From Nonomuraea sp. MG754425 (lineage in GTDB: Bacteria > Actinomycetota > Actinomycetes > Streptosporangiales > Streptosporangiaceae): 64,000 nucleotides of DNA. Shown here piece by piece: positions 1 through 64,000 of the stretch (the stretch's first letter is position 1; the number at the start of each line of letters is the position of its first letter). The translations under genes were made by a program, and so were the position numbers. The notes beneath the pieces are model-generated. The model was not told the origin of the DNA, did no database searches, and worked only from the letters and a program-made list of their open reading frames with translations. The stretch spans positions 1-64,000 of the forward strand of contig NZ_SSXE01000026.1 in assembly GCF_021699195.1 (NCBI RefSeq), read 5' to 3'.

Positions 1-1
1 C

Positions 2-175
2 GGCGGCGTCACCCTGGGGCTGGCGGTGAGTGTGGGCGGTCTGGCCAGCCCGCTGGTGGGCGCGGTGGCCGAGGCGGCCTCGCTGCGGACGGCGCTGGCG
101 TGCCTGATCGTGTTCCCGGTGCTGGCCTGGTTGCTGGCCCGCACCCTCCGCGAACCGGCCCCGGCCGCCGCGTGA
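2..175 (+). CDS. MFS transporter, C-terminal end only (partial)
   Basis: The reading frame is open from the first complete codon at base 2 to TGA at 173-175, giving 57 residues. They form two hydrophobic stretches (LGLAVSVGGLASPLVGAVAE and CLIVFPVLAWLLA) followed by a short Arg/Pro/Ala tail, which is how the last two helices of 12-helix major facilitator superfamily carriers usually end. The rest of the gene lies upstream of the window, so substrate and subfamily cannot be read. Another polytopic membrane protein is possible. Confidence 0.6.
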   Translation, partial: GGVTLGLAVSVGGLASPLVGAVAEAASLRTALACLIVFPVLAWLLARTLREPAPAAA

Positions 176-189
176 GGCCCCTTCCGCGC

Positions 190-385
190 CCGGAAGCCGG
201 GCCCCTGACGGCCAGTGGTCCCCGCCCCGAGGGCCGGGGCCCCTGACTCGGTGGCGGTCCCTGTCCGGAGGCCCGGCCCTGAACGGGCGGCCGTTCCTGT
301 TCCGGGCCCCGGCCCCTGGACGGATGGCCGTTCCGGTTCGGAGGCCCCGGCCCCTGGCGGGTGGTTGTTCCTGGAGAAGGTGTCC
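190..385. repeat. Imperfect ~37-bp tandem repeat, five copies
   Basis: The stretch between the MFS gene and the protease holds no convincing gene. It is built of five degraded units, recognised by CCCTG at about 203, 241, 277, 314 and 352 (spacing 36-38 bases). Each is followed roughly 14 bases later by GTCCC or GTTCC. The general unit is GC-rich, CCGGCCCCTG, then a variable stretch, then GTTCCTGTTCGGA. It lies between the 3' ends of two convergent genes, so it could act in termination or be a neutral minisatellite. Confidence 0.6.
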
Positions 386-393
386 GCGCCGGG

Positions 394-1982
394 TCAGCCG
401 GTGGCCGGGAGGCGCAGGGTGCTGGTGTTGTCGCGTTGTGTCGGGTCCAGGCGGGTGGAGACGACGCGGGCCACGATGGGCAGCCGGGCGGGCGCGTCGT
501 CGGCCACGCGGACCCGTGCCTGGAGCCGTACCGGCCTGCCGGGGCGGATGGAGCCGATCACGCAGGCGGCCGCCCGCTCGCCGGTGCGGCAGGTGGCTCC
601 GCTGATGGAGACGAGGCTGACGCCGCGCGGCAGGCTGAACGTGACGGGCACCTGCGAGGCGGCCATCAGGCCCCGCATGGTGACGGTGCCGGTGACGGTG
701 GCGGTGCCGCCGCGCCGGGCCGGCCGGTCGAGGCGGGACAGGCTGACCGACAGCGAGTCGTACACCCCGCGCGGATCGGCCCGCTTGACGATCGCGCCGT
801 AGCCTTCGACGTTGAGCGCGTTGGCGACGGAGTTGCCGTCGCTCTCGCCGTCCTCCTTGCCCGCGGACAGCACGCCGACCAGGTCGCCGGTGCCCTTGAG
901 GATCCAGGGCCCGCCGCTGTGCCCCTTGAACAGGTGGCAGTTGTCGGTCTCCAGCCGTCCGGCCACGGACGCCAGGTCGGCGGCGCGGGCGGCCAGCATG
1001 GTGCCGGTGTGGGCGATGCCCTGGGCCTGCCTGGTCCTGCCGAGGCACCAGAGCTGGTCGCGGCCGTCGTACGGCTTCCTGCCGAGCAGCCCCGGGTAGC
1101 CGGTGGTGGTGATGGTGTGCCGGCCGCCCTGGTTGAGCATGGGGGTGAAGGCGCCGACGGCGTCCTGGAGGGTGCGGTTGCGCCGGCCGACCTCGATGAG
1201 GGCGATGTCGTAGATCGAGTTCCAGTCGCCGCCGGGCGCGCCGGTGTAGTTGTCGGGCTTCCACGCCTGGCGTCCGCCCCAGCGTCCGTACGGCTCGCGG
1301 CGGCGCACGCCGGAGGCTCGCCCGTCGTAGGCGGGGACGAAGGCGAAGTTGGTGTGCCAGCGGCCGGTCGCCGCGCCTTCCGGCAGGCCGTACACGCAGT
1401 GGGCCGCGGTGACGACGAGCAGCCTGGCGGCCGAGCGGATCACGGAGGCGCTGCAGGAGTCGCCGTGCCCGGCCGCGTTGACGAAGAAGAGCCGGCCGCT
1501 GATCCGGCTGTAGGCGGTGGCCGTGTAGGGCCGCGCCACACGGGCGTAGCCGTTGGCGTCGCCGTCGGGGGTGATGCGTTTGGCGGCGGGGACGCTGAGC
1601 AGCCGGGCCGCCGCTCCCCGGCGGTCGCCGGTGTCCGTGTCGGCGTCCTTGTCCTTGCCCGGGGTCGGCACGCTCATCGGCAGGTCGGTGGTGGTGGCCT
1701 TGGCCTGCTTGTCGGCGGTCCAGTAGCGTACGGCCCGCGCCGGGCGCATGAGCGGGGACGCCGCCGCGCCCCAGGACCGTTCCTGCCGCGCGGGCGGCGC
1801 GTCGGGCTGGACGGCGAGCGGCACCTGGCCGGCGGGTACGGTCTTGTCGGCGAGCAGCCCGGCGAGCAGGGTCTGGGAGGCGGCGGTCTGGGAGGATGGC
1901 GCTGTCTGGGAGGCGGCGGTCTGGGAGGCTGCGGGGTGACGCCGGCCAGCGTGGTGAGGGTGGTGACCAGAGTTTTCTGCAC
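394..1982 (-). CDS. Secreted trypsin-like serine protease with apparent frameshift near its N-terminus
   Basis: The body (stop at 394) has the full trypsin-fold triad: His in TAAHC, Asp in DIALIEV and Ser in GHSGGPW. It is followed by a roughly 110-residue Ser/Thr/Val-rich C-terminal domain of probable beta-sandwich type. In the body frame the only start near the N-terminus is GTG at 1824, which has no ribosome site or signal peptide. A better start lies at GTG 1982: it is preceded by GGGGGAC at a good distance and encodes MQKTLVTTLTTLAGVTP, a plausible signal peptide, but in another frame. One extra base in the four-G run at 1933-1936 would join them as ...GVTPAASQTAASQT..., and the body frame stays open up to that point. 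This is either a sequencing error or a broken gene. Role: extracellular proteolysis, substrate unknown. Confidence 0.75.
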
Positions 1983-2072
1983 AGTTGTCCCCCGAACGGC
2001 TCGATAACCTTCTGATTACTGTAAGTCACCATAAGGAAACGAAGAGTAGTCCGGGGTGGTGTGTCGGGTCGA

Positions 2073-3077
2073 TCAGCCCGCGACGGCGCCGTCCTCGCCG
2101 CGCAGGATCCCGGCGGTGCTCGCCTCGGAGGGCTCGCGGTCGGGCCGCAGTCCGCGCCACGAGGGATGGCGCAGCCGCCCGTCGCCGGTGACCTCGGCGT
2201 ACTGCACCTCGCCGACCAGCCGGGGGGCCACCCAGTGGGCGGCGCGGGCGTGCTCGCGCGGCACGGTCTCGTCGAACGGCGGGTCGGGCCGTTCCAGGGG
2301 GGTCAGGCGTTCGCGCAGGTCGCGCAGCATGGCCTCGGTGAACCCGGTGCCGACGTGGCCGACGTAGCGCAGCCGCCCGCCCGGGTCGTACGCGCCGAGC
2401 AGCAGTGAGCCGATCGTCCCCGTCCGCCGTCCGCCGCCGGGCTGCCAGCCGCCGATGACGACCTCGGCGGTGCGGACGTTCTTGACCTTGGTCCACTCGC
2501 CGCTGCGCCGGCCGGGCCGGTACGGCGAGCCGATCCGCTTGCACACGACCCCTTCGAGCCCGAGTTGCCGTGAGGACTCGAACGCCCGCGAGGCGTGGTC
2601 GGGGAACCAGACGGGCACCTGCCACCGGAACCCGGGCCGCAGCGTGCCCTCCAGCAGTTCCCGCCGCTCGGTGTACGGCCGCGCGATCACGGGGTCGTCG
2701 TCGAGGTGCAGGATGTCGAAGGCCATGTACGTCACCGGCACGGCCCTGGACAGTTCGGCCACGGCCGCCGGGTTGCGCTGGTGCATCCGGGGTTGCAGCG
2801 CCTCGAAGCTGGGCCGTCCGGCCTCGTCGAAGGCGACGATCTCGCCGTCGAGCACGGCCGCGTGCCCGTCGGTCGCGCCGGCCATGAGCTGCAGTTCGGG
2901 GTAGGCGGGGGTGATGTCCTTGCCGTTGCGCGAGGTCAGGCGGACGGCTCCGCCCTCGACGTAGGCCAGGGCGCGGACGCCGTCCCACTTCATCTCCACG
3001 GCCCAGTCCGCGCCCTGGACGGAGGTCAGGGTGCCGAGCTGGGCGAGCATCGGCGCGTAGGCCGGCAGCCGCACCAT
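2073..3077 (-). CDS. ATP-dependent DNA ligase (LigC/LigD ligase-domain type)
   Basis: A 334-residue protein. Lys in EMKWDGVRA (about residue 29) is the adenylated lysine of motif I of ATP-dependent ligases. Other visible motifs are LDGEIVAFDE (motif III-like), EGVVCKR (IV-like) and WTKVKNVRTAEVVIGGW (V-like). The C-terminal third is the OB-fold with the LLLGAYDPGGRLRYVGHVGTGF signature. Polymerase and nuclease domains of full LigD are absent, so this is a stand-alone ligase as in many actinobacteria with a split or duplicated non-homologous end-joining set. It seals nicks and double-strand ends using ATP. Start is ATG 3077. The neighbouring genes are not in the same pathway, and Ku is not in the window. 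Confidence 0.88.
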   Translation of the reverse strand: MVRLPAYAPMLAQLGTLTSVQGADWAVEMKWDGVRALAYVEGGAVRLTSRNGKDITPAYPELQLMAGATDGHAAVLDGEIVAFDEAGRPSFEALQPRMHQRNPAAVAELSRAVPVTYMAFDILHLDDDPVIARPYTERRELLEGTLRPGFRWQVPVWFPDHASRAFESSRQLGLEGVVCKRIGSPYRPGRRSGEWTKVKNVRTAEVVIGGWQPGGGRRTGTIGSLLLGAYDPGGRLRYVGHVGTGFTEAMLRDLRERLTPLERPDPPFDETVPREHARAAHWVAPRLVGEVQYAEVTGDGRLRHPSWRGLRPDREPSEASTAGILRGEDGAVAG

Positions 3078-3125
3078 GGTGCATGCCGTACCCGGTCCGC
3101 CTGGACGGCAGCGCCGGGCAGGGGT

Positions 3126-3320
3126 CTACAGATGGTCAAGAGGTCTGTCTTCTACCAGTTCGGCCAGATCAACGCCGTGCTGCCCGAGCTCGGAGACCGT
3201 GGCGCAGTAACCGCGCAGGTAGGTACGGCCGTTGACCCGATGGGAGACACGCAGCAGCGGACGATCATCGAGGATGATCGCCTCGACCAGGATCCCGTCG
3301 GGGCCGCGCCACTGTCCCAT
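3126..3320 (-). CDS. Small conserved-looking protein of unknown function (64 aa)
   Basis: ATG at 3320 gives MGQWRGPDGILVEAIILDDRPLLRVSHRVNG... ending in DLAELVEDRPLDHL, a compact soluble protein with coding-like composition and no membrane segment. The upstream in-frame extension to 3419 is Arg/Ala/Pro-rich and looks non-coding, so the short form is preferred. No clear ribosome site precedes the ATG. A CATTATG-type AT-rich stretch at 3345-3360 could be its -10 region. It lies 48 bases upstream of the ligase gene on the same strand. I do not recognise the family. Confidence 0.55.
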   Translation of the reverse strand: MGQWRGPDGILVEAIILDDRPLLRVSHRVNGRTYLRGYCATVSELGQHGVDLAELVEDRPLDHL

Positions 3321-3420
3321 GCCGGTAAGCGTAGAGGCCCGGACATAATGGACACGTAATGCACGGGCCCCCCGGGGCCGCGCCTGACCCCGCGCCCGGG
3401 GCGGCGCGAACCCCGCCATG

Positions 3421-3747
3421 ACGCCGTCGCGCTGCGGGGGGACGGCCCGCGCCCCGTCGCGGGAACATCTTGACGTGGGTTTTGGTCAGGCCCCGTTTTT
3501 CTTGGTGAAAAGCGTTAGGAACCGTCTCTCTCGGGCAGAAGTGGCCGGACCGGTTGAACGTTCCCCTGCTGTGGCCGTGCCCCCGTGACGGCCACGGCGC
3601 GTCCGCCTCGGCAGGCCCGGTCCGGGGCGATGACGGCCGCGGGGCGCGCGTCGGCGAGCGCCCGCCCCGCGGCTTCGCCGGGCTCGCGTGACACGCCGGG
3701 AACGTGTCCGGATGTTGGACAGAACCAGATTCAGGGCCTGGACTCCG
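3421..3747. other. Intergenic region upstream of the histidine operon
   Basis: About 340 bases between the divergent small gene and hisD. There is no convincing gene: open frames here are Arg/Pro/Ala-rich and lack starts with ribosome sites. A somewhat AT-richer patch at 3476-3520 (GTTTTTCTTGGTGAAAAG) stands out from the GC-rich background. No leader peptide with consecutive His codons or T-box-like structure was recognised. The only support for regulation is the hisD promoter at the right edge. Confidence 0.5.
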
Positions 3748-3753
3748 TAGACT
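3748..3753 (+). promoter_or_regulatory. -10 box of a probable leaderless hisD promoter
   Basis: TAGACT ends six bases before the hisD GTG at 3760, with no ribosome site between. This spacing is typical of actinobacterial leaderless transcripts, where transcription starts at or next to the start codon. No strong -35 hexamer is present 17 bases upstream. Confidence 0.65.
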
Positions 3754-3759
3754 GTCTGC

Positions 3760-5067
3760 GTGATTTCCCGTATTGACATGCGCGGTTCTCTGCCCGAGAG
3801 CCTGCGCGACGTGCTGCCCCGCGCCGACATCGACGTCGAGGCCGCCCTGGAGAAGGTGCGGCCCATCTGCGACGACGTGCGCCATCGCGGGGCGGCGGCC
3901 GTACGGGAGCTGACCGCCAGGTTCGACGGCGTCGACAACGCCTCCGCCCGTGTCCCCGCCGAGGCCCTGAGCCGGGCGCTGGCCGAGCTCGACCCGAGGG
4001 TCAGGGCGGCGCTGGAGGAGTCCATCAGGCGGGCCAGGCTGGTCCACCGCGCCCAGCGGCGCACCGACGTCACCACCCAGGTGGTGCCCGGCGGCACGGT
4101 GACCGAGCGCTGGGTGCCGGTCGAGCGGGTGGGCCTCTACGTCCCCGGCGGGCGCGCGGTCTATCCGTCCAGCGTGGTGATGAACGTGGTGCCGGCCCAG
4201 GAGGCGGGCGTCGGCTCGCTGGCCGTGACCAGCCCGGCGCAGAAGGCGTTCGGCGGGCTGCCGCACCCCACGATCCTGGCCGCGTGCGAGCTGCTCGGCG
4301 TCGACGAGGTCTACTCCGTGGGCGGGGCGCAGGCCGTGGCCATGTTCGCGTACGGCACCGAGGAGTGCGCGCCGGCCACCCTGGTCACCGGGCCGGGCAA
4401 CATCTGGGTGGTGGCGGCCAAGCGGCTGCTCAAGGGGCGCATCGGCATCGACTCCGAGGCGGGCCCGACCGAGATCGCCGTGCTGGCCGACGAGACGGCC
4501 GACCCGGTGCACATCGCCGCCGACCTGATCAGCCAGGCCGAGCACGACACGATTGCCGCCGCCGTGCTGGTCACCACCAGCGCCGAGCTGGCCGACGCGG
4601 TCGAGAAGGAGCTGCCCGGCCAGGTCTCGGCCACCAAGCACTCCGAGCGCATCACCGAGGCGCTGAGCGGCCGGCAGTCCGGCATCGTGCTGGTGAGCTC
4701 GATCGACGACGGCCTCAAGGTGGTCGACGCCTACGCCGCCGAGCACCTCGAGATCCACACCGCCGACGCGGCGGCCGTCGCGGCCCGGGTGCGCAACGCC
4801 GGAGCGATCTTCGTGGGCGCCTACGCGCCGGTCTCGCTCGGCGACTACCTCGCCGGCTCCAACCACGTGCTGCCCACGGGCGGCTGCGCCTGCCACTCCG
4901 GCGGCCTGTCGGTGCAGTCGTTCCTGCGCGGCATCCACGTCGTCGACTACAGCCGCGAGGCCCTCGCGGGCGCGGCGGCCCACGTGTCGGTCCTGGCCGA
5001 CGCCGAAGACCTGCCCGCACACGGCGCGGCGATCCGCGCCCGATTCGACTGGCGAGTGCCCGAGTGA
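3760..5067 (+). CDS. hisD: Histidinol dehydrogenase
   Basis: A 435-residue NAD-dependent enzyme that oxidises L-histidinol to L-histidine in the last two steps of histidine synthesis. Family hallmarks are visible: [84 protein letters not shown] and [10 protein letters not shown], which include the zinc and substrate ligands. The GTG start at 3760 sits just after a -10 box, so translation is probably leaderless. It is the first gene of the his operon, and its stop overlaps the hisC start (GTGA). Confidence 0.97.
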
Positions 5068-6134
5068 ACCTCGACGATCTGCCCATCCGCGACGACCTGC
5101 GGGGCAAGACGCCGTACGGCGCGCCCCAGATCGACGTCCCGTACCGGCTCAACACCAACGAGAACCCGTACCCGCCCTCCGCCGAACTGGTCGCCGACCT
5201 GGCCGCCGAGATCGGGGCGCAGGCGGGCGAGCTCAACCGCTACCCCGACCGCGACGCTGTGGAGCTGCGCGCCGGCCTGGCCGCCTACCTCGGCCACGGG
5301 CTGAGCACCGAGCAGGTGTGGGCCGCCAACGGCTCCAACGAGGTGCTCCAGCAGATCCTGCAGGCGTTCGGCGGCCACGGTCGCTCCGCCATGGGGTTCG
5401 AGCCGTCCTACTCCATGCACCCGATCATCACCGGCGGCACCAGCACCGAGTGGGTCAGGGCCAGCCGCGAGGACGACTTCTCGCTCGACCCCGGCAAGGC
5501 CGTGGCGGCGATCGACGAGCACCGTCCCGACGTCGTCTTCGTCACCTCGCCGAACAACCCGACCGGCACCGCGCTGCCCCTGGAGACGATCGAGGCGGTC
5601 GCGGCGGCGGCGCCCGGCATCGTGGTGGTCGACGAGGCCTACGCCGAGTTCGCCCGCGAGGGCACGCCGTCGGCGCTCACGCTGCTGCCCGCGCACCCGA
5701 GGCTGATCGTCACCCGGACGATGTCCAAGGCGTTCGCGATGGCCGGCACCCGGCTGGGTTACCTGGCCGCGCACCCGGCCGTGGTGCAGGCGCTGCTGCT
5801 GGTGCGGCTGCCGTACCATCTGTCCACGCTCACCCAGGTGGCGGCGCGGGTGGCGCTGCGGCACCGCGAGGAGTTGCTCGGCACGGTCGACGAGCTGCGG
5901 CGCGAGCGCGACGGCACGGTGGCGTGGCTGCGCGCCAAGGGCCTGGAGGTGGCCGACTCCGACGCCAACTTCGTGCTGTTCGGGCGCTTCCCCGATCGGC
6001 GCGCGGTGTGGGAGGGGATGCTGGAGCGCGGGGTGCTCATCCGCGAGGTGGGCCCGCCGGAGTGGCTGCGTGTCTCGATCGGCACGGGCGAGGAGATGGC
6101 GGCCTTCCGCGCCGCCCTGGAAGGAGTGCTGTGA
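5064..6134 (+). CDS. hisC: Histidinol-phosphate aminotransferase
   Basis: A 356-residue class I/II PLP-dependent aminotransferase converting imidazole-acetol phosphate and glutamate to histidinol phosphate. The N-terminus [13 protein letters not shown], the [13 protein letters not shown] segment, TSPNNPTGT and DEAYAEFA (cofactor Asp) are typical. [18 protein letters not shown] carries the Schiff-base lysine. The start is GTG 5064, overlapping the hisD TGA by four bases; a longer in-frame extension upstream is only the shadow of hisD. The stop overlaps the hisB start in the same way, so the three genes should be translationally coupled. Confidence 0.96.
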
Positions 6135-6724
6135 GCCGCGTAGGGCGCGTTGAGCGTGTCACCAAGGAGACCTCGGTGCTGGTCGAGGTGGATCTCGACG
6201 GCACCGGGCGGGTGGAGGTGGCCACCGGGGTCGGCTTCTTCGACCACATGCTGGCCCAGCTCGGCAAGCACGGGCTGTTCGACCTGACCGTGAAGACCGA
6301 GGGCGACCTGCACATCGACTCGCACCACACGATCGAGGACACCGCGCTCGCGCTGGGCGGGGCGTTCCGCGAGGCGCTGGGCGACAAGTCGGGCATCCGG
6401 CGGTTCGGCAACGCGTCGTGCCCGCTCGACGAGTCGCTCGCGGAGGTCACCGTCGATCTGTCCGGCCGTCCCTACCTCGTGCACTCCGAGCCCGAGGGCA
6501 TGGCCCCGATGATCGGCCCCGAGTACGACACCACGATGACCCGCCACATCCTGGAGTCGTTCGTCGCGCAGGCCGCCGTGTGCCTGCACGTGCGCGTCCC
6601 CTACGGCCGCAACGCCCACCACATCGTCGAGGCCCAGTTCAAGGCGCTGGCCAGGGCGTTGCGCGCGGCGTCCGAGCGCGACCCGCGGGCGACCGGGGTG
6701 CCCAGCACCAAGGGCGTGCTATGA
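6131..6724 (+). CDS. hisB: Imidazoleglycerol-phosphate dehydratase
   Basis: A 197-residue monofunctional dehydratase, without the histidinol-phosphatase domain found in enterobacterial HisB. It converts imidazoleglycerol phosphate to imidazole-acetol phosphate. Manganese-binding repeats are visible: [34 protein letters not shown]-type acid residues, and [17 protein letters not shown] near the C-terminus. GTG 6131 overlaps the hisC stop. The stop overlaps the ATG of the next small gene (ATGA). Confidence 0.96.
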
Positions 6725-6876
6725 CCGACAACGTGCTCGCCATCGTGATGATCTTCCTGGGGTTGTTCCTGGTCGGTGGCGTGATCTCCCTCATCAGGCA
6801 GGGTCTCAAGATCGGTGCGGCCGTCTGCGCGCTCGGCGCGGCGATGGCGATCACGGCGGGGGTGTTGTGGCGGTGA
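6721..6876 (+). CDS. Small membrane protein in the his operon (51 aa)
   Basis: ATG 6721 overlaps the hisB stop by four bases, and its own stop overlaps the alternative hisH start (GTGA at 6873-6876), so it is fully embedded in the coupled operon. The sequence is almost entirely hydrophobic: [20 protein letters not shown], then a short RQGLKIG turn, then a second span [18 protein letters not shown]. This predicts two transmembrane helices with a short basic loop. No enzyme signature is present. Coupling to HisB and HisH suggests co-expression, but a role in histidine synthesis is not shown. No family name is recognised. Confidence 0.75.
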
Positions 6877-7508
6877 GCGGGAAGAACGTCGTGGTGCTCG
6901 ACTACGGTTCGGGCAACCTGCGCTCGGCGGAGCGCGCCCTGGCCAGGGCGGGCGCCGAGGTGACCGTCACGCCCGACTTCGAGGCGGCGCTGGAGTGCGA
7001 CGGGCTCGTCGTGCCGGGCGTGGGCGCGTTCGAGGCGTGCATGAAGGGCCTCAGGGCCGTGCGCGGCGAGCAGATCGTCGGCCGCCGGCTGTCCGGTGGC
7101 CGTCCGGTGCTGGGCATCTGCGTCGGCATGCAGATCCTGTTCGCCAGGGGCGTCGAGCACGGCGTCGAGACCGAGGGCTGCGGCGAGTGGCCGGGCACGG
7201 TCGAGCGGCTCGACGCGCCGGTGCTGCCGCACATGGGGTGGAACACCGTCAAGGTGCCCGGGGACAGCGTGCTGTTCGACGGGCTCGACGCGGCCACCCG
7301 CTTCTACTTCGTGCACTCCTACGGGGTGCGCGAGTGGGAGCTGCGCACCGGCGAGGGGTTCGCCGAGCCCGTCGTCACGTGGGCCGAGCACGGCGTGCCG
7401 TTCGTGGCCGCCGTGGAGAACGGCCCGCTCATGGCCACCCAGTTCCACCCCGAGAAGTCGGGCGACGCCGGGGCCGCGCTGCTGCGGAACTGGCTGCGCA
7501 CGTTGTGA
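6867..7508 (+). CDS. hisH: Imidazole glycerol phosphate synthase, glutamine amidotransferase subunit
   Basis: A class I glutaminase of about 211-213 residues that supplies ammonia to HisF. It opens with [17 protein letters not shown]. The nucleophile Cys is in [10 protein letters not shown], the oxyanion-region motif PHMGWN is present, and the His-Glu pair of the triad is in TQFHPEKSG. The start is GTG at either 6867 (GGGGG four bases upstream) or 6873 (exact GTGA overlap with the preceding gene); both are in frame and the choice is open. It works as a heterodimer with HisF, encoded 1.5 kb downstream. Confidence 0.94.
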
Positions 7509-7518
7509 GCGCAGCCTG

Positions 7519-7572
7519 ACCCCGATGAGCCCGGTGACCCCGACGAGCCCGGTGACCCTGATGAGTGCGGTG
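7519..7572. repeat. 18-bp direct repeat, three copies, between hisH and the next gene
   Basis: Three consecutive imperfect units of the form ACCCCGATGAGCCCGGTG begin at 7519, 7537 and 7555. The first two differ at one base and the third at three. They fill most of the 72-base gap before the small gene at 7581, whose start has no clear ribosome site. Confidence 0.7.
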
Positions 7573-7580
7573 AACATGCC

Positions 7581-7910
7581 ATGAGCAAGGAACGCGCGCG
7601 CCGCAGGGCCGAGCGGGAGGCCGAGCGGGCGCGCGCGATGCGCGCCAACGAGGAGCGGCAGACCCGCCGGGCGCGCCGCCGCACCCTGCTGGCCCGCCTG
7701 GTCCCGCGCCCGGTGCGGTTCTACCGCCAGGGCGGTGTGCTCGCCCGCCGCCACCGCGCCCAGAACGCGGTGGTGGCGCTCGGGTTCCTGCTCGTCCAGG
7801 TGATCGTCTGGCTGGTCTGGGGGTCGTTCCCGCTCAGTTTCGCCGTCTTCGTCTTCTCGCTGCTGCTCGCGCCCGTTGTCGTGACCCTCGCTTTCGACCG
7901 GAGGACCTGA
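7581..7910 (+). CDS. Small basic membrane protein in the his operon (109 aa)
   Basis: ATG 7581. The first ~60 residues are extremely rich in Arg, Ala and Glu (MSKERARRRAEREAERARAM...) and could form a charged helix or bind nucleic acid or membrane phosphates. They are followed by two transmembrane segments, AVVALGFLLVQVIVWLVWGSF and FAVFVFSLLLAPVVVTLAF, and a short tail. priA begins at the next base, giving tight coupling. Positive N-terminus and topology suggest the basic part is cytoplasmic. No enzymatic motif is present and the family is not recognised. Confidence 0.75.
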   Translation: MSKERARRRAEREAERARAMRANEERQTRRARRRTLLARLVPRPVRFYRQGGVLARRHRAQNAVVALGFLLVQVIVWLVWGSFPLSFAVFVFSLLLAPVVVTLAFDRRT

Positions 7911-8633
7911 ATGTCGCTCGTTTTGCTGCCCGCCGTGGACATCGTGGACGGCCAGGCCGTCCGCCTGACGCAGGGTGAGGCCGGCACCGAGACCGTCCAC
8001 GGCACGCCCCTGGACGCCGCGCTGGCCTGGCAGAAGGCGGGCGCCGAGTGGATCCACATGGTCGACCTCGACGCCGCCTTCGGCCGGGGCGGCAACCGGG
8101 AGCTGATCGCCGACGTGATCGGCCGGCTCGACGTGGACGTGGAGCTGTCGGGCGGCATCCGCGACGACGACACCCTGGCCGCCGCGCTGGCCACGGGCTG
8201 CCGCCGGGTCAACATCGGCACCGCCGCGCTGGAGAACCCCGAATGGTGCCGGAAGATCATCGCCGAGCACGGCGACCGGATCGCGGTCGGGCTCGACGTG
8301 CGCGGCACCACCCTGGCCGCGCGCGGCTGGACCCAGGACGCCGGCGACCTGTGGGAGGTGCTCGACCGGCTCGAGGCCGACGGCTGCCCCCGCTACGTGG
8401 TCACCGACGTGACCAAGGACGGCATGCTCCAGGGCCCGAACCTCGACCTGTACCGCCGGATCTGCGCCCGTACCGACCGGCCCGTCATCGCCAGCGGCGG
8501 TGTTTCCAGCCTCGATGACCTGCGGGCTCTGTCTTCTCTCGTCCCGGCCGGAGTGGAGGGCGCCATCGTGGGAAGAGCCCTCTACGCTCACGCGTTCACG
8601 CTGGAAGAGGCGCTTTCCGCGGTACGCGTGTGA
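7911..8633 (+). CDS. priA: Bifunctional phosphoribosyl isomerase A (HisA/TrpF)
   Basis: A 240-residue (beta-alpha)8-barrel. It opens with [29 protein letters not shown], carrying the first catalytic Asp. [23 protein letters not shown] and [18 protein letters not shown] (second catalytic Asp) follow, with the phosphate-binding loops [12 protein letters not shown] and GAIVGRALY. Actinobacterial PriA isomerises both ProFAR in histidine synthesis and phosphoribosyl anthranilate in tryptophan synthesis. No separate trpF occurs near the trp genes in this window, which fits dual use, although dual activity is inferred from family and context. Confidence 0.93.
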
Positions 8634-8654
8634 TTCTTGCCGGGAGGGGGCGAG

Positions 8655-9065
8655 ATGAGCGCAAGCAGCATCGGCATGGAGAGCACCGGCTACAGAGTGT
8701 TCTCTGGCGGCATCTGGGAGGAGAAGTACGGCTACGCCCGCGCGGTGGTCGCGGGTGAGCGGGTGATCGTGTCCGGCTGCACGGCCACGGTCCACGGAGA
8801 GGTACGCCATGTCGGCGACGCCTACCAGCAGAGCCTGACGGCACTCGGCATCGCGCTGGAGGCCGTCCTGATGGGTGGCCTGACCAGCGAGGACGTCGTC
8901 ATGGTCCGTTACTATGTGGTGGAGCAGCGCCACTTCGACCCCGTCGGGCGAGCCATCAACGAGGTCTTCGGCAAGGTCCGCCCCGCCTGCACCGGGGTGC
9001 GGGTGGCCGGGCTGGTCGACCCAAGAATGCTGGTCGAGATCGAAATCGAGGCACTGCGAACATGA
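8655..9065 (+). CDS. RidA (YjgF/YER057c/UK114) family protein
   Basis: A 136-residue protein starting at ATG 8655, chosen because GGGAGGGGG lies just upstream; an in-frame TTG at 8637 would precede that site. The RidA fold is seen in [18 protein letters not shown], the central [16 protein letters not shown] helix, the MVRYYVVE strand, and [23 protein letters not shown], where family members carry the substrate-binding Arg and Glu. RidA proteins hydrolyse reactive enamine/imine intermediates released by PLP enzymes such as threonine dehydratase and aminotransferases. Its stop overlaps hisF (ATGA). Its place in the his operon may protect PLP enzymes, which is inference. Confidence 0.88.
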
Positions 9066-9823
9066 CCGTAGCGGTAAGAGTCATCCCCTGTCTCGACGTG
9101 GACGCCGGGCGAGTGGTGAAGGGCGTCAACTTCGAGAACCTGCGCGACGCGGGCGACCCGGTCGAGCTGGCCAGGCGCTACGACGAGGAGGGCGCCGACG
9201 AGCTGACCTTCCTCGACATCACGGCGTCCTCGGGCGAGCGCGAGACGATGCTCGACGTGGTGCGCAGGACAGCCGAGCAGGTGTTCATCCCGCTCACCGT
9301 CGGCGGGGGAGTGCGTTCGGTCGACGACGTCGACCGGCTGCTGCGGGCCGGGGCCGACAAGGTCTCGCTCAACACGGCCGCCATCGCCCGGCCCGAACTG
9401 CTCACCGAGACGTCCAGGCGGTTCGGGGCGCAGTGCATGGTGCTGTCGGTGGACGCGCGCCGGGCCGCCGGCACGGCCAGCGGCTTCGAGGTCACCACGC
9501 ACGGCGGGCGGCGCGGCACCGGGATCGACGCCGTGGAGTGGGCGGCCCGGGGCGAGGAGCTCGGGGTGGGCGAGATCCTGCTCAACTCGATGGACGGCGA
9601 CGGCACGCTCGACGGTTACGACCTGGAGATGTTGCGCGCGGTCCGGGCGGCGGTGCGGGTGCCGGTGATCGCCAGCGGCGGCGCGGGCCGGCTGGAGGAC
9701 TTCCCTCCGGCGGTCGCGGCGGGCGCCGACGCGGTGCTGGCGGCCAGCGTGTTCCACTTCGGCACGCTGAAGATCTCCGAGGTCAAGGACACGCTCCGGA
9801 TGGCGGGCCACCCGGTCCGCTGA
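9062..9823 (+). CDS. hisF: Imidazole glycerol phosphate synthase, cyclase subunit
   Basis: A 253-residue (beta-alpha)8-barrel that joins ammonia from HisH with PRFAR to form imidazoleglycerol phosphate and AICAR. The first catalytic Asp is in [18 protein letters not shown] and the second in [16 protein letters not shown]. Phosphate loops [22 protein letters not shown] and [12 protein letters not shown] are intact. ATG 9062 overlaps the ridA stop by four bases. It is the last gene of this operon; a hairpin follows at 9841. hisI is found separately at 17730, and hisG/hisE are not in the window. Confidence 0.97.
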
Positions 9824-9840
9824 CCCGGCCTGCTCGCGGT

Positions 9841-9875
9841 CGCGTCCCGGGCCCGCTTCGGCGGTCCGGGGCGCG
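9841..9875. terminator. Hairpin between convergent hisF and glutamine-synthetase-family gene
   Basis: CGCGTCCCGGGCCCGC pairs with GCGGTCCGGGGCGCG across a TTCG loop, with a single bulge and GU/GA positions. It has no T-tract, as is usual in actinomycetes. Its location between converging genes supports a bidirectional terminator. Confidence 0.65.
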
Positions 9876-9898
9876 GCCGGTCCGCCTGCCGGGGGTGT

Positions 9899-11260
9899 TC
9901 AGAACACCCGCAGGTGGTGAAAGAGCTCGTAGGAGGCGTCCCTGGCGGCGAACGCCGCCGCCTCCGACCGCTTGACCGCCAGGTACGCGCTGCGCCGCAG
10001 CGGCCCGAGCGCCTCCATGAGCACCTCGTCGGCCTCCAGCGCGTCCAGGGCCTCGTCGAGCGAGCCGGGCAGGCGCGGGTAGCGGCCGGGCCGGGTGTCG
10101 GGATCGACGTCCACGGCCTCTCCCGGGTCGAGCTTGCGCCGGATGCCGTCGAGCCCGGCGTGGATGACGGCCCCCAGCGACAGGTAGGGGTTGGCGGAGG
10201 AGTCGGAGGGCTTCAGCTCCAGGTTCGGCTCCCCGGTCTCGCCGAGCGGCGAGCACACCCGGATCGCGGCCTCGCGGTTGTCGGGCCCGTACACGGCGTA
10301 GGCGCCGGCCCACGTGCGCGGCGCCAGGCGGCGGAAGCTGTTGACGCTGCCGCAGGTGAGCGCGGTGAGGGCGGGCAGGTGGGCGAGCAGGCCGCCGATG
10401 AAGCCGTCGCGGACCTCGGTGTCCTCGGCGAAGACGTTGCGCGTGTCGTGCCACAGCGACAGGTGCAGGTGGGCGCCGTTGCCGGCCTGGTCGGCCAGTG
10501 GTTTGGGGGCCAGCGAGGCCCACATCTGCATGCGCGTGGCCACGCCGCGCACGGTCTCGCGGTAGATGACGTGGTTGTCGGCGGCGCGCAGGGCGGGCGC
10601 GTGGCGTACCGACAGCTCCTGCTGGCCGGGGCCGAGTTCGGGGTGGTAGTGCTCGACGCGCAGCCCCTGCGTCTCCAGGGCGCGGACCAGTTTGATCGTG
10701 TAGTCGTGTGCGGCGTCGAAGCCCGTGGTGGCGTAGCACAGTGAGTCGTCGAGCGGCACGAGCCGGTCGTAGCCGCCGGCCGGGTCGGGCAGTCGCCGGC
10801 CGAGCGTGAACTCGGGCTCGAACGCGGCCACCAGCGTGTACCCTTCGGTCCTGAGCTCGGCGATGGCGTCCTTCAGGAAGGTCCGCGCGCACGCCCCCCA
10901 GGGGGTTCCGTCCGGCAGGCGCAGGTCCGACAGCATGGCGGCTGCGCCAGGGGCGTGCGGCAGTGGTACATACGTCGCCGGGTCGGGGACGATGCGCACC
11001 TCGCCCACCGGGCCCATCTGCTCGACCTCCTGGAGCTGGTCGAGCATGTTCATCGCCATCATCGCCACCGTGTGCCCGATGCCCGTACCCAGCCGTTCGG
11101 CCAGCCGCGACCGGGACGCCGCCTTGCCGCGGATGACGCCTGCGTGGTCGGCGTACAGGAATCGGATCAGCTCGATGCCCTCGAGCTCGGCTCGCTCGAG
11201 GATGCGCCGCGCGTGCGGGTCGAGCTGATGAGGTGTGGTACCGCTGGGGCGATCTCTCAT
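9899..11260 (-). CDS. Glutamine synthetase family protein (GlnA-like, possible gamma-glutamylpolyamine synthetase)
   Basis: A protein of about 453 residues from ATG 11260; 13 more residues are open upstream but are poor coding. The N-terminal beta-Grasp part (IELIRFLYADHAGVIRGKA) and the catalytic domain are both present: FEPEFTL (metal-binding Glu), NGAHLHLSLW, GSVNSFRRLAP and ELKPSDSSANPYLSLGAVI. The adenylylation-loop NLYDLP of true GlnA is not seen and the active-site segments deviate from housekeeping GSI. It is therefore more likely one of the actinobacterial GlnA-like ligases that glutamylate polyamines or amines. No partner puu-type genes are adjacent, so the substrate is not assigned. 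Confidence 0.85.
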   Translation of the reverse strand: MRDRPSGTTPHQLDPHARRILERAELEGIELIRFLYADHAGVIRGKAASRSRLAERLGTGIGHTVAMMAMNMLDQLQEVEQMGPVGEVRIVPDPATYVPLPHAPGAAAMLSDLRLPDGTPWGACARTFLKDAIAELRTEGYTLVAAFEPEFTLGRRLPDPAGGYDRLVPLDDSLCYATTGFDAAHDYTIKLVRALETQGLRVEHYHPELGPGQQELSVRHAPALRAADNHVIYRETVRGVATRMQMWASLAPKPLADQAGNGAHLHLSLWHDTRNVFAEDTEVRDGFIGGLLAHLPALTALTCGSVNSFRRLAPRTWAGAYAVYGPDNREAAIRVCSPLGETGEPNLELKPSDSSANPYLSLGAVIHAGLDGIRRKLDPGEAVDVDPDTRPGRYPRLPGSLDEALDALEADEVLMEALGPLRRSAYLAVKRSEAAAFAARDASYELFHHLRVF

Positions 11261-11321
11261 CCTGCCTGCGTAACACGATCTGGCAGCGCGGGGAAGCACC
11301 CGCCGCAGACAGTGCCGTCGG

Positions 11322-11483
11322 TCAGGTCAGAACACTTGAGAAGAACACGGCCAACTGATTAGCTCCTTGAATGATTCCGTCGAACACACCGTTGACCGCG
11401 GCGGCGGCTTGGGCCGGCCGGGTGAACAGGTAGAAGACCACGAACGCGACAGCCACGTAGGTGATCACCTTCTTGACCTGCAT
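11322..11483 (-). CDS. Short exported or membrane peptide (53 aa)
   Basis: ATG 11483 is preceded by GGAGG seven bases upstream, which fixes the start over an in-frame ATG at 11504. The peptide has a basic start MQVKKV, one hydrophobic segment ITYVAVAFVVFYLF, then TRPAQAAAAV. The AQA motif resembles a signal-peptidase site, so the mature part would be about 28 residues (VNGVFDGIIQGANQLAVFFSSVLT-like amphipathic tail). It may instead stay membrane-anchored. A TATATA box about 30 bases upstream and a palindrome at 11543-11559 suggest dedicated regulation. Function unknown. Confidence 0.7.
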   Translation of the reverse strand: MQVKKVITYVAVAFVVFYLFTRPAQAAAAVNGVFDGIIQGANQLAVFFSSVLT

Positions 11484-11532
11484 GGGGGGCCTCCTGCAGT
11501 CCATTCCCAGCCGTATATACCCGGATCTGGGC

Positions 11533-11572
11533 GATCCTTAGGCATCTTCTGTGAAGATGTACATGATCCTAA
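11533..11572. promoter_or_regulatory. Palindrome flanked by direct repeats, upstream of the small peptide gene
   Basis: CATCTTC-TGT-GAAGATG (11543-11559) is a perfect 7-bp inverted repeat with a 3-base spacer. It is bracketed by GATCCTTA (11533-11540) and GATCCTAA (11565-11572). It lies 60 bases upstream of the peptide start at 11483, just beyond a TATATA -10 candidate, in a position for an operator or activator site. The binding protein is unknown. Confidence 0.5.
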
Positions 11573-11671
11573 CCGGGGGGCTTCTTACTCATGCCATCGT
11601 ACGGGCAGGAGTTTGCCCACGAGTGACTTCCGGCATGGGTTTTCCGCGGTGCCGCGCAATCCAGGAGAACG

Positions 11672-12301
11672 TCAGAGGCCGAGTGCCGCCTCGCGCAGGC
11701 GGGTGACGGCGGCGGGGTCGCCGGTGAGCTCCACGCGGGCGTGCGCCTGCCGGCCGAAGCAGAACATCAGCAGTTCGGCCGCCCGGCCGGTGACCTCGAC
11801 CCGGTCGCCCCCGCGCGGGCCGCCGAGCACCACGCCGCCGCCGAGCCGGTGCAGCACCACGCCCACCGGTGACTTGCGCAGCATCAGCCGGGCGCCGGTG
11901 GCGACCCGCTTCCAGATGACCGCCTCCAGCTCGGGCGGCAGCTCGCGCGGCTCCCACGACGGCTGCGCGCGGCGCACGTCCTCGTGGTGGACGAACATCT
12001 CCAGCGTGTTGACGGCCTCGTCGAGCGCGGGCAGCAGGCCGTACACGCCGCCCGGCCGGCGGACGACGGAGACCAGATCGGGGTAGGGGTGGCGGGCCTT
12101 GAGCCGGTTCTGCACGGAGGCGGTGTAGCCGGCCAGGGCCTTGATCCCGATGCCGCCCATGGCGTCGGGACGGCGCTCGCGCAGCGCCAGATGGGCCGCC
12201 AGGTCGTAGGTGGTCCAGCCCGTGCACAAGGTCGGCGCGTCCGGGCCGAGCCGGTCGAGCAGGTCGCAGAGCGCGGAGCGTTCGTCACGAGCATGAGTCA
12301 C
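11672..12301 (-). CDS. TIGR03085-family protein (mycothiol-dependent maleylpyruvate isomerase-like fold)
   Basis: A 209-residue protein. The N-terminal four-helix-bundle part has CTGWTTYDLAAHLALRERRPDAMGG, where the DLAAHL His is the family metal-ligand position. EMFVHHEDVRRAQPSWEPRELP supplies further His residues, and the C-terminal sub-domain is SCP2-like (GDRVEVTGRAAELLMFCFGR). The pattern matches the actinobacterial TIGR03085 family. Related DinB/MDMPI proteins use mycothiol or metal, but no activity is established for this branch. GTG 12301 follows TAGGGT by six bases, indicating a leaderless transcript. It is divergent from the ABC exporter genes. Confidence 0.85.
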   Translation of the reverse strand: MTHARDERSALCDLLDRLGPDAPTLCTGWTTYDLAAHLALRERRPDAMGGIGIKALAGYTASVQNRLKARHPYPDLVSVVRRPGGVYGLLPALDEAVNTLEMFVHHEDVRRAQPSWEPRELPPELEAVIWKRVATGARLMLRKSPVGVVLHRLGGGVVLGGPRGGDRVEVTGRAAELLMFCFGRQAHARVELTGDPAAVTRLREAALGL

Positions 12302-12307
12302 GTCCCA

Positions 12308-12313
12308 ACCCTA
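12308..12313 (-). promoter_or_regulatory. -10 box (TAGGGT) of probable leaderless TIGR03085 gene
   Basis: On the minus strand TAGGGT is followed by six bases (TGGGAC) and the GTG start at 12301. The same TAGGGT-N6-start arrangement occurs before the gene at 31087-32823. Confidence 0.6.
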
Positions 12314-12389
12314 CCGTCGGGAATAACCGCATGATCGGGAGTGATACTGACATACGGAGATACATCAGAATTAGAGAGGAACCCCCCGA

Positions 12390-14195
12390 GTGGCGACGAA
12401 GGTCACCTCGGCCGTGATGCGTCAAGGGCTTCGTGTCCTTGGGGTGGCCATTCGTACGGAGAAGGCGGTGTTCACGCTGGCCGTCCTGGCCAGTGCCGTC
12501 TACGGCGGCATGACCGTCGCCTCCGCCTGGGCACTGGGGTGGGCGACCCAGAACCTGGTGCTGACGTCGTTCGCCGACGGCCGGGTCACGGCGGGCGCGA
12601 TGTGGACCGGCGCGCTGCTGATCCTCGGCACCGCGCTGCTCAAGGCGCTCGGCGTCGCGGGCCGGCGCATCCTGGCCGGCGTCATGCAGTACCGCATGCA
12701 GGCCCGCTCCCGCCGCGACGTCACCAAGCAGTACCTGCGCCTGCCGCTGTCGTGGCACCACCGCCACCCCACCGGCCAGCTCCTGTCGAACGCCTCCGCC
12801 GACGCCGAGGCCGCCTGGGCGCCGCTCGCGCCGCTGCCGATGGCCGTGGGCGTGATCGTCATGCTGTTCACCGCGGCCGTCGCGATGCTGCTCACCGATG
12901 TCGTGCTCGCCCTCGTGGGATTCCTGATCTTCCCCGCCATCGCCGTGCTGAACCTGGTCTACCAGCGCCGGCTCAGCCCCCTGGCCACCCGCGCGCAGCA
13001 ACTGCGCGCGGAGGTCAGCGAGATCGCGCACGAGAGCTTCGACGGCGCGCTCGTCGTCAAGACGCTCGGCCGGGAGGACCTGGAGACCGAGCGCTTCCAG
13101 CGCCGCGCCCACGAACTGCGCGACGCCAACATCGCCGTGGGCCGGGTACGCGGGCTGTTCGACCCCATGCTGGAGGCGCTGCCCACGCTCGGCGTGCTCG
13201 CGGTGCTGGCCGTCGGCGCGGCCCGGATGTCGGCCGGCGCGATCGACGCCGGCGGGCTGGTGCAGGTGGCCTACCTGTTCACGCTGCTCTCCTTCCCCAT
13301 CAGGGCGCTCGGCTGGGTGCTGGCCGAACTGCCGCGCAGCGTCGTCGGCTGGCAGCGGGTGCAGTCGGTGCTGGAGGCGACCGGCTCCATGGAGTACGGC
13401 TCCGCCGCCAACACCGCCACGGGCCCGGCCGGGCTGGCCGTCGAGGACGTCTCCTACGCCTACGGCGAGGCCGAGGTGCTGCACGACGTCACCTTCGAGG
13501 TGCCCGCGGGCCGCACCGTCGCCCTCGTCGGGCCCACCGGGTCCGGCAAGTCCACCCTGGTCCAGCTCCTGGTCCGCCTCGTGGACCCCGGCTCGGGCCG
13601 GGTGCTGCTCGACGGCGTGGACCTGCGCGAGCTCCCGTACGGCGGCGTGGCCGGCTCGGTGGCGCTGGTGCCGCAGCAGACGTTCCTGTTCGACGACACC
13701 GTGCGCGGCAACGTCGCGCTCGGCGGCGAGACCCCCGACGAGGACGTGCGGGCCGCCCTGCGCCTGGCGCAGGCCGACGGCTTCGTCGGCCGCCTGGCCG
13801 ACGGCCTGGACACCCGCGTCGGCGAGCGCGGCGCCTCCCTGTCGGGCGGCCAGCGCCAGCGCCTGGCCCTGGCCCGCGCGGTCGTGCGCCGCCCCCGCCT
13901 GCTCATCCTCGACGACGCCACCTCCAGCGTGGACCCGCAGGTCGAGGCCAAGATCCTGCACGGCCTGCGCGACGCGGCCGAGGCGTCCACCGTCGTGGTC
14001 GTCGCCTACCGCATGGCCACCATCGCGCTGGCCGACGAGATCGTCTACCTGGACAAGGGCCGCGTCGCCGACCGCGGCACGCACGAGGAGCTGATCGTGC
14101 GCTGCGCCGGCTACCGCAACCTGGTCACCGCCTACGAGCGCGAAGAGGCCGAACGCGCCGCCATCGACATCGACATCGAGGAGGTCAGCGCATGA
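12390..14195 (+). CDS. ABC exporter subunit 1 (degenerate ATP site)
   Basis: A 601-residue half-transporter with an N-terminal six-helix membrane domain (about 1-310) and a C-terminal nucleotide-binding domain. Walker A GPTGSGKST, signature LSGGQRQRLALARA and Walker B LLILDDATSSVD are present. The usual catalytic Glu after Walker B is Asp (DDATS) and the switch His is Tyr (VVAYRMAT instead of IAHRLST). This pattern marks the non-hydrolysing site of heterodimeric ABC exporters. GTG 12390 has GAGAGGAA upstream. The stop overlaps the second subunit gene by four bases. Substrate unknown; lipids, peptides or drugs are usual. Confidence 0.9.
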   Translation: MATKVTSAVMRQGLRVLGVAIRTEKAVFTLAVLASAVYGGMTVASAWALGWATQNLVLTSFADGRVTAGAMWTGALLILGTALLKALGVAGRRILAGVMQYRMQARSRRDVTKQYLRLPLSWHHRHPTGQLLSNASADAEAAWAPLAPLPMAVGVIVMLFTAAVAMLLTDVVLALVGFLIFPAIAVLNLVYQRRLSPLATRAQQLRAEVSEIAHESFDGALVVKTLGREDLETERFQRRAHELRDANIAVGRVRGLFDPMLEALPTLGVLAVLAVGAARMSAGAIDAGGLVQVAYLFTLLSFPIRALGWVLAELPRSVVGWQRVQSVLEATGSMEYGSAANTATGPAGLAVEDVSYAYGEAEVLHDVTFEVPAGRTVALVGPTGSGKSTLVQLLVRLVDPGSGRVLLDGVDLRELPYGGVAGSVALVPQQTFLFDDTVRGNVALGGETPDEDVRAALRLAQADGFVGRLADGLDTRVGERGASLSGGQRQRLALARAVVRRPRLLILDDATSSVDPQVEAKILHGLRDAAEASTVVVVAYRMATIALADEIVYLDKGRVADRGTHEELIVRCAGYRNLVTAYEREEAERAAIDIDIEEVSA

Positions 14196-15973
14196 CGGCG
14201 CAGAGCATCCGGCGCGACTCCGAACGCTCCGCCCTGGACGTCATCCGCCACGGCCTCTCGCTCACCCCTGAGTTCCGCAAGGGGCTGGCGGGCACGCTGG
14301 CGCTGGCCGTCGTCGCCACCATCGGCAAGATCATCGTGCCGATCGCCGTCCAGCAGACGATCGACACCGGGCTCAAGGGCGGCACGCCCGACCTTCCGTA
14401 CATCACCCAGGCCGTGCTGGTCTGCGCGGCGGCGGTCGTGCTGACCGCCCTGGCCGGGTACGTGATGAACGTCCGCCTGTACAGGGCCACCGAGTCCTCG
14501 CTCGCCACCCTGCGCGTACGCGGCTTCCGCCACGTCCACGACCTGTCGGTGCTCACCCAGAACACCGAACGCCGCGGCGCCCTGGTCTCCCGCGTCACCA
14601 ACGACATCGACCAGATCAGCACCTTCATGCAATGGGGCGGGCTGATGATCATCGTGGCGTTCGGCCAGCTTCTGGTGGCCACGGTGCTGATGGTCGTCTA
14701 CTCCTGGCAGCTCACGCTGCTGGTCTGGCTCTGCTTCGTCCCGCTGATGATCGCGCTGCCGCGCTTCCAGCGGCTGCTGTCGCGGGCGTACACGATCGTG
14801 CGCGAGCGCACCGGCGACATGCTCGCCGCGGTCAGCGAGTCCGTCGTCGGCGCCACCGTCATCAGGGCCTACGCCTCCGAGCGGCGCACCGCCGAACGCA
14901 TCGACGAGGCCGTGAACGCCAACAGGAAGGCCCAGACCAGGGCGCAGACCATCGTCGGGATCGTCTTCCCGCTGACCGAGATCGCGGCCGCCGTCACCAT
15001 CGCCGGGATCGTGCTGCTCGGCGTGCGGCTGGGCCTGTCGGGCGACATCACGCAGGGGCGGCTGGTGGCGTTCCTGTTCCTCGTCACGCTGTTCGTCGCG
15101 CCGCTGCAGACCGCCACCGAGGTGCTGAACGAGGCCCAGAACGCGGTCGCCGGCTGGCGGCGCATCCTCGGCGTCCTCGACACCCCGGCCGACGTGTCCG
15201 ATCCCGGCGAGGCCGGCGTCGAGCTGCCGCGCGGCCCCATCGAGGTCGCCTTCGAGAACGTGCACTTCTCCTACCCCGGCAGCGCGCCCGTGCTGCGCGA
15301 GGTCACCGTGGACATCCCGCCCCGCTCCCGCGTCGCCGTCGTGGGGGAGACCGGCTCGGGCAAGACCACGTTCGCCAAGCTCCTGACCAGGCTGATGGAC
15401 CCCGCCGCCGGACGTGTCACCGTGGACGGCCACGACCTGCGCGACGTGCGCTTCTCCTCGCTGCGCGAGCGGATCGTCATGGTCCCGCAGGACGGCTTCC
15501 TGTTCGACGGCACCCTGGCCGACAACGTCCGCTACGGCAAGCCCGCGGCCACCGCCGAGGAGATCGAGCTGGCGCTGACCGAGCTGGGCCTGGCCGACTG
15601 GCTGGAGGGCCTGCCCGCCGGCCTCGACACGCCGGTCGGCCAGCGCGGCGAGTCCCTGTCGGCCGGCGAGCGCCAGCTCGTCGCGCTCGCCCGCGCCTAC
15701 CTCGCCGACCCCGACCTGCTCCTGCTGGACGAGGCCACCTCGGCGGTGGACCCCGCCACCGAGGTACGGCTGGCGCGCGCCCTCGAAGGCGTCACCCGGG
15801 GCCGCACGGCGGTCTCCATCGCGCACCGCCTGTCCACGGCGGAGAACGCCGACGAGGTCCTGGTCTTCGACGGCGGCCGGCTGGCGCAGCGGGGCTCGCA
15901 CGCGGAACTCGTCGGGCAGCCGGGCGTGTACGCCGACCTGCACGCCTCGTGGGTCTCGGCGGCCCGCTCGTAG
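14192..15973 (+). CDS. ABC exporter subunit 2 (catalytic ATP site)
   Basis: A 593-residue half-transporter with an N-terminal membrane domain (six predicted helices, e.g. IPIAVQQTIDTGL and GLMIIVAFGQLLVATVLMVVYSW) and a C-terminal ATPase. Walker A GETGSGKTT, Walker B LLLLDEATSAVD with catalytic Glu, and switch His in SIAHRLST are canonical. The signature is LSAGERQ rather than LSGGQ. In a heterodimer that altered signature faces the degenerate site of subunit 1, giving one active and one inactive site. ATG 14192 overlaps the upstream stop (ATGA), so the pair should assemble from one transcript. Confidence 0.92.
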   Translation: MTAQSIRRDSERSALDVIRHGLSLTPEFRKGLAGTLALAVVATIGKIIVPIAVQQTIDTGLKGGTPDLPYITQAVLVCAAAVVLTALAGYVMNVRLYRATESSLATLRVRGFRHVHDLSVLTQNTERRGALVSRVTNDIDQISTFMQWGGLMIIVAFGQLLVATVLMVVYSWQLTLLVWLCFVPLMIALPRFQRLLSRAYTIVRERTGDMLAAVSESVVGATVIRAYASERRTAERIDEAVNANRKAQTRAQTIVGIVFPLTEIAAAVTIAGIVLLGVRLGLSGDITQGRLVAFLFLVTLFVAPLQTATEVLNEAQNAVAGWRRILGVLDTPADVSDPGEAGVELPRGPIEVAFENVHFSYPGSAPVLREVTVDIPPRSRVAVVGETGSGKTTFAKLLTRLMDPAAGRVTVDGHDLRDVRFSSLRERIVMVPQDGFLFDGTLADNVRYGKPAATAEEIELALTELGLADWLEGLPAGLDTPVGQRGESLSAGERQLVALARAYLADPDLLLLDEATSAVDPATEVRLARALEGVTRGRTAVSIAHRLSTAENADEVLVFDGGRLAQRGSHAELVGQPGVYADLHASWVSAARS

Positions 15974-15978
15974 GCACG

Positions 15979-16368
15979 TCATCCGCGCACGGCGGCGAAG
16001 GTCACGGTCGTGCCCGCGGGCCCGGACACGATCGTGATGTGCTCGCACAACATGCTGGTCAGCCACAGGCCCCGCCCGCGGGACTCGAACCCGCCGGGCG
16101 GGCGCATGTCGCCCATCCAGCCGGCGGGCAGCCCGGGGCCCTCGTCGCTGATCTCGCACCACAGCCGCCCGCCGGTCGACCACAGCCGCAACCGCCCGTG
16201 CCCGCCGCCGTGCACGACCGCGTTGGTGGTGAGCTCGTTGACCGCCAGCACGAAGTCCTCCAGCCGCCTGCCGGTCACCCCCTCGTGGCCGGCGTGCTCG
16301 GCGACCGTGCGGCGCAGCGACGTGATGCGCCCCCGCGCGAAGGCGGCGCAGAGCACCTGTCTACACAT
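15979..16368 (-). CDS. Anti-sigma-type serine kinase / HATPase_c_2 protein
   Basis: A 129-residue GHKL-fold ATPase. N-box NELTTNAVVHGGG, G1 DEGPGLPAGW and G2 GGFESRGRGLWLTSML define the ATP site of the RsbW/SpoIIAB-like family. Such proteins bind an alternative sigma factor or phosphorylate STAS-domain antagonists. The ATG at 16368 overlaps the end of the MEDS-STAS gene by eight bases (GATGTGTAG), so the two are co-expressed and probably partners. A STAS gene lies divergently at 17336. The controlled sigma factor is not in the window. Confidence 0.9.
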   Translation of the reverse strand: MCRQVLCAAFARGRITSLRRTVAEHAGHEGVTGRRLEDFVLAVNELTTNAVVHGGGHGRLRLWSTGGRLWCEISDEGPGLPAGWMGDMRPPGGFESRGRGLWLTSMLCEHITIVSGPAGTTVTFAAVRG

Positions 16369-17197
16369 CGCCCACCCGGCGCACGGTGACGAACTCGTCC
16401 GCCCTGATCAGCCGGAGCACCCGGGCGACGGGGTCGCGGCACACGACTTCGGTGGCCCCGCGTGGCCGGGCCATCGCCGTGGCGGTCAGCAGCCGCGCCG
16501 AACCGGCGTCGATGAAGTCCAGCCCGGACGCGTCGATCACGACCGGCCCGGGCTCCTTCTCCAGCCGCGCCAGCAGCGAGGCGAACGCCGGCCGGTTGGT
16601 GAGGTCGATGTCGCCCCACACCCGCAGGCCCGGCGGCCGGCACGAGCCGGCGAAACGCAACTGCGCCTGCTCGGGCGAGATCGGGTGCACGGCGGAGACC
16701 CGGTCGATGGCCTCGCGGGGGAACAGGGCCCGGTCGTACTGGCAGACCGCGGCCAGCCAGCGCTGCCCGAACAGCTCGTTCGTCGCGGCCTCGAACGCCG
16801 CCTGCCCGGGGGCGTCGTCCACTCCCCAGGACGCGTCGACCAGCGCGTACACGCCGTGCTGGCCGTGCTTGCGGGCCCGGTCGTAGGCGTCGGCCAGCCC
16901 GGCGCACACCCGCCCGGGGTCGAGGCTGCCGCCGGTGAAGTGGGTCTCGGCGCTGGCCAGGATCTCGATCCGGCCCGCGGACTCGGCGTCGGCGAACCCG
17001 GGCACCAGCGGCGCCAGCCAGCCGCGCGTCCGCTCGGGGCTGTCGGTGTGCGTGATGATCACCACTCTGGTCCGCCGGCGCAGCCCGTTCATCGTGAACA
17101 GCCGGGTCGCCGTCATCCGCTCCCGCTCGCCGTCGAACGGCAGGCAGACGTGATCACCGAGATCGGGATCGAGGACGGAGCCCGCGACGTGCACCAC
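16361..17197 (-). CDS. MEDS-STAS domain sensor / anti-sigma antagonist
   Basis: About 278 residues. The start is taken at GTG 17197 because GGGGAAGG precedes it by five bases; the frame extends to 17383 but that part lacks coding character. Residues ~10-165 form a MEDS (DcmR-type sensory) domain: DHVCLPFDGERERMTATRLF, VVIITHTD, EILASAETHF, GVYALVDASWG and ICQYDR-like VCQYDRALF. The C-terminus is a STAS domain: LRVWGDIDLTNRPAF and VVIDASGLDFIDAGSARLL. The usual phospho-acceptor Ser/Thr pair is replaced by DAGS. MEDS domains are thought to bind hydrocarbon-derived signals. Together with the downstream kinase-like gene it likely forms a partner-switching module. Confidence 0.85.
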   Translation of the reverse strand: MVHVAGSVLDPDLGDHVCLPFDGERERMTATRLFTMNGLRRRTRVVIITHTDSPERTRGWLAPLVPGFADAESAGRIEILASAETHFTGGSLDPGRVCAGLADAYDRARKHGQHGVYALVDASWGVDDAPGQAAFEAATNELFGQRWLAAVCQYDRALFPREAIDRVSAVHPISPEQAQLRFAGSCRPPGLRVWGDIDLTNRPAFASLLARLEKEPGPVVIDASGLDFIDAGSARLLTATAMARPRGATEVVCRDPVARVLRLIRADEFVTVRRVGDV

Positions 17198-17335
17198 GAT
17201 GACCTTCCCCCAAGCACTCGTCCGGACGAAATTACCCTGATCCCCGCCATCACGTAGCGCATTCTCTGCAAAACCTACTGTGACGCGATGCAGACAGGTG
17301 TACCTTTTCCGGCGGGGCCGCCCACGGGAGGGGTA

Positions 17336-17689
17336 ATGAGGAGCATGGGCGTGGATGTGCTGGAGATGTCGAGGCGCCGACACGGGGAACTCGTGGTGGT
17401 CAGCCTGACGGGCGAGATGGACCTGGACAACGTGTCACAGGTGCGCAGGTGCCTGGACGAGGCGGTGGCCACGCCCGAACCCCGGCTGGTGGTCGATCTG
17501 AGCGGGCTGACCTTCATCGACACCACGGGGCTGGGGGTGCTCGTGCGGATGCTCGCCTCGCTGCGCGACCGGAACGGGACCATGGCGCTGGTGGCGCAGG
17601 ACGGGCAGGTGCTGCGCCGCCTGCGGCGGACCAACCTGGCGCCGCTGTTCCCCATCTACGACACGCTGTCGGCGGCCCTGACCGCCTGA
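17336..17689 (+). CDS. STAS-domain anti-sigma factor antagonist
   Basis: About 117 residues from ATG 17336, preceded by GGGAGGGG; in-frame ATGs at 17288 and 17345 are alternatives. Classical SpoIIAA/RsbV features are LVVVSLTGEMDLDNVSQVRRCL, RLVVDLSGLTFIDTTGLGVLVRML and RNGTMALVAQDGQVLRRL. The phosphorylation position is a Thr-Thr pair in FIDTTGLG. It is divergent from the MEDS-STAS/kinase operon, so all three probably act in one switch: unphosphorylated antagonist binds the kinase-type anti-sigma and frees a sigma factor. The cognate sigma gene is not in the window. Confidence 0.9.
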   Translation: MRSMGVDVLEMSRRRHGELVVVSLTGEMDLDNVSQVRRCLDEAVATPEPRLVVDLSGLTFIDTTGLGVLVRMLASLRDRNGTMALVAQDGQVLRRLRRTNLAPLFPIYDTLSAALTA

Positions 17690-17729
17690 CCGGCGCGCGG
17701 TGGGCGGGGCGGAGGGGATGGCTGGTTGA

Positions 17730-18086
17730 ATGGATGGCATGTCCCTTGACCCCAAGATCGCCGCCCGGTTGAAGCGCAACCCCGAGGGCCTGGTGCCCGC
17801 CGTCGCCCAGCAGTACGACACCGGCGAGGTGCTCATGCTGGCCTGGATGAACGACGAGGCGCTGCACCGGACCCTCACCACCGGCAGGGCCACCTACTGG
17901 TCCCGCAGCCGGGGGGAGTTCTGGGTCAAGGGTGACACCTCCGGGCACGTCCAGCACGTCAAGTCGGTGGCGCTCGACTGCGACGGCGACACCGTCCTGG
18001 TCAAGGTGGACCAGGTGGGCGCGGCGTGCCACACGGGCGAGCGCACCTGCTTCGACGCCGACCGGCTCGAGATCGCGCTCGGCTAG
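17730..18086 (+). CDS. hisI: Phosphoribosyl-AMP cyclohydrolase
   Basis: About 115-118 residues (ATG 17730 or 17739). It opens the adenine ring of PR-AMP in the third step of histidine synthesis. The family motifs are all present: [64 protein letters not shown] (metal-binding Asp residues) and [12 protein letters not shown] (zinc Cys residues). The HisE pyrophosphohydrolase domain is absent, as usual in actinobacteria. It is separated from the main his operon by about 8 kb and begins a his-trp junction; the next gene starts four bases after its stop. Confidence 0.96.
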
Positions 18087-18089
18087 GTC

Positions 18090-18680
18090 GTGGACACGCG
18101 TACGAGTGCCGAGAGGCCGGCCGCCGCGCGCCGGGAGCTGTGGGGCTGGGTGGCGGCGACCGCGCTCGGCTGCCTCCTGGTGCTGATCGCCGCGGGCAGC
18201 GCCTGGGTGCGGGTCACGCAGGGGGAGTCGGCGGCGCCCACGGGAGGAGACCTGAGCCCCGCGCTGACGCCCGTGGCGCTGGCCGGACTGGCCGGGGTGG
18301 TGGCGGTGCTGGCCACGCAAGGAGTGGGCCGCCGTCTCGTCGGCGCGCTGGTCGCGCTGTGCGGCGCGGGCGCGGCGGTGGCGACCTGGACGGCGCTGCG
18401 CGGCGCGAACGTCACCGGCTGGCTGAGCGAGCAGAACGCGCTGCGCGGCGTCACCGACGTCCCGTGGGAGGTCGTGCCCGTCTGGCCGGTCGTCGCGGCG
18501 GCCGGGGCCGTGCTGATGGTGGCGGGCGGCGTCGTCGCGATCGTGCGCGGCCCGGGATGGGCCGGCATGTCGGCCCGGTACGAGCGCGACCCCGCCCAGG
18601 GCGCGCAAGCGCAGGTCAAGGACGACAAGGCGCTCTGGGACGCGCTCGACAGGGGAGACGACCCGACCGATCGCCGCTGA
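18090..18680 (+). CDS. Trp-region conserved membrane protein (TIGR02234 family)
   Basis: GTG 18090, 196 residues, four predicted membrane helices: [59 protein letters not shown] and VWPVVAAAGAVLMVAGGVVAIV. The WVRVTQ motif after helix 1 and the Trp/Pro-rich loop are features of the TIGR02234 family found beside trp genes in actinobacteria; its function is unknown. In many relatives trpE lies between hisI and this gene. Here the start is only four bases after the hisI stop, so trpE is absent and the two are directly coupled. Confidence 0.85.
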   Translation: MDTRTSAERPAAARRELWGWVAATALGCLLVLIAAGSAWVRVTQGESAAPTGGDLSPALTPVALAGLAGVVAVLATQGVGRRLVGALVALCGAGAAVATWTALRGANVTGWLSEQNALRGVTDVPWEVVPVWPVVAAAGAVLMVAGGVVAIVRGPGWAGMSARYERDPAQGAQAQVKDDKALWDALDRGDDPTDRR

Positions 18681-18744
18681 GGCGCGGCGCTGGCGAATCC
18701 TCCACTGTTCTGAAGCCTTGTCTGCTTGGCAAACGTTTCCTCAA

Positions 18745-18764
18745 TAAGCTGCCGTTGCAACTCG
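18745..18764 (+). promoter_or_regulatory. Shared upstream element (copy 1) with -10-like TAAGCT
   Basis: TAAGCTGCCG, three bases, then CAACTCG lies about 25-45 bases upstream of the gene at 18790. Nearly the same string, TAGGCTGCCG followed by GCAACTCG, occurs at 19524-19544 before the gene at 19578. TAAGCT and TAGGCT both fit the actinobacterial -10 pattern TAnnnT, so this is probably a common promoter start region. Confidence 0.55.
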
Positions 18765-18789
18765 CGACGAACCTTTGAGGAGCCAGCTC

Positions 18790-19413
18790 ATGACCTACGG
18801 GGATCAGGGCGCCAATGGCGGTTACGGCCAGCAGCCGCCGAGCGGGGACGGCGGCTACGGCCAGCAGCCCCCCGGCTACGGCGGCGGCTACGGTCAGCAG
18901 CCTCAGAGCGGGGGCGGCCAGCAGCCCGGTTACGGGCAGCAGCCGCCGAGCTACGGCGGCGGGTACGGCGATCAGCCGCCCAGCCACCCGCAGAACCTCG
19001 GCTACGGCCAGCTCCCCCCGAGCGGCGGCTTCGGCCAGCAGGGTTACGGGCAGCAGGGTTATGGCCAGCAGAGCTACGGGCAGCCCGGTTACGGTCAGCC
19101 GGGCTACGGGCCGTACGGCCCGCCGCAGCCCTCGCGTCCGACCAACGGCATGGCGGTGGCCTCGCTCGTCCTCGGGATCATCGGGCTGGCCTTCTGCGGG
19201 CTCACCAGCATCCCGGGCGTGATCCTCGGGCACATCGCGCTCAACCGGATCAAGAAGACCGGCGAGGACGGCTCGGGCCTGGCCATGGGCGGCCTGGTCA
19301 CGTCGTACATCACCGTGGTCATCTGGGTGTTGTGCTGGGTGTTCTTCGGCGGCTTCTTCCTGTGGATGCTCGGTCTGAGCGCCGCCGCGACGTCGTCCAC
19401 GTACGAGTATTAA
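18790..19413 (+). CDS. DUF4190-type membrane protein with Gly/Tyr/Gln/Pro-rich N-terminus
   Basis: ATG 18790 has GAGGAG seven bases upstream; 207 residues. Residues ~1-118 are low-complexity repeats of [15 protein letters not shown] and related units. Residues ~120-200 hold two membrane segments separated by a charged loop ([19 protein letters not shown], then [27 protein letters not shown], then [19 protein letters not shown]), the DUF4190 arrangement. The loop GHIAL.RI.. is characteristic. Tyr/Gln-rich tails of this type occur in actinobacterial membrane proteins and may self-associate, which is inference. It pairs with a second protein with the same tail at 19578. Function unknown. Confidence 0.88.
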
Positions 19414-19441
19414 CCCGCCGGTAACGTGAGACGCGCGTAGC

Positions 19442-19469
19442 CGGACCGTGACGAGCCGCTTGCGGTCCG
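19442..19469. terminator. Possible hairpin after the DUF4190 gene
   Basis: CGGACCG (19442-19448) and CGGTCCG (19463-19469) form a perfect 7-bp stem with a 14-base loop, 28 bases after the stop. There is no T-tract. A second palindrome, TGGACG-TT-CGTCCA, follows at 19490-19503 and lies just upstream of the next promoter element, so it may instead be an operator. Confidence 0.4.
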
Positions 19470-19523
19470 ATTACGAATTGTCCGCAAAATGGACGTTCGT
19501 CCACGTAGAAGATGCTTTATCGC

Positions 19524-19544
19524 TAGGCTGCCGCGCGCAACTCG
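19524..19544 (+). promoter_or_regulatory. Shared upstream element (copy 2) with -10-like TAGGCT
   Basis: TAGGCTGCCG, then GCAACTCG, about 35-55 bases before ATG 19578; matches copy 1 at 18745 apart from a few bases. Conservation between two non-homologous 3' halves but similar 5' regions suggests promoter duplication or shared control. Confidence 0.55.
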
Positions 19545-19577
19545 AACTCAAAGATGACGACATGAGGGGTCATTAGC

Positions 19578-20153
19578 ATGAGTTACGGAAACCAGGGCGA
19601 CGGCGGCTACGGCGCGCAGCCACCTGGCGGCGGTTACGGCCAGCAGCCGCCGAGCGGCGGTGGCTACGGTCAGCAGCCTCCGTCCGGCGGTGGCGGTTAC
19701 GGCCAGCAGCCCCCGTCCGGCGGTGGCGGCTACGGCGGTGGCTACGGTCAGCAGCCTCCGTCCGGTGGCGGCGGTTACGGCCAGCAGCCCCCGAGCGGCG
19801 GCGGCTACGGCGGCGGTTACGGCCAGCAGCCTCCGTCCGGCGGTGGCTACGGCGGCGGTTACGGCGCGCCCGGCGGCGGTGGCAACCCGCCGGACAACCA
19901 GCTCGTCCCGGCCATCCTCACCACCCTGCTCTGCTGCCTACCCCTGGGCATCGTGGCGATCATCAAGTCGTCGCAGGTGAACCAGAAGTGGCAGATCGGC
20001 GACTACGCCGGCGCCCAGCAGGCGGCCGACGAGGCCAAGACGTGGTGGAAGCGCAGCCTGATCGTGGGCGCCATCGGCCTCGGCCTGATCGTCATCGCCT
20101 ACGTGCTGTTCTTCGTGATCCTGGCCGCCAGCGTGTCCACGTCGACGTACTGA
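19578..20153 (+). CDS. CD225/dispanin-family membrane protein with [10 protein letters not shown] repeats
   Basis: ATG 19578, 191 residues. Residues ~1-100 repeat [11 protein letters not shown] about six times. The C-terminal part is a dispanin/CD225 domain: PDNQLVPAILTTLLCCLPLGIVAII (first membrane segment with the family Cys-Cys-Leu-Pro motif), SSQVNQKWQIGDYAGAQQAADEAKTWWKRS (intracellular loop), and a second helix LIVGAIGLGLIVIAYVLFFVILAA. Eukaryotic relatives include interferon-induced transmembrane proteins; bacterial members are widespread but unassigned. It has the same kind of N-terminal tail and promoter element as the gene at 18790, suggesting the two act together. Confidence 0.9.
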   Translation: MSYGNQGDGGYGAQPPGGGYGQQPPSGGGYGQQPPSGGGGYGQQPPSGGGGYGGGYGQQPPSGGGGYGQQPPSGGGYGGGYGQQPPSGGGYGGGYGAPGGGGNPPDNQLVPAILTTLLCCLPLGIVAIIKSSQVNQKWQIGDYAGAQQAADEAKTWWKRSLIVGAIGLGLIVIAYVLFFVILAASVSTSTY

Positions 20154-20201
20154 TCCGGCCGCTCAGACCGCACCACGGATCAGCGTACGCACCGGAAGGC
20201 G

Positions 20202-20207
20202 GATACT
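20202..20207 (+). promoter_or_regulatory. -10 box (GATACT) of probable leaderless DUF2752 gene
   Basis: GATACT, six bases (GGGACC), then ATG 20214. The spacing matches the leaderless arrangement seen before hisD and polA. No separate ribosome site is present. Confidence 0.5.
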
Positions 20208-20213
20208 GGGACC

Positions 20214-20645
20214 ATGAGCCTCGCAACAACCGGGCGGCAAGGGACGCGTCGCGTCAAGGAGCTGCTCGCGCCGCTCGGTGTTGCGGCCGCCACCGGAGCC
20301 GTGTTCGCGGTCGTCGGCATGGTCGACCCCAACGAGCCGGGTCACTACCCGACCTGCCCGTTCCTGTGGCTCACCGGCCTGTACTGCCCGGGTTGCGGCT
20401 CGCTGCGCACCATTCACGCGCTGGCCCACCTCGACCCGGTCGCCGCCCTCGGCCTCAACCCCCTCGCCGTCGCCATGATCCCGCTCCTGGTGTTCTGGTG
20501 GGGCCGATGGGTGGTCCGGGCGTGGCAGGGCAGGCCGCGGCGCACCACGCTGGCGCACCCGGCGTGGCTGTGGGCGTTCCTCGCGATCGTCATGATCTAC
20601 TGGGTCGTCCGTAACCTGCCCTTCGGGGCGTTCCTCGCGCCTTGA
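20214..20645 (+). CDS. DUF2752 membrane protein
   Basis: A 143-residue protein with three predicted helices: [36 protein letters not shown] and [18 protein letters not shown]. The central block [37 protein letters not shown] carries the conserved CPxCGxxR motif of DUF2752; the Cys pair could bind metal or be redox active. It is transcribed with trpC, and its stop lies 131 bases before the trpC start at 20777. Function unknown. Confidence 0.88.
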
Positions 20646-20776
20646 CCGGCCTCGACACGGGGACCGGTGGTGAGGTGACCCCGCAGGGGCCGATACCATC
20701 GCAGGACAAGGCAGAGAGCGGACGCGACGCGAACTCTCCGCCGCCCCCAGAAGCCGACCGGAGGGACCTCAAGCGC

Positions 20777-21616
20777 GTGAGTGAGCGGACGGAAGGGCCG
20801 AGCGTCCTTGACGACATCCTCGAAGGGGTGCGCGCCGACCTCGCCGCACGTCAGCAGGCCGTCTCGATTGACGAGCTCAAGCAGCGGGCCGAGCGGGCGC
20901 AGGCGCCCAGGGACGCCATGGCCGCGCTGGGCGGCGACCGCGTCTCGGTGATCGCCGAGGTCAAGCGGTCCAGCCCGTCGAAGGGCGCGCTCGCCGCGAT
21001 CGCCGACCCGGCCGCGCTGGCGGCCGACTACGAAGCGGGCGGCGCCCACGTCATCAGCGTGCTGACCGAGCGGCGCAAGTTCGGCGGCAGCCTCGACGAC
21101 CTGGCCGCGGTGCGCGCCCGGGTCGACATCCCGATCCTGCGCAAAGACTTCATCCTCACCTCCTACCAGCTCTGGGAGGCCCGCGCCCACGGCGCCGACC
21201 TCGCCCTGCTCATGGTCGTGTGCCTGGAGCAGGAGGCGCTGGTGTCGCTCATCGAGCGGGCCGAGTCGATCGGGCTCACCCCGCTGGTCGAGGTGCACAC
21301 CGACGACGAGCTCGAGCGGGCGGTGGCCGCCGGGGCCCGGGTCATCGGGATCAACGCGCGCAACCTGAAGACACTCGAGGTCGATCGCGACGTCTTCACG
21401 AAGCTGGCGCCGAAGATCCCCGATAATGTGCTCAAGATTGCCGAGTCGGGCGTGCGCGGCCCGCACGACCTGCTCGCCTATGCCCGTGGCGGCGCCGACG
21501 CCGTCCTCGTGGGGGAGAGCCTGGTCACCGGCAAGGACCCGCGCAAGGCAGTGGAGGCGCTGGTGACGGCCGGCGCTCATCCGTCGACGCGCCCCGACCA
21601 CTCAGCAGAGGGATAG
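20777..21616 (+). CDS. trpC: Indole-3-glycerol phosphate synthase
   Basis: A 279-residue (beta-alpha)8-barrel that closes the indole ring from Cd[17 protein letters not shown] holds the catalytic Glu and Lys of the first strands; [64 protein letters not shown] and [11 protein letters not shown] are typical. GTG 20777 ([18 protein letters not shown]) is preferred: a GGAGGG lies upstream and the frame's longer N-terminus (from 20642) is Pro/Asp-rich and not family-like. trpB follows after two bases. Actinobacterial operons use PriA for the preceding isomerase step. Confidence 0.95.
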
Positions 21617-21618
21617 CA

Positions 21619-22860
21619 GTGGCAAACGAAGGCACCATCCTCACCGCCGCCGACCTGGCGGGCAACGGCGCGTACGGCGACGACCCCGACGTGCACGGCA
21701 AGTTCGGCATCTTCGGCGGCCGATACGTGCCCGAGGCGCTCATCCCCGCGCTCGACGAGGTGGCCGCGGTCTACGAGAAGGCCAAGAACGACGCGGAGTT
21801 CCTGCGCGAGTTCGACCACCTGCTGCGCACCTACGCGGGCCGCCCCACCACGCTGACCGACGTGCCGCGCTTCAGCGAGCACGCCGGCGGCGCCCGGATC
21901 GTGCTCAAGCGCGAGGACCTCACGCACACCGGCGCCCACAAGATCAACAACGTGCTGGGCCAGGCCCTGCTGACCAAGCGGCTGGGCAAGCAGCGGGTGA
22001 TCGCCGAGACCGGCGCGGGCCAGCACGGTGTCGCCACCGCCACCGCCGCGGCCCTGCTCGGCCTGGAGTGCGTCATCTACATGGGCGCCGTCGACTGCGA
22101 GCGCCAGGCGCTCAACGTCGCCAGGATGAAGCTGCTCGGCGCCACCGTGGTCCCGGTGACCAACGGCTCCCAGACCCTCAAGGACGCCATCAACGAGGCC
22201 TTTCGCGACTGGGTGACCAACGTCGACACCACCCACTACCTGTTCGGCACCGTGGCGGGGCCGCACCCGTTCCCCGAGATCGTGCGCGACTTCGCGCGCA
22301 TCATCGGCGTCGAGGCGCGCCGCCAGATGCTGGAGCTGACCGGCGGGCTGCCCGACGCCGTGTGCGCGGCGGTCGGCGGCGGCAGCAACGCGATCGGCAT
22401 CTTCCACGCCTTCCTCGGCGACCAGGACGTCCGGTTGCACGGCTACGAGGCCGCCGGCCACGGCCTGGAGAGCGGCGAGCACGCGCTCACGCTCACCGCC
22501 GGCTCGGTGGGCGTGCTGCACGGCTCGCGCACCTACGTGCTGCAGGACGACGAGGGCCAGACGATCGAGTCCCACTCGATCTCCGCCGGCCTCGACTACC
22601 CGGGCGTCGGCCCCGAGCACGCCTGGCTCAAGGACTCCGGCCGCGCCACCTACCACGGCGTCACCGACGACCAGGCGATGGCCGCGTTCGCGCTGTTGTC
22701 CAGGAGCGAGGGCATCATCCCGGCCATCGAGTCCTCCCACGCCCTGGCGGGTGCGCTGGAGCTGGGCCGCGAGCTCGGCCCCGAGGCGACCATCCTGGTC
22801 AACCTCTCCGGCCGCGGCGACAAGGACATGGGCACGGCGATGAAGTACTTCGACCTCTGA
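21619..22860 (+). CDS. trpB: Tryptophan synthase beta chain
   Basis: A 413-residue PLP enzyme that joins indole with serine. [19 protein letters not shown] and the PLP lysine motif [22 protein letters not shown] are present. [49 protein letters not shown] (PLP phosphate loop) and [13 protein letters not shown] follow. It forms the alpha2beta2 complex with TrpA. GTG 21619 follows the trpC stop by two bases with GAGGGATA upstream. A gap of 128 bases separates it from trpA, which is larger than usual. Confidence 0.97.
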
Positions 22861-22988
22861 GCCCTCCGGCATCGCCCCGGTAGTGGCAGACGGCCTGCGC
22901 CGGGCCGGCGTCCGCGCGGCGCGGGGGATTCTGACACGGGCCCGCGGCAGGGCATCATGGGAAGACTCGACCTTCGAAACGGACAGAC

Positions 22989-23783
22989 ATGACGACTCTT
23001 CAGACGGTTTTCGCCAAGGCGAAGGCGGACAACCGGGCCGCGCTCGTCGGCTACCTGCCCGCGGGCTTCCCCTCCAAGGGTGGCGACGTCGCCGCCGCCG
23101 CGGCCCTGGTGGAGGCCGGCTGCGACGTCATCGAGATCGGCCTGCCCTACTCCGACCCGCTCATGGACGGGCCGACGATCCAGGACGCCGTGCACAGGTC
23201 GCTGGTCAACGGCACGCGCATCGCCGACGTCATGCGGACGGTCGAGGGGGTGGCCGCCACCGGCGCGGCCACGCTCGTCATGACGTACTGGAACCCGATC
23301 GACAAGTACGGCGCCGACCGGTTCGCGCGCGACCTGGCCAACGCGGGCGGCGTGGGCACGATCACGCCCGACCTGACGCCTGAGGAGTCCGAGCCGTGGC
23401 GGGCGGCGTCCGCGGCGGCCGGCATCGACACGGTGTTCCTGGTCGCGCCCAGCTCCACCGAGGCGCGCATCAAGGCCGTGGTCGACTGCTGCACCGGTTT
23501 CGTGTACGCGGCCTCCCTCATGGGCGTCACGGGCGCCAGGGAGAGCGTCAACGTCGCCGCGGAGGGCCTGGTCAAGCGGACGAAGGCACACACCGACCTG
23601 CCCGTGTGCGTGGGCCTGGGCGTCGGCACGGGCGCGCAGGCGGCCGAGGTGGCGTCCTACGCCGACGGCGTCATCGTCGGCTCGGCGTTCATCCGCCGCA
23701 TCCTCGACGCGCCCGACGAGGCGGCCGGGCGCGCGTCCGTCACGGAGCTGGCCACGGACATGGCCACCGGCGTGCGCCGCTGA
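22989..23783 (+). CDS. trpA: Tryptophan synthase alpha chain
   Basis: A 264-residue barrel that cleaves indoleglycerol phosphate to indole for TrpB. Catalytic Glu lies in CDVIEIGLPYSDPLMDG and catalytic Asp in the LMDGPTIQ region. VMTYWNPIDKYG, TPDLTPEE, FVYAASLMGVTGARES and VGLGVGTGAQAAEV (phosphate loop) fit the family. ATG 22989. The preceding 128-base gap has a CATCAT -10 candidate at about 22957, so trpA may have its own promoter in addition to read-through. A strong hairpin follows the gene. Confidence 0.96.
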   Translation: MTTLQTVFAKAKADNRAALVGYLPAGFPSKGGDVAAAAALVEAGCDVIEIGLPYSDPLMDGPTIQDAVHRSLVNGTRIADVMRTVEGVAATGAATLVMTYWNPIDKYGADRFARDLANAGGVGTITPDLTPEESEPWRAASAAAGIDTVFLVAPSSTEARIKAVVDCCTGFVYAASLMGVTGARESVNVAAEGLVKRTKAHTDLPVCVGLGVGTGAQAAEVASYADGVIVGSAFIRRILDAPDEAAGRASVTELATDMATGVRR

Positions 23784-23804
23784 GCCGCGCGGGCGGTGTC
23801 ACGG

Positions 23805-23833
23805 AGCGCGGTTCCCCGGACGGGGGCCGCGCT
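23805..23833. terminator. Terminator between convergent trpA and TetR gene
   Basis: AGCGCGG, TT, CCCC, then GGAC loop, GGGG, G, CCGCGCT followed by TTTC. The outer 7-bp and inner 4-bp stems are perfect. The plus-strand run TTTCG after it favours stopping trp transcription. Confidence 0.75.
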
Positions 23834-23906
23834 TTCGCCGTCAGCGGGCCGGTGCGGTCGGGGCGGCCCTGAGCCGCCGGCGTCAGCGGCCCGCTCCGCC
23901 GGACGC

Positions 23907-24512
23907 TCATGCGCGGGTCGCCCGTGCGAACAGCGCCGCCAGTTCGTCGGCGTACCCGGCCAGGTCGGCGTCCGGATCGGCCGCCAGCAGGAGCGGCAGC
24001 CCGTCCAGCGACCGCTGGACCGTCATCGCCATCACCCGGGTGCTGAATCTCCCGAACTCGCCGCTTTCCTGCCCCCAGGTCAGGAGGCGTTCCAGGTGGG
24101 ACAGCGCCGACAGGCCGGTGGCCGCGTCCCGCGCCGGAGAGCCGCCCTCGGGGCGGAAGTTGAGGAAGATCTCCGTGGCCGCGCGCATCTCGGCGCGGTG
24201 GGCGCCGAGGTACTCCACCAGCGAGCGGATGTAGCTCTCCAGCGCGGCCGAGGCGCTCTGCTGGGCGCTCACGCGCTCGTGCATGAACCTGCTCAGGTCG
24301 CCGTGGACGGTGACGATCGCCTGGCCGATCAGCTCGTCCTTGCCGTCGAAGTGGTACGAGATCATCCGCGTGCTGCTCAGCCCGGCCCGCTCGGCGATCC
24401 GGGCGAAGGACGCCTGGTGGTAGCCCAGCTCGGCGATCGTCGCCACGGTGGCGGCCACGATCTGTGCCCGTCTCGCGGAACTTGTGAAGGACTCGTCCCG
24501 CTTTACTGGCAT
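23907..24512 (-). CDS. TetR-family transcriptional regulator
   Basis: A 201-residue protein with the N-terminal helix-turn-helix of TetR proteins: RAQIVAATVATIAELGYHQASFARIAERAGLSSTRMISYHFDGKDELIGQAI. The remaining all-alpha ligand-binding part is unassigned; it has an acidic DADLAGYADELAALFAR terminus. It lies divergently upstream of the MauE/DsbA genes with an AT-rich 146-base gap containing a run GTAATTTTTAAC next to its start. It may control itself and the divergent genes, or an efflux system elsewhere. ATG 24512. Confidence 0.9.
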   Translation of the reverse strand: MPVKRDESFTSSARRAQIVAATVATIAELGYHQASFARIAERAGLSSTRMISYHFDGKDELIGQAIVTVHGDLSRFMHERVSAQQSASAALESYIRSLVEYLGAHRAEMRAATEIFLNFRPEGGSPARDAATGLSALSHLERLLTWGQESGEFGRFSTRVMAMTVQRSLDGLPLLLAADPDADLAGYADELAALFARATRA

Positions 24513-24658
24513 GAGTAATTTTTAACTTGGGTGGGTAAATGTCGCAACTCTCCCAGGTCGGCGGCGGAAAACTCGCTTAGCTGACGCTTATCCGCAGCGT
24601 GATCGTATGTAGGCCGGGTACTGTGCGCCTTCCTGGCGCAGAGACAGAGGAGATACTT

Positions 24659-25186
24659 GTGGCCGCGTCACCGACGTCACCATGGGCGAGAACAGCGATA
24701 CCCTGGGTGACGACCGTCGCCCGGCTGGTGCTGGGCGGGGTGCTGATCGCGGCGGGTGCGCTCAAGATCGGCAACCCGGCCGACTCCGTCGTGGCGGTCA
24801 AGGCCTACCAGTTGCTGCCCGAGTCGATCGCCGTCGCGGTGGGCTACGCCCTGCCGATCCTGGAGATCGTGGTCGGTGTGCTGCTGGTCGTCGGCCTGCT
24901 GACCCGAGTGGCCGCGGTGATCGCCGGGCTGCTCATGTTCGCGTTCGTCTTCGGCATCGCCTGGGCGTGGGCGAAGGGCCTGCGGATCGACTGCGGCTGC
25001 TTCGGCGGCGGGGGCCAGCTCGGGGCGGGGCAGGAGCCGACCTACCTGCTCGACATCCTGCGCGACTTCGGCCTCGTGCTGCTCGGGGCGTGGACCGCGC
25101 GCTTCCCGCCGGGCCGGTTCGCGCTCGACGGGGCCCTCGGTCTCGGGGGCGACACACACCACGACGGTGACGAGGGGGACGACTGA
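24659..25186 (+). CDS. MauE/DoxX-type redox-associated membrane protein
   Basis: About 175 residues from GTG 24659, with GGAGAT five bases upstream; an in-frame GTG at 24599 would precede the ribosome site. Four membrane helices: VTTVARLVLGGVLIAAGALKI, AVAVGYALPILEIVVGVLLVVGLL, RVAAVIAGLLMFAFVFGIAWAWA and a C-terminal span near LLDILRDFGLVLLGAW. A conserved CGCFGG motif follows helix 3 and is typical of MauE-like proteins that supply or take electrons to periplasmic thioredoxins. A DsbA-like gene follows with a one-base overlap (TGATG), supporting a redox pair. Confidence 0.87.
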   Translation: MAASPTSPWARTAIPWVTTVARLVLGGVLIAAGALKIGNPADSVVAVKAYQLLPESIAVAVGYALPILEIVVGVLLVVGLLTRVAAVIAGLLMFAFVFGIAWAWAKGLRIDCGCFGGGGQLGAGQEPTYLLDILRDFGLVLLGAWTARFPPGRFALDGALGLGGDTHHDGDEGDD

Positions 25187-25950
25187 TGGGCAAGGGCGAG
25201 CGTACGAAGACACAGACGCAGTCGGCGCGCGAGAAGATCAAGGCGCAGCAGGCCGCGCAACGCACCCGCGACAAGCGCCGCAAGACGGTGACGTACGTGA
25301 CCGCGGGCGCGGTCGCGGTCGCCGCGGTCGGGCTCGGCTGGTGGTACGCCGCCAGCATCTCCCGCTCGGAGGAGGCCACCGGCGCGCTCGCGCCGATCAC
25401 CGTCCAGCCCGACGGCACCGCCGTGATGGCCCAGAGCGGCGTCACCAAGCCGGTCGTGGACATCTACGAGGACTTCCAGTGCCCGGCCTGCAAGGAGCTC
25501 GAGCGCGTCAGCGGCCAGACCTTCAAGAACCTCGCCGCCGAGGGCAAGGCCAAGGTCGTCTTCCACCCCATCACGATCTTCTCGCAGGAGCCGACCAAGT
25601 CGAACTCGGTGCGCGCGGCCAACGCCGCCCGGTGTGTCGCCGACGGCAAGCAGTGGCTGGCCTTCCACGACCTGCTCTTCAAGAACCAGCCCTCGGAGAC
25701 CGTGGAGGGCTTCAAGCCCGACCAACTCCTGCAGTGGGGCACGGACGCCGGGGTCACCGCCCCCGGCTTCGAGCAGTGCGTGACCTCGAACAAGAACGCC
25801 GAGGCGCACCTCGCGTACAGCAAGAAGATCAGTGACGAGCAGAAGCTCACGCACACGCCGACAGTGAAATTGAACGGTAAGGAAATCGACAATCCGGTAC
25901 TGTTCAGCCCGTCGCAACTCCGTAAAGAGATTTCGGAGGCGGCTAAGTAG
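25186..25950 (+). CDS. Membrane-anchored DsbA-like thioredoxin (thiol:disulfide oxidoreductase)
   Basis: A 254-residue protein: Lys/Gln/Arg-rich cytoplasmic start, one membrane anchor (TVTYVTAGAVAVAAVGLGWWYAA, about 37-58), then a DsbA-type thioredoxin domain facing outside. The active site is CPAC in VDIYEDFQCPACKELERV. FHPITIFSQ, AARCVADGKQWLAFHDLLF and the cis-Pro motif THTPTVKLNGKEI are visible. It likely forms disulfides in secreted proteins, with the upstream MauE/DoxX protein as a membrane redox partner. Translationally coupled to that gene. lgt follows 26 bases on. Confidence 0.92.
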   Translation: MGKGERTKTQTQSAREKIKAQQAAQRTRDKRRKTVTYVTAGAVAVAAVGLGWWYAASISRSEEATGALAPITVQPDGTAVMAQSGVTKPVVDIYEDFQCPACKELERVSGQTFKNLAAEGKAKVVFHPITIFSQEPTKSNSVRAANAARCVADGKQWLAFHDLLFKNQPSETVEGFKPDQLLQWGTDAGVTAPGFEQCVTSNKNAEAHLAYSKKISDEQKLTHTPTVKLNGKEIDNPVLFSPSQLRKEISEAAK

Positions 25951-25962
25951 GCTCGCTTCCGC

Positions 25963-25968
25963 TACCCT
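25963..25968 (+). promoter_or_regulatory. -10 box (TACCCT) close to the lgt start
   Basis: TACCCT is followed by eight bases and ATG 25977, with no ribosome site. It suggests lgt can be transcribed independently as a nearly leaderless message besides read-through from the DsbA gene. Confidence 0.45.
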
Positions 25969-25976
25969 CACCTGAC

Positions 25977-27059
25977 ATGCCCCTTGCCTCGATTCCCAGC
26001 CCTTCTCAAGGGGTCTGGTATCTCGGAATCATCCCGATCCGGGCTTATGCGCTATGCATCGTGCTCGGTGTCATCGTCGCGGTCTGGCTGAGCGAGCGCC
26101 GCTGGCGCGCTCGCGGCGGCCAGCAGGGGACGATCATCGACATCGCGGTCCCCGCGGTCATCTTCGGCCTCATCGGCGGTCGTCTCTACCACGTCATCAC
26201 CGACTGGCAGACCTACTTCGGCAGCCGTGCGATCAAGGAGCCCATCCAGGCCCTGTTCATCTGGGAGGGCGGGCTCGGCATCTGGGGCGCGGTCGCCCTC
26301 GGCGGGGTCGGCGTCTGGTTCGCCGCGCGCAGACGCGGCCTGTCCATGACGGCCCTCGCCGACACGATCGCGCCCGGCATCGCCTTCGCCCAGGCCATCG
26401 GCCGCTGGGGCAACTGGTTCAACCAGGAGCTCTACGGCTCGCCCACCACGCTGCCGTGGGGCCTGGAGATCGACGTCGACCACGGCGGCGAGCCCGGCGT
26501 CCTGTACCACCCGACCTTCCTGTACGAGTCGCTGTGGGACGTCGCGCTCGGCTTCCTGCTCATCTTCCTGGGCCGCCGCCTGGCGCTGCACCACGGGCGG
26601 TTGTTCGCCCTCTACGTCGCCGGTTACACGCTCGGCCGCTTCTGGATCGAAGGGCTGCGCATCGACCCGGTCGGCGGGGTCGACCACGCCGTGCTGTTCC
26701 TCGGGTTGCGGATCAACCAGTGGACCTCGATCGTGCTGTTCGTCGCCGCACTGGTGTACTTCTGGGCGACCAGGAACAAGACGGGCGAGGAGATCGTCGT
26801 GTCGCCGACGTCCTCCGACGGTCCCGAAGCGGCGTCCGCCGATCCGGAGCACGAATCCGGCCAGGCCGACCCGGGCACGGGCGAGTCGTCCAAGGCCGAC
26901 CCGGCGGAGTCGTCCGGAGCGGCGGAACCGGAAGGCAGCGCCGCCACGGGTGACGGCCCGAAGGCGGAAGACGCCGCCTCAGACGTCTCCGCCGGAGGCG
27001 ACGAGCGTGCGGAGCCAGCCGACGCCGAAACCGTGACGAAGGAGAAGAACTCCCGATGA
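25977..27059 (+). CDS. lgt: Prolipoprotein diacylglyceryl transferase
   Basis: A 360-residue membrane enzyme that transfers diacylglycerol from phosphatidylglycerol to the lipobox Cys of prolipoproteins. Seven-helix body with family motifs: IRAYALCIVLGVIVAVWLSERRW, IFGLIGGRLYHVI (catalytic-region Arg and His), GGLGIWGAV, ARCHAETYPE-like FAQAIGRWGNWFNQELYG (the Lgt signature) and HPTFLYESLWD. About 95 extra C-terminal residues (Glu, Ser, Ala, Asp, Pro-rich, from ~270) form a cytoplasmic acidic tail, longer than in E. coli Lgt and common in actinobacteria. Several lipoproteins in this window would be its substrates. The stop overlaps the VIT1-like start (ATGA). Confidence 0.95.
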   Translation: MPLASIPSPSQGVWYLGIIPIRAYALCIVLGVIVAVWLSERRWRARGGQQGTIIDIAVPAVIFGLIGGRLYHVITDWQTYFGSRAIKEPIQALFIWEGGLGIWGAVALGGVGVWFAARRRGLSMTALADTIAPGIAFAQAIGRWGNWFNQELYGSPTTLPWGLEIDVDHGGEPGVLYHPTFLYESLWDVALGFLLIFLGRRLALHHGRLFALYVAGYTLGRFWIEGLRIDPVGGVDHAVLFLGLRINQWTSIVLFVAALVYFWATRNKTGEEIVVSPTSSDGPEAASADPEHESGQADPGTGESSKADPAESSGAAEPEGSAATGDGPKAEDAASDVSAGGDERAEPADAETVTKEKNSR

Positions 27060-27760
27060 GTGAGCGCGCGGAGATCCACCACCGGCATCGCGACGTCACC
27101 GGAGGCTGGCTACGGCCATCGGTGTTCGGCGCGATGGACGGCCTGGTGTCGAACTTCGCGCTCATCGCGGGCGTCGCGGGCGGCACCTCCAACACCAGGG
27201 TCGTCGCGCTCAGCGGCGTTGCCGGGCTCGCCGCGGGCGCGCTGTCCATGGCGGGCGGCGAGTACGTCTCGGTGGCCAGCCAGCGCGAGCTGGCCCAGGC
27301 CGAGATCGCCGTCGAACGGCGCGAGCTGATCCACCACCCGGAGGACGAACTGGCCGAGCTGGCCCAGACCTTCGTCGACAAGGGCGTGCCGCCCGACCTG
27401 GCCGCCGAGGTGGCCAGGCAGATCTCGCAGAACCCCGACCGGGCCCTGGAGGTGCACTCCCGCAACGAACTGGGCGTCGTGCCCGGTGAGTTGCCGTCGC
27501 CGATCGTCGCCTCGGTCTCGTCGTTCCTGTCGTTCGCGGTGGGGGCGTTGGTGCCGCTGATGCCGTACCTGTTCGGAGCCGAGGGCCTGGCGGTGTCCGG
27601 GGTGCTCTCGTGCCTGGCGCTGTTCGCCGCGGGGGCGCTGGTGTCGGTCGTGACGGCGCGAAGCTGGTGGTATTCGGGGCTGCGGCAGCTCCTGGTGGGG
27701 GCGGTGGCGGCCACGGTCACGTTCGCCGTCGGCAACCTGATCGGGGCGGCGGGCCTGTGA
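27056..27760 (+). CDS. VIT1/CCC1 transporter family protein
   Basis: A 234-residue membrane protein of the vacuolar-iron-transporter type. Helix 1 motif VFGAMDGLVSNFALIAGVAGG and helix 2 LAAGALSMAGGEYVSVASQREL are diagnostic. A cytoplasmic helical loop (EIAVERRELIHHPEDELAELAQTF...) has acidic and His residues that bind metal in relatives. Three more helices follow near the C-terminus. Probably exports Fe2+ or Mn2+. ATG 27056 overlaps the lgt stop; its own stop overlaps the next ATG (TGATG), placing it in one transcription unit. Confidence 0.9.
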   Translation: MSERAEIHHRHRDVTGGWLRPSVFGAMDGLVSNFALIAGVAGGTSNTRVVALSGVAGLAAGALSMAGGEYVSVASQRELAQAEIAVERRELIHHPEDELAELAQTFVDKGVPPDLAAEVARQISQNPDRALEVHSRNELGVVPGELPSPIVASVSSFLSFAVGALVPLMPYLFGAEGLAVSGVLSCLALFAAGALVSVVTARSWWYSGLRQLLVGAVAATVTFAVGNLIGAAGL

Positions 27761-30054
27761 TGGCCCGGAGAAGAGGCCCGTCCGGTGGCGGGCGGGCAGG
27801 CGGCGACCGCACGGGCCGCGGCCGGGGCAGCCGGTCCTCGACACCCGCCGACGATCACGGGCCGCAGACCGGCGGAACCGACGGCGGCGGCTGGCCCGCG
27901 GCCGGTGGGGGCGGCTGGCAGGAGACCGGGACAGGTACGGGCGACTGGCCGGCCAGTGGTGATGGGCAGGCCGGCTCCGGTGATCGGGGTGGCTGGTCCG
28001 GCGCCGATGGCGGTTGGCAGACCGGTGCCGGTGGTGCCGGTACCGGGTGGCAGGCTTCGGGCGGTCAAGGCGGTCAAGGCGGTCAAGGCGGCTGGCCGGC
28101 CGGTGACGGCCGGTCCAGGGCGGGCGCTGACGGGCCGGGCCGGGCCCCGTCCGGGGCCGATGGCGTGGGCACGTCCTCCGGCGGCGGTTGGCCCGCGGCT
28201 CATGGCGCGCACGGCGGTGGTGGCCCGGTTACGGGAGGCACCGACGGTGGTGGCTGGCAGGCAGCCGGCGGCGGGCGTTCTGGGGCTGACACGGAGGGCG
28301 GCAGACGGTCGTCCGGGAGCCGCAGCGGCCGGCGGGCGGCCCGAGCGCGTGGCGGGCATGCCGCCGATCCGCTCAACGACGACAGGCCCGCGGCCGGCAC
28401 GGACGTCAGCGGCTGGGCCGTCGCTGGTCCGGACGGCGGCAGATCCGCGGCCGGCACGGACATCAGTGGCTGGCCCATCCCGGGATCGGGGCCTGGCGGC
28501 AGCCCCGGCGCCGGCACCGACGGCCATGGCTGGCCCTTCGCCGACACCGACGGCGGCAGGCCCGCGGCCGGAACAGACGTCGGGGGCCGGCCTGTCGCCG
28601 GTCCGGACGGTGGCCGGTCGGCGGCCGGAACCGACGTCAGCGGCTGGCTGATCGCCGGTCCGCAGGGTGGCGGCCGTTCTGCGGGCGGCACGGACAGCAG
28701 CGGCTGGTCTGCCGCCGGTCCGGATGGTGGCCGGTCGGCGGCCGGTACGGATGTCGGCGGTTGGGCTGTGGCTGGTCCGGATGGTGGCCGGTCGGCGGCT
28801 GGCACGGATGTCGGCGGTTGGGCTGTGGCTGGTCCGGATGGTGGCCGGTCGGCGGCCGGCACGGACGTCAGCGGCTGGCCGGTCGCGGGTTCGGCCGCCG
28901 GTGGCAGGCCGGGCGGCGGCGCGGATGAGGCGGCCCGGCTGGCCGGGCGCGGCAAGCGGGGGCGCCGGGCGGCTGCCCCTGACGACGGCGGCCGCAGGGC
29001 CGCTCATGACGAGGGTGGCCGCAGGGCCGCTCATGACGACGGCGGTCGCAGGGCGGTTCATGGCGAGGGTGGCCGTCGGGCCGCTCATGACGACGGCGGC
29101 GGCAGCCGCGGCAGGCGCTCGCAGGAGAACGCCGAGGACGGCACCTGGCCGCCGCTGGACCTGCCCCGCATCCGGCCGAAGAAGAACGCCGAAGCCGACG
29201 GCCGGTCGGACCAGGACCACAACGGCGCGGACGGCGGCGGGCACGACACGACCGCCTCGCGCAAGCGGGGCCGCACCCCTCCGTCGGACTGGCAGTTCCC
29301 GCTGCTCACCGACTGGGGCTTCCGCCCGGAGCAGCAGCGGCTGATCGTCATCATCGCCACGGTGGTGGGCGTGCTGGTGGGCGGGGCCGGGCTGGTGACG
29401 GCGATCGTCAACCTGGGCACGTACTCACCTGAGCAGGAGGCCAGCGCCGCGGTGCTCGGCCCGGACGCGGCCGTGCCCCAGGTGTTCCACGGCTGGGGCT
29501 CGCCCAAGCTGTTCGAACCCCTCGCAGACAGGGCCAAGGACGCCAAGCCGCTGACCGAGAAGGAGGTGTTCACCGAGAACGAGTTCGTCGTGTCCAAGAA
29601 GCTCAAGCTCAAGCTGGTCACCAAGAAGCTCGACGGCGACTGCTCGGCGGCGCTCTGGGGCGAAAACCTCCTCGAACAGGTCGCGGACGCCGGTTGCAGC
29701 CAGGCCGCGCGCGGCCTCTACACCAGCTCCGACGGCCGGTACGTCGGCCAGTACACGCTACTCAACCTCAACGACGGCGAGTCGGCCGCCGAACTGGTCG
29801 AGTCCATGGAGATCCTTTACCGTGGCGCCTGGGTGCGTCCCCTGACCTCCACCAAGGCGGCCTTCCCCGGAGGCGGCTACTCCGAGGCGGGCGCGTACGC
29901 GCTGGGCCACTACGTCGGGCTGGTGTGGATCGCCAAGACGGACGGCGGCGAACCCACCGCCAAGGACGACTTCGTCTCGCTCACCCTGGCGATGCGCGGG
30001 GCGGAGAAGGCCGTCTATCGCCGCGTCGTCTCGGTCACGGGGCCGGCGTCATGA
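27760..30054 (+). CDS. Repeat-rich single-pass membrane protein of unknown function (764 aa)
   Basis: ATG 27760 overlaps the VIT1-like stop by one base. Layout: residues 1-208 are Gly/Trp/Asp/Ala-rich with GGQGGQGGQ runs; ~209-383 hold nine 19-residue repeats of the form RSAAGTDVSGWAVAGPDGG; ~400-447 hold five 9-residue repeats RRAAHDDGG. A charged Lys/Arg/Asp linker and one membrane helix (RLIVIIATVVGVLVGGAGLVTAIV, about 527-550) follow. The C-terminal ~200 residues outside the membrane contain two Cys (in DCSAALWG and AGCSQAARGLY), probably disulfide-bonded. The outer domain resembles that of the next gene product. The long repetitive part would be cytoplasmic. No family recognised; start and repeats are clear, function is not. 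Confidence 0.85.
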   Translation: MARRRGPSGGGRAGGDRTGRGRGSRSSTPADDHGPQTGGTDGGGWPAAGGGGWQETGTGTGDWPASGDGQAGSGDRGGWSGADGGWQTGAGGAGTGWQASGGQGGQGGQGGWPAGDGRSRAGADGPGRAPSGADGVGTSSGGGWPAAHGAHGGGGPVTGGTDGGGWQAAGGGRSGADTEGGRRSSGSRSGRRAARARGGHAADPLNDDRPAAGTDVSGWAVAGPDGGRSAAGTDISGWPIPGSGPGGSPGAGTDGHGWPFADTDGGRPAAGTDVGGRPVAGPDGGRSAAGTDVSGWLIAGPQGGGRSAGGTDSSGWSAAGPDGGRSAAGTDVGGWAVAGPDGGRSAAGTDVGGWAVAGPDGGRSAAGTDVSGWPVAGSAAGGRPGGGADEAARLAGRGKRGRRAAAPDDGGRRAAHDEGGRRAAHDDGGRRAVHGEGGRRAAHDDGGGSRGRRSQENAEDGTWPPLDLPRIRPKKNAEADGRSDQDHNGADGGGHDTTASRKRGRTPPSDWQFPLLTDWGFRPEQQRLIVIIATVVGVLVGGAGLVTAIVNLGTYSPEQEASAAVLGPDAAVPQVFHGWGSPKLFEPLADRAKDAKPLTEKEVFTENEFVVSKKLKLKLVTKKLDGDCSAALWGENLLEQVADAGCSQAARGLYTSSDGRYVGQYTLLNLNDGESAAELVESMEILYRGAWVRPLTSTKAAFPGGGYSEAGAYALGHYVGLVWIAKTDGGEPTAKDDFVSLTLAMRGAEKAVYRRVVSVTGPAS
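28384..28908 (+). repeat. 57-bp coding tandem repeat, nine units (19 aa each)
   Basis: Units encode variants of R-S/P-A-A-G-T-D-V-S-G-W-x-V-A-G-P-D-G-G. Units 6-9 (about 28680-28900) are nearly identical in DNA, while earlier units have diverged, indicating recent expansion at the 3' side. In frame with the surrounding gene throughout. Confidence 0.85.
28981..29100 (+). repeat. 27-bp coding tandem repeat, about five units (9 aa each)
   Basis: Units encode GRRAAHDDG/EG variants; DNA units GGCCGCAGGGCCGCTCATGA plus seven bases recur at 27-base spacing with few changes. Encodes alternating Arg-Arg and His-Asp/Glu clusters within the cytoplasmic part of the 764-residue protein. Confidence 0.8.
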
Positions 30055-30929
30055 TGGCACGGACCAGCTCTGACGCTGGAAAGGGCTTTCTCGACTCCTC
30101 GGACTCGTCGGGGCGGCCGGGTGCCGCAGGGGACCCGGCAGCCACGGGGTCTTCCGAGGTCACTTCACCCTCGGACGCCACCCGGCCCTCGGAGTCCTCT
30201 TCTCCGAGGTTCTCGGGTGCTGCGGGTTCCCCGGCATCCTCGGGTTCCTCGAAGGGGCCCGGCTTCTCGCGTTCCTCGGAGGGCTTCGTGCCGGGATCGG
30301 AAGACGCTTTCGACGACTATGACGACGACCGTCCCAGGTGGCGGCGTCTCGTCGTCATCGGTGTGATCGTCGTCATGGTCGCCGCGGCCGGGGTGGGCGG
30401 GTGGTTGTGGTTGGGGCGTGAGTTGCCGCGTCCCGCCACGTTCCACGCCGAGTCCACCTCCGCCTTCTACGCGGCCATCGACAACCGCCAGAACGACGCG
30501 TCCCCGCTGACCCTCCAGGAGGTCTTCACCTCGGCCACCCAGACCCTGGGCAAGCTGGGCCTGGCCGGCACGCGGGAGTACGCCGAGTGCGACGAGGCAC
30601 TCTGGGGCGTGACGGCCGCCGGATGCACGCAGGCCCTCCAGGCCACGTACGAGGGCGGGGGCATGGCGGGGCAGTTCGTCATCTTCAACCTCGGTGACGG
30701 GCGCGCCGCCGACGCGCTGGTGGCGGCGCTGCGCAAGGACGGGTTCGTACGGCAGGACGTCGCCTTCGAGGCCGCCGGCAGCCAGGCCCAGGCCCGTGCC
30801 ATGGGGCACTACGTGACGGTGAGCTGGGCCGGCGGCAAGGCGATCGCCGAGCAGGACCTGCTCACGGCTCTCGTCGCGCTCGACGGCCTCGGCCGCGTCG
30901 TCCAGGGCCGCCTCGTCGACGCCGTCTGA
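30051..30929 (+). CDS. Ser-rich single-pass membrane protein, paralogue of the preceding outer domain (292 aa)
   Basis: ATG 30051 overlaps the previous stop (ATGATG; a second ATG at 30054 is possible). Residues 1-~95 are Ser/Pro/Gly/Asp-rich and disordered. A membrane helix follows (RLVVIGVIVVMVAAAGVGGWLWLG, about 100-122). The outer domain shares with the upstream protein the order YAECDEALWGVTAAGCTQALQATY...GQFVIFNLGDGRAADALV...ALGHYV-like AMGHYVTVSWAGGKA, including both Cys. The two are therefore tandem paralogues in the outer domain with unrelated cytoplasmic tails. Function unknown; last gene of the unit. Confidence 0.82.
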   Translation: MMARTSSDAGKGFLDSSDSSGRPGAAGDPAATGSSEVTSPSDATRPSESSSPRFSGAAGSPASSGSSKGPGFSRSSEGFVPGSEDAFDDYDDDRPRWRRLVVIGVIVVMVAAAGVGGWLWLGRELPRPATFHAESTSAFYAAIDNRQNDASPLTLQEVFTSATQTLGKLGLAGTREYAECDEALWGVTAAGCTQALQATYEGGGMAGQFVIFNLGDGRAADALVAALRKDGFVRQDVAFEAAGSQAQARAMGHYVTVSWAGGKAIAEQDLLTALVALDGLGRVVQGRLVDAV

Positions 30930-31086
30930 AGCGCCGTGGGAGCCCCGTCACCTGGGTCCGCCACCTGAAGCCGGGTTCGTCACCTCAGCTCGCCGTCTGA
31001 GACCGCACGTGGGATCCCGGCGGATGACTGGGCGGGGCAGAGGGGGAGCCGGTGGCTCCTGGCGAGGGTGGGAAAGTGGTGGTGGG

Positions 31087-32823
31087 TCAGGGGGTGGTGG
31101 CGGTCAGGGCCGTGACCGTCGTGGCCACCGCGGTCCGCAGTGCCGACAGGCGGTGGAGCGGGGCTTCCAGCGGGGTGAGGTCGTCGGACCAGCCGGCCGC
31201 CTCCCGGATCAGGGCGCGGGCCTCGTTCTTGGTCAACGACGTGCCCTGCGATCTGGCCAGCGCGATCAGGGCCTCGCGCCAGGTGTTGGCCAGCTTGGCG
31301 TGCGCGTTGTCGAGGATCCTGCGCAGCACGGTGTCCGCGTCGCCGTCCGGTTGCGGGAGGCGTACGACGTCGAGGATGCCTTCGCGGGCCTCCTCGACCG
31401 CGTACACGGGCGAAAGCGCCACGGGCAGGCGCGGGGTGAGGCCCGGGCCGACCGCGCGGACGCGGGCGGCGCGGGCGGCCAGCAGCAGACGGGGGAGCGC
31501 GGCCTCCAAGCCGGGCGGGACGGCCACGGCCACGCGGTCCGCGGCGGCGGCGTACGGCTTCGCGAGCCAGGTCGAGAGCTTGACCCGAGGCTGGGAGCAG
31601 GACTTGGGCCAGTCGCCCACCAGGAGGTCGGCCTCGAAGCCCGTCAGCGCTTCACGGAGCCCCAGCGGCTGCTCCGGCTCCGGAACGGGTCCAGCGGGTG
31701 CCTGCGCGTGTCCGGTGCTCTCCACCGACTGCGGGCCCTGGGTGTAGATGGCGGTGCTCTGGCGGGACAGGCGGGACTGCACGGCGGGACGGGTCTTGGT
31801 GGTGGGGCGCAGGAGGTACAGGTCGGCGGCGGAGCCGATGGCTTCCGCGCCGAAATAGCGGTTGAAATCGGGATAGATGGCCTCGTAGGCGAGGTTGAGC
31901 TCCGACAACTCGTGCTGCACCTTGACGGCCAGCAGCGGCGTGCGCTCGCTCGCCCCGTACGCCAGAAGTACCCGCCCTCCGTCTTTCAGGCCCTCGACGG
32001 CGCGGGCCACGAACAGGCCCGTGCCCTCCGGCGTGTACGGCGGGTCGGTGAGCGCGAGGTCGTGCTCCCGGGCCGAGGCGGGCAGGCCGAGCCGCAGGTC
32101 GGCCCAGCGGGTGCGGACGCCGAGGTGCTGGTCGTCGATGTAGGCCAGGATGCGCTCGTCGACGTCGACCACCGTGACGTCGGTCTCGGGGTGGACGAGC
32201 TTGACGGCCAGCGAGGTCAGGTCGTGGTCGCCCACGCAGAGCAGGCGGGATCCGGGGAGCCAGAAGCGGGCCCCGAGCAGCAGCGCCCGGCGCAGCACGG
32301 TCTCCGGCGTGGCCGAGACGTGGTCGAGCACGTGACGGGCGCGCGGGGCCTTGGCGATGAGCGCGGTGAGCCGGTCGAGCGCCGGGCCGTAGTGGGGCAG
32401 GAGGCGGGCCACCGGGTCCTCGGGTGGCGGGGCCAGGGCGATGAGGTCCTGGTAGGCGGGGGCGTCGGCGAGCGGGATCCGGAAACGGCCGCCCCCGCGC
32501 CGCCACACACCTGCCCGCTCCGGAGCGGCCTCGGGCTCGGGCTCGCTCTCGCGTGCCCCTGCGGCTGCCGGTGCGGGCGCGCTTTCACGTGTCCGCGCCG
32601 CTTCGCGCTCGGACTCGTCTCCGGGCGCTTCGGTTTCGCTCTCATGTTCGATGACGAGCTCGCGCAGCAGCGCCTCGATCGTGCGCCGGGACGTGGCGGT
32701 GTCTCTGACCAGGTCGGACAGGGCCCACCAGCGGCCGTCGCAGAGCAGGGTCAGGGCGTGTCTCAGCCGCCTGCTGTCGGCTCCGGCCTCGCTGAGCAGG
32801 CGTTCGACCCCGTCACGCTCCAT
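31087..32823 (-). CDS. Bis(aminopropyl)spermidine synthase-family protein (BpsA-like)
   Basis: A 578-residue protein. Residues 1-75 form a winged-helix-like start (RHALTLLCDGRWWALSDLVRDTATSRRTIEALLREL), followed by a charged linker with EP repeats. Residues ~115-330 form a Rossmann methyltransferase-like domain: ALLLGARFWLPGSRLLCVGDHDLTSLAVKL, VTVVDVDERILAYIDDQ, and DPPYTPEGTGLFVARAVEGLKDGGRVLLAYG. The GDxDLxS and DPPYT motifs are those of archaeal/thermophile BpsA, which adds aminopropyl groups to spermidine to make branched polyamines. The last ~180 residues are an extra domain not seen in archaeal BpsA. TAGGGT-N6-ATG suggests a leaderless transcript. Activity is inferred. Confidence 0.75.
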   Translation of the reverse strand: MERDGVERLLSEAGADSRRLRHALTLLCDGRWWALSDLVRDTATSRRTIEALLRELVIEHESETEAPGDESEREAARTRESAPAPAAAGARESEPEPEAAPERAGVWRRGGGRFRIPLADAPAYQDLIALAPPPEDPVARLLPHYGPALDRLTALIAKAPRARHVLDHVSATPETVLRRALLLGARFWLPGSRLLCVGDHDLTSLAVKLVHPETDVTVVDVDERILAYIDDQHLGVRTRWADLRLGLPASAREHDLALTDPPYTPEGTGLFVARAVEGLKDGGRVLLAYGASERTPLLAVKVQHELSELNLAYEAIYPDFNRYFGAEAIGSAADLYLLRPTTKTRPAVQSRLSRQSTAIYTQGPQSVESTGHAQAPAGPVPEPEQPLGLREALTGFEADLLVGDWPKSCSQPRVKLSTWLAKPYAAAADRVAVAVPPGLEAALPRLLLAARAARVRAVGPGLTPRLPVALSPVYAVEEAREGILDVVRLPQPDGDADTVLRRILDNAHAKLANTWREALIALARSQGTSLTKNEARALIREAAGWSDDLTPLEAPLHRLSALRTAVATTVTALTATTP

Positions 32824-32829
32824 GGTCGA

Positions 32830-32835
32830 ACCCTA
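32830..32835 (-). promoter_or_regulatory. -10 box (TAGGGT) of probable leaderless BpsA-like gene
   Basis: On the minus strand TAGGGT, six bases (TCGACC), then ATG 32823, the same layout as at 12308. Confidence 0.55.
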
Positions 32836-33080
32836 TCGGCTCGCGGCGACTCGCTCCTCCTGACGGAAATCCCCGTACGGATCGGGAATTTCACCGGCCT
32901 CGCTCAGGGTTTGGGATAGAGAGTTCGGATGTCGAGATAGGTGCGAATGTTCGCAATGCGGACTCGGCGGGCACCATTCCGACAGGGTGAGGTAACCTCT
33001 ACCCACGATATGCAGCAGGGCCAACGTCGTCCCCGCCTGTAGCGCAGTTTGAGACAGACGAAGACGACGGGAGGGATTCA
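32836..33080. other. Intergenic region upstream of gltB
   Basis: 245 bases between divergent genes. The gltB ribosome site GGGAGGG lies at 33070-33076. AT-richer stretches (GGTAACCTCTACC, ACGATATGCAG at 32990-33015) probably hold the gltB promoter. TTCGGATGTCGAG, GCGAATGTTCGCAATG contains a short inverted repeat GCGAATGTTCGC at 32942-32953. I looked for GlnR-type sites (GTnAC-N6-GAAAC) and saw none that fit well. No gene is supported here. Confidence 0.4.
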
Positions 33081-37586
<4,506 letters not shown>

Positions 37587-37600
37587 GGGAGGCGTACCGA

Positions 37601-39079
37601 ATGGCTGACCCGAAGGGTTTTCTCACGCACGACCGGGAGCTGCCGGCGCGCCGCCCCGTGGATGTCCGCATCAGCGACTGGCGTGAGGTCTACCAGGACT
37701 TCTCGCAGGAGAAGCTGACCAAGCAGGCGGCCCGCTGCATGGACTGCGGCATCCCGTTCTGCCACAACGGCTGCCCGCTGGGCAACCTCATCCCCGAGTG
37801 GAACGACCTCGTCTACCGCACCGACTGGCGCGAGGCGATCGAGCGGCTGCACGCCACCAACAACTTCCCGGAGTTCACCGGCCGGCTCTGCCCGGCTCCG
37901 TGTGAGGCGGCGTGCGTGCTCGGCATCAACTCCGACCCGGTGGCGATCAAGCGGGTCGAGGTCGAGATCATCGACCGGGCGTTCGCCGAGGGCTGGGTGA
38001 CCCCGCAGCCCCCGGCGGTCAGGACCGGCAAGAAGGTCGCGGTCGTCGGCTCGGGCCCCGCGGGGCTCGCCGCCGCCCAGCAGCTCACCCGCGCCGGGCA
38101 CGACGTGGTCGTGTTCGAGCGGGCCGACCGCCCCGGCGGGCTGCTGCGCTACGGCATCCCCGAGTTCAAGATGGAGAAGCGGCACATCGAGCGCCGCCTG
38201 GAGCAGATGCGGGCCGAGGGCACCGAGTTCCGCACCGGCGTGAACGTCGGCGTCGACATCACCGCCGCCGAGCTGCGCGAGCAGTTCGACGCCGTGGTGC
38301 TGTCCGGCGGCGCCACCCAGTGGCGCGACCTACCGGCGACCGGGCGCGAGCTCAAGGGCGTCTACCAGGCGATGGAGTACCTGCCGCTGTCCAACAAGGT
38401 CCAGGAGGGCGACTACGAGACCTCGCCCGTCTCGGCCGAGGGCAAGCACGTGGTCGTGATCGGCGGCGGTGACACCGGCGCCGACTGCATCGGCACCGCG
38501 ATCAGGCAGGGCGCCACGTCCGTGACGCAGCTCGAGATCATGCCGCAGCCGCCGCGCGACCGTCCCGGCAGCCAGCCGTGGCCGACGTTCCCGATCCTGT
38601 TCAAGATGGAGAGCGCCCACGAGGAGCTGCGCGACGGCGGCGGCGAGCGCGTGTACGCCGTCTCCACCACCGAGTTCGTCGGCGACGCGGACGGCAACGT
38701 GCGCGCGCTGCGGCTGGTGGAGGTCGAGGGGCCGCAGGCCGGCTTCAAGCCGATCCCGGGCACCGAGCGGGAGATCCCGGCCGAGCTGGTGACGCTGTCC
38801 ATGGGCTTCGTCGGGCCGGAGAAGGGCGCGCTGCTGCAGGACCTGGCCGAGGTCGCCGGCGACGGCTTCTACGACGCCAGGGGCAACGTGACGCGCGACA
38901 AGACGTACATGTCCAAGGTGGACGGCGTCTTCGTGGCGGGCGACATGGGCCGGGGCCAGTCGCTGATCGTGTGGGCCATCGCCGAGGGGCGGGCCGCCGC
39001 CTCCGGGGTGGACCGGTTCCTGACCGGGGACACGGCGCTGCCGTACCCGATCCTGCCGACGGCCCGTCCGCTGGTCTGA
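37601..39079 (+). CDS. gltD: Glutamate synthase small subunit
   Basis: A 492-residue flavoprotein that passes electrons from NADPH to GltB. The N-terminal Cys clusters [20 protein letters not shown] and [14 protein letters not shown] bind two 4Fe-4S centres. The FAD site [35 protein letters not shown] and NAD(P)H site [22 protein letters not shown] are intact, and the C-terminal [21 protein letters not shown] is typical. ATG 37601 with GGGAGGCG upstream; co-transcribed with gltB, and two hairpins follow. Confidence 0.97.
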
Positions 39080-39091
39080 CGCCCGGTGGCC

Positions 39092-39124
39092 GGCCGGGCT
39101 CGTCCGTGTGAGACGAGCCGGGCC
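39092..39124 (+). terminator. Hairpin after gltD
   Basis: GGCCGGGCTCGTC pairs with GACGAGCCGGGCC (13 bp, one mismatch) across the loop CGTGTGA, starting 12 bases after the gltD stop. No T-tract, as is common in actinomycetes. Confidence 0.75.
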
Positions 39125-39134
39125 CGCTGACCTC

Positions 39135-39171
39135 GAACGCCCGTCCTTCCGTCTCGGAGGGGCGGGCGTTC
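39135..39171 (+). terminator. Second hairpin after gltD
   Basis: GAACGCCCGTCC and GGGGCGGGCGTTC form a long stem with one bulge around a TTCCGTCTCGGA loop, immediately after the first hairpin. Tandem hairpins should insulate gltBD from the protease gene downstream. Confidence 0.7.
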
Positions 39172-39263
39172 GCCGTTGCGGCGGGATTTCCGATGGGGCC
39201 GGTTCCGGCGGGGGTCCGGCGGCCGTGGCAGGGCGTCCGGGCGAAAGTCCGCTTCGTCGTGAA

Positions 39264-39269
39264 TAGACT
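39264..39269 (+). promoter_or_regulatory. -10 candidate (TAGACT) for the subtilase gene
   Basis: TAGACT, followed at once by the palindrome TGAAATTTCA (39269-39278), lies about 80 bases upstream of ATG 39351. The palindrome overlaps the expected transcription start, a usual place for a repressor site. No clear -35. Confidence 0.4.
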
Positions 39270-39350
39270 GAAATTTCACCACTAAGTTGCATCTCCGGAT
39301 CGCTGTCGGGAAGATTCATTTCCTGCGGTGAAACCGGCGAAGGGGGAACA

Positions 39351-40972
<1,622 letters not shown>

Positions 40973-40976
<4 letters not shown>

Positions 40977-41323
40977 TGTACCGCCTCATCGCGGACGTCG
41001 CGATGGTGGCGCACTTCGCCTTCCTCGCCTACTTGGTCGTGGGTGGATTCCTCGCCTGGCGCTGGAGGCGTACTATCTGGGCGCACCTCGCCGCCGTCGC
41101 CTGGGGCCTGCTCTCGGTGACGATCGGCGTCGAGTGCCCCCTCACCCTCCTGGAGGACTGGGGGCGCCGGCACGCCGGAGAGGCGGGGTTGCCCGCCAGC
41201 GGCTTCATCGACCACTACATCGAGGGCGTGATCTATCCGGAGGAGTACACGAACTTGGTGCGACTGGGAGTCGCCGTTCTCGTTCTGTTCTCTTATGCCG
41301 GGTACCTTCTCCGTCGTCAGTGA
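40973..41323 (+). CDS. DUF2784 membrane protein
   Basis: A 115-116-residue protein (ATG 40973 or 40976, overlapping the protease stop). Three helices: ADVAMVAHFAFLAYLVVGGFLAW, IWAHLAAVAWGLLSVTIG and LVRLGVAVLVLFSYAGYLL. The DUF2784 motif VECPLTLLEDWGRRHAGEAGLPASGFIDHYIEGVIYPE is complete. Function unknown. Coupling to the subtilase may be only positional. Confidence 0.9.
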
Positions 41324-41358
41324 CTGCCAAGTGGTCTGTACCAATTAAGGTAGGACTC

Positions 41359-42789
41359 GTGACTCGTCGCGCGAAAATCGTCTGCACTCTAGGCCCCGCC
41401 ACATCCTCCAAGGAACGTCTCCGCGAGCTGATCGCCGCGGGCATGGACGTGGCACGGTTCAACCTCAGCCATGGCAATCACGACCTGCACAGAGAGGTTT
41501 ACGACCGGGTCAGGGAGGTGGCGGCCGACCTCGGCCGCGGCGTAGGCGTCCTCGCCGACCTGCAGGGCCCGAAGATCCGCGTCGGCACGTTCGAGGAAGG
41601 GCCCGTCCGGCTGGGCTTCGGCGACGTCTTCACCATCACCGGCGAAGACGTGCCCGGCGACCGCGAGCAGGTCTCCACCACCTACAAGGGCCTCCCGAAG
41701 GACGTCCGCTCCGGTGACACCATCCTCGTCGACGACGGCCGCCTCGTGCTCGAGGTCACCCGGGTCGACGGCGAGCGCGTCACCACCCGCGTCGTCATCG
41801 GCGGCATGATCTCCGACAACAAGGGCCTCAACCTGCCGGGCGTCAACGTCAGCGCCCCCGCGCTCACCGACAAGGACGAGGCCGACCTGCGCTGGGCCCT
41901 GCGCACCGGCTGCGACATGATCGCCCTGTCGTTCGTCCGCCGCCCGTCCGACGCCGACGTGGTGCGCAACATCATGGAGCAGGAGGCCGTCCGCCTCCCG
42001 CTGCTCGCCAAGATCGAGAAGCCGCAGGCCGTCGACCGCCTCCCCGAGATCGTCGACGCCTTCGACGGCATCATGGTCGCCCGCGGCGACCTCGGCGTGG
42101 AGCTGCCGCTGGAGCAGGTCCCGATCGTGCAGCGGCGCATCATCGAGCTCTGCCGCGAGAAGGCCCACCCGGTCATCGTCGCCACCCAGATGCTCGACTC
42201 GATGATGAACTCGCCGCGCCCCACCCGCGCCGAGACCTCCGACGTGGCCTACGCCGTCATGGACGGCGCCGACGCGATCATGTTGTCCGGCGAGACCTCG
42301 GTCGGCAACTACCCGATCGAATCCGTCTCCACCATGGACCGCATCGCCTGCGCCGCGGAGAAGTCCTATCTGCAGGCCACCCACACGCTGGAGCGCATGC
42401 CCGAGACCACCGGCGGCGCCATCGCCCGCGCCGCGGCCGAGGTCGGGGCCATCGTGGGGGCCAAGGCGCTGGTGGCGTTCACGATGTCGGGGGAGACGGC
42501 GCGCCGGCTGGCCCGCTACCGCTCGCCGATCCCGCTGCTCGCCTTCACCTCCTCGCCGCACGTGCGCGGGCAGCTCTCGCTGACCTGGGGGGTGGAGACC
42601 TTCCACGTGCCGTTCGTGCACCACACCGACGACATGGTGCGGCAGGTGGAGGCGTCGCTGCTGTCCCTGGGGCGGCTGGAGAAGGGCGACAAGGTCGTCA
42701 TCGTGGCCGGCTCGCCTCCCGGCACCCACGGCTCCACCAACGCGTTGCGCGTCCACACGATCGGATCGGCGGTCTCGCACGCGCAGTGA
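41359..42789 (+). CDS. pyk: Pyruvate kinase
   Basis: A 476-residue glycolytic enzyme making ATP and pyruvate from phosphoenolpyruvate and ADP. TRRAKIVCTLGPATSS, FNLSHGNHDLHREV, ADLQGPKIRVG, LPLLAKIEKPQAVD (catalytic Lys), MVARGDLGVELPLEQVP (metal Glu/Asp), ATQMLDSMMNSPRPTRAETSDVAYAVMDGADAIMLSGETSVG and a C-terminal allosteric domain are present. GTG 41359 is preferred, with AAGGTAGGA upstream, over a longer frame that overlaps the DUF2784 gene. A strong hairpin follows. Confidence 0.97.
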   Translation: MTRRAKIVCTLGPATSSKERLRELIAAGMDVARFNLSHGNHDLHREVYDRVREVAADLGRGVGVLADLQGPKIRVGTFEEGPVRLGFGDVFTITGEDVPGDREQVSTTYKGLPKDVRSGDTILVDDGRLVLEVTRVDGERVTTRVVIGGMISDNKGLNLPGVNVSAPALTDKDEADLRWALRTGCDMIALSFVRRPSDADVVRNIMEQEAVRLPLLAKIEKPQAVDRLPEIVDAFDGIMVARGDLGVELPLEQVPIVQRRIIELCREKAHPVIVATQMLDSMMNSPRPTRAETSDVAYAVMDGADAIMLSGETSVGNYPIESVSTMDRIACAAEKSYLQATHTLERMPETTGGAIARAAAEVGAIVGAKALVAFTMSGETARRLARYRSPIPLLAFTSSPHVRGQLSLTWGVETFHVPFVHHTDDMVRQVEASLLSLGRLEKGDKVVIVAGSPPGTHGSTNALRVHTIGSAVSHAQ

Positions 42790-42810
42790 CGTCCTCCGGG
42801 CCGTCATGTC

Positions 42811-42846
42811 GAAGGCCACCCGTCCGCGTTGCGGCGGGTGGCCTTC
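42811..42846. terminator. Bidirectional terminator between pyk and dapD
   Basis: GAAGGCCACCCG and CGGGTGGCCTTC form a perfect 12-bp stem around a 12-base loop, between the stops of convergent genes. Confidence 0.85.
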
Positions 42847-42871
42847 GGCGTGATCGGGCCGGTGCGCCTCG

Positions 42872-43837
42872 TCAGTCGTTGGCGTGCAGCGCGGCGTTCA
42901 GCTCGATGCCGCCGCCCTTGCGCGGCAGGGCCTCCACCGCGCCCGACTGCGAGTTGCGCCTGAGCAGGATGCCGTCGGAGCCCGACAGCTCGGCGGCCTT
43001 GACGACCGTGCCGTCCGGCAGCGTGACCCGGGTGCCCGCCGTGACGTACAGGCCGGCCTCCACCACGCAGTCGTCGCCGAGCGAGATGCCCACGCCCGAG
43101 TTGGCGCCCAGCAGGCAGCGCTCGCCGACCGAGATGACGTGCTTGCCGCCGCCCGACAGCGTGCCCATGATCGAGGCGCCGCCGCCCACGTCGGAGCCGT
43201 CGCCGACGACCACGCCGGCCGAGATCCGGCCCTCGACCATCGAGCTGCCCAGCGTGCCGGCGTTGTAGTTCACGAAGCCCTCGTGCATGACCGTGGTGCC
43301 ACTGGCCAGGTGGGCGCCCAGCCGGACCCGGTCGGCGTCGGCGATCCGGACCCCCGAGGGCAATACGTAGTCGACCATCCGCGGGAACTTGTCGACCCCG
43401 TGCACCGTCACCGTGCCCCTGGCCCGCAGGCGCAGCCGGGTGCGCTCGAAGTCGGGCACCGGGCACGGGCCGTGGCTGGTCCACACCACGTTGGCCAGCA
43501 GGCCGAAGATGCCGTCGAGGTTGACGCCGTGCGGCTGGACCAGGCGGGCCGACAGCAGGTGGAGGCGCAGGTAGACGTCGTGCGCGTCCACGGGAGCCTC
43601 GGAGAGCTTGGCGATGCCGGTGCGCACGGCCACCACCTCCACGCCGCGCGCCGCGTCGGGGCCGGTCAGCTCGGCCAGTTCCCCGGCCTCACCGGCGGAG
43701 AGCCGCTGCGTGCCCGAGAGGGGCGCGTCGCCCAGTTCGGGCGCGGGGAACCAGGTGTCGAGTACGGTGCCGTCGGCGGCGATGGTGGCGAGGCCGGTGC
43801 CGAACGCGCCGGTCGAGATGGGATCGATAGCAGTCAC
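42872..43837 (-). CDS. dapD: 2,3,4,5-tetrahydropyridine-2,6-dicarboxylate N-succinyltransferase
   Basis: About 321 residues from GTG 43837; the frame continues to 43882. TATTTT seven bases before GTG 43837 suggests a leaderless start there, and the N-terminus [35 protein letters not shown] resembles actinobacterial DapD. The C-terminal left-handed beta-helix is clear: [78 protein letters not shown]. The enzyme succinylates tetrahydrodipicolinate in lysine/meso-diaminopimelate synthesis, needed for peptidoglycan. It is a separate unit in this window. Confidence 0.93.
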
Positions 43838-43844
43838 GGCCCCA

Positions 43845-43850
43845 AAAATA
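43845..43850 (-). promoter_or_regulatory. -10 box (TATTTT) of dapD
   Basis: On the minus strand TATTTT, seven bases (TGGGGCC), then GTG 43837. The GGGG could also serve as a weak ribosome site, so leadered and leaderless readings are both possible. Confidence 0.5.
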
Positions 43851-43905
43851 CCGTTTCCGAGGTCGGTCCAGCTCATCAGCACGCCCGGCCGGCCGCCCGG
43901 GAGCC

Positions 43906-44328
43906 TCAGCCCAGAGCCCCCAGATCGGCCGAGAGCCAGTGCTCGGGACGCATCCTGAACGTCACGAGCACGTTGAGGTCGGAGCCCTGCACGTAGCCGG
44001 ACACGGCGTCGGGCGGCAGGTAACGGGCCGCGATGCGGGTCAGGTCGTCGAGCGTCGTCGGCCCCGAGGACACCACCGGGCCCTCCACCGACACGTACCG
44101 GTAGGTCGGGCTGTCGCGCTGCACCAGGATCGAGAAGCGGCCCGCCTTGGCGACCAGCCGGGCCTTGTGCGAGTCGCCGTCCGTCAGGAACCGGAGGTCG
44201 CCGCCGGGGAGGTAGTCGTACCAGACCGGTACGGTCAGCGGGGCGCGGCCCTCGCCCGCCTCCACCGCCAGGCTCGCGATGTGTGCCTCCGCCAGGAACG
44301 CCTCCCGCGCCGCCATGCTCAACGGCAT
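43906..44328 (-). CDS. Pyridoxamine 5'-phosphate oxidase-family (F420/FMN split-barrel) protein
   Basis: A 140-residue split beta-barrel protein. [55 protein letters not shown] followed by [21 protein letters not shown] is the usual order of PPOX-class proteins, with HKARL and the YRYVSVEG strand as cofactor-contact regions. Members use FMN or F420 for oxidoreduction or heme-type binding; the class cannot be fixed from sequence alone. ATG 44328 has GGTGGGG upstream. It lies between LysR and dapD on the same strand and no shared pathway is obvious. Confidence 0.85.
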
Positions 44329-44362
44329 AGCCCCACCCCCGTATTCATCGATCTTGAAACGG

Positions 44363-45223
44363 CTATTCCCGGTGGGAGCGATCCCGAAAAGTCCCGGCCC
44401 CGACCGATACGCGGGCCGCGACCTCGGCCGCCGTCCGCACGAACGCCGCCAGCGCCCGCGACCGCGTTCCCTCCGGCCAGGCCAGCAGCACGGTCGTCGG
44501 CGTCCCGTCGAGCACCGGCACGCACACCAGGTCGCGCCGCACCTGCTCGCGCACCGACTCGGGCGCCACCACGACCACCCGCCCGAGGGCGGCGAGCTGC
44601 ATCAGCGTCGCCGGGTCGGTCACCTCGGGGTGGGCCCGCGGCCAGCGCGGCGTCGGATCGGCGTCGAGGTCGGCCAGCCGGACGTGCTCCCGCCCGGCCA
44701 GCGGGTGCCGGGACGTCATGACCGCCACGCCGGCCTCCACCCGCAGCGGCTCGGTGTCGAACCCCGTCAGGTCCTCGTACGGGCTGTGCAGGAACGCCAC
44801 GTCCGCCGTGCCGTCACGGACGAGCCGGGCCCGCTCGGCCACCCCGCACAGCGCCAGTTCCACCGCCACCGCGTCGGGGTGCGTCCGGTAGGCGGCCAGG
44901 ACGTCCGGCAGCAGCCCGCCGTCGCCGCCGGGCTTGAGCGCCAGCACCAGCCGTGGCTCGGCCAGGCCCGCCCGCCGTGTGCGGGCCGTCGCCGCGGTCA
45001 CCGCGCCGAGGATCTTGGCGGCCTCCCTGGCCAGCACCTCGCCCGCCGGGGTCAGCGACACCCCGCGGCTGGAGCGCTCGAACAGCCGCACCCCGAGCCG
45101 CCGCTCCAGTTGCTGAATCGCCCTGGACAGCGGCGGCTGCGCGATGCCCAGCCGCCGCGCCGCCCGCCCGAAGTTCAGCTCCTCCGCGACGGCCGTGAAG
45201 TAGGTCAGCTCGCGCGTCTCCAT
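44363..45223 (-). CDS. LysR-family transcriptional regulator
   Basis: A 286-residue protein from ATG 45223. The N-terminal winged helix-turn-helix is METRELTYFTAVAEELNFGRAARRLGIAQPPLSRAIQQLERRLGVRLFERSSRGVSLTPAGEVL. The effector-binding domain follows (~90-286), with PSKPGGD-like LVLALKPGGDGGLLPDVLAAY. It is divergent from the SDR gene. A T-N11-A box overlaps its own start codon, so autoregulation with control of the SDR gene is likely. Upstream in-frame codons to 45301 lie in the SDR start region and are not used here. Confidence 0.93.
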   Translation of the reverse strand: METRELTYFTAVAEELNFGRAARRLGIAQPPLSRAIQQLERRLGVRLFERSSRGVSLTPAGEVLAREAAKILGAVTAATARTRRAGLAEPRLVLALKPGGDGGLLPDVLAAYRTHPDAVAVELALCGVAERARLVRDGTADVAFLHSPYEDLTGFDTEPLRVEAGVAVMTSRHPLAGREHVRLADLDADPTPRWPRAHPEVTDPATLMQLAALGRVVVVAPESVREQVRRDLVCVPVLDGTPTTVLLAWPEGTRSRALAAFVRTAAEVAARVSVGAGTFRDRSHRE

Positions 45224-45238
45224 ACCGTCAGGGTATGG
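45220..45238. promoter_or_regulatory. LysR-type operator (ATAC-N7-GTAT)
   Basis: CCATACC-GTCAG-GGTATGG is a perfect 7-bp inverted repeat containing ATAC-N7-GTAT, with T and A exactly 11 bases apart, the classical LysR box. It covers the start codon of the LysR gene and is 57 bases before the SDR start at 45295. Confidence 0.75.
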
Positions 45239-45294
45239 CCCGCGACCCATCCGGTGTTGGCCCGGCGGCCGGGGTCGATGGTGTGCTTCCAGGC

Positions 45295-46032
45295 ATGACA
45301 CAGACCACCACCGCCCTGGTGACCGGGGCGAACAAGGGCATCGGATACGCGGTCGCCGCCGGGCTCGCGGCCAGGGGCCTGGCCGTCGTGCTCGGCTCCC
45401 GGGACCGCGACCGCGGCGAGCGGGCCGCCGCCCGCCTGCGTGCCGAGCTGGCCGGGAAGCCCGAGGTGCGGGCCGTCGTCCTGGACGTCACCGATCCCGC
45501 CACCATCGCGGCCGCCGCCGCCTCACTGGACCGGCTGGACGTGCTCGTCAACAACGCCGGCGTCTCCGGCCCCGTCGGCCTGACGCCCGCCGTCACCCCG
45601 CCGGAGGTCCTGCGCGAGGTCTTCGAGACCAACGTCGTCGGCGTCCTCATGGTCACCAACGCGATGCTGCCGCTGCTCAGACGCTCGCCCGCCGCCCGTA
45701 TCGTGAACGTCTCCAGCGGCGTCGGCTCCCTGCGCCACCACACCGACCCGGCCCACTACCTGGCGGCCCTGCCGGCCTCCGCGACGTACCCGCCCTCCAA
45801 GACCGCCCTCAACTCCCTGACCGTCCAGTACGCCAAGGAGCTGCGCGCGGACGGCATCCTCGTCAACGCGGCGGCCCCCGGAGCCTGCGCCACCGACTTC
45901 ACCAAGGACCTGCCTTTCGCCATCACGCGTACGGCGGCCGACGGGGCGGCCGTCATCGTCCGCCTGGCCACGCTGGGACCCGACGGGCCGACGGGCGGTT
46001 TCCATGATGACGAGGGGCCGGTGCCCTGGTAG
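45295..46032 (+). CDS. Short-chain dehydrogenase/reductase
   Basis: A 245-residue Rossmann oxidoreductase from ATG 45295 (MTQTTTALVTGANKGIGYAVA). TGANKGIG is the NAD(P) loop, LDVLVNNAGVSGP the NNAG motif, VNVSSGVGSL carries the catalytic Ser, and ATYPPSKTALNSLTVQYAKELR holds Tyr-x3-Lys (TYPPSK). Similar to actinobacterial proteins annotated as NAD(P)-dependent carbonyl reductases. Substrate not known. Divergent from LysR. The gene ends 68 bases before the tRNA gene on the opposite strand. Confidence 0.92.
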   Translation: MTQTTTALVTGANKGIGYAVAAGLAARGLAVVLGSRDRDRGERAAARLRAELAGKPEVRAVVLDVTDPATIAAAAASLDRLDVLVNNAGVSGPVGLTPAVTPPEVLREVFETNVVGVLMVTNAMLPLLRRSPAARIVNVSSGVGSLRHHTDPAHYLAALPASATYPPSKTALNSLTVQYAKELRADGILVNAAAPGACATDFTKDLPFAITRTAADGAAVIVRLATLGPDGPTGGFHDDEGPVPW

Positions 46033-46099
46033 CAAGGGGTGATGAGCAGGGTTTCGGCCCTGCGCGCCGCACGCGATGGAGCCGACCGGTGGGGCATGA

Positions 46100-46185
46100 T
46101 GGTGCCGGAAGCGGGATTCGAACCCGCACGCCCTTTCGAGCAGACGCTTTTGAGGCGTCCATGTCTGCCATTCCATCATTCCGGC
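46100..46185 (-). tRNA. tRNA-Leu (anticodon CAA)
   Basis: Minus strand 86 nt including an encoded CCA. Acceptor GCCGGAA pairs with TTCCGGC. The D arm has the GGC-type loop (ATGGAATGGCAGACAT). Anticodon stem GACGC/GCGTC encloses CTCAAAA, giving CAA (reads UUG). A long variable arm TGCTCGAAAGGGCGT marks a class II tRNA, and the T arm GCGGGTTCGAATCCCGC is standard. Leu is assigned by anticodon and class. Confidence 0.96.
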
Positions 46186-46257
46186 TGGAATATCCGGACT
46201 TGTCCGGACTGATGCTGCAGCCTACCGTCGATCCCGGTCGGTGGAAGGACGCCAGCG

Positions 46258-46287
46258 TGGATCTAATCTACCGGACGTCTGTACTCT
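46258..46287 (+). promoter_or_regulatory. Promoter of the ANTAR regulator gene
   Basis: TGGATC (46258-46263), 18 bases, TACTCT (46282-46287), then seven bases to GTG 46295 with no ribosome site. Suggests a leaderless, housekeeping-type promoter. Confidence 0.6.
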
Positions 46288-46294
46288 TCTGCTC

Positions 46295-46879
46295 GTGAGT
46301 ACGCAGCGGCGAGTAGTGATCGCGGAAGACGAGGCCCTGATCCGCCTCGACCTCAAGGAGATGCTCCAGGAGGACGGCTACGTCGTCGTGGGCGAGGCCG
46401 GTGACGGCGAGCAGGCGATCCGGCTGGCCGCCGACCTGAAGCCCGACCTCGTCATCCTCGACGTGAAGATGCCCGTGCTCGACGGCATCTCGGCGGCCGA
46501 GCGGATCGTGTCCGATCGGATCGCCCCCTGCCTCATCCTGACCGCCTTCTCCCAGCGCGACCTGGTCGAGCGGGCCAGGGACGCGGGGGCGATGGCCTAC
46601 CTGGTCAAGCCGTTCACGAAGGCGGACCTAGTGCCGGCGATCGAGATGGCGGTCAGCAGGCACGAGGAGATGGTGGCGCTGGCGGCGGAGGTGTCCAGCC
46701 TGTCGGAGCGGCTGGAGACCAGGAAGCTGGTGGAGCGGGCCAAGGGGCAGCTCATGACGCAGCACGGCTGGAGCGAGCCGCAGGCGTTCAGGTGGATCCA
46801 GAAGGCGTCGATGGACCGGCGGCTGAGCATGCGCGAGGTTGCCCAGATCGTTATCGACGACGCGGCGGAGCGCTCCTGA
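46295..46879 (+). CDS. ANTAR-domain response regulator (PdtaR/AmiR type)
   Basis: 194 residues from GTG 46295. The receiver domain (1-~120) has the acidic pair in VIAEDEALIRL, phospho-acceptor Asp in LVILDVKMPVLDG, Thr in LILTAFSQ and Lys in YLVKPFTKADL. A helical linker leads to an ANTAR RNA-binding domain (~135-194): SERLETRKLVERAKGQLMTQHGWSEPQAFRWIQKASMDRRLSMREVAQIVI. Such proteins bind paired hairpins in nascent RNA to prevent termination. In mycobacteria PdtaR partners kinase PdtaS; no kinase gene is present here. Target RNAs are unknown. Confidence 0.94.
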   Translation: MSTQRRVVIAEDEALIRLDLKEMLQEDGYVVVGEAGDGEQAIRLAADLKPDLVILDVKMPVLDGISAAERIVSDRIAPCLILTAFSQRDLVERARDAGAMAYLVKPFTKADLVPAIEMAVSRHEEMVALAAEVSSLSERLETRKLVERAKGQLMTQHGWSEPQAFRWIQKASMDRRLSMREVAQIVIDDAAERS

Positions 46880-47131
46880 GCCGTCTCCATCGCCGGCCGG
46901 ACGGTCCGGCCACCCGCATCCTGGCCCGGCAGTATCGGGCCAGGAGGCTCTGATATCCGGCCGTGTCCGTAACTCTGCCGAAACGGGCCATTACTACGGG
47001 TGTTTGGGACATTACAAATCGGCATAAAAGCCGCGTAAGAACTCCCCAACGTCGAGCCGGGCAGGCATGCTGAGCTCGGAAAACCCGGCGAAGAAGATCG
47101 TCTCTTCGCCGTGATTGGGGGAGACTCGTAT
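46880..47131. other. Intergenic region upstream of the first BCAA-binding protein gene
   Basis: 252 bases. The right end carries GGGGGAGA, the ribosome site for 47132. TTACGGACACGGCC and CATTACTACGGGTGTTTGGGACATTACAAATCGGCATAAAAGCC (about 46988-47030) are AT-richer than the surroundings and could hold a promoter (TACAAAT, CATAAAA). TTACTACGGGTGTTTGGGACATTAC begins and ends with similar CATTAC repeats, a possible operator. No gene supported. Confidence 0.4.
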
Positions 47132-48436
47132 ATGAACCGTACTGCTCCGATGGGGCGCATGCTGGCCGTCGCGGCCGCGGCGAGCCTGGCACTGACGGCC
47201 TGTGGCGGTGGTGGCGACACGGCCGAGCAGTCCGCCTCCACCGCGCCGTCCGCCGCGTCCTCCAGCGGGGCCGCCCCGGCCGCGAAGGGCGACGGCACGC
47301 TCACCATTGGCACGGTCCTGCCGCAGACCGGTTCGCTGGCCTTCCTCGGCCCGCCCGAGTTCGCCGGCGTGGACCAGGCCATCAAGGAGATCAACGAGGC
47401 GGGCGGCGTGCTCGGCAAGCCGGTGACCAAGGTGCACACCGACTCCGGCGACACGACCACGAACATCGCCTCGCAGTCGGTGGACAAGCTCATCGCGCAG
47501 GGCGCCGACGCCATCATCGGCGCGGCCTCCTCGTCGGTGTCGGAGTCGATCATCGACAAGGTCACGGGCGCGGGCATCGTGCAGTTCTCGCCGGCCAACA
47601 CCTCCGACAAGTTCACCACCATCCAGGACAACGGCCTGTACTTCCGCACCGCGCCGCCGGACAAGCTGCAGGGACGCGTCCTGGGCGACCTGATCGCGGC
47701 CGACGGCAACGACACCATCGGCATCCTGGCCATGCAGGACTCCTACGGCTCCGGCCTGGCCGACCAGGTCACCAAGACGGCCGAGGCGGCCGGGGCGAGC
47801 GTCGTGGAGCGGGTCGACTACGACCCGAAGGCCGCGGAGTTCTCCGCCGACGTCGCCAAGATCAAGGCGGCGAACCCGAAGGCGGTCGTGCTGATCGGCT
47901 TCGAGGAGGGCGCCAAGGTCGTCGCCGAGCTGGTCAAGCAGGGGCTGACCGCCGACAAGGTCAAGTGGTACATGGTGGACGGCAACATGTCGAACTCCAA
48001 CTACCTGAAGATGCCCAAGGGCACGCTCGCGGGCGTCAAGGGCACCATCCCCGGGGCCGAGGCTCCCGAGGAGTTCAGGGAGAAGCTCAAGAAGCTCAAC
48101 CCGAAGCTCGACGACTTCACCTACGCCGCCGAGTCGTACGACGCCGCGAACCTGATCGCCCTGGCCGCCGAGGCGGCCAAGGACGACAGCGGCGCGTCGA
48201 TCGCGGCCAAGCTGGCCGAGGTCAGCAAGGGCGGCGAGAAGTGCAAGAGCTTCAAGGAGTGCGTCGACCTGCTGAAGGACGGCAAGGACATCGACTACGA
48301 CGGGATCAGCGGGCCCGTCGAGTTCGACGACAACGGTGACCCGGCGGTGGCGACGATCGGCGTCTACCAGTACGGGGACGACAACAAGTACCCCACCAAG
48401 GCGCTGGAGTACCGGACCGGCAAGATCGAGGGCTGA
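47132..48436 (+). CDS. Branched-chain amino acid ABC transporter substrate-binding lipoprotein (copy 1)
   Basis: 434 residues from ATG 47132, with GGGGGAG upstream. Signal peptide ends in LTAC (lipobox), then Ser/Ala linker, then a type I periplasmic-binding fold: LTIGTVLPQTGSLAFLGPPEFAGVDQAIKEINEAGGVLGKPV, ADAIIGAASSSVSESI, TIGILAMQDSYGSGLADQV, VVERVDYDPKAAEFSADVAKIKA, WYMVDGNMSNSNYLKM and a Cys pair KCKSFKEC. Anchored outside the membrane, delivering ligand to a Liv-type permease. It is very similar along its length to the protein at 49544. The permease operon is 3-8 kb downstream on the other strand. Confidence 0.93.
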   Translation: MNRTAPMGRMLAVAAAASLALTACGGGGDTAEQSASTAPSAASSSGAAPAAKGDGTLTIGTVLPQTGSLAFLGPPEFAGVDQAIKEINEAGGVLGKPVTKVHTDSGDTTTNIASQSVDKLIAQGADAIIGAASSSVSESIIDKVTGAGIVQFSPANTSDKFTTIQDNGLYFRTAPPDKLQGRVLGDLIAADGNDTIGILAMQDSYGSGLADQVTKTAEAAGASVVERVDYDPKAAEFSADVAKIKAANPKAVVLIGFEEGAKVVAELVKQGLTADKVKWYMVDGNMSNSNYLKMPKGTLAGVKGTIPGAEAPEEFREKLKKLNPKLDDFTYAAESYDAANLIALAAEAAKDDSGASIAAKLAEVSKGGEKCKSFKECVDLLKDGKDIDYDGISGPVEFDDNGDPAVATIGVYQYGDDNKYPTKALEYRTGKIEG

Positions 48437-48443
48437 GGACCGC

Positions 48444-48483
48444 GCCGGGCGCCCTCCCTGTCCTTCCGGGGAGGGCGCCCGGC
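48444..48483. terminator. Terminator after binding-protein copy 1
   Basis: GCCGGGCGCCCTCCC and GGGAGGGCGCCCGGC form a perfect 15-bp stem with a 10-base loop, between convergent genes ending at 48436 and 48490. Confidence 0.9.
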
Positions 48484-48489
48484 CCGTGT

Positions 48490-49353
48490 TCACCCGCCGA
48501 GGTGGCAGGCGCGCTGGGCGTAGCGCAGGAAGCGGTCCTGGAGGGGCTTGGGCGGTGTGACGATCACCACGCGCTCCTCGCCCCCGTCCACCGAGGCCCG
48601 CACCGGGAACAGGAACGCCTTCTTGGCCTCCGCGAACCCGTGCCCCGAACAGATGCCGGGGCTGAGCTCGATCGGCGCCTCCAGCCGTGATTCCCCCGCC
48701 CGCAGCGTGCCCAGGGGCCGGGTCCTGGGGGTGACGATGTAGTGCGTGGTGCCGCCCATGTCGTTGACCGTGACCACGCCAGGCCCGCGCCGCGTGAGCA
48801 CGAGGCTGCCGCGGATGACCAGGTCCGACTCCGGCCCCGCCTCCGTCCACTCGGTCCCGAACGCGATGTCGGCGCGCTGCGTGACGAGGTGGGCCGCGCA
48901 CTCGTCGCGCAGCAGCCTGGTCAGCAGCGGATCGGGGTGCGGCACCGTGAAGACCACCTTGCGGGGCTGCTCGGAGCCGGTCCGCACGTGGGCCACGACG
49001 GTCGCGGGCCGCACCGGGGGCAGGCCGTCGGGGGAGCAGTTGGCGGCGCCGTAGACGAGGGGCAGGTCCGTACGCTCGGTCTTCCTGATGACGGCGTCGG
49101 CCCGCGCGGGCGGCAACGTTTTGAAGGACGGCGTGACAAGCTGGATGTCGGCGAAATAAACCGGTGTTTCGCCGGTATTTCGGACAGCGACTTGAAGCGC
49201 GTGCACCGCCTCATCGGAGCGATATTGGGCCAGCGAGACGGAAACCCCGGCGGGCGGGGAGGTGGGCGGAGGTGCCGCCGGTGCCGCCGGTCCGGGAGAA
49301 CCGCAACCGGCGACGATCACGGCCATCGCGAAGATGAGCGTTTTGCGCTTCAC
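48490..49353 (-). CDS. Predicted lipoprotein of unknown function
   Basis: 287 residues from GTG 49353 (VKRKTLIFAMAVIVAGCGSPG): a short signal peptide with lipobox VAGC. The mature part has a Pro/Ala linker and a beta-rich body: GVSVSLAQYRSDEAVHALQVAVRNTGETPVYFADIQLV, GAANCSPDGLPPVRPATVVAHVRTG and SPGICSGHGFAEAKKAFLF, with four Cys that may pair. The frame runs to 49716 but the extra N-terminus is antisense to the next gene. It lies reversed between the two near-identical binding proteins. No family recognised. Confidence 0.75.
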   Translation of the reverse strand: MKRKTLIFAMAVIVAGCGSPGPAAPAAPPPTSPPAGVSVSLAQYRSDEAVHALQVAVRNTGETPVYFADIQLVTPSFKTLPPARADAVIRKTERTDLPLVYGAANCSPDGLPPVRPATVVAHVRTGSEQPRKVVFTVPHPDPLLTRLLRDECAAHLVTQRADIAFGTEWTEAGPESDLVIRGSLVLTRRGPGVVTVNDMGGTTHYIVTPRTRPLGTLRAGESRLEAPIELSPGICSGHGFAEAKKAFLFPVRASVDGGEERVVIVTPPKPLQDRFLRYAQRACHLGG

Positions 49354-49543
49354 CCGTCGCACATTAAGCGCCCGTGCGCAGCTCTCGTAAGTTGAGGAGT
49401 GATTACGACTCCGCATCCAAGTGCCGACAGTTCTCCAGCGGATCTGGTTGGAGCAGGCGGCAATTTTGTACGTTTCCGTCATTCGATCGGGAACGCTCGG
49501 CGGTGCTGAGGATCCCGGTGCCTGGAATCGGAGGAGACACTTC

Positions 49544-50839
49544 ATGATCCGCATTGCTCCCATGGGGCGGGCGCTGGCTGTCGTCGCTGCGACCAGCCTC
49601 GCCTTGACGGCCTGCGGTGGTGGCGGCGGTGACACCGCCGCGCAGACGTCCCAGAGTGCTGCGCCGGCCTCGTCCGCGCCCGCCGCGAAGGGCGACGGCA
49701 CCCTCACCCTCGGCACGCTGCTGCCTCAGACCGGTTCGCTGGCGTTCCTCGGCCCGCCCGAGTTCGCGGGTGTCGACCTGGCGCTGAAGGAGATCAACGA
49801 GGCGGGCGGCGTGCTCGGCAAGCCCGTCGTCAAGCACGACACCGACTCGGGCGACACGACCACCAACATCGCCTCGCAGTCGGTGGACAAGCTGCTGGCG
49901 CAGTCGGCCGACGCCATCATCGGCGCGGCCTCGTCGTCGGTGTCGGAGTCGGTGATCGACAAGATCACGGGCGCCGGCGTGGTGCACTTCTCGCCGGCCA
50001 ACACCTCCGACAAGTTCACCACCATCCAGGACAACGGCCTGTACTTCCGCACCGCGCCGCCGGACAAGCTGCAGGGGCGCGTGCTGGGTGACCTGGTCAT
50101 CTCCGACGGCAACGACACCGTCGGCATCATGGCCATGCAGGACTCCTACGGCACCGGCCTGGCCGACCAGGTGCAGAAGACCGTGACCGAGGGCGGCGCC
50201 GAAGTGGTCGAGCGCGTCGACTACGACCCGAAGGCCGCCGACTTCTCCGCCGACGTCGCCAAGATCAAGGCGAAGAGCCCCAAGGGCATCGTCCTGATCG
50301 GCTTCGAGGAGACCGCCAAGGTCGTCCAGGAGCTGATCAAGCAGGGTCTCCCGGCCAGCAAGGTCAAGTGGTACATGGTGGACGGCAACATGTCGAACAC
50401 CAACTACGTCAAGATGCCCAAGGGCACGCTGACGGGCGTCAAGGGCACCTACCCCGGCGCCGCCGCTCCGGACGAGTTCCGCGAGAAGCTGATGAGCGTC
50501 AACCCCAAGCTCGAGGACTTCACCTACGCCCCCGAGTCGTACGACGCCGCGAACCTGATCGCGCTGGCCGCCGAGGCCGCCAAGAGCGACGCGGGCGTGG
50601 ACATCGCGGCCAAGCTGGCCGAGGTCAGCAAGGGCGGCACGAAGTGCACGAACTTCAAGGAGTGCGTGGACCTGCTGAAGGCCGGCACGGACATCGACTA
50701 CGAGGGCGTCAGCGGCCCGGTCGAGTTCAACGACGCCGGTGACCCGGCGGTCGCCACCATCGGCATCTACCAGTTCGAGGACAACAACAAGTACCCGGTC
50801 AAGGCGCTGGAGTACCGCAGCGGCAACATCGAGGGCTGA
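49544..50839 (+). CDS. Branched-chain amino acid ABC transporter substrate-binding lipoprotein (copy 2)
   Basis: 431 residues from ATG 49544, with GGAGGAG eight bases upstream. Lipobox LTAC in the signal peptide MIRIAPMGRALAVVAATSLALTAC. The fold and segments match copy 1 almost block for block (e.g. SPANTSDKFTTIQDNGLYF, TAPPDKLQGRVLGDL, WYMVDGNMSN), with differences concentrated in the linker and the C-terminal third. A duplicate gene of this kind may widen ligand range or timing. Terminated by a strong hairpin at 50860. Confidence 0.93.
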   Translation: MIRIAPMGRALAVVAATSLALTACGGGGGDTAAQTSQSAAPASSAPAAKGDGTLTLGTLLPQTGSLAFLGPPEFAGVDLALKEINEAGGVLGKPVVKHDTDSGDTTTNIASQSVDKLLAQSADAIIGAASSSVSESVIDKITGAGVVHFSPANTSDKFTTIQDNGLYFRTAPPDKLQGRVLGDLVISDGNDTVGIMAMQDSYGTGLADQVQKTVTEGGAEVVERVDYDPKAADFSADVAKIKAKSPKGIVLIGFEETAKVVQELIKQGLPASKVKWYMVDGNMSNTNYVKMPKGTLTGVKGTYPGAAAPDEFREKLMSVNPKLEDFTYAPESYDAANLIALAAEAAKSDAGVDIAAKLAEVSKGGTKCTNFKECVDLLKAGTDIDYEGVSGPVEFNDAGDPAVATIGIYQFEDNNKYPVKALEYRSGNIEG

Positions 50840-50859
50840 GCACAGAGCTGAGCGGACCG

Positions 50860-50889
50860 AAAGGCCCGGCCGTCACGGCCGGGCCTTTT
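50860..50889. terminator. Bidirectional terminator after binding-protein copy 2
   Basis: AAAGGCCCGGCC, loop GTCAC, GGCCGGGCCTTT then TTC. A 12-bp perfect stem with A-run on one side and T-run on the other, between two converging genes. Confidence 0.93.
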
Positions 50890-50894
50890 CGTGT

Positions 50895-51305
50895 TCAGCC
50901 GCACCCCGCCACGATCTGGTCGGCGGCGGCGCGGTACTGCTTCAGCAGCGCCACCTGACGCTCCCTGGGCACGTCGCTCCTGGACAGGGAGGCGGTGGTG
51001 GTCTTCACGGTGTCGGCCGCGGCCCGCAGCGACTCGGGCAGCCGGTCGCCGAACTCCAGCGTTATGCCGTTGGCCTCGGCCAGCCGGCCGATGACGGCGT
51101 CCTCGAAGTTCTGCCGCTCCTCCTGGCCCTCGGGCTCCAGCATGAGGCCCGCGTACCCGATGGCGGAGACCACACGGTCGCAGGGGCTGTCGGTGGGGTC
51201 GCCGCCGGTGCTGTACTTCGCCGCGGAGGACGAGCCGGTCTGGCAGCCGACGAGCAGGACGGGCAGCATGAGCGCGATTGTCGCTAAACGTTTCACATCG
51301 CTCAT
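50895..51305 (-). CDS. Small lipoprotein of unknown function
   Basis: 136 residues from ATG 51305, or shorter from GTG 51296. Signal peptide VKRLATIALMLPVLLVGC with lipobox; the mature part is helical and charged, with two further Cys (PCDRVV and IVAGCG) near its ends. The ATG lies one base after the six-T run of the liv terminator, so there is no room for a ribosome site in front. Function unknown. Confidence 0.7.
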   Translation of the reverse strand: MSDVKRLATIALMLPVLLVGCQTGSSSAAKYSTGGDPTDSPCDRVVSAIGYAGLMLEPEGQEERQNFEDAVIGRLAEANGITLEFGDRLPESLRAAADTVKTTTASLSRSDVPRERQVALLKQYRAAADQIVAGCG

Positions 51306-51345
51306 TAAAAAACGGAGAAGGGGTCCGATGGGAGCCCCTTCTCCG
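51306..51345 (-). terminator. Rho-independent terminator of the liv operon
   Basis: On the minus strand CGGAGAAGGGG pairs with CCCCTTCTCCG (perfect 11 bp) followed by TTTTTT (51307-51312). It comes 12 bases after the livF stop. It is among the few hairpins here with a real T-tract. Confidence 0.92.
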
Positions 51346-51356
51346 CTTTCGCCGGG

Positions 51357-52151
51357 TTACGCCTTGGCCAGCGTCCCGAGGTACAGCTCGATGACCTTGG
51401 GGTCGTCGGCGAGCTGCCTGCCGGTGCCGGTGTAGGCGTTGCGGCCCTGGTCGAGGACGTAACCGCGGTGGCAGATCTGCAGGCAGCGCCGCGCGTTCTG
51501 CTCCACCATGATCACGGTCACGCCGGCCTTGTTGATCTGCTGGGCCTGGATGAAGACCAGGTCCTGCAGCTTGGGCGACAGGCCCGCGGACGGCTCGTCC
51601 AGCAGCAGCACCGAGGGCTCGGTCATCAGGGCCCTGGCCATCGCCACCATCTGCCGCTCACCGCCCGACAGGGAGCCGGCGCGCTGCTTGCGCCGCTCCT
51701 TGAGCGCGGGGAACAGGTCGGCCACGAACTCGAAGCGCTCCTTGAACTTCCCCGGCACCTGGAAGGCGCCCATCTCGAGGTTCTCCTCGATGGTGAGGCT
51801 GGGGAAGACGTTGTTGGTCTGCGGCACGTAGCCGACGCCGCGGGAGACCAGTGAGTGGGCCTTCATGTTCGTGATGTCCTCACCCTTGAGCACGACCGTG
51901 CCCGTGCGGATGGTGACCAGGCCGAACATGGCCTTGAGCAGGGTCGACTTACCGGCGCCGTTGGGGCCGATGATGCCGATCAGCTCGCCGTCCTTCACGT
52001 ACAGGTCGGAGCCGTTGAGGATGTTGACGCCCGGGAGGTAGCCCGCGATCAGCTCGTCGCAGCGCAGCACCGCGTCCTTGGCGCCCTCCAGGTGGGCGCT
52101 GCGGTCGGTGACGGCGGCTTTCGACTGGGCGGGCGCTTCGTCGGCGCTCAC
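51357..52151 (-). CDS. livF: Branched-chain amino acid ABC transporter ATP-binding protein
   Basis: 264 residues. Walker A GPNGAGKSTLLKAMFG, Q-loop SYVPQ-like VGYVPQTNNVFPSL, signature LSGGERQMVAMARALM, Walker B VLLLDEPSAGLSP and a switch His-equivalent in VIMVEQNARRCL. The length and YVPQTNNVFP are LivF-like. Pairs with LivG to power the LivH/LivM permease. ATG 52151 overlaps the livG stop by four bases; last gene of the operon. Confidence 0.95.
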   Translation of the reverse strand: MSADEAPAQSKAAVTDRSAHLEGAKDAVLRCDELIAGYLPGVNILNGSDLYVKDGELIGIIGPNGAGKSTLLKAMFGLVTIRTGTVVLKGEDITNMKAHSLVSRGVGYVPQTNNVFPSLTIEENLEMGAFQVPGKFKERFEFVADLFPALKERRKQRAGSLSGGERQMVAMARALMTEPSVLLLDEPSAGLSPKLQDLVFIQAQQINKAGVTVIMVEQNARRCLQICHRGYVLDQGRNAYTGTGRQLADDPKVIELYLGTLAKA

Positions 52152-53185
52152 TTCTGCTTCTCCTCCTCGGTGGCGGTCGCGGGCTCAGGTTCGGGCCCAG
52201 CGGTCTCAGATGCGGTCTCGGACGCGGGCTCGGGTGCGGTGGCGCCGGAACCCTCGGACTCGCTGATCTCCGCCTCCAGGGCCGCCTCAGCCTCCTGGAG
52301 CTGGGCCTCCAGCTCGCCCTCCGACAGCGGGGCGTCGTGATGGGCGCCGAGGTAGGCGTCGATCACCCGCTCGTCGGACATGATCGTCGAGGGCGGCCCC
52401 TCGGCGATGACCGCGCCCTGCGCCATGACGATCACCCAGTCGCTGATGTCGCGGACCATGTCCATGTCGTGCTCCACGAACAGCACGGTCATGCCCTGCT
52501 CGCGCAGGTCCTTGACGTGGCCCAGCAGCGACTGCGTCAGCGCCGGGTTCACCCCGGCCATGGGCTCGTCGAGCATCACCAGCTCGGGCTGGACCATCAG
52601 CGCGCGGGCCATCTCCAGCAGCTTGCGCTGGCCGCCGGACAGCGCGCCGGCGAAGTCGTCGCGCTTGGCGTCGAGCTTGAAGCGCGCCAGCAGGTCCTCG
52701 GCCCGCTCGGTGATCTCCGCCTCCTGGCCGCGCCAGAGCGACGGCAGGAGGGCCTGCCAGAAGTTCTCGCCCTTCTGCTGCTGGGCGCCCAGGCGCATGT
52801 TCTCCAGCACCGTCAGGCGCGAGAGCGCCTTGGTGAGCTGGAAGGTGCGCACCATGCCGGCGCGCGCCACCTTGTGGGCCGGCACCCCGTTCATGGACCG
52901 CCCGTTGAACGTCCACGAACCGGAGTCGGCCGTGTCGAAGCCGGTGAGCTGGTTGAAGAACGTGGTCTTGCCGGCTCCGTTGGGCCCGATCAGCGCGGTG
53001 ATGGAGCCGCGCTGGATCTCGACGTGGTTCACCTCGACGGCGGTCAGGCCGCCGAAGCGGCGCACCACGTTGTCCACCACGAGGATCGGGTCCGGCTTGG
53101 GCACACCCGGGTCGCGGGCCAGGTCCTTGAAGACGGCCAGGGCGGCCGCCTTGCGTCCGGTGTTCTCTGTGGTCTCAGCGTGCAT
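52148..53185 (-). CDS. livG: Branched-chain amino acid ABC transporter ATP-binding protein with acidic tail
   Basis: 345 residues. Walker A GPNGAGKTTFFNQLTG, LivG-type MVRTFQLTKALSRLTVLENMRLGAQ, signature LSGGQRKLLEMARALM, Walker B LVMLDEPMAGVNP and switch His in FVEHDMDMV. After about residue 275 there is a ~65-residue tail rich in Glu, Ala, Pro and Ser (EGELEAQLQEAEAALEAEIS...), a probable helix plus disordered part, longer than in E. coli LivG. ATG 53185 overlaps the livM stop by 11 bases. Confidence 0.95.
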   Translation of the reverse strand: MHAETTENTGRKAAALAVFKDLARDPGVPKPDPILVVDNVVRRFGGLTAVEVNHVEIQRGSITALIGPNGAGKTTFFNQLTGFDTADSGSWTFNGRSMNGVPAHKVARAGMVRTFQLTKALSRLTVLENMRLGAQQQKGENFWQALLPSLWRGQEAEITERAEDLLARFKLDAKRDDFAGALSGGQRKLLEMARALMVQPELVMLDEPMAGVNPALTQSLLGHVKDLREQGMTVLFVEHDMDMVRDISDWVIVMAQGAVIAEGPPSTIMSDERVIDAYLGAHHDAPLSEGELEAQLQEAEAALEAEISESEGSGATAPEPASETASETAGPEPEPATATEEEKQK

Positions 53186-54173
53186 CGATCGCTATCTCCC
53201 TCTTGTCACCGAAGATGCCCTGTGGCCGGAAGATGAGCAACAGGATGAGGCCGAGCCCCACCAGGACGTAGCGCAGCGCGCCGGCCTGGTTGGTGTCGAT
53301 GAAGGTGATGACGCCCGCGCCGACGGCCTCGCTGAGCACGCCGTTGAGCAGCACCAGCAGCACCCAGAAGAGCATCGCCCCCACGACGGGGCCGAGCACT
53401 CGGGCGGCGCCGCCCAGGATGACCATCGTGTACAGGTAGAACGTGGTCTCGGTGCCGAACACGTCCGGTTGCACCGAGCCGTAGGCCAGGCCGTAGATGA
53501 AGCCGCCCAGGCAGCCGATGACGCCGCCCAGGATGAGCGACTGCATCTTGTACGAGAACACGCTCTTGCCCAGGCTGCGCACCGCGTCCTCGTCCTCGCG
53601 GATGGCCTTGAGCACGCGGCCCCAGGGGCTCTTCATCAGCAGGTAGACCAGACCGCAGCAGAGCGCGATCAGCAGCCAGCCGACGGTCAGCACCCACATC
53701 GAGCGGCTGTTGAAGAACAGCGGTACGGGGCCGAGGTTGAACCCGTAGTTCCCTTCGGGGAACGGGTTGAGCGCGTAGAAGCCGTCGGTGAAGCCGCGCC
53801 GTCCGTCGGAGCCGCCGAAGACGCTCTTGAACTGCACCGAACGGAAGACGAGCCGGACGATCTCGGCCGCGGCGATGGTGACGATGGCCAGGTAGTCGGC
53901 CCGCAGGTGCAGGGTCGGGATGCCCAGCAGGATCGCCATGATCACAGCCGAGATCAGGCCGACGATGACGCCGACCCAGAACGGCAGGCCCAGGACGGTG
54001 ACCGTGACGGCCAGGCCGTACCCGGCCACGCCCATGAAGGCGGCCTGGCCGAAGTTGAGCAGGCCGGTGTATCCGAAGTGCACGTTGATGCCGATGGCGG
54101 CCAGAGCGTACAGCACCGTCTCCACGTTGATCGCGGCCTTGACGGTGGTACTGATGATCGTGATCCAGTCCAT
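53175..54173 (-). CDS. livM: Branched-chain amino acid ABC transporter permease LivM
   Basis: 332 residues from ATG 54173, with GGGGGAGGA seven bases upstream; the frame's further N-terminus is not preferred. Multi-helix permease: LYALAAIGINVHFGYTGLLNFGQAAFMGVAGYGLAV is the LivM signature, and the coupling-helix region SPWGRVLKAIREDEDAVRSLGKSV is present. It lacks long extra domains. Forms the transmembrane channel with LivH. The gap to livH is 16 bases. Confidence 0.94.
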   Translation of the reverse strand: MDWITIISTTVKAAINVETVLYALAAIGINVHFGYTGLLNFGQAAFMGVAGYGLAVTVTVLGLPFWVGVIVGLISAVIMAILLGIPTLHLRADYLAIVTIAAAEIVRLVFRSVQFKSVFGGSDGRRGFTDGFYALNPFPEGNYGFNLGPVPLFFNSRSMWVLTVGWLLIALCCGLVYLLMKSPWGRVLKAIREDEDAVRSLGKSVFSYKMQSLILGGVIGCLGGFIYGLAYGSVQPDVFGTETTFYLYTMVILGGAARVLGPVVGAMLFWVLLVLLNGVLSEAVGAGVITFIDTNQAGALRYVLVGLGLILLLIFRPQGIFGDKREIAIDAR

Positions 54174-54189
54174 TCTGATCCTCCCCCGA

Positions 54190-55479
54190 TCAGCCGATTC
54201 GCTCTCGGCGGCCGAGAATGCCCTGCGGCCGGACAAGGAGCACGATGATGAGTACGGCGAGCGCGCCCACGCTCTTGAGCTCCGGTGGCACCCACAGGGT
54301 GGAGACCTGGATGAACAGGCCGACCGCGAGCGAGCCCACCAGGGCGCCGAAGGCGGTGCCCAGCCCGCCGAGCGTGACGCCGGCGAAGATGAGCAGCAGG
54401 ATGTCCTGGCCCATCGTGTACTTCAGGTTCTGGGAGAGGCCGAGCAGGATGCCGGACAGTGCGGCGATGGCGCCGCCGCCCGCCCAGATGATCCGGATCA
54501 CCCGGTCGACGTTGATGCCGGACGAGGCCGCGAGCGCCGGGTTGTCGGCCACGGCGCGGGCCGCCTTGCCGGTGCGGGTGCGCAGCAGCGCGAAGCCGAC
54601 GATGATCAGCACCGCGAGTTCGATGCCCATGGCGACGAAGTTCTTGGGCGCTGCCGAGATCGGCCCGATCTCCACGCCGGGCTGGGCCGTGTACTGGGCG
54701 TACGCCTCGGTCTGACCGCCGAAGAAGATCAGGAACACGTACCGGAGGAAGAGCGCCACGCCGATCGAGATGATCATCATGGCGATCGTGCCGGTGCCGC
54801 GCCTGCGGAGCTGGCCCCAGAACAGGCGGTCCTGCAGGTAGCCCAGGATTCCGGCGACGATGACGGCGATCACCGCGGCCGGTATGAGATGCAGGCCGAA
54901 GCCGATGTTGAAGGCGTAGGCCAAGATGGCGCCTAGCGTGACCAGCTCGCCGTGGGCGAAGTTGGTCAGGCCGGTGGTGCCGTAGATGAGCGACAGGCCG
55001 AGCGCGGCCAGGGCGATGATCAGTCCGAGGTTCAGGCCCTCGAACGTGAGCTGCGCGGCCTGGGTCCAGAACGGGCTCTCACCGCCGCCCGCCGCCTGGT
55101 CCTGGTTCGCGGCGCCCTTGGGCTGCAGGGCGTACAGGACCGCGGAGCAGTTGCCCTCGTAGACCGTCGGCGTGCGGACATTGCTGCCGCCGCGCACCTC
55201 GGCATTCTGCGGAAGGCTGCTGACATCCAGCGTGACCTTGTACTTGCCTGGTTTGTCGACTTGAACCGTCCAGGAGCCTTCCGCGTTTGTCGTGACCTCC
55301 TCGACGGCTTGGCCGTCCTCGGTGGTCACAGCGATCTTTGCGCCGTTCACTGCCTGGCCTTGGAGTTTGAGTGTTCCCCTCAATCCCTGGCAATCGACAG
55401 GGCCCGCTTGGGCGGGACCTGCCAGCAGGAAGATGAGTCCACCCAGGAAGGCCGTGAACGCGATCACGGCTCTGCGCAA
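54190..55479 (-). CDS. livH: Branched-chain amino acid ABC transporter permease LivH with N-terminal secreted domain
   Basis: 429 residues from ATG 55479. Residues 1-25 are a signal peptide (RRAVIAFTAFLGGLIFLLAGPAQA). Residues ~28-115 form a small beta-sandwich like CarboxypepD_reg/SpaA domains: GTLKLQGQAVNGAKIAVTTEDGQAVEEVTTNAEGSWTVQVDKPGKYKVTLD, with Cys30 and Cys111 (DCQGL, GNCSAVLYAL) able to form a disulfide. A Gln/Gly linker follows, then the normal LivH permease (FEGLNLGLIIALAALGLSLIYGTTGLTNFAHGELVTLGA..., coupling segment TRTGKAARAVADNPALAASSGI). Usual LivH is about 290-310 residues, so ~130 are extra. First gene of the operon. Confidence 0.9.
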   Translation of the reverse strand: MRRAVIAFTAFLGGLIFLLAGPAQAGPVDCQGLRGTLKLQGQAVNGAKIAVTTEDGQAVEEVTTNAEGSWTVQVDKPGKYKVTLDVSSLPQNAEVRGGSNVRTPTVYEGNCSAVLYALQPKGAANQDQAAGGGESPFWTQAAQLTFEGLNLGLIIALAALGLSLIYGTTGLTNFAHGELVTLGAILAYAFNIGFGLHLIPAAVIAVIVAGILGYLQDRLFWGQLRRRGTGTIAMMIISIGVALFLRYVFLIFFGGQTEAYAQYTAQPGVEIGPISAAPKNFVAMGIELAVLIIVGFALLRTRTGKAARAVADNPALAASSGINVDRVIRIIWAGGGAIAALSGILLGLSQNLKYTMGQDILLLIFAGVTLGGLGTAFGALVGSLAVGLFIQVSTLWVPPELKSVGALAVLIIVLLVRPQGILGRRERIG

Positions 55480-55920
55480 TGGTGCTCCCTCAAAAGTAAG
55501 TCAAAGGCGGGGTCAGGACCCCTCCATCTCGACACGCGCGCATCACAGGCACAACTGGGATGCAATGGCGGGAGCTTATTCCGGCTACGCCCGGTTCAGT
55601 ATCGTTCGTCACCAATTAGTGACATGTGTGTGTCACTCATGTGAGGAACCAACAAGCCAGGTCAGGGGCTAAATGAGGCTTGACGCCTGGCGTCGGGAGA
55701 AAACGGATCGATAACGATCGCGTGGAAGAAGTTGACGAGCCCGCGGGGGTGGCCTTTGGGGCCATGAACGGCTCCCTGGCGGACACGGAAGCACCCCCGC
55801 GTACGTGGGGGCCGAACACGTTTTCTACTGGGCCACCCCGCGGGCTCTGTTCAGACCACCGTATCGACCCACGGGGGCCATGCGCAAAGGGTCGGCGAAA
55901 GTGACGGATGTGACGAAGGG
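55480..55920. other. Intergenic region between livH and the thioesterase gene
   Basis: 440 bases. It holds the presumed liv promoter and a perfect inverted repeat at 55618-55637. Short open frames here (e.g. about 55680-55904) have no ribosome site or coding character and are not called. The region 55680-55900 contains a run ACGATCGCGTGG, GATCGATAACGATCG (55708-55722) with a short palindrome; nothing else was recognised. Confidence 0.5.
55618..55637. promoter_or_regulatory. Perfect inverted repeat upstream of livH (operator candidate)
   Basis: AGTGACA-TGTGTG-TGTCACT: 7-bp arms with a 6-base spacer, 139 bases before the livH start. On the minus strand TGTCAC in it, 15 bases, then GATACT would make a promoter with the repeat over the -35. 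The regulator is unknown; GntR-type sites often have comparable GTnAC arms, but the match is only suggestive. Confidence 0.55.
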
Positions 55921-56334
55921 TCAGCGGTCACGCAACATGCAGGTGAGACGGGAGGTGCACACGCGCCGCCCCTGTTCGTCGGTGATCTCGATCTCGTACG
56001 TCGCCAGCGTCCGGCCCCCGTGCACCCGGGTCGCCACGCCCGTGACCCAGCCGGAGGTCGCGGAGCGGTGATGGGTGGCGTTCAGCTCGATGCCCACGGC
56101 GATGCGGCCGGAACCGGCGTGCAGGGCCGCCCCCACGGAGCCCAGCGTCTCGGCGAGCACCGCGGACGCCCCGCCGTGCAGCAGCCCGTACGGCTGCGTG
56201 TTCCCCGCGACCGGCATCCGGCCCACGACCCGCTCCGGCGCCGCCTCGAGGAACTGGATGCCCATCCGGTCCGAGAGCGTGCCTTGGTGCAGGTCGCCGA
56301 ACACACTCACATCGATGGGGTCGGTGTGCGTCAA
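55921..56334 (-). CDS. Hotdog-fold thioesterase (PaaI family)
   Basis: A 137-residue hotdog protein: MGIQFLEAAPERVVGRMPVAGNTQPYGLLHGGASAVLAETLGSVGAAL carries the HGG motif with the catalytic/CoA-contact residues; ELNATHHRSATSGWVTGVATRVHGGRTLATYEIEI completes the fold. It likely hydrolyses acyl- or hydroxybenzoyl-CoA-type thioesters. TTG 56334 is the start, with GGAG eight bases upstream. Divergent from polA with 62 bases between starts. Confidence 0.92.
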   Translation of the reverse strand: MTHTDPIDVSVFGDLHQGTLSDRMGIQFLEAAPERVVGRMPVAGNTQPYGLLHGGASAVLAETLGSVGAALHAGSGRIAVGIELNATHHRSATSGWVTGVATRVHGGRTLATYEIEITDEQGRRVCTSRLTCMLRDR

Positions 56335-56384
56335 AGGGACGTCTCCACTCTTCCGAGCTCGGGTTTTCTGTCGCAGACGCAGAC

Positions 56385-56390
56385 TAGGCT
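56385..56390 (+). promoter_or_regulatory. -10 box (TAGGCT) of probable leaderless polA
   Basis: TAGGCT, six bases (GCGTAC), then GTG 56397 with no ribosome site. GGTTTT at 56362-56367 is 17 bases upstream and could be the -35. Confidence 0.65.
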
Positions 56391-56396
56391 GCGTAC

Positions 56397-59087
56397 GTGC
56401 CGAAGAGTGAAGTGACCCCCAGCCGCCCGTGCCTGCTGCTGCTCGACGGGCATTCCCTGGCCTATCGCGCGTTCTACGCGCTCAAGGACGCCAACCTGAT
56501 GACCACCGACGGTCAGCACACCGAGGCGGTCTACGGGTTCACCTCGATGCTGACCAACATCCTGCGCGACGAGCAGCCCACGCACGTCGCGGTGGCCTTC
56601 GACCGGTCGGAGCCGACCTTCCGCCACGAGGAGTACGCCGACTACAAGGCCAACAGGAGCGAGACCCCGGAAGACTTCCGCGGTCAGATGCAGCTCATCT
56701 TCGAACTGCTCGACACGCTGCGCATCCCGCACCTGTCCAAGGCGGGCTTCGAGGCCGACGACCTCATCGCCACCCTGGCCACCCGCGCCGGCGAGCAGGG
56801 CATGGACGTCCTGATCGTCACCGGCGACCGCGACGCGCTGCAACTGGTCAACGAGCACGTCACCGTCCTGATGACGCGGCGCGGCATCAGCGACATGACC
56901 CGGTTCACGCCCGAGGCGGTCGAGGAGAAGTACGGTCTCACCCCCGCCCAGTACCCCGACTTCGCCGCCCTGCGCGGCGACCCCAGCGACAACCTGCTGA
57001 GCATCCCCAGCGTGGGGGAGAAGACCGCCGCCAAGTGGGTGCGCGAGTTCGGCTCGCTGACCGCGCTGGTCGACCGGGTCGACGAGGTCAAGGGCAAGGT
57101 CGGCGACAAGCTGCGCGAGCACGTCGCCCAGGTGCTGATGAACCGCCGGCTCACCGAGCTGCTGCGCGACGTCCCGGTCGAGGTCGATCTCGCCGACCTC
57201 CAGCAGGGCGAGTGGGAGCGCGAGGAGATCAACAAGCTGTTCGACACCCTGCAGATCCGCGGCGAGCTGCGTGAGCGGGTCTTCAAGGTGCTCGGCACCG
57301 GCGAGCAGGAGCCCGACCAGGGCTTCGAGGTCGAGACCGTGCTGCTCGGCCCCGACCGCGTGGCCGGCTGGCTGGCCGCGCTGCCCGAGGGCCGCGCCGG
57401 GCTGGCCGTCAAGGGCTCCTACGGCAGCGGCACCGGCCGCATCGACGCCGTCGCCATCGCCTCGCCCGACGGCACCGCCGCGCACATCGACCCCGTCAAG
57501 CTCACCGAGGGCGACGAGGCGGCCCTGCGGGCCTGGCTGGGCGACGACACCAGGCCCAAGGCCGTCCACGACGCCAAGGGGCCCATCCTGGCCCTCTGGG
57601 CGCAGGGCATGGAGCTGCGCGGCCTGAGCTGCGACACCGCGCTGGCCGCCTACCTCGCCATGCCGGGCCAGCGCACCTTCGCCCTCGAAGACCTCGCCAG
57701 GCGCTACCTCCACCGCGACCTGCGGGCCGAGGAGGAGCCCAGCGGGCAGGCCGCGCTGTTCGGCGACGACGAGGACGCCCCGGCCAAGGACCTCGCGCTG
57801 CGCGCCCACGCCGTGCTGGAGCTGGCCGAGGCCCTGGAGAGCTTCCTGGCCGGGCGCGGCGGCACCCAGCTCCTGGCCGACGTGGAGCTGCCGCTGCTGT
57901 CGGTGCTGGCCGAGATGGAGCGCGCCGGCATCGCCGTCGACAGCGAGTACTTCGCCGGCCTGGAGGCCGAGTTCGGGGCGGCGGTCAAGCACGCCGTCGA
58001 GGAGGCGCACCGCTCGGTCGGCGAGCAGTTCAACCTGGGCTCGCCCAAGCAGCTCCAGGAGATCCTGTTCACCCGGCTCAACCTGCCCAAGACCAAGAAG
58101 ATCAAGACCGGCTTCAGCACCGACGCCGACCAGCTCGCCTGGCTCGCCACCCAGACCGAGCACGAGCTGCCCACGATCATGCTGCGCCACCGCGACCAGC
58201 AGAAGCTGCGCACCACGGTGGAGGGCCTGATCAAGGAGGTCTCCGACGACGGGCGCATCCACACCACGTTCAACCAGATCATCGCCGCCACCGGCCGGTT
58301 GTCCTCGGAGAAGCCCAACCTGCAGAACATCCCGATCCGCACCGCCGAGGGCCGCCGCATCCGGCAGGGCTTCACGGTCGGCGAGGGCTACGAGACACTG
58401 CTGACCGCCGACTACAGCCAGATCGAGCTGCGCATCATGGCCCACCTGTCGGGCGACGAGTCGCTGATCGAGGCGTTCGAGTCCGGCCACGACTTCCACC
58501 AGGCCACCGCGGCCCGCGTCTTCGACCTGCCGCCCGAGCAGATCGACGGCGAGCTGCGGGCCCGCATCAAGGCCATGAACTACGGGCTGGCCTACGGTCT
58601 GTCCGACTTCGGGCTGTCCGGCCAGCTCAACATCCCGGTGGCCGAGGCGCGGGCGCTGAAGGAGGAATACTTCCAGGAGTTCGGCGGGGTGCGCGACTTC
58701 CTGCACGCCATCGTCTCCCAGGCCCGCACCGACGGCTACACCGAGACGATCATGGGCCGCCGCCGCTACCTGCCCGACCTCACCAGCGACAACCGCCAGC
58801 GCCGCGAGATGGCCGAGCGGATGGCGCTCAACGCCCCGATCCAGGGCTCGGCCGCCGACATCATCAAGGTCGCCATGCTCAACGTCCGCCAGGCGCTGCG
58901 CGAGGAGGGGCTGGCCTCCCGGATGTTGCTGCAGGTCCACGACGAGCTGGTGTTCGAGGTGGCGCCGGGCGAGCTGGAGGGGCTCACGAGCCTCGTGCGT
59001 GACCAGATGAACGCCGCCTACCACCTGCGCGTGCCGCTGGAGGTCTCGGTGGGGGTCGGCCGCACCTGGGAGGACGCCGGGCACTAG
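56397..59087 (+). CDS. polA: DNA polymerase I
   Basis: 896 residues. The N-terminal 5'-3' exonuclease has LLLLDGHSLAYRAFYAL, VAFDRSEPTFRHEEYADYKANR, GFEADDLIATLA and LRGDPSDNLLSIPSVGEKTAAKWV. A middle 3'-5' exonuclease-like fold (~310-490) lacks clear DxE catalytic residues, as usual in actinobacteria. The polymerase domain has motif A DYSQIELRIMAHLSGD, motif B RIKAMNYGLAYGLSDFGL and motif C LLQVHDELVFE. Removes RNA primers and fills gaps in repair. The start at 56397 gives the conserved N-terminal Asp. Confidence 0.97.
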   Translation: MPKSEVTPSRPCLLLLDGHSLAYRAFYALKDANLMTTDGQHTEAVYGFTSMLTNILRDEQPTHVAVAFDRSEPTFRHEEYADYKANRSETPEDFRGQMQLIFELLDTLRIPHLSKAGFEADDLIATLATRAGEQGMDVLIVTGDRDALQLVNEHVTVLMTRRGISDMTRFTPEAVEEKYGLTPAQYPDFAALRGDPSDNLLSIPSVGEKTAAKWVREFGSLTALVDRVDEVKGKVGDKLREHVAQVLMNRRLTELLRDVPVEVDLADLQQGEWEREEINKLFDTLQIRGELRERVFKVLGTGEQEPDQGFEVETVLLGPDRVAGWLAALPEGRAGLAVKGSYGSGTGRIDAVAIASPDGTAAHIDPVKLTEGDEAALRAWLGDDTRPKAVHDAKGPILALWAQGMELRGLSCDTALAAYLAMPGQRTFALEDLARRYLHRDLRAEEEPSGQAALFGDDEDAPAKDLALRAHAVLELAEALESFLAGRGGTQLLADVELPLLSVLAEMERAGIAVDSEYFAGLEAEFGAAVKHAVEEAHRSVGEQFNLGSPKQLQEILFTRLNLPKTKKIKTGFSTDADQLAWLATQTEHELPTIMLRHRDQQKLRTTVEGLIKEVSDDGRIHTTFNQIIAATGRLSSEKPNLQNIPIRTAEGRRIRQGFTVGEGYETLLTADYSQIELRIMAHLSGDESLIEAFESGHDFHQATAARVFDLPPEQIDGELRARIKAMNYGLAYGLSDFGLSGQLNIPVAEARALKEEYFQEFGGVRDFLHAIVSQARTDGYTETIMGRRRYLPDLTSDNRQRREMAERMALNAPIQGSAADIIKVAMLNVRQALREEGLASRMLLQVHDELVFEVAPGELEGLTSLVRDQMNAAYHLRVPLEVSVGVGRTWEDAGH

Positions 59088-59127
59088 CCGCCCCCGGTCC
59101 GCCGCCGAGAGGCCCCTCTCCGCGCCG

Positions 59128-59149
59128 CGGGGAGGCACTTCCCTCCCCG
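59128..59149 (+). terminator. Hairpin after polA
   Basis: CGGGGAGG and CCTCCCCG form an 8-bp perfect stem with a 6-base loop (CACTTC), 40 bases after the polA stop. Confidence 0.6.
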
Positions 59150-59266
59150 TGGGGCGCTCGCCGCGACAGGGCCGGGAGGCGCGGACGCCCGGCACGAAGT
59201 GCCGTTTGTGCCCTGGATTCTGCACTAGCCTGAGACGACCGTCTTCACCGAGCGGCCGGGAGTTTC

Positions 59267-60367
59267 GTGCGGTTACCAGCGTCCCTCACGCGGATCATCG
59301 CCATCGCGAACATCGTCGTGATCACGGTCGCCGTGATCGGCCTGAGCCTCGTCCCCGACGACTCCCGCCCGCACGCCACGCCCAAAGACGTCGCCACGAT
59401 CGAGGACGCCCCCGCCGCGCAGCCGCCGTCGCCGTCCCCTGTGGGGCAGCCGCCGGGGGTGGTGGCCACGCCCGACTTCGCGCGGCAGGTGGGGGCCAAC
59501 GAGGCGGGGCTGGTGCCGGTCCTGATGTACCACCGCATCATGGCCAAGCGGCTCGCCTCCCTCGACCGCACGCCCGCCCAGCTCAGGAAGGAACTGGAGC
59601 GGCTGGCGGAGCGGGGCTACGTGCCGATCACCGCCAGGGAGTTCGTCGCCGGCGACATCCGGGTGCCCGCCGGGAAGTTCCCGGTCGTCCTCACCTTCGA
59701 CGACGGCCACCCCAGCCACTTCGGCCTGGACGCCGGTGGCAACCCGCTGCCCGGCACCGCCGTGGCCGTGATCCAGGAGGTCGCCGGCCGGTATCCGGAC
59801 TTCCGTCCCGTGGCCACGTTCTGGATCAACGGGGAGCCGTTCGGGCTGCGTGACCGGGCCGCGCAGGAGAGCGCCGTGCGGTGGCTGGTCGATCACGGCT
59901 TCGAGGTGGCCAACCACACCTGGGCCCATCCCAACCTGCGGGTGCTCAAGCGCAAGAAGGTGAGCGAGCAGATCGTCCGGCTCGAACGCCTGCTCAGGAA
60001 GCTTGGCGCGCCGCCCTCGGAGACGATGGCCCTGCCGTACGGGTCGATGCCCCGTACCAAGAAGGCCGCGCGGAGCGGGACCTGGGACGGCACGCGGTAC
60101 GATTTCGCGGGCGTGTTCCTCGCCGGGGCCGAGCCGTCGCTTTCGCCCTACGCGAAAAAATTCGACCGTGGGGCGATCCAGCGGATCCAGAGCAACGGCA
60201 AGAAGGGCGAGTGCCGCAGGTGGTGCTCGCAATACTGGCTGGAATGGCTGGACAAACACCCCGATGAGCGCTATGTGAGCGACGGCGACCCGAGGCGGAT
60301 CTCCCTACCGGAGAAACTTCGGGGTAATATCGTCGCCAAGCGAGGGCTGCAGGTCATCGCCTACTGA
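59267..60367 (+). CDS. Polysaccharide deacetylase-family protein (predicted secreted/anchored)
   Basis: 366 residues from GTG 59267. N-terminal membrane anchor (LTRIIAIANIVVITVAVIGLSLV), a Pro-rich stalk (~30-60) and a NodB-type domain: VPVLMYHRI (first motif), VVLTFDDGHPS (motif 1 with metal/catalytic Asp), VANHTWAHPNLRVL (motif 2, HxxxH zinc ligands). Late motifs are partly altered (MALPYGSMPRTKK; LSPYAKKF), so substrate may differ from chitin or N-acetylglucosamine polymers. Acts on the cell surface. A TAGCCT -10 candidate lies at 59228. Confidence 0.88.
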   Translation: MRLPASLTRIIAIANIVVITVAVIGLSLVPDDSRPHATPKDVATIEDAPAAQPPSPSPVGQPPGVVATPDFARQVGANEAGLVPVLMYHRIMAKRLASLDRTPAQLRKELERLAERGYVPITAREFVAGDIRVPAGKFPVVLTFDDGHPSHFGLDAGGNPLPGTAVAVIQEVAGRYPDFRPVATFWINGEPFGLRDRAAQESAVRWLVDHGFEVANHTWAHPNLRVLKRKKVSEQIVRLERLLRKLGAPPSETMALPYGSMPRTKKAARSGTWDGTRYDFAGVFLAGAEPSLSPYAKKFDRGAIQRIQSNGKKGECRRWCSQYWLEWLDKHPDERYVSDGDPRRISLPEKLRGNIVAKRGLQVIAY

Positions 60368-60379
60368 TGTCTCGTTGGA

Positions 60380-60408
60380 TTGACCCAGTGGCGAAGGTCT
60401 CATATGCT
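60380..60408 (+). promoter_or_regulatory. rpsA promoter (TTGACC-N17-TATGCT)
   Basis: TTGACC (60380-60385) and TATGCT (60403-60408) are separated by exactly 17 bases, a near-consensus housekeeping promoter, the best in the window. It predicts a start near 60415 and a leader of about 145 nt. Confidence 0.85.
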
Positions 60409-60559
60409 GATCGCTGCGCTGTGGGCTCGCGCGCGCCTCAGACGGAGCGGGCTCGCGCTCGGTCACGTCGATGTCGTAATTCCTCGGCTTGATGCGGAAG
60501 AGGGCCTGCCGCGCATCCGCCACATCGACATCCTGTCCGCGTTCGGAGCAATTCCACAC
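60409..60559 (+). promoter_or_regulatory. Long rpsA 5' leader
   Basis: About 145 nt between the promoter and ATG 60560. The only Shine-Dalgarno-like GGAG lies about 12 bases from the start, which is weak. GATGTCG (about 60471) can pair with CGACATC (about 60527). Long, weakly ribosome-binding leaders occur in rpsA of other bacteria, where S1 represses itself, and this may do so; that is inference. Confidence 0.5.
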
Positions 60560-62044
60560 ATGACGTCCAGCACTGAGGCCACCTCGAGCACCCCGCAGGT
60601 AGCGGTCAACGACATCGGGTCCGAGGAAGCCTTCCTCGCGGCGATCGACGAGACCATCAAGTACTTCAACGACGGCGACATCGTCGAGGGCACCGTCGTC
60701 AAGGTCGATCGAGACGAGGTTCTTCTCGATATCGGCTACAAGACCGAGGGTGTCATCCCCTCGCGTGAGCTTTCGATCAAGCACGATGTCGATCCCGCTG
60801 ACGTCGTGGAGGTCGGGGAGCACGTCGAAGCCCTGGTTCTCCAGAAGGAGGACAAAGAGGGCCGCCTGATCCTGTCCAAGAAGCGTGCTCAGTACGAGCG
60901 CGCCTGGGGCACGATCGAGAAGATCAAGGACGAGGACGGCATCGTCACCGGCACCGTCATCGAGGTCGTCAAGGGTGGTCTCATCCTCGACATCGGCCTG
61001 CGCGGCTTCCTCCCGGCGTCCTTGGTCGAGATGCGCCGTGTCCGCGATCTGCAGCCGTACGTCGGCCGCGAGCTCGAGGCGAAGATCATTGAGCTCGACA
61101 AGAACCGCAACAACGTGGTTCTGTCGCGCCGCGCCTGGCTCGAGCAGACGCAGTCGGAGGTTCGCCAGACCTTCCTCAACACCCTTCAGAAGGGCCAGGT
61201 CCGCAAGGGCGTCGTCTCCTCGATCGTCAACTTCGGTGCGTTCGTGGACCTCGGCGGCGTCGACGGTCTGGTTCACGTGTCCGAGCTGTCCTGGAAGCAC
61301 ATCGACCACCCGTCCGAGGTGGTCGAGGTGGGCCAGGAGGTCACGGTCGAGGTCCTCGACGTCGACATGGAGCGCGAGCGCGTCTCCCTGTCGCTCAAGG
61401 CCACTCAGGAAGACCCGTGGCAGCAGTTCGCCCGCACCCACCAGATCGGCCAGGTCGTGCCGGGCCGCGTCACCAAGCTGGTGCCGTTCGGCGCGTTCGT
61501 CCGGGTCGAGGAGGGCATCGAGGGCCTGGTCCACATCTCCGAGCTGGCCGAGCGCCACGTGGAGATCCCGGAGCAGGTCGTCCAGGTCGGCGACGAGATC
61601 TTCGTGAAGATCATCGACATCGACCTCGACCGTCGCCGCATCAGCCTCTCGCTGAAGCAGGCCAACGAGGGCGTCGGCGCCGAGGTCGAGTTCGACCCGA
61701 CCCTCTACGGCATGGCGGCCACCTACGACGACCAGGGCAACTACATCTACCCCGAGGGCTTCGACTCCGAGACCGGGGAGTGGCTCGAGGGCTTCGACAA
61801 GCAGCGTGAGGAGTGGGAGCGGCAGTACGCCGAGGCCCAGCAGCGCTTCGACGCCCACCGGAAGCAGATCGAGGAGGCCCGTAAGGCCGAGGCAGAGGCC
61901 GGCGAGGCCGCTCCCACGTCCTACGCGGGTGAGACCCCGGCGCAGTCGGGCAGCTCTTCCTCGTCGGCTCCCGCCAGTGGCGCGCTCGCCTCTGACGAGG
62001 CGCTCGCGGCTCTGCGCGAGAAGCTCGCGGGCGGCCAGAGCTGA
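60560..62044 (+). CDS. rpsA: 30S ribosomal protein S1
   Basis: 494 residues from ATG 60560; the frame continues upstream but that part is leader. Four S1 RNA-binding repeats: GDIVEGTVVKVDRDEVLLDIGYKTEGVIPS, GIVTGTVIEVVKGGLILDIGLRGFLPAS, VRKGVVSSIVNFGAFVDLGGVDGLVHVSELSW, and VVPGRVTKLVPFGAFVRVEEGIEGLVHISEL. A C-terminal actinobacterial extension (YPEGFDSETGEWLEGF, Glu/Ala helix, Ser-rich end) follows. E. coli S1 has six repeats. It delivers mRNA to the 30S subunit. A terminator follows. Confidence 0.97.
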   Translation: MTSSTEATSSTPQVAVNDIGSEEAFLAAIDETIKYFNDGDIVEGTVVKVDRDEVLLDIGYKTEGVIPSRELSIKHDVDPADVVEVGEHVEALVLQKEDKEGRLILSKKRAQYERAWGTIEKIKDEDGIVTGTVIEVVKGGLILDIGLRGFLPASLVEMRRVRDLQPYVGRELEAKIIELDKNRNNVVLSRRAWLEQTQSEVRQTFLNTLQKGQVRKGVVSSIVNFGAFVDLGGVDGLVHVSELSWKHIDHPSEVVEVGQEVTVEVLDVDMERERVSLSLKATQEDPWQQFARTHQIGQVVPGRVTKLVPFGAFVRVEEGIEGLVHISELAERHVEIPEQVVQVGDEIFVKIIDIDLDRRRISLSLKQANEGVGAEVEFDPTLYGMAATYDDQGNYIYPEGFDSETGEWLEGFDKQREEWERQYAEAQQRFDAHRKQIEEARKAEAEAGEAAPTSYAGETPAQSGSSSSSAPASGALASDEALAALREKLAGGQS

Positions 62045-62093
62045 CGTCCTCGGTTCCTTCGAGGGCATCGGCCGCCTGAGGCACAGGTAGTCG

Positions 62094-62130
62094 GGAAGGC
62101 CCCGCACGGTTCGTCCGTGCGGGGCCTTCC
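62094..62130 (+). terminator. Terminator after rpsA
   Basis: GGAAGGCCCCGCACGG and CCGTGCGGGGCCTTCC form a perfect 16-bp stem with the loop TTCGT. Confidence 0.92.
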
Positions 62131-62211
62131 GCATGTCCGGCGCACGGAAGTGCTCCGGGGCCCGGCCAATGCGGAAGGAACCTTGCCGCATGGGGGTCTA
62201 CGGTCGTGGCC

Positions 62212-63345
62212 ATGGACGACATCAAGCCTTTTCACATAGACATCCCGCAGGCCGACCTCGACGACCTGCGGACCCGGCTGCGGCGCGCGAGGTGGGCCGC
62301 GCAGTTGCCCGGTGGATGGAGCAGGGGCGTGCCCGTGCAGTACCTGCGCGAGCTGGCCGCGTACTGGGCGGACGGGTTCGACTGGCGGGCGCAGGAGGCC
62401 AGGCTGAACGCCTTCCCCCAGTTCCGCACCGTCATCGACGGGCAGCCGATCCACTTCCTGCACGTACGCTCACCCGAGCCGGACGCGCTGCCGCTGATCA
62501 TGACGCATAGCTGGCCCAGCTCCGTGGCCGAGTTCCTGGAGGTCATCGGGCCGCTCACCGACCCGCGCGGCCACGGCCGCGACCCCGGCGTCGCCTTCCA
62601 CGTCGTGGCGCCGTCGCTGCCCGGGTTCGCCTTCTCGCCGTTCCCCGAACCCGCCGACGAGCGGCCGTGGAGCATCGAGCGGGTGGCGCGCACGTGGGCG
62701 GAGCTGATGCGCGGCCTCGGGTACGACCGTTACGGCGCGCACGGCAACGACTGCGGCGCGCTCGTCACGCCGCAGCTCGCGGCGCTGGACAGCGAGCACG
62801 TGGTGGGCTCGCTCATCACCGCGGGGCTCGGCATCCCCACCGGCGCGCCCGGCGAACTCGACGGTCTCGGCGAGGAGGACCGTGCCGAACTGGCCCGGCT
62901 GAGCGAGTGGACGACCGGGGGCAGCGGGTACGGGCCGTACCTGGCGGCCCGGCCGCAGACCCTCGGCCACGGATTCGCCGACTCGCCGGTGGCGCAGCTC
63001 GCCTACCTGGTGGAGAGGTTCAAGGAGTTCGACGGGTGGGGGTCGGAGGAGGAGCCGATCGGGCGCGACCTGGTGCTCACCAACGCCAGCCTGTACTGGC
63101 TGACGGACACCGGGACCTCCTCGTCCTGGCCGTACTACGAGGGGGCGGCCGGGCTGCCGATCTCGCAGCGGGCGGTGCCGACCGGAGTGACGCACGGCGG
63201 GCCGGAGGTGCTGCGGCGGGTCGCCGAGCGCGGCAACGACATCGTGTACTGGGGCAAGGCGCACAGCCCCAGCCACATGGTGGGCATGGCGGAGCCGTCC
63301 TCGCTGGTGGACGGCATAAGGGAGTTTTTCCGGATGATCCGCTGA
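62212..63345 (+). CDS. Epoxide hydrolase-family protein (alpha/beta hydrolase with EHN domain)
   Basis: About 377 residues from ATG 62212; TACGGT seven bases upstream suggests a leaderless start, and GTG 62206 is an alternative. The N-terminal EHN region has FHIDIPQADLDDLRTRLRRARW and YLRELAAYWADGFDWRAQEARLNAFPQFRTVIDGQPIHFLH. The oxyanion-loop motif is THSWPSS (usually HGWPGS) and the nucleophile elbow GAHGNDCGAL has Asp where relatives have GGDWG. YLVERFKEFDGWG is the family motif, and the catalytic His near KAHSPSHMVGM is plausible. Hydrolyses epoxides; true substrate unknown. Confidence 0.85.
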   Translation: MDDIKPFHIDIPQADLDDLRTRLRRARWAAQLPGGWSRGVPVQYLRELAAYWADGFDWRAQEARLNAFPQFRTVIDGQPIHFLHVRSPEPDALPLIMTHSWPSSVAEFLEVIGPLTDPRGHGRDPGVAFHVVAPSLPGFAFSPFPEPADERPWSIERVARTWAELMRGLGYDRYGAHGNDCGALVTPQLAALDSEHVVGSLITAGLGIPTGAPGELDGLGEEDRAELARLSEWTTGGSGYGPYLAARPQTLGHGFADSPVAQLAYLVERFKEFDGWGSEEEPIGRDLVLTNASLYWLTDTGTSSSWPYYEGAAGLPISQRAVPTGVTHGGPEVLRRVAERGNDIVYWGKAHSPSHMVGMAEPSSLVDGIREFFRMIR

Positions 63346-63461
63346 GCGCGGGCCGGAGATTTTACCTTTGGCCGTGAGAAGCCTCTGACCTGCGAGGTTG
63401 TGCGCTGGGAAACTGTTTGCCGCTGATGGTCGAGACTCTCCCAAGGGGTGGCGCATTGGGC

Positions 63462-64000
63462 ATGGCACAGCGGGTGTTCCGGGCGACGGCCGTGCTGGCG
63501 GTCGTGGCCGCCCTGGTCCCGGTGGGAGTGTGTGCGGGCGCCACCCTTTCGGGGTCCGGGGTCGCCGCGCGAGCCGGCGGGTCGTTCGGCCTGGCCGGGG
63601 TGCGACGGCAACCCGTGATGGGCGGCGGCCTGGTGTGGCGGGCCTGCGGGGACGGGCTGGAGTGCGGGAAGTTGTCCGTGCCCGTCGACTGGGCCAGGCC
63701 GCGCGGGCCGCGTACCGCGATCGACCTGGCCAGGATGCCCGCCCGCCACCCGGCCCGCAGCCTCGGGCCGCTGGTCGTGAACACCGGGTCCGGTCCCACC
63801 ATCCAGGGGGTGCGGGCGCGTCCCGACGCCGTGAGCGAGCTGGCGCGCTGGTTCGACGTGGTGTTCGTGGAGCCGCGCGGGATCGGCGACCGGGGCAGCG
63901 CCGCCACCGTGCGCTGCTCCGTGCCCCAGCCCGACCCCCGGCGGCTCCAGCTCACCCCCGGACCGGCGGCGTGGCGGGCCTACGCCCGCGACAACGCCGC
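63462..64000 (+). CDS. Secreted alpha/beta hydrolase (TAP/tripeptidyl-aminopeptidase-like), 5' part only
   Basis: The frame runs from ATG 63462 off the end of the window (about 179 residues visible); in-frame TTG 63456 and ATG 63426 are alternatives. A signal peptide (AQRVFRATAVLAVVAALVPVGVCAGA) is followed by LVWRACGDGLECGKLSVPVDWARPRG, the start pattern of actinobacterial TAP-like proteases. LGPLVVNTGSGPTIQGV is in the oxyanion-loop place (usual NPGGPG) but altered, and FDVVFVEPRGIGDRG fits. The catalytic Ser lies beyond the window. Peptidase or esterase activity outside the cell is expected. Confidence 0.75.
   Translation, partial: MAQRVFRATAVLAVVAALVPVGVCAGATLSGSGVAARAGGSFGLAGVRRQPVMGGGLVWRACGDGLECGKLSVPVDWARPRGPRTAIDLARMPARHPARSLGPLVVNTGSGPTIQGVRARPDAVSELARWFDVVFVEPRGIGDRGSAATVRCSVPQPDPRRLQLTPGPAAWRAYARDNA

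Follow-up and report, generated by a model that had tools for sequence, protein, structure and literature searches.

The window analysed here, a 64,000-nucleotide stretch of DNA from Nonomuraea sp. MG754425, probably carries one lineage's version of a widespread membrane module, with a CD225/dispanin protein and a DUF2752 protein as its core and a DUF4190 protein as an optional member. The adjacency of CD225 and DUF2752 genes is near-constant across phyla and away from the his-trp cluster that surrounds them in the window. We consider it very likely that this is a real functional module, and likely enough that its proteins form a physical complex. The proteins are members of known families; the new part is the module as a functional unit. 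A preliminary description of the stretch had proposed that the DUF4190 and CD225 proteins together form an uncharacterised membrane module. Neighbourhood comparison supports a recurrent and uncharacterised module of membrane proteins whose N-terminal handles match, but DUF4190 and CD225 do not hold as its unit: the two mostly alternate in loci of the order, and the constant partner is DUF2752.

From left to right, the genes are hisI, Trp_oprn_chp/TIGR02234-type, DUF4190, CD225, DUF2752, trpC, trpB, trpA, MauE, DsbA-like and lgt (Table 1). The DUF4190 and CD225 genes lie between hisI and trpC as described, both with Pfam matches, and their place inside a his-trp cluster stands. The earlier account of that cluster was incomplete, as the TIGR02234-type and DUF2752 genes flank the pair and the latter had been missed. 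Pfam gathering scores are passed by DUF4190 (75.7 bits against 35), CD225 (82.2 against 27.1) and DUF2752 (63.6 against 27), which carries a CPxCG motif as C58-P-G-C61-G62. The TIGR02234-type product exceeds its Pfam cut-off but scores 53.5 bits for NCBIfam TIGR02234, under the cut-off of 71.15. The GTG that follows GGAGGG at 20777, read from the sequence, is the probable start of trpC. Across the 641 contigs (11.3 Mb) of the genome, CD225 and DUF2752 each match once and DUF4190 three times, twice above the Pfam cut-off. A stretch of N. gerenzanensis shares 91.6% identity with the window's DUF2752 protein. By eye, another DUF4190 protein of the same genome (L033) has a P/Q/G/Y-rich tail.

Table 1. 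Features of the his-trp region of the window, with positions counted from its first letter
Feature	Position	Strand	Evidence or remark
hisI	17730-18086		left of the TIGR02234-type gene
Trp_oprn_chp/TIGR02234-type membrane protein	18090-18680	+	Pfam PF09534, E 1.6e-39; synteny; conserved gene to the left of the slot
-10-like element and initiation block of the DUF4190 gene, TAAGCTGCCGTTGCAACTCG	18745-18764	+	sequence; genome-wide rarity; conserved in the genus
DUF4190 protein	18790-19413	+	Pfam PF13828, E 2.4e-21, residues 121-181
Upstream 18-nt element TTACGAATTGTCCGCAAA (consensus TCACAACTTGTCCACAAA)	19471-19488	+	53 bp upstream of the CD225 -10-like hexamer
-10-like element and initiation block of the CD225 gene, TAGGCTGCCGCGCGCAACTCG	19524-19544	+	sequence; genome-wide rarity; upstream-region comparison
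CD225/dispanin protein	19578-20153	+	Pfam PF04505, E 3e-23
DUF2752 membrane protein	20214-20645	+	Pfam PF10825, E 1.8e-17; model; conservation
trpC	20777-21616	+	Pfam PF00218, NCBIfam TrpC; right neighbour

Across 121 genomes of the order, CD225 matched in 71 and DUF2752 in 120; being the commoner of the two, DUF2752 also works without CD225. We examined the CD225 neighbourhoods of the 40 best-scoring of the 71 genomes, with the window's own genome excluded, and compared 20 DUF2752 neighbourhoods, 19 of them from genomes that gave no CD225 match (out of 50 such genomes) and one from G107, whose only CD225 match is below the cut-off. Profiles built up from the window's proteins served to annotate all of them. 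DUF2752 lies no more than 0.26 kb from CD225, on the same strand, in 38 of the 40 order loci (the 40 best of 71); of the two exceptions, L055 runs into a contig end and L060 carries 7.4 kb of inserted sequence. Most order loci examined also keep the arrangement hisI-TIGR02234-slot-DUF2752-trpC, and 35 of the 40 CD225 loci sit in a his-trp cluster. This conserved arrangement speaks for operon inertia, in which the proteins would be found together only through a conserved his-trp cluster, with no functional link between them. However, the other five loci, all from one genus (g18), keep CD225 and DUF2752 together outside that cluster (L036, L039, L040, L043 and L050; L040 and L043 lie near contig ends), the pair also stands without hisI or trpC, in the stretches examined, at all nine adjacent phylum loci described below, and it recurs across many phyla. 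These off-cluster pairs already weaken operon inertia, which we regard as quite improbable. In three loci of this comparison (L057, L093 and L094) a small protein with an HG(N/H)Tx(S/A)AW motif, presumably HGxxPAAW-like, was seen upstream; the one from L093 gave no Pfam match.

A survey of 129 genomes of the phylum returned CD225 in 12 (one below the cut-off) and DUF2752 in 35. All 12 CD225-matching genomes have DUF2752, against 23 of the 117 without CD225 (Fisher p = 3e-8, which is overstated, as in all our Fisher tests, because the genomes are related and not independent). The two genes are within 0.3 kb of each other at 10 of 13 phylum CD225 places, namely that of the window's own genome and nine of the 12 others; the places without an adjacent DUF2752 are G216 C8, G228 and the sub-cut-off G199. 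At the nine adjacent places from other genomes, neither hisI nor trpC was found within the stretches examined, two of which (L117 and L123) are short. This result argues against a role for the module in tryptophan or histidine metabolism. Such a role is suggested by its position in the order, where TIGR02234 and DUF2752 are trp neighbours, and by two loci from outside the order (L124 and L126) in which DUF2752 neighbours trpC; we nevertheless hold it to be very improbable. In the order, DUF2752 has probably long belonged to the trpC cluster, which would explain the module's place there without any part in tryptophan synthesis.

The pairing recurs far beyond the phylum. In a multi-phylum scan of named genomes, from which the 79 best of at least 579 CD225 loci were taken, DUF2752 is present in 75, at a distance of no more than 0.5 kb in 72 cases and of 1.6 kb at most, although these loci were preselected by two peptide patterns and are rich in Xanthomonadaceae and so are not independent of one another. 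They come from about ten phyla: Actinomycetota, Chloroflexota, Planctomycetota, Verrucomicrobiota, Bacteroidota, Acidobacteriota, Pseudomonadota, Cyanobacteriota, Bacillota, Hydrogenedentota and others. The 1.6-kb gap, in L133, holds a transposase between CD225 and DUF2752. Two loci without DUF2752 (L178 and L183) belong to genomes that have it elsewhere; the other two (L172 and L182) are cut off by a contig edge, and a search of both whole genomes found no DUF2752. Among Bacteroidota, CD225 is rare, with matches in three of 118 genomes, and DUF2752 adjoins it in all three loci, one of which is from the seed genome.

DUF4190 is a recurrent, optional third member, which inside the order is mostly an alternative to CD225. 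Of the 35 his-trp loci with CD225, DUF4190 is present in six, every one from the window's genus, compared with 15 of 20 loci without CD225 (Fisher p = 3.5e-5 among related genomes); the slot of the remaining five of these DUF2752-picked loci holds neither protein. Once the window's genus is excluded, the counts are 0 of 29 with CD225 and 14 of 19 without (p = 2.4e-8, again among related genomes). Only in that genus do DUF4190 and CD225 stand together among the order loci examined (the window and 6 of 40). Co-occurrence in relatives had been set as a test of the proposed pair, and both were found together in seven of eight genomes of the genus and in 13 of the 79 multi-phylum loci (best of at least 579), where a profile search was used; DUF4190 was not seen in the stretch examined at the other 66. 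In the one remaining genome of the genus (L085), DUF4190 is present without CD225. In both L075 and L078, the gene after a shortened DUF4190 encodes a tailed protein with an MTYGN N-terminus.

The proteins that flank the multi-phylum loci place DUF4190 among recurrent neighbours. We collected 271 of them, in sets of 135 and 136, from 50 chosen of the 79 loci, taking up to three simply called genes per side that encode 60-900 aa. DUF4190 gave nine Pfam matches in the first set, where it ranks first among the families listed, and three in the second, where among the families listed it stands below MFS_1 and DZR (four each) and level with others. Its summed 12 matches are the highest among the families listed, followed by Zn_Ribbon_1 with 11 and MFS_1 with 7. 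Other small membrane proteins are occasional neighbours too (TM2 in 3 of 136, DUF4870 in 3 of 135, RDD in the slot of L075), but are rarer than DUF4190 in these scans. The RDD protein of L075 (Pfam E 3.5e-24), which occupies the same slot, has an MTYGN-type tail.

These counts bear on a reading in which DUF4190 and CD225 form a two-protein module and DUF2752 is a bystander. Such a unit would fit the tails, promoters and C-terminal S/T/Y ends, all of which match in the window's genus, and the 13 multi-phylum loci with DUF4190 (best of at least 579), in which handles are mostly matched. Yet the two proteins mostly alternate in the order, and most multi-phylum CD225 loci are without a visible DUF4190 while nearly all have DUF2752. 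We judge the two-protein module unlikely and retain CD225 and DUF2752 as the core.

The DUF4190 and CD225 proteins had been said to share a low-complexity N-terminus, and they do: both start M(T/S)YG(D/N)QG, and their genes code for repeats of a GYGQQPP-type tail. The tail takes up about 115 residues of the DUF4190 protein, with the core after it, and residues 1-103 of the CD225 protein, where it is predicted to be disordered and the model has a pLDDT mostly below 50. In the window's genus both proteins carry GYGQQPP tails, and tails of this kind also occur on proteins other than these two. Outside the order, other handles take its place. At the 14 loci there with both DUF4190 and CD225, a zinc-ribbon pattern is found on both proteins in 11 (L117, L136, L143, L144, L147, L152, L153, L157, L161, L178 and L187), on neither in three and on one alone in none (Fisher p = 0.003); overall, 29 of 110 CD225 proteins have the pattern. 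By eye, one of the three loci without a zinc ribbon (L141) has a GYF_2-like module on both proteins, and the modules of L155 and L176 are unmatched. Within a locus, the N-terminal modules of DUF4190 and CD225 therefore usually match, whether as tail, zinc ribbon or GYF_2-like module, and lineage habits may explain part of this matching. The original observation can be generalised in that like handles stay paired while tail chemistry is not conserved. Gene conversion between tails is unsupported, since tails of the same genome are no more alike (similarity 0.821) than those of different genomes (0.819).

A further possibility is that, in the window, the DUF4190 and CD225 proteins both descend from a single ancestral gene of the slot, whose core changed by divergence or swap, and serve as exchangeable subunits instead of having two separate functions. 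In the order they share the slot, and similar promoter blocks precede either core. An MSYG-type head is present in 45 of 52 CD225 and 19 of 22 DUF4190 proteins, with start codons chosen partly by that motif. A Tyr is among the last three residues in 43 of 52 CD225 and 11 of 22 DUF4190 proteins of the order, compared with 0 of 61 DUF2752, 0 of 56 TIGR02234, 1 of 51 DsbA and 10 of 49 MauE proteins. Together with the S/T/Y-rich C-termini, these shared features favour a reading of the two proteins as exchangeable relatives in the order, or as products of a core swap. However, the Tyr end is not general, being found outside the order in 26 of 110 CD225 and 0 of 14 DUF4190 proteins, and the equal likeness of tails within and between genomes also counts against common descent of this kind. 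The cores had been described as unrelated, but profile comparison cuts both ways and bears out neither this nor their homology. Their match is colinear, with a probability of 86.5 and P = 4.6e-6 in one direction and P = 4.5e-5 in the other (range to 1.3e-4), but a reversed control reached a probability of 71 and P = 3.7e-5 (another reversed comparison gave 2.1e-4, and the best other pair 0.011). With DUF4190 proteins of the order alone the match falls to P = 0.008, and with those of farther genomes it reaches 6.9e-7, against a reversed control as low as 3.7e-5. Remote homology of the cores, which first appeared at P = 0.0033 and grew stronger with wider profiles, is not claimed, because the reversed-profile control is comparably strong. 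Descent from one slot gene is in our view possible, though we would not expect it.

The upstream block said to be shared by the two genes is exact, reading TAAGCTGCCG-TT-GCAACTCG before DUF4190 and TAGGCTGCCG-CGC-GCAACTCG before CD225. Positions 18745 and 19524, put forward as transcription starts, instead mark -10-like hexamers, and the starts would be about 12 bp further on. The pattern GCTGCCG-N(1-4)-GCAACTCG was found five times in the 11.3-Mb genome and once in a backward-read control. Two of the five are the DUF4190 and CD225 blocks, and the remaining three, which are unannotated, look by eye to be intragenic, inside coding sequence. In other genera, similar blocks precede this gene slot, whichever of the two genes it holds. 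The shuffle p was at the minimum attainable (0.005) for 22 of 74 upstream regions, 14 from the window's genus and eight from elsewhere (CD225 in L044, L045 and L052; DUF4190 in L079, L081, L083, L087 and L091), and the next-best matches are in L046 (p = 0.01) and L076 (p = 0.015); these p-values, like those of the upstream element, are optimistic because both consensuses were drawn from the same sequences. Under the rule used, 40 of the 74 regions have no block match, 39 of them upstream of CD225 genes of other genera. As no sigma-70 consensus promoter was found upstream of the two genes, we infer that the promoter may be activator-dependent.

An 18-nt element further upstream is a possible site for a regulator. 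It was found at p ≤ 0.01, with the same optimism, in 20 of the 74 upstream regions, including that of the window's CD225 gene; the window's DUF4190 gene did not reach this threshold. Its distance to the hexamer is 52-54 bp in 19 of the 20 regions (seven in the window's genus), L084 having no hexamer, while the distance from hexamer to ATG varies from 39 to 54 bp. Over eight representatives, ungapped identity is 0.72 in the element and 0.81 around the -10 hexamer, against 0.37 in the stretch that separates the two and 0.48 over the following 12 bases. By eye, the element can be read as a direct repeat, CACAA-N6-CACAA. A reading as a DnaA box was dropped, since the 9-mer with one mismatch occurs at chance level (eight times in the window against 5.6 expected).

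The DUF2752 protein carries a candidate functional site. PF10825 is matched by all 68 sequences compared, the window's and 67 non-redundant ones from the 79 loci (best of at least 579), and C58, C61, G62, R65, N82, R133 and N134 are present in 68 of 68; partly kept are C48 (67 of 68), H68 (56) and H72 (53). The window's protein has the CPGCGxxR motif and all the invariant residues of its family, and differs in being here a standing partner of CD225. We know of no function for DUF2752. Its model (mean pLDDT 88.2, pTM 0.74) has long helices at 6-36, 83-104 and 116-134, with the cysteines in short helices between the long ones. The loop between helices 2 and 3 has on average 3.1 K+R against 0.5 D+E, and under the positive-inside rule this bias puts the cysteines outside, so that the Cys segment and the C-terminal RN probably face outward. 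Against the PDB, Foldseek returned nothing at E ≤ 0.001 (best E 5.2), and VIA-align gave a best Z of 3.0 with an rmsd of 6.0 over 85 aligned residues; we do not call the fold new. With no solved fold matched, it is conservation that suggests a putative active site. Kinship of DUF2752 with MauE or DsbA of the same cluster was considered and found unconvincing (profile P 0.23 and 0.011).

The CD225 model is less certain (mean pLDDT 63), with helices at 109-119, 123-140 and 143-190. PMC3282796 gives the dispanin motifs as a double cysteine, G-D and A-x6-A in the loop. The window's protein has C119-C120, G141 followed by D, and A146 and A153 spaced as A-x6-A; because CC was part of the search pattern, its invariance in the multi-phylum set is not independent. 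In this core and in its predicted disordered N-terminal region it resembles the CD225/dispanin family at large (IFITM, PRRT2). It differs in its Gly/Tyr/Gln/Pro-rich repeat tail and in its near-constant DUF2752 neighbour, of which we found no description. The DUF4190 protein likewise resembles PF13828 in its above-cut-off match and in combining a tail with a small membrane core, and differs in its tandem with CD225 in the window's genus; the other order loci examined have it without CD225.

How the module might work can be sketched from these features. DUF2752 would supply a three-helix membrane core, whose Cys/Arg/Asn cluster on the outer face could be a thiol, metal or ligand site. Within the membrane, DUF2752 would be bound by the two-helix subunits CD225 and DUF4190, whose cytosolic handles (the Gly/Tyr/Gln/Pro tail here; zinc ribbon, GYF_2 or FHA elsewhere) might cluster complexes or recruit a cytosolic partner. 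This combination of site and handle is tentative, and we would call it doubtful. A broader proposal seems plausible to us, if short of probable: bacterial dispanins would be standing subunits of a DUF2752-centred inner-membrane complex with an outward Cys3/Arg/Asn site, interchangeable hairpins (CD225, DUF4190 and perhaps TM2) and handles that choose partners. On this view CD225 would have begun as an accessory subunit with the task of tuning another membrane protein, a partner that the vertebrate IFITMs would since have lost.

Bacterial dispanins have been described before (PMC3282796 and PMC4488726), and PMC4488726 calls their role unstudied as of 2015. The same source reports that mycobacterial CD225 proteins restrict influenza in human cells, which, together with the homology of CD225 to IFITM, might suggest an anti-phage system ancestral to IFITM restriction. 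However, none of seven module proteins had a PADLOC match (E ≤ 0.01), and among the 135 flanking proteins of one of the two sets no listed family exceeded two matches (25 of 71 families listed). An anti-phage role strikes us as highly improbable. In the open-access PMC literature, we found no paper on DUF2752 or DUF4190 by name, and none that ties CD225 to either. Public databases of gene neighbourhoods may already display the association.

Bacterial dispanins are the proposed source of animal IFITM and PRRT2, and the DUF2752 partner is a first lead on their bacterial role. A near-constant partner with an invariant polar site makes dispanin function directly testable, and the module gives two families of no known function, DUF2752 and DUF4190, a testable context. 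It also provides a natural series of exchangeable N-terminal handles. As for copies in phages, one unannotated record, MT839860.1, has a partial CD225-like match.

The association of CD225, DUF2752 and DUF4190 is found away from the his-trp cluster: in a distant member of the phylum (locus L117) the three genes lie in a row as DUF4190-CD225-DUF2752, with zinc ribbons on both the DUF4190 and the CD225 protein, and neither hisI nor trpC occurs within the stretch examined. One CD225 protein (L194) carries an FHA domain at its N-terminus (Pfam E 2.9e-18), another type of the N-terminal modules that we call handles.

CD225 and DUF2752 also occur apart. One CD225 gene from the phylum survey (L114) has no DUF2752 nearby within the stretch examined, and the same genome (G216) encodes a second CD225 that is paired with DUF2752. 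In a Victivallis genome, a DUF4190-like ORF adjoins a DUF2752 gene (L218), separately from the CD225 locus (L178).

Features and their coordinates
Feature	Location	Basis or position
DUF4190-CD225-DUF2752 row	L117:112-2232	
FHA-CD225 protein	L194:4310-4879	Pfam
RDD protein, MTYGN..GGYPPPQ tail	L075:5195-5845	Pfam
RDD protein, MTYGN..GGYPPPQ tail	L078:4944-5855	Pfam assignment made in L075
MauE, DsbA-like, lgt	window 24599-27059	3' of trpA
MEDS-STAS regulator (minus strand), STAS protein (plus strand)	window 16361-17689	beside hisI
Conserved 18-nt element	window 19471-19488	spacing to -10-like hexamer, repeat look
Partial CD225-like match	MT839860.1:3589-3729	E 1e-7

Within the slot between hisI-TIGR02234 and DUF2752-trpC, the tailed RDD proteins are flanked by a shortened DUF4190 on one side and DUF2752 on the other. 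In three further loci (L057, L093 and L094), a small HG(N/H)Tx(S/A)AW membrane protein, which we take to be HGxxPAAW-like, lies 5' of CD225 or DUF2752 in this same part of the cluster; that of L093 has no Pfam match.

Of the 20 slot genes with the 18-nt element, 19 have it at a constant spacing of 52-54 bp to the -10-like hexamer; the element could be a response-regulator site. By eye, it contains CACAA-N6-CACAA, resembling a direct repeat.

In most loci fetched from the order, trpA is followed by MauE, DsbA-like and lgt genes, which form a thiol/lipoprotein group appended to the trp genes. Among fetched loci, STAS adjoins hisI only in the window's genus. The CD225-like match in MT839860.1 lies in an unannotated phage record.
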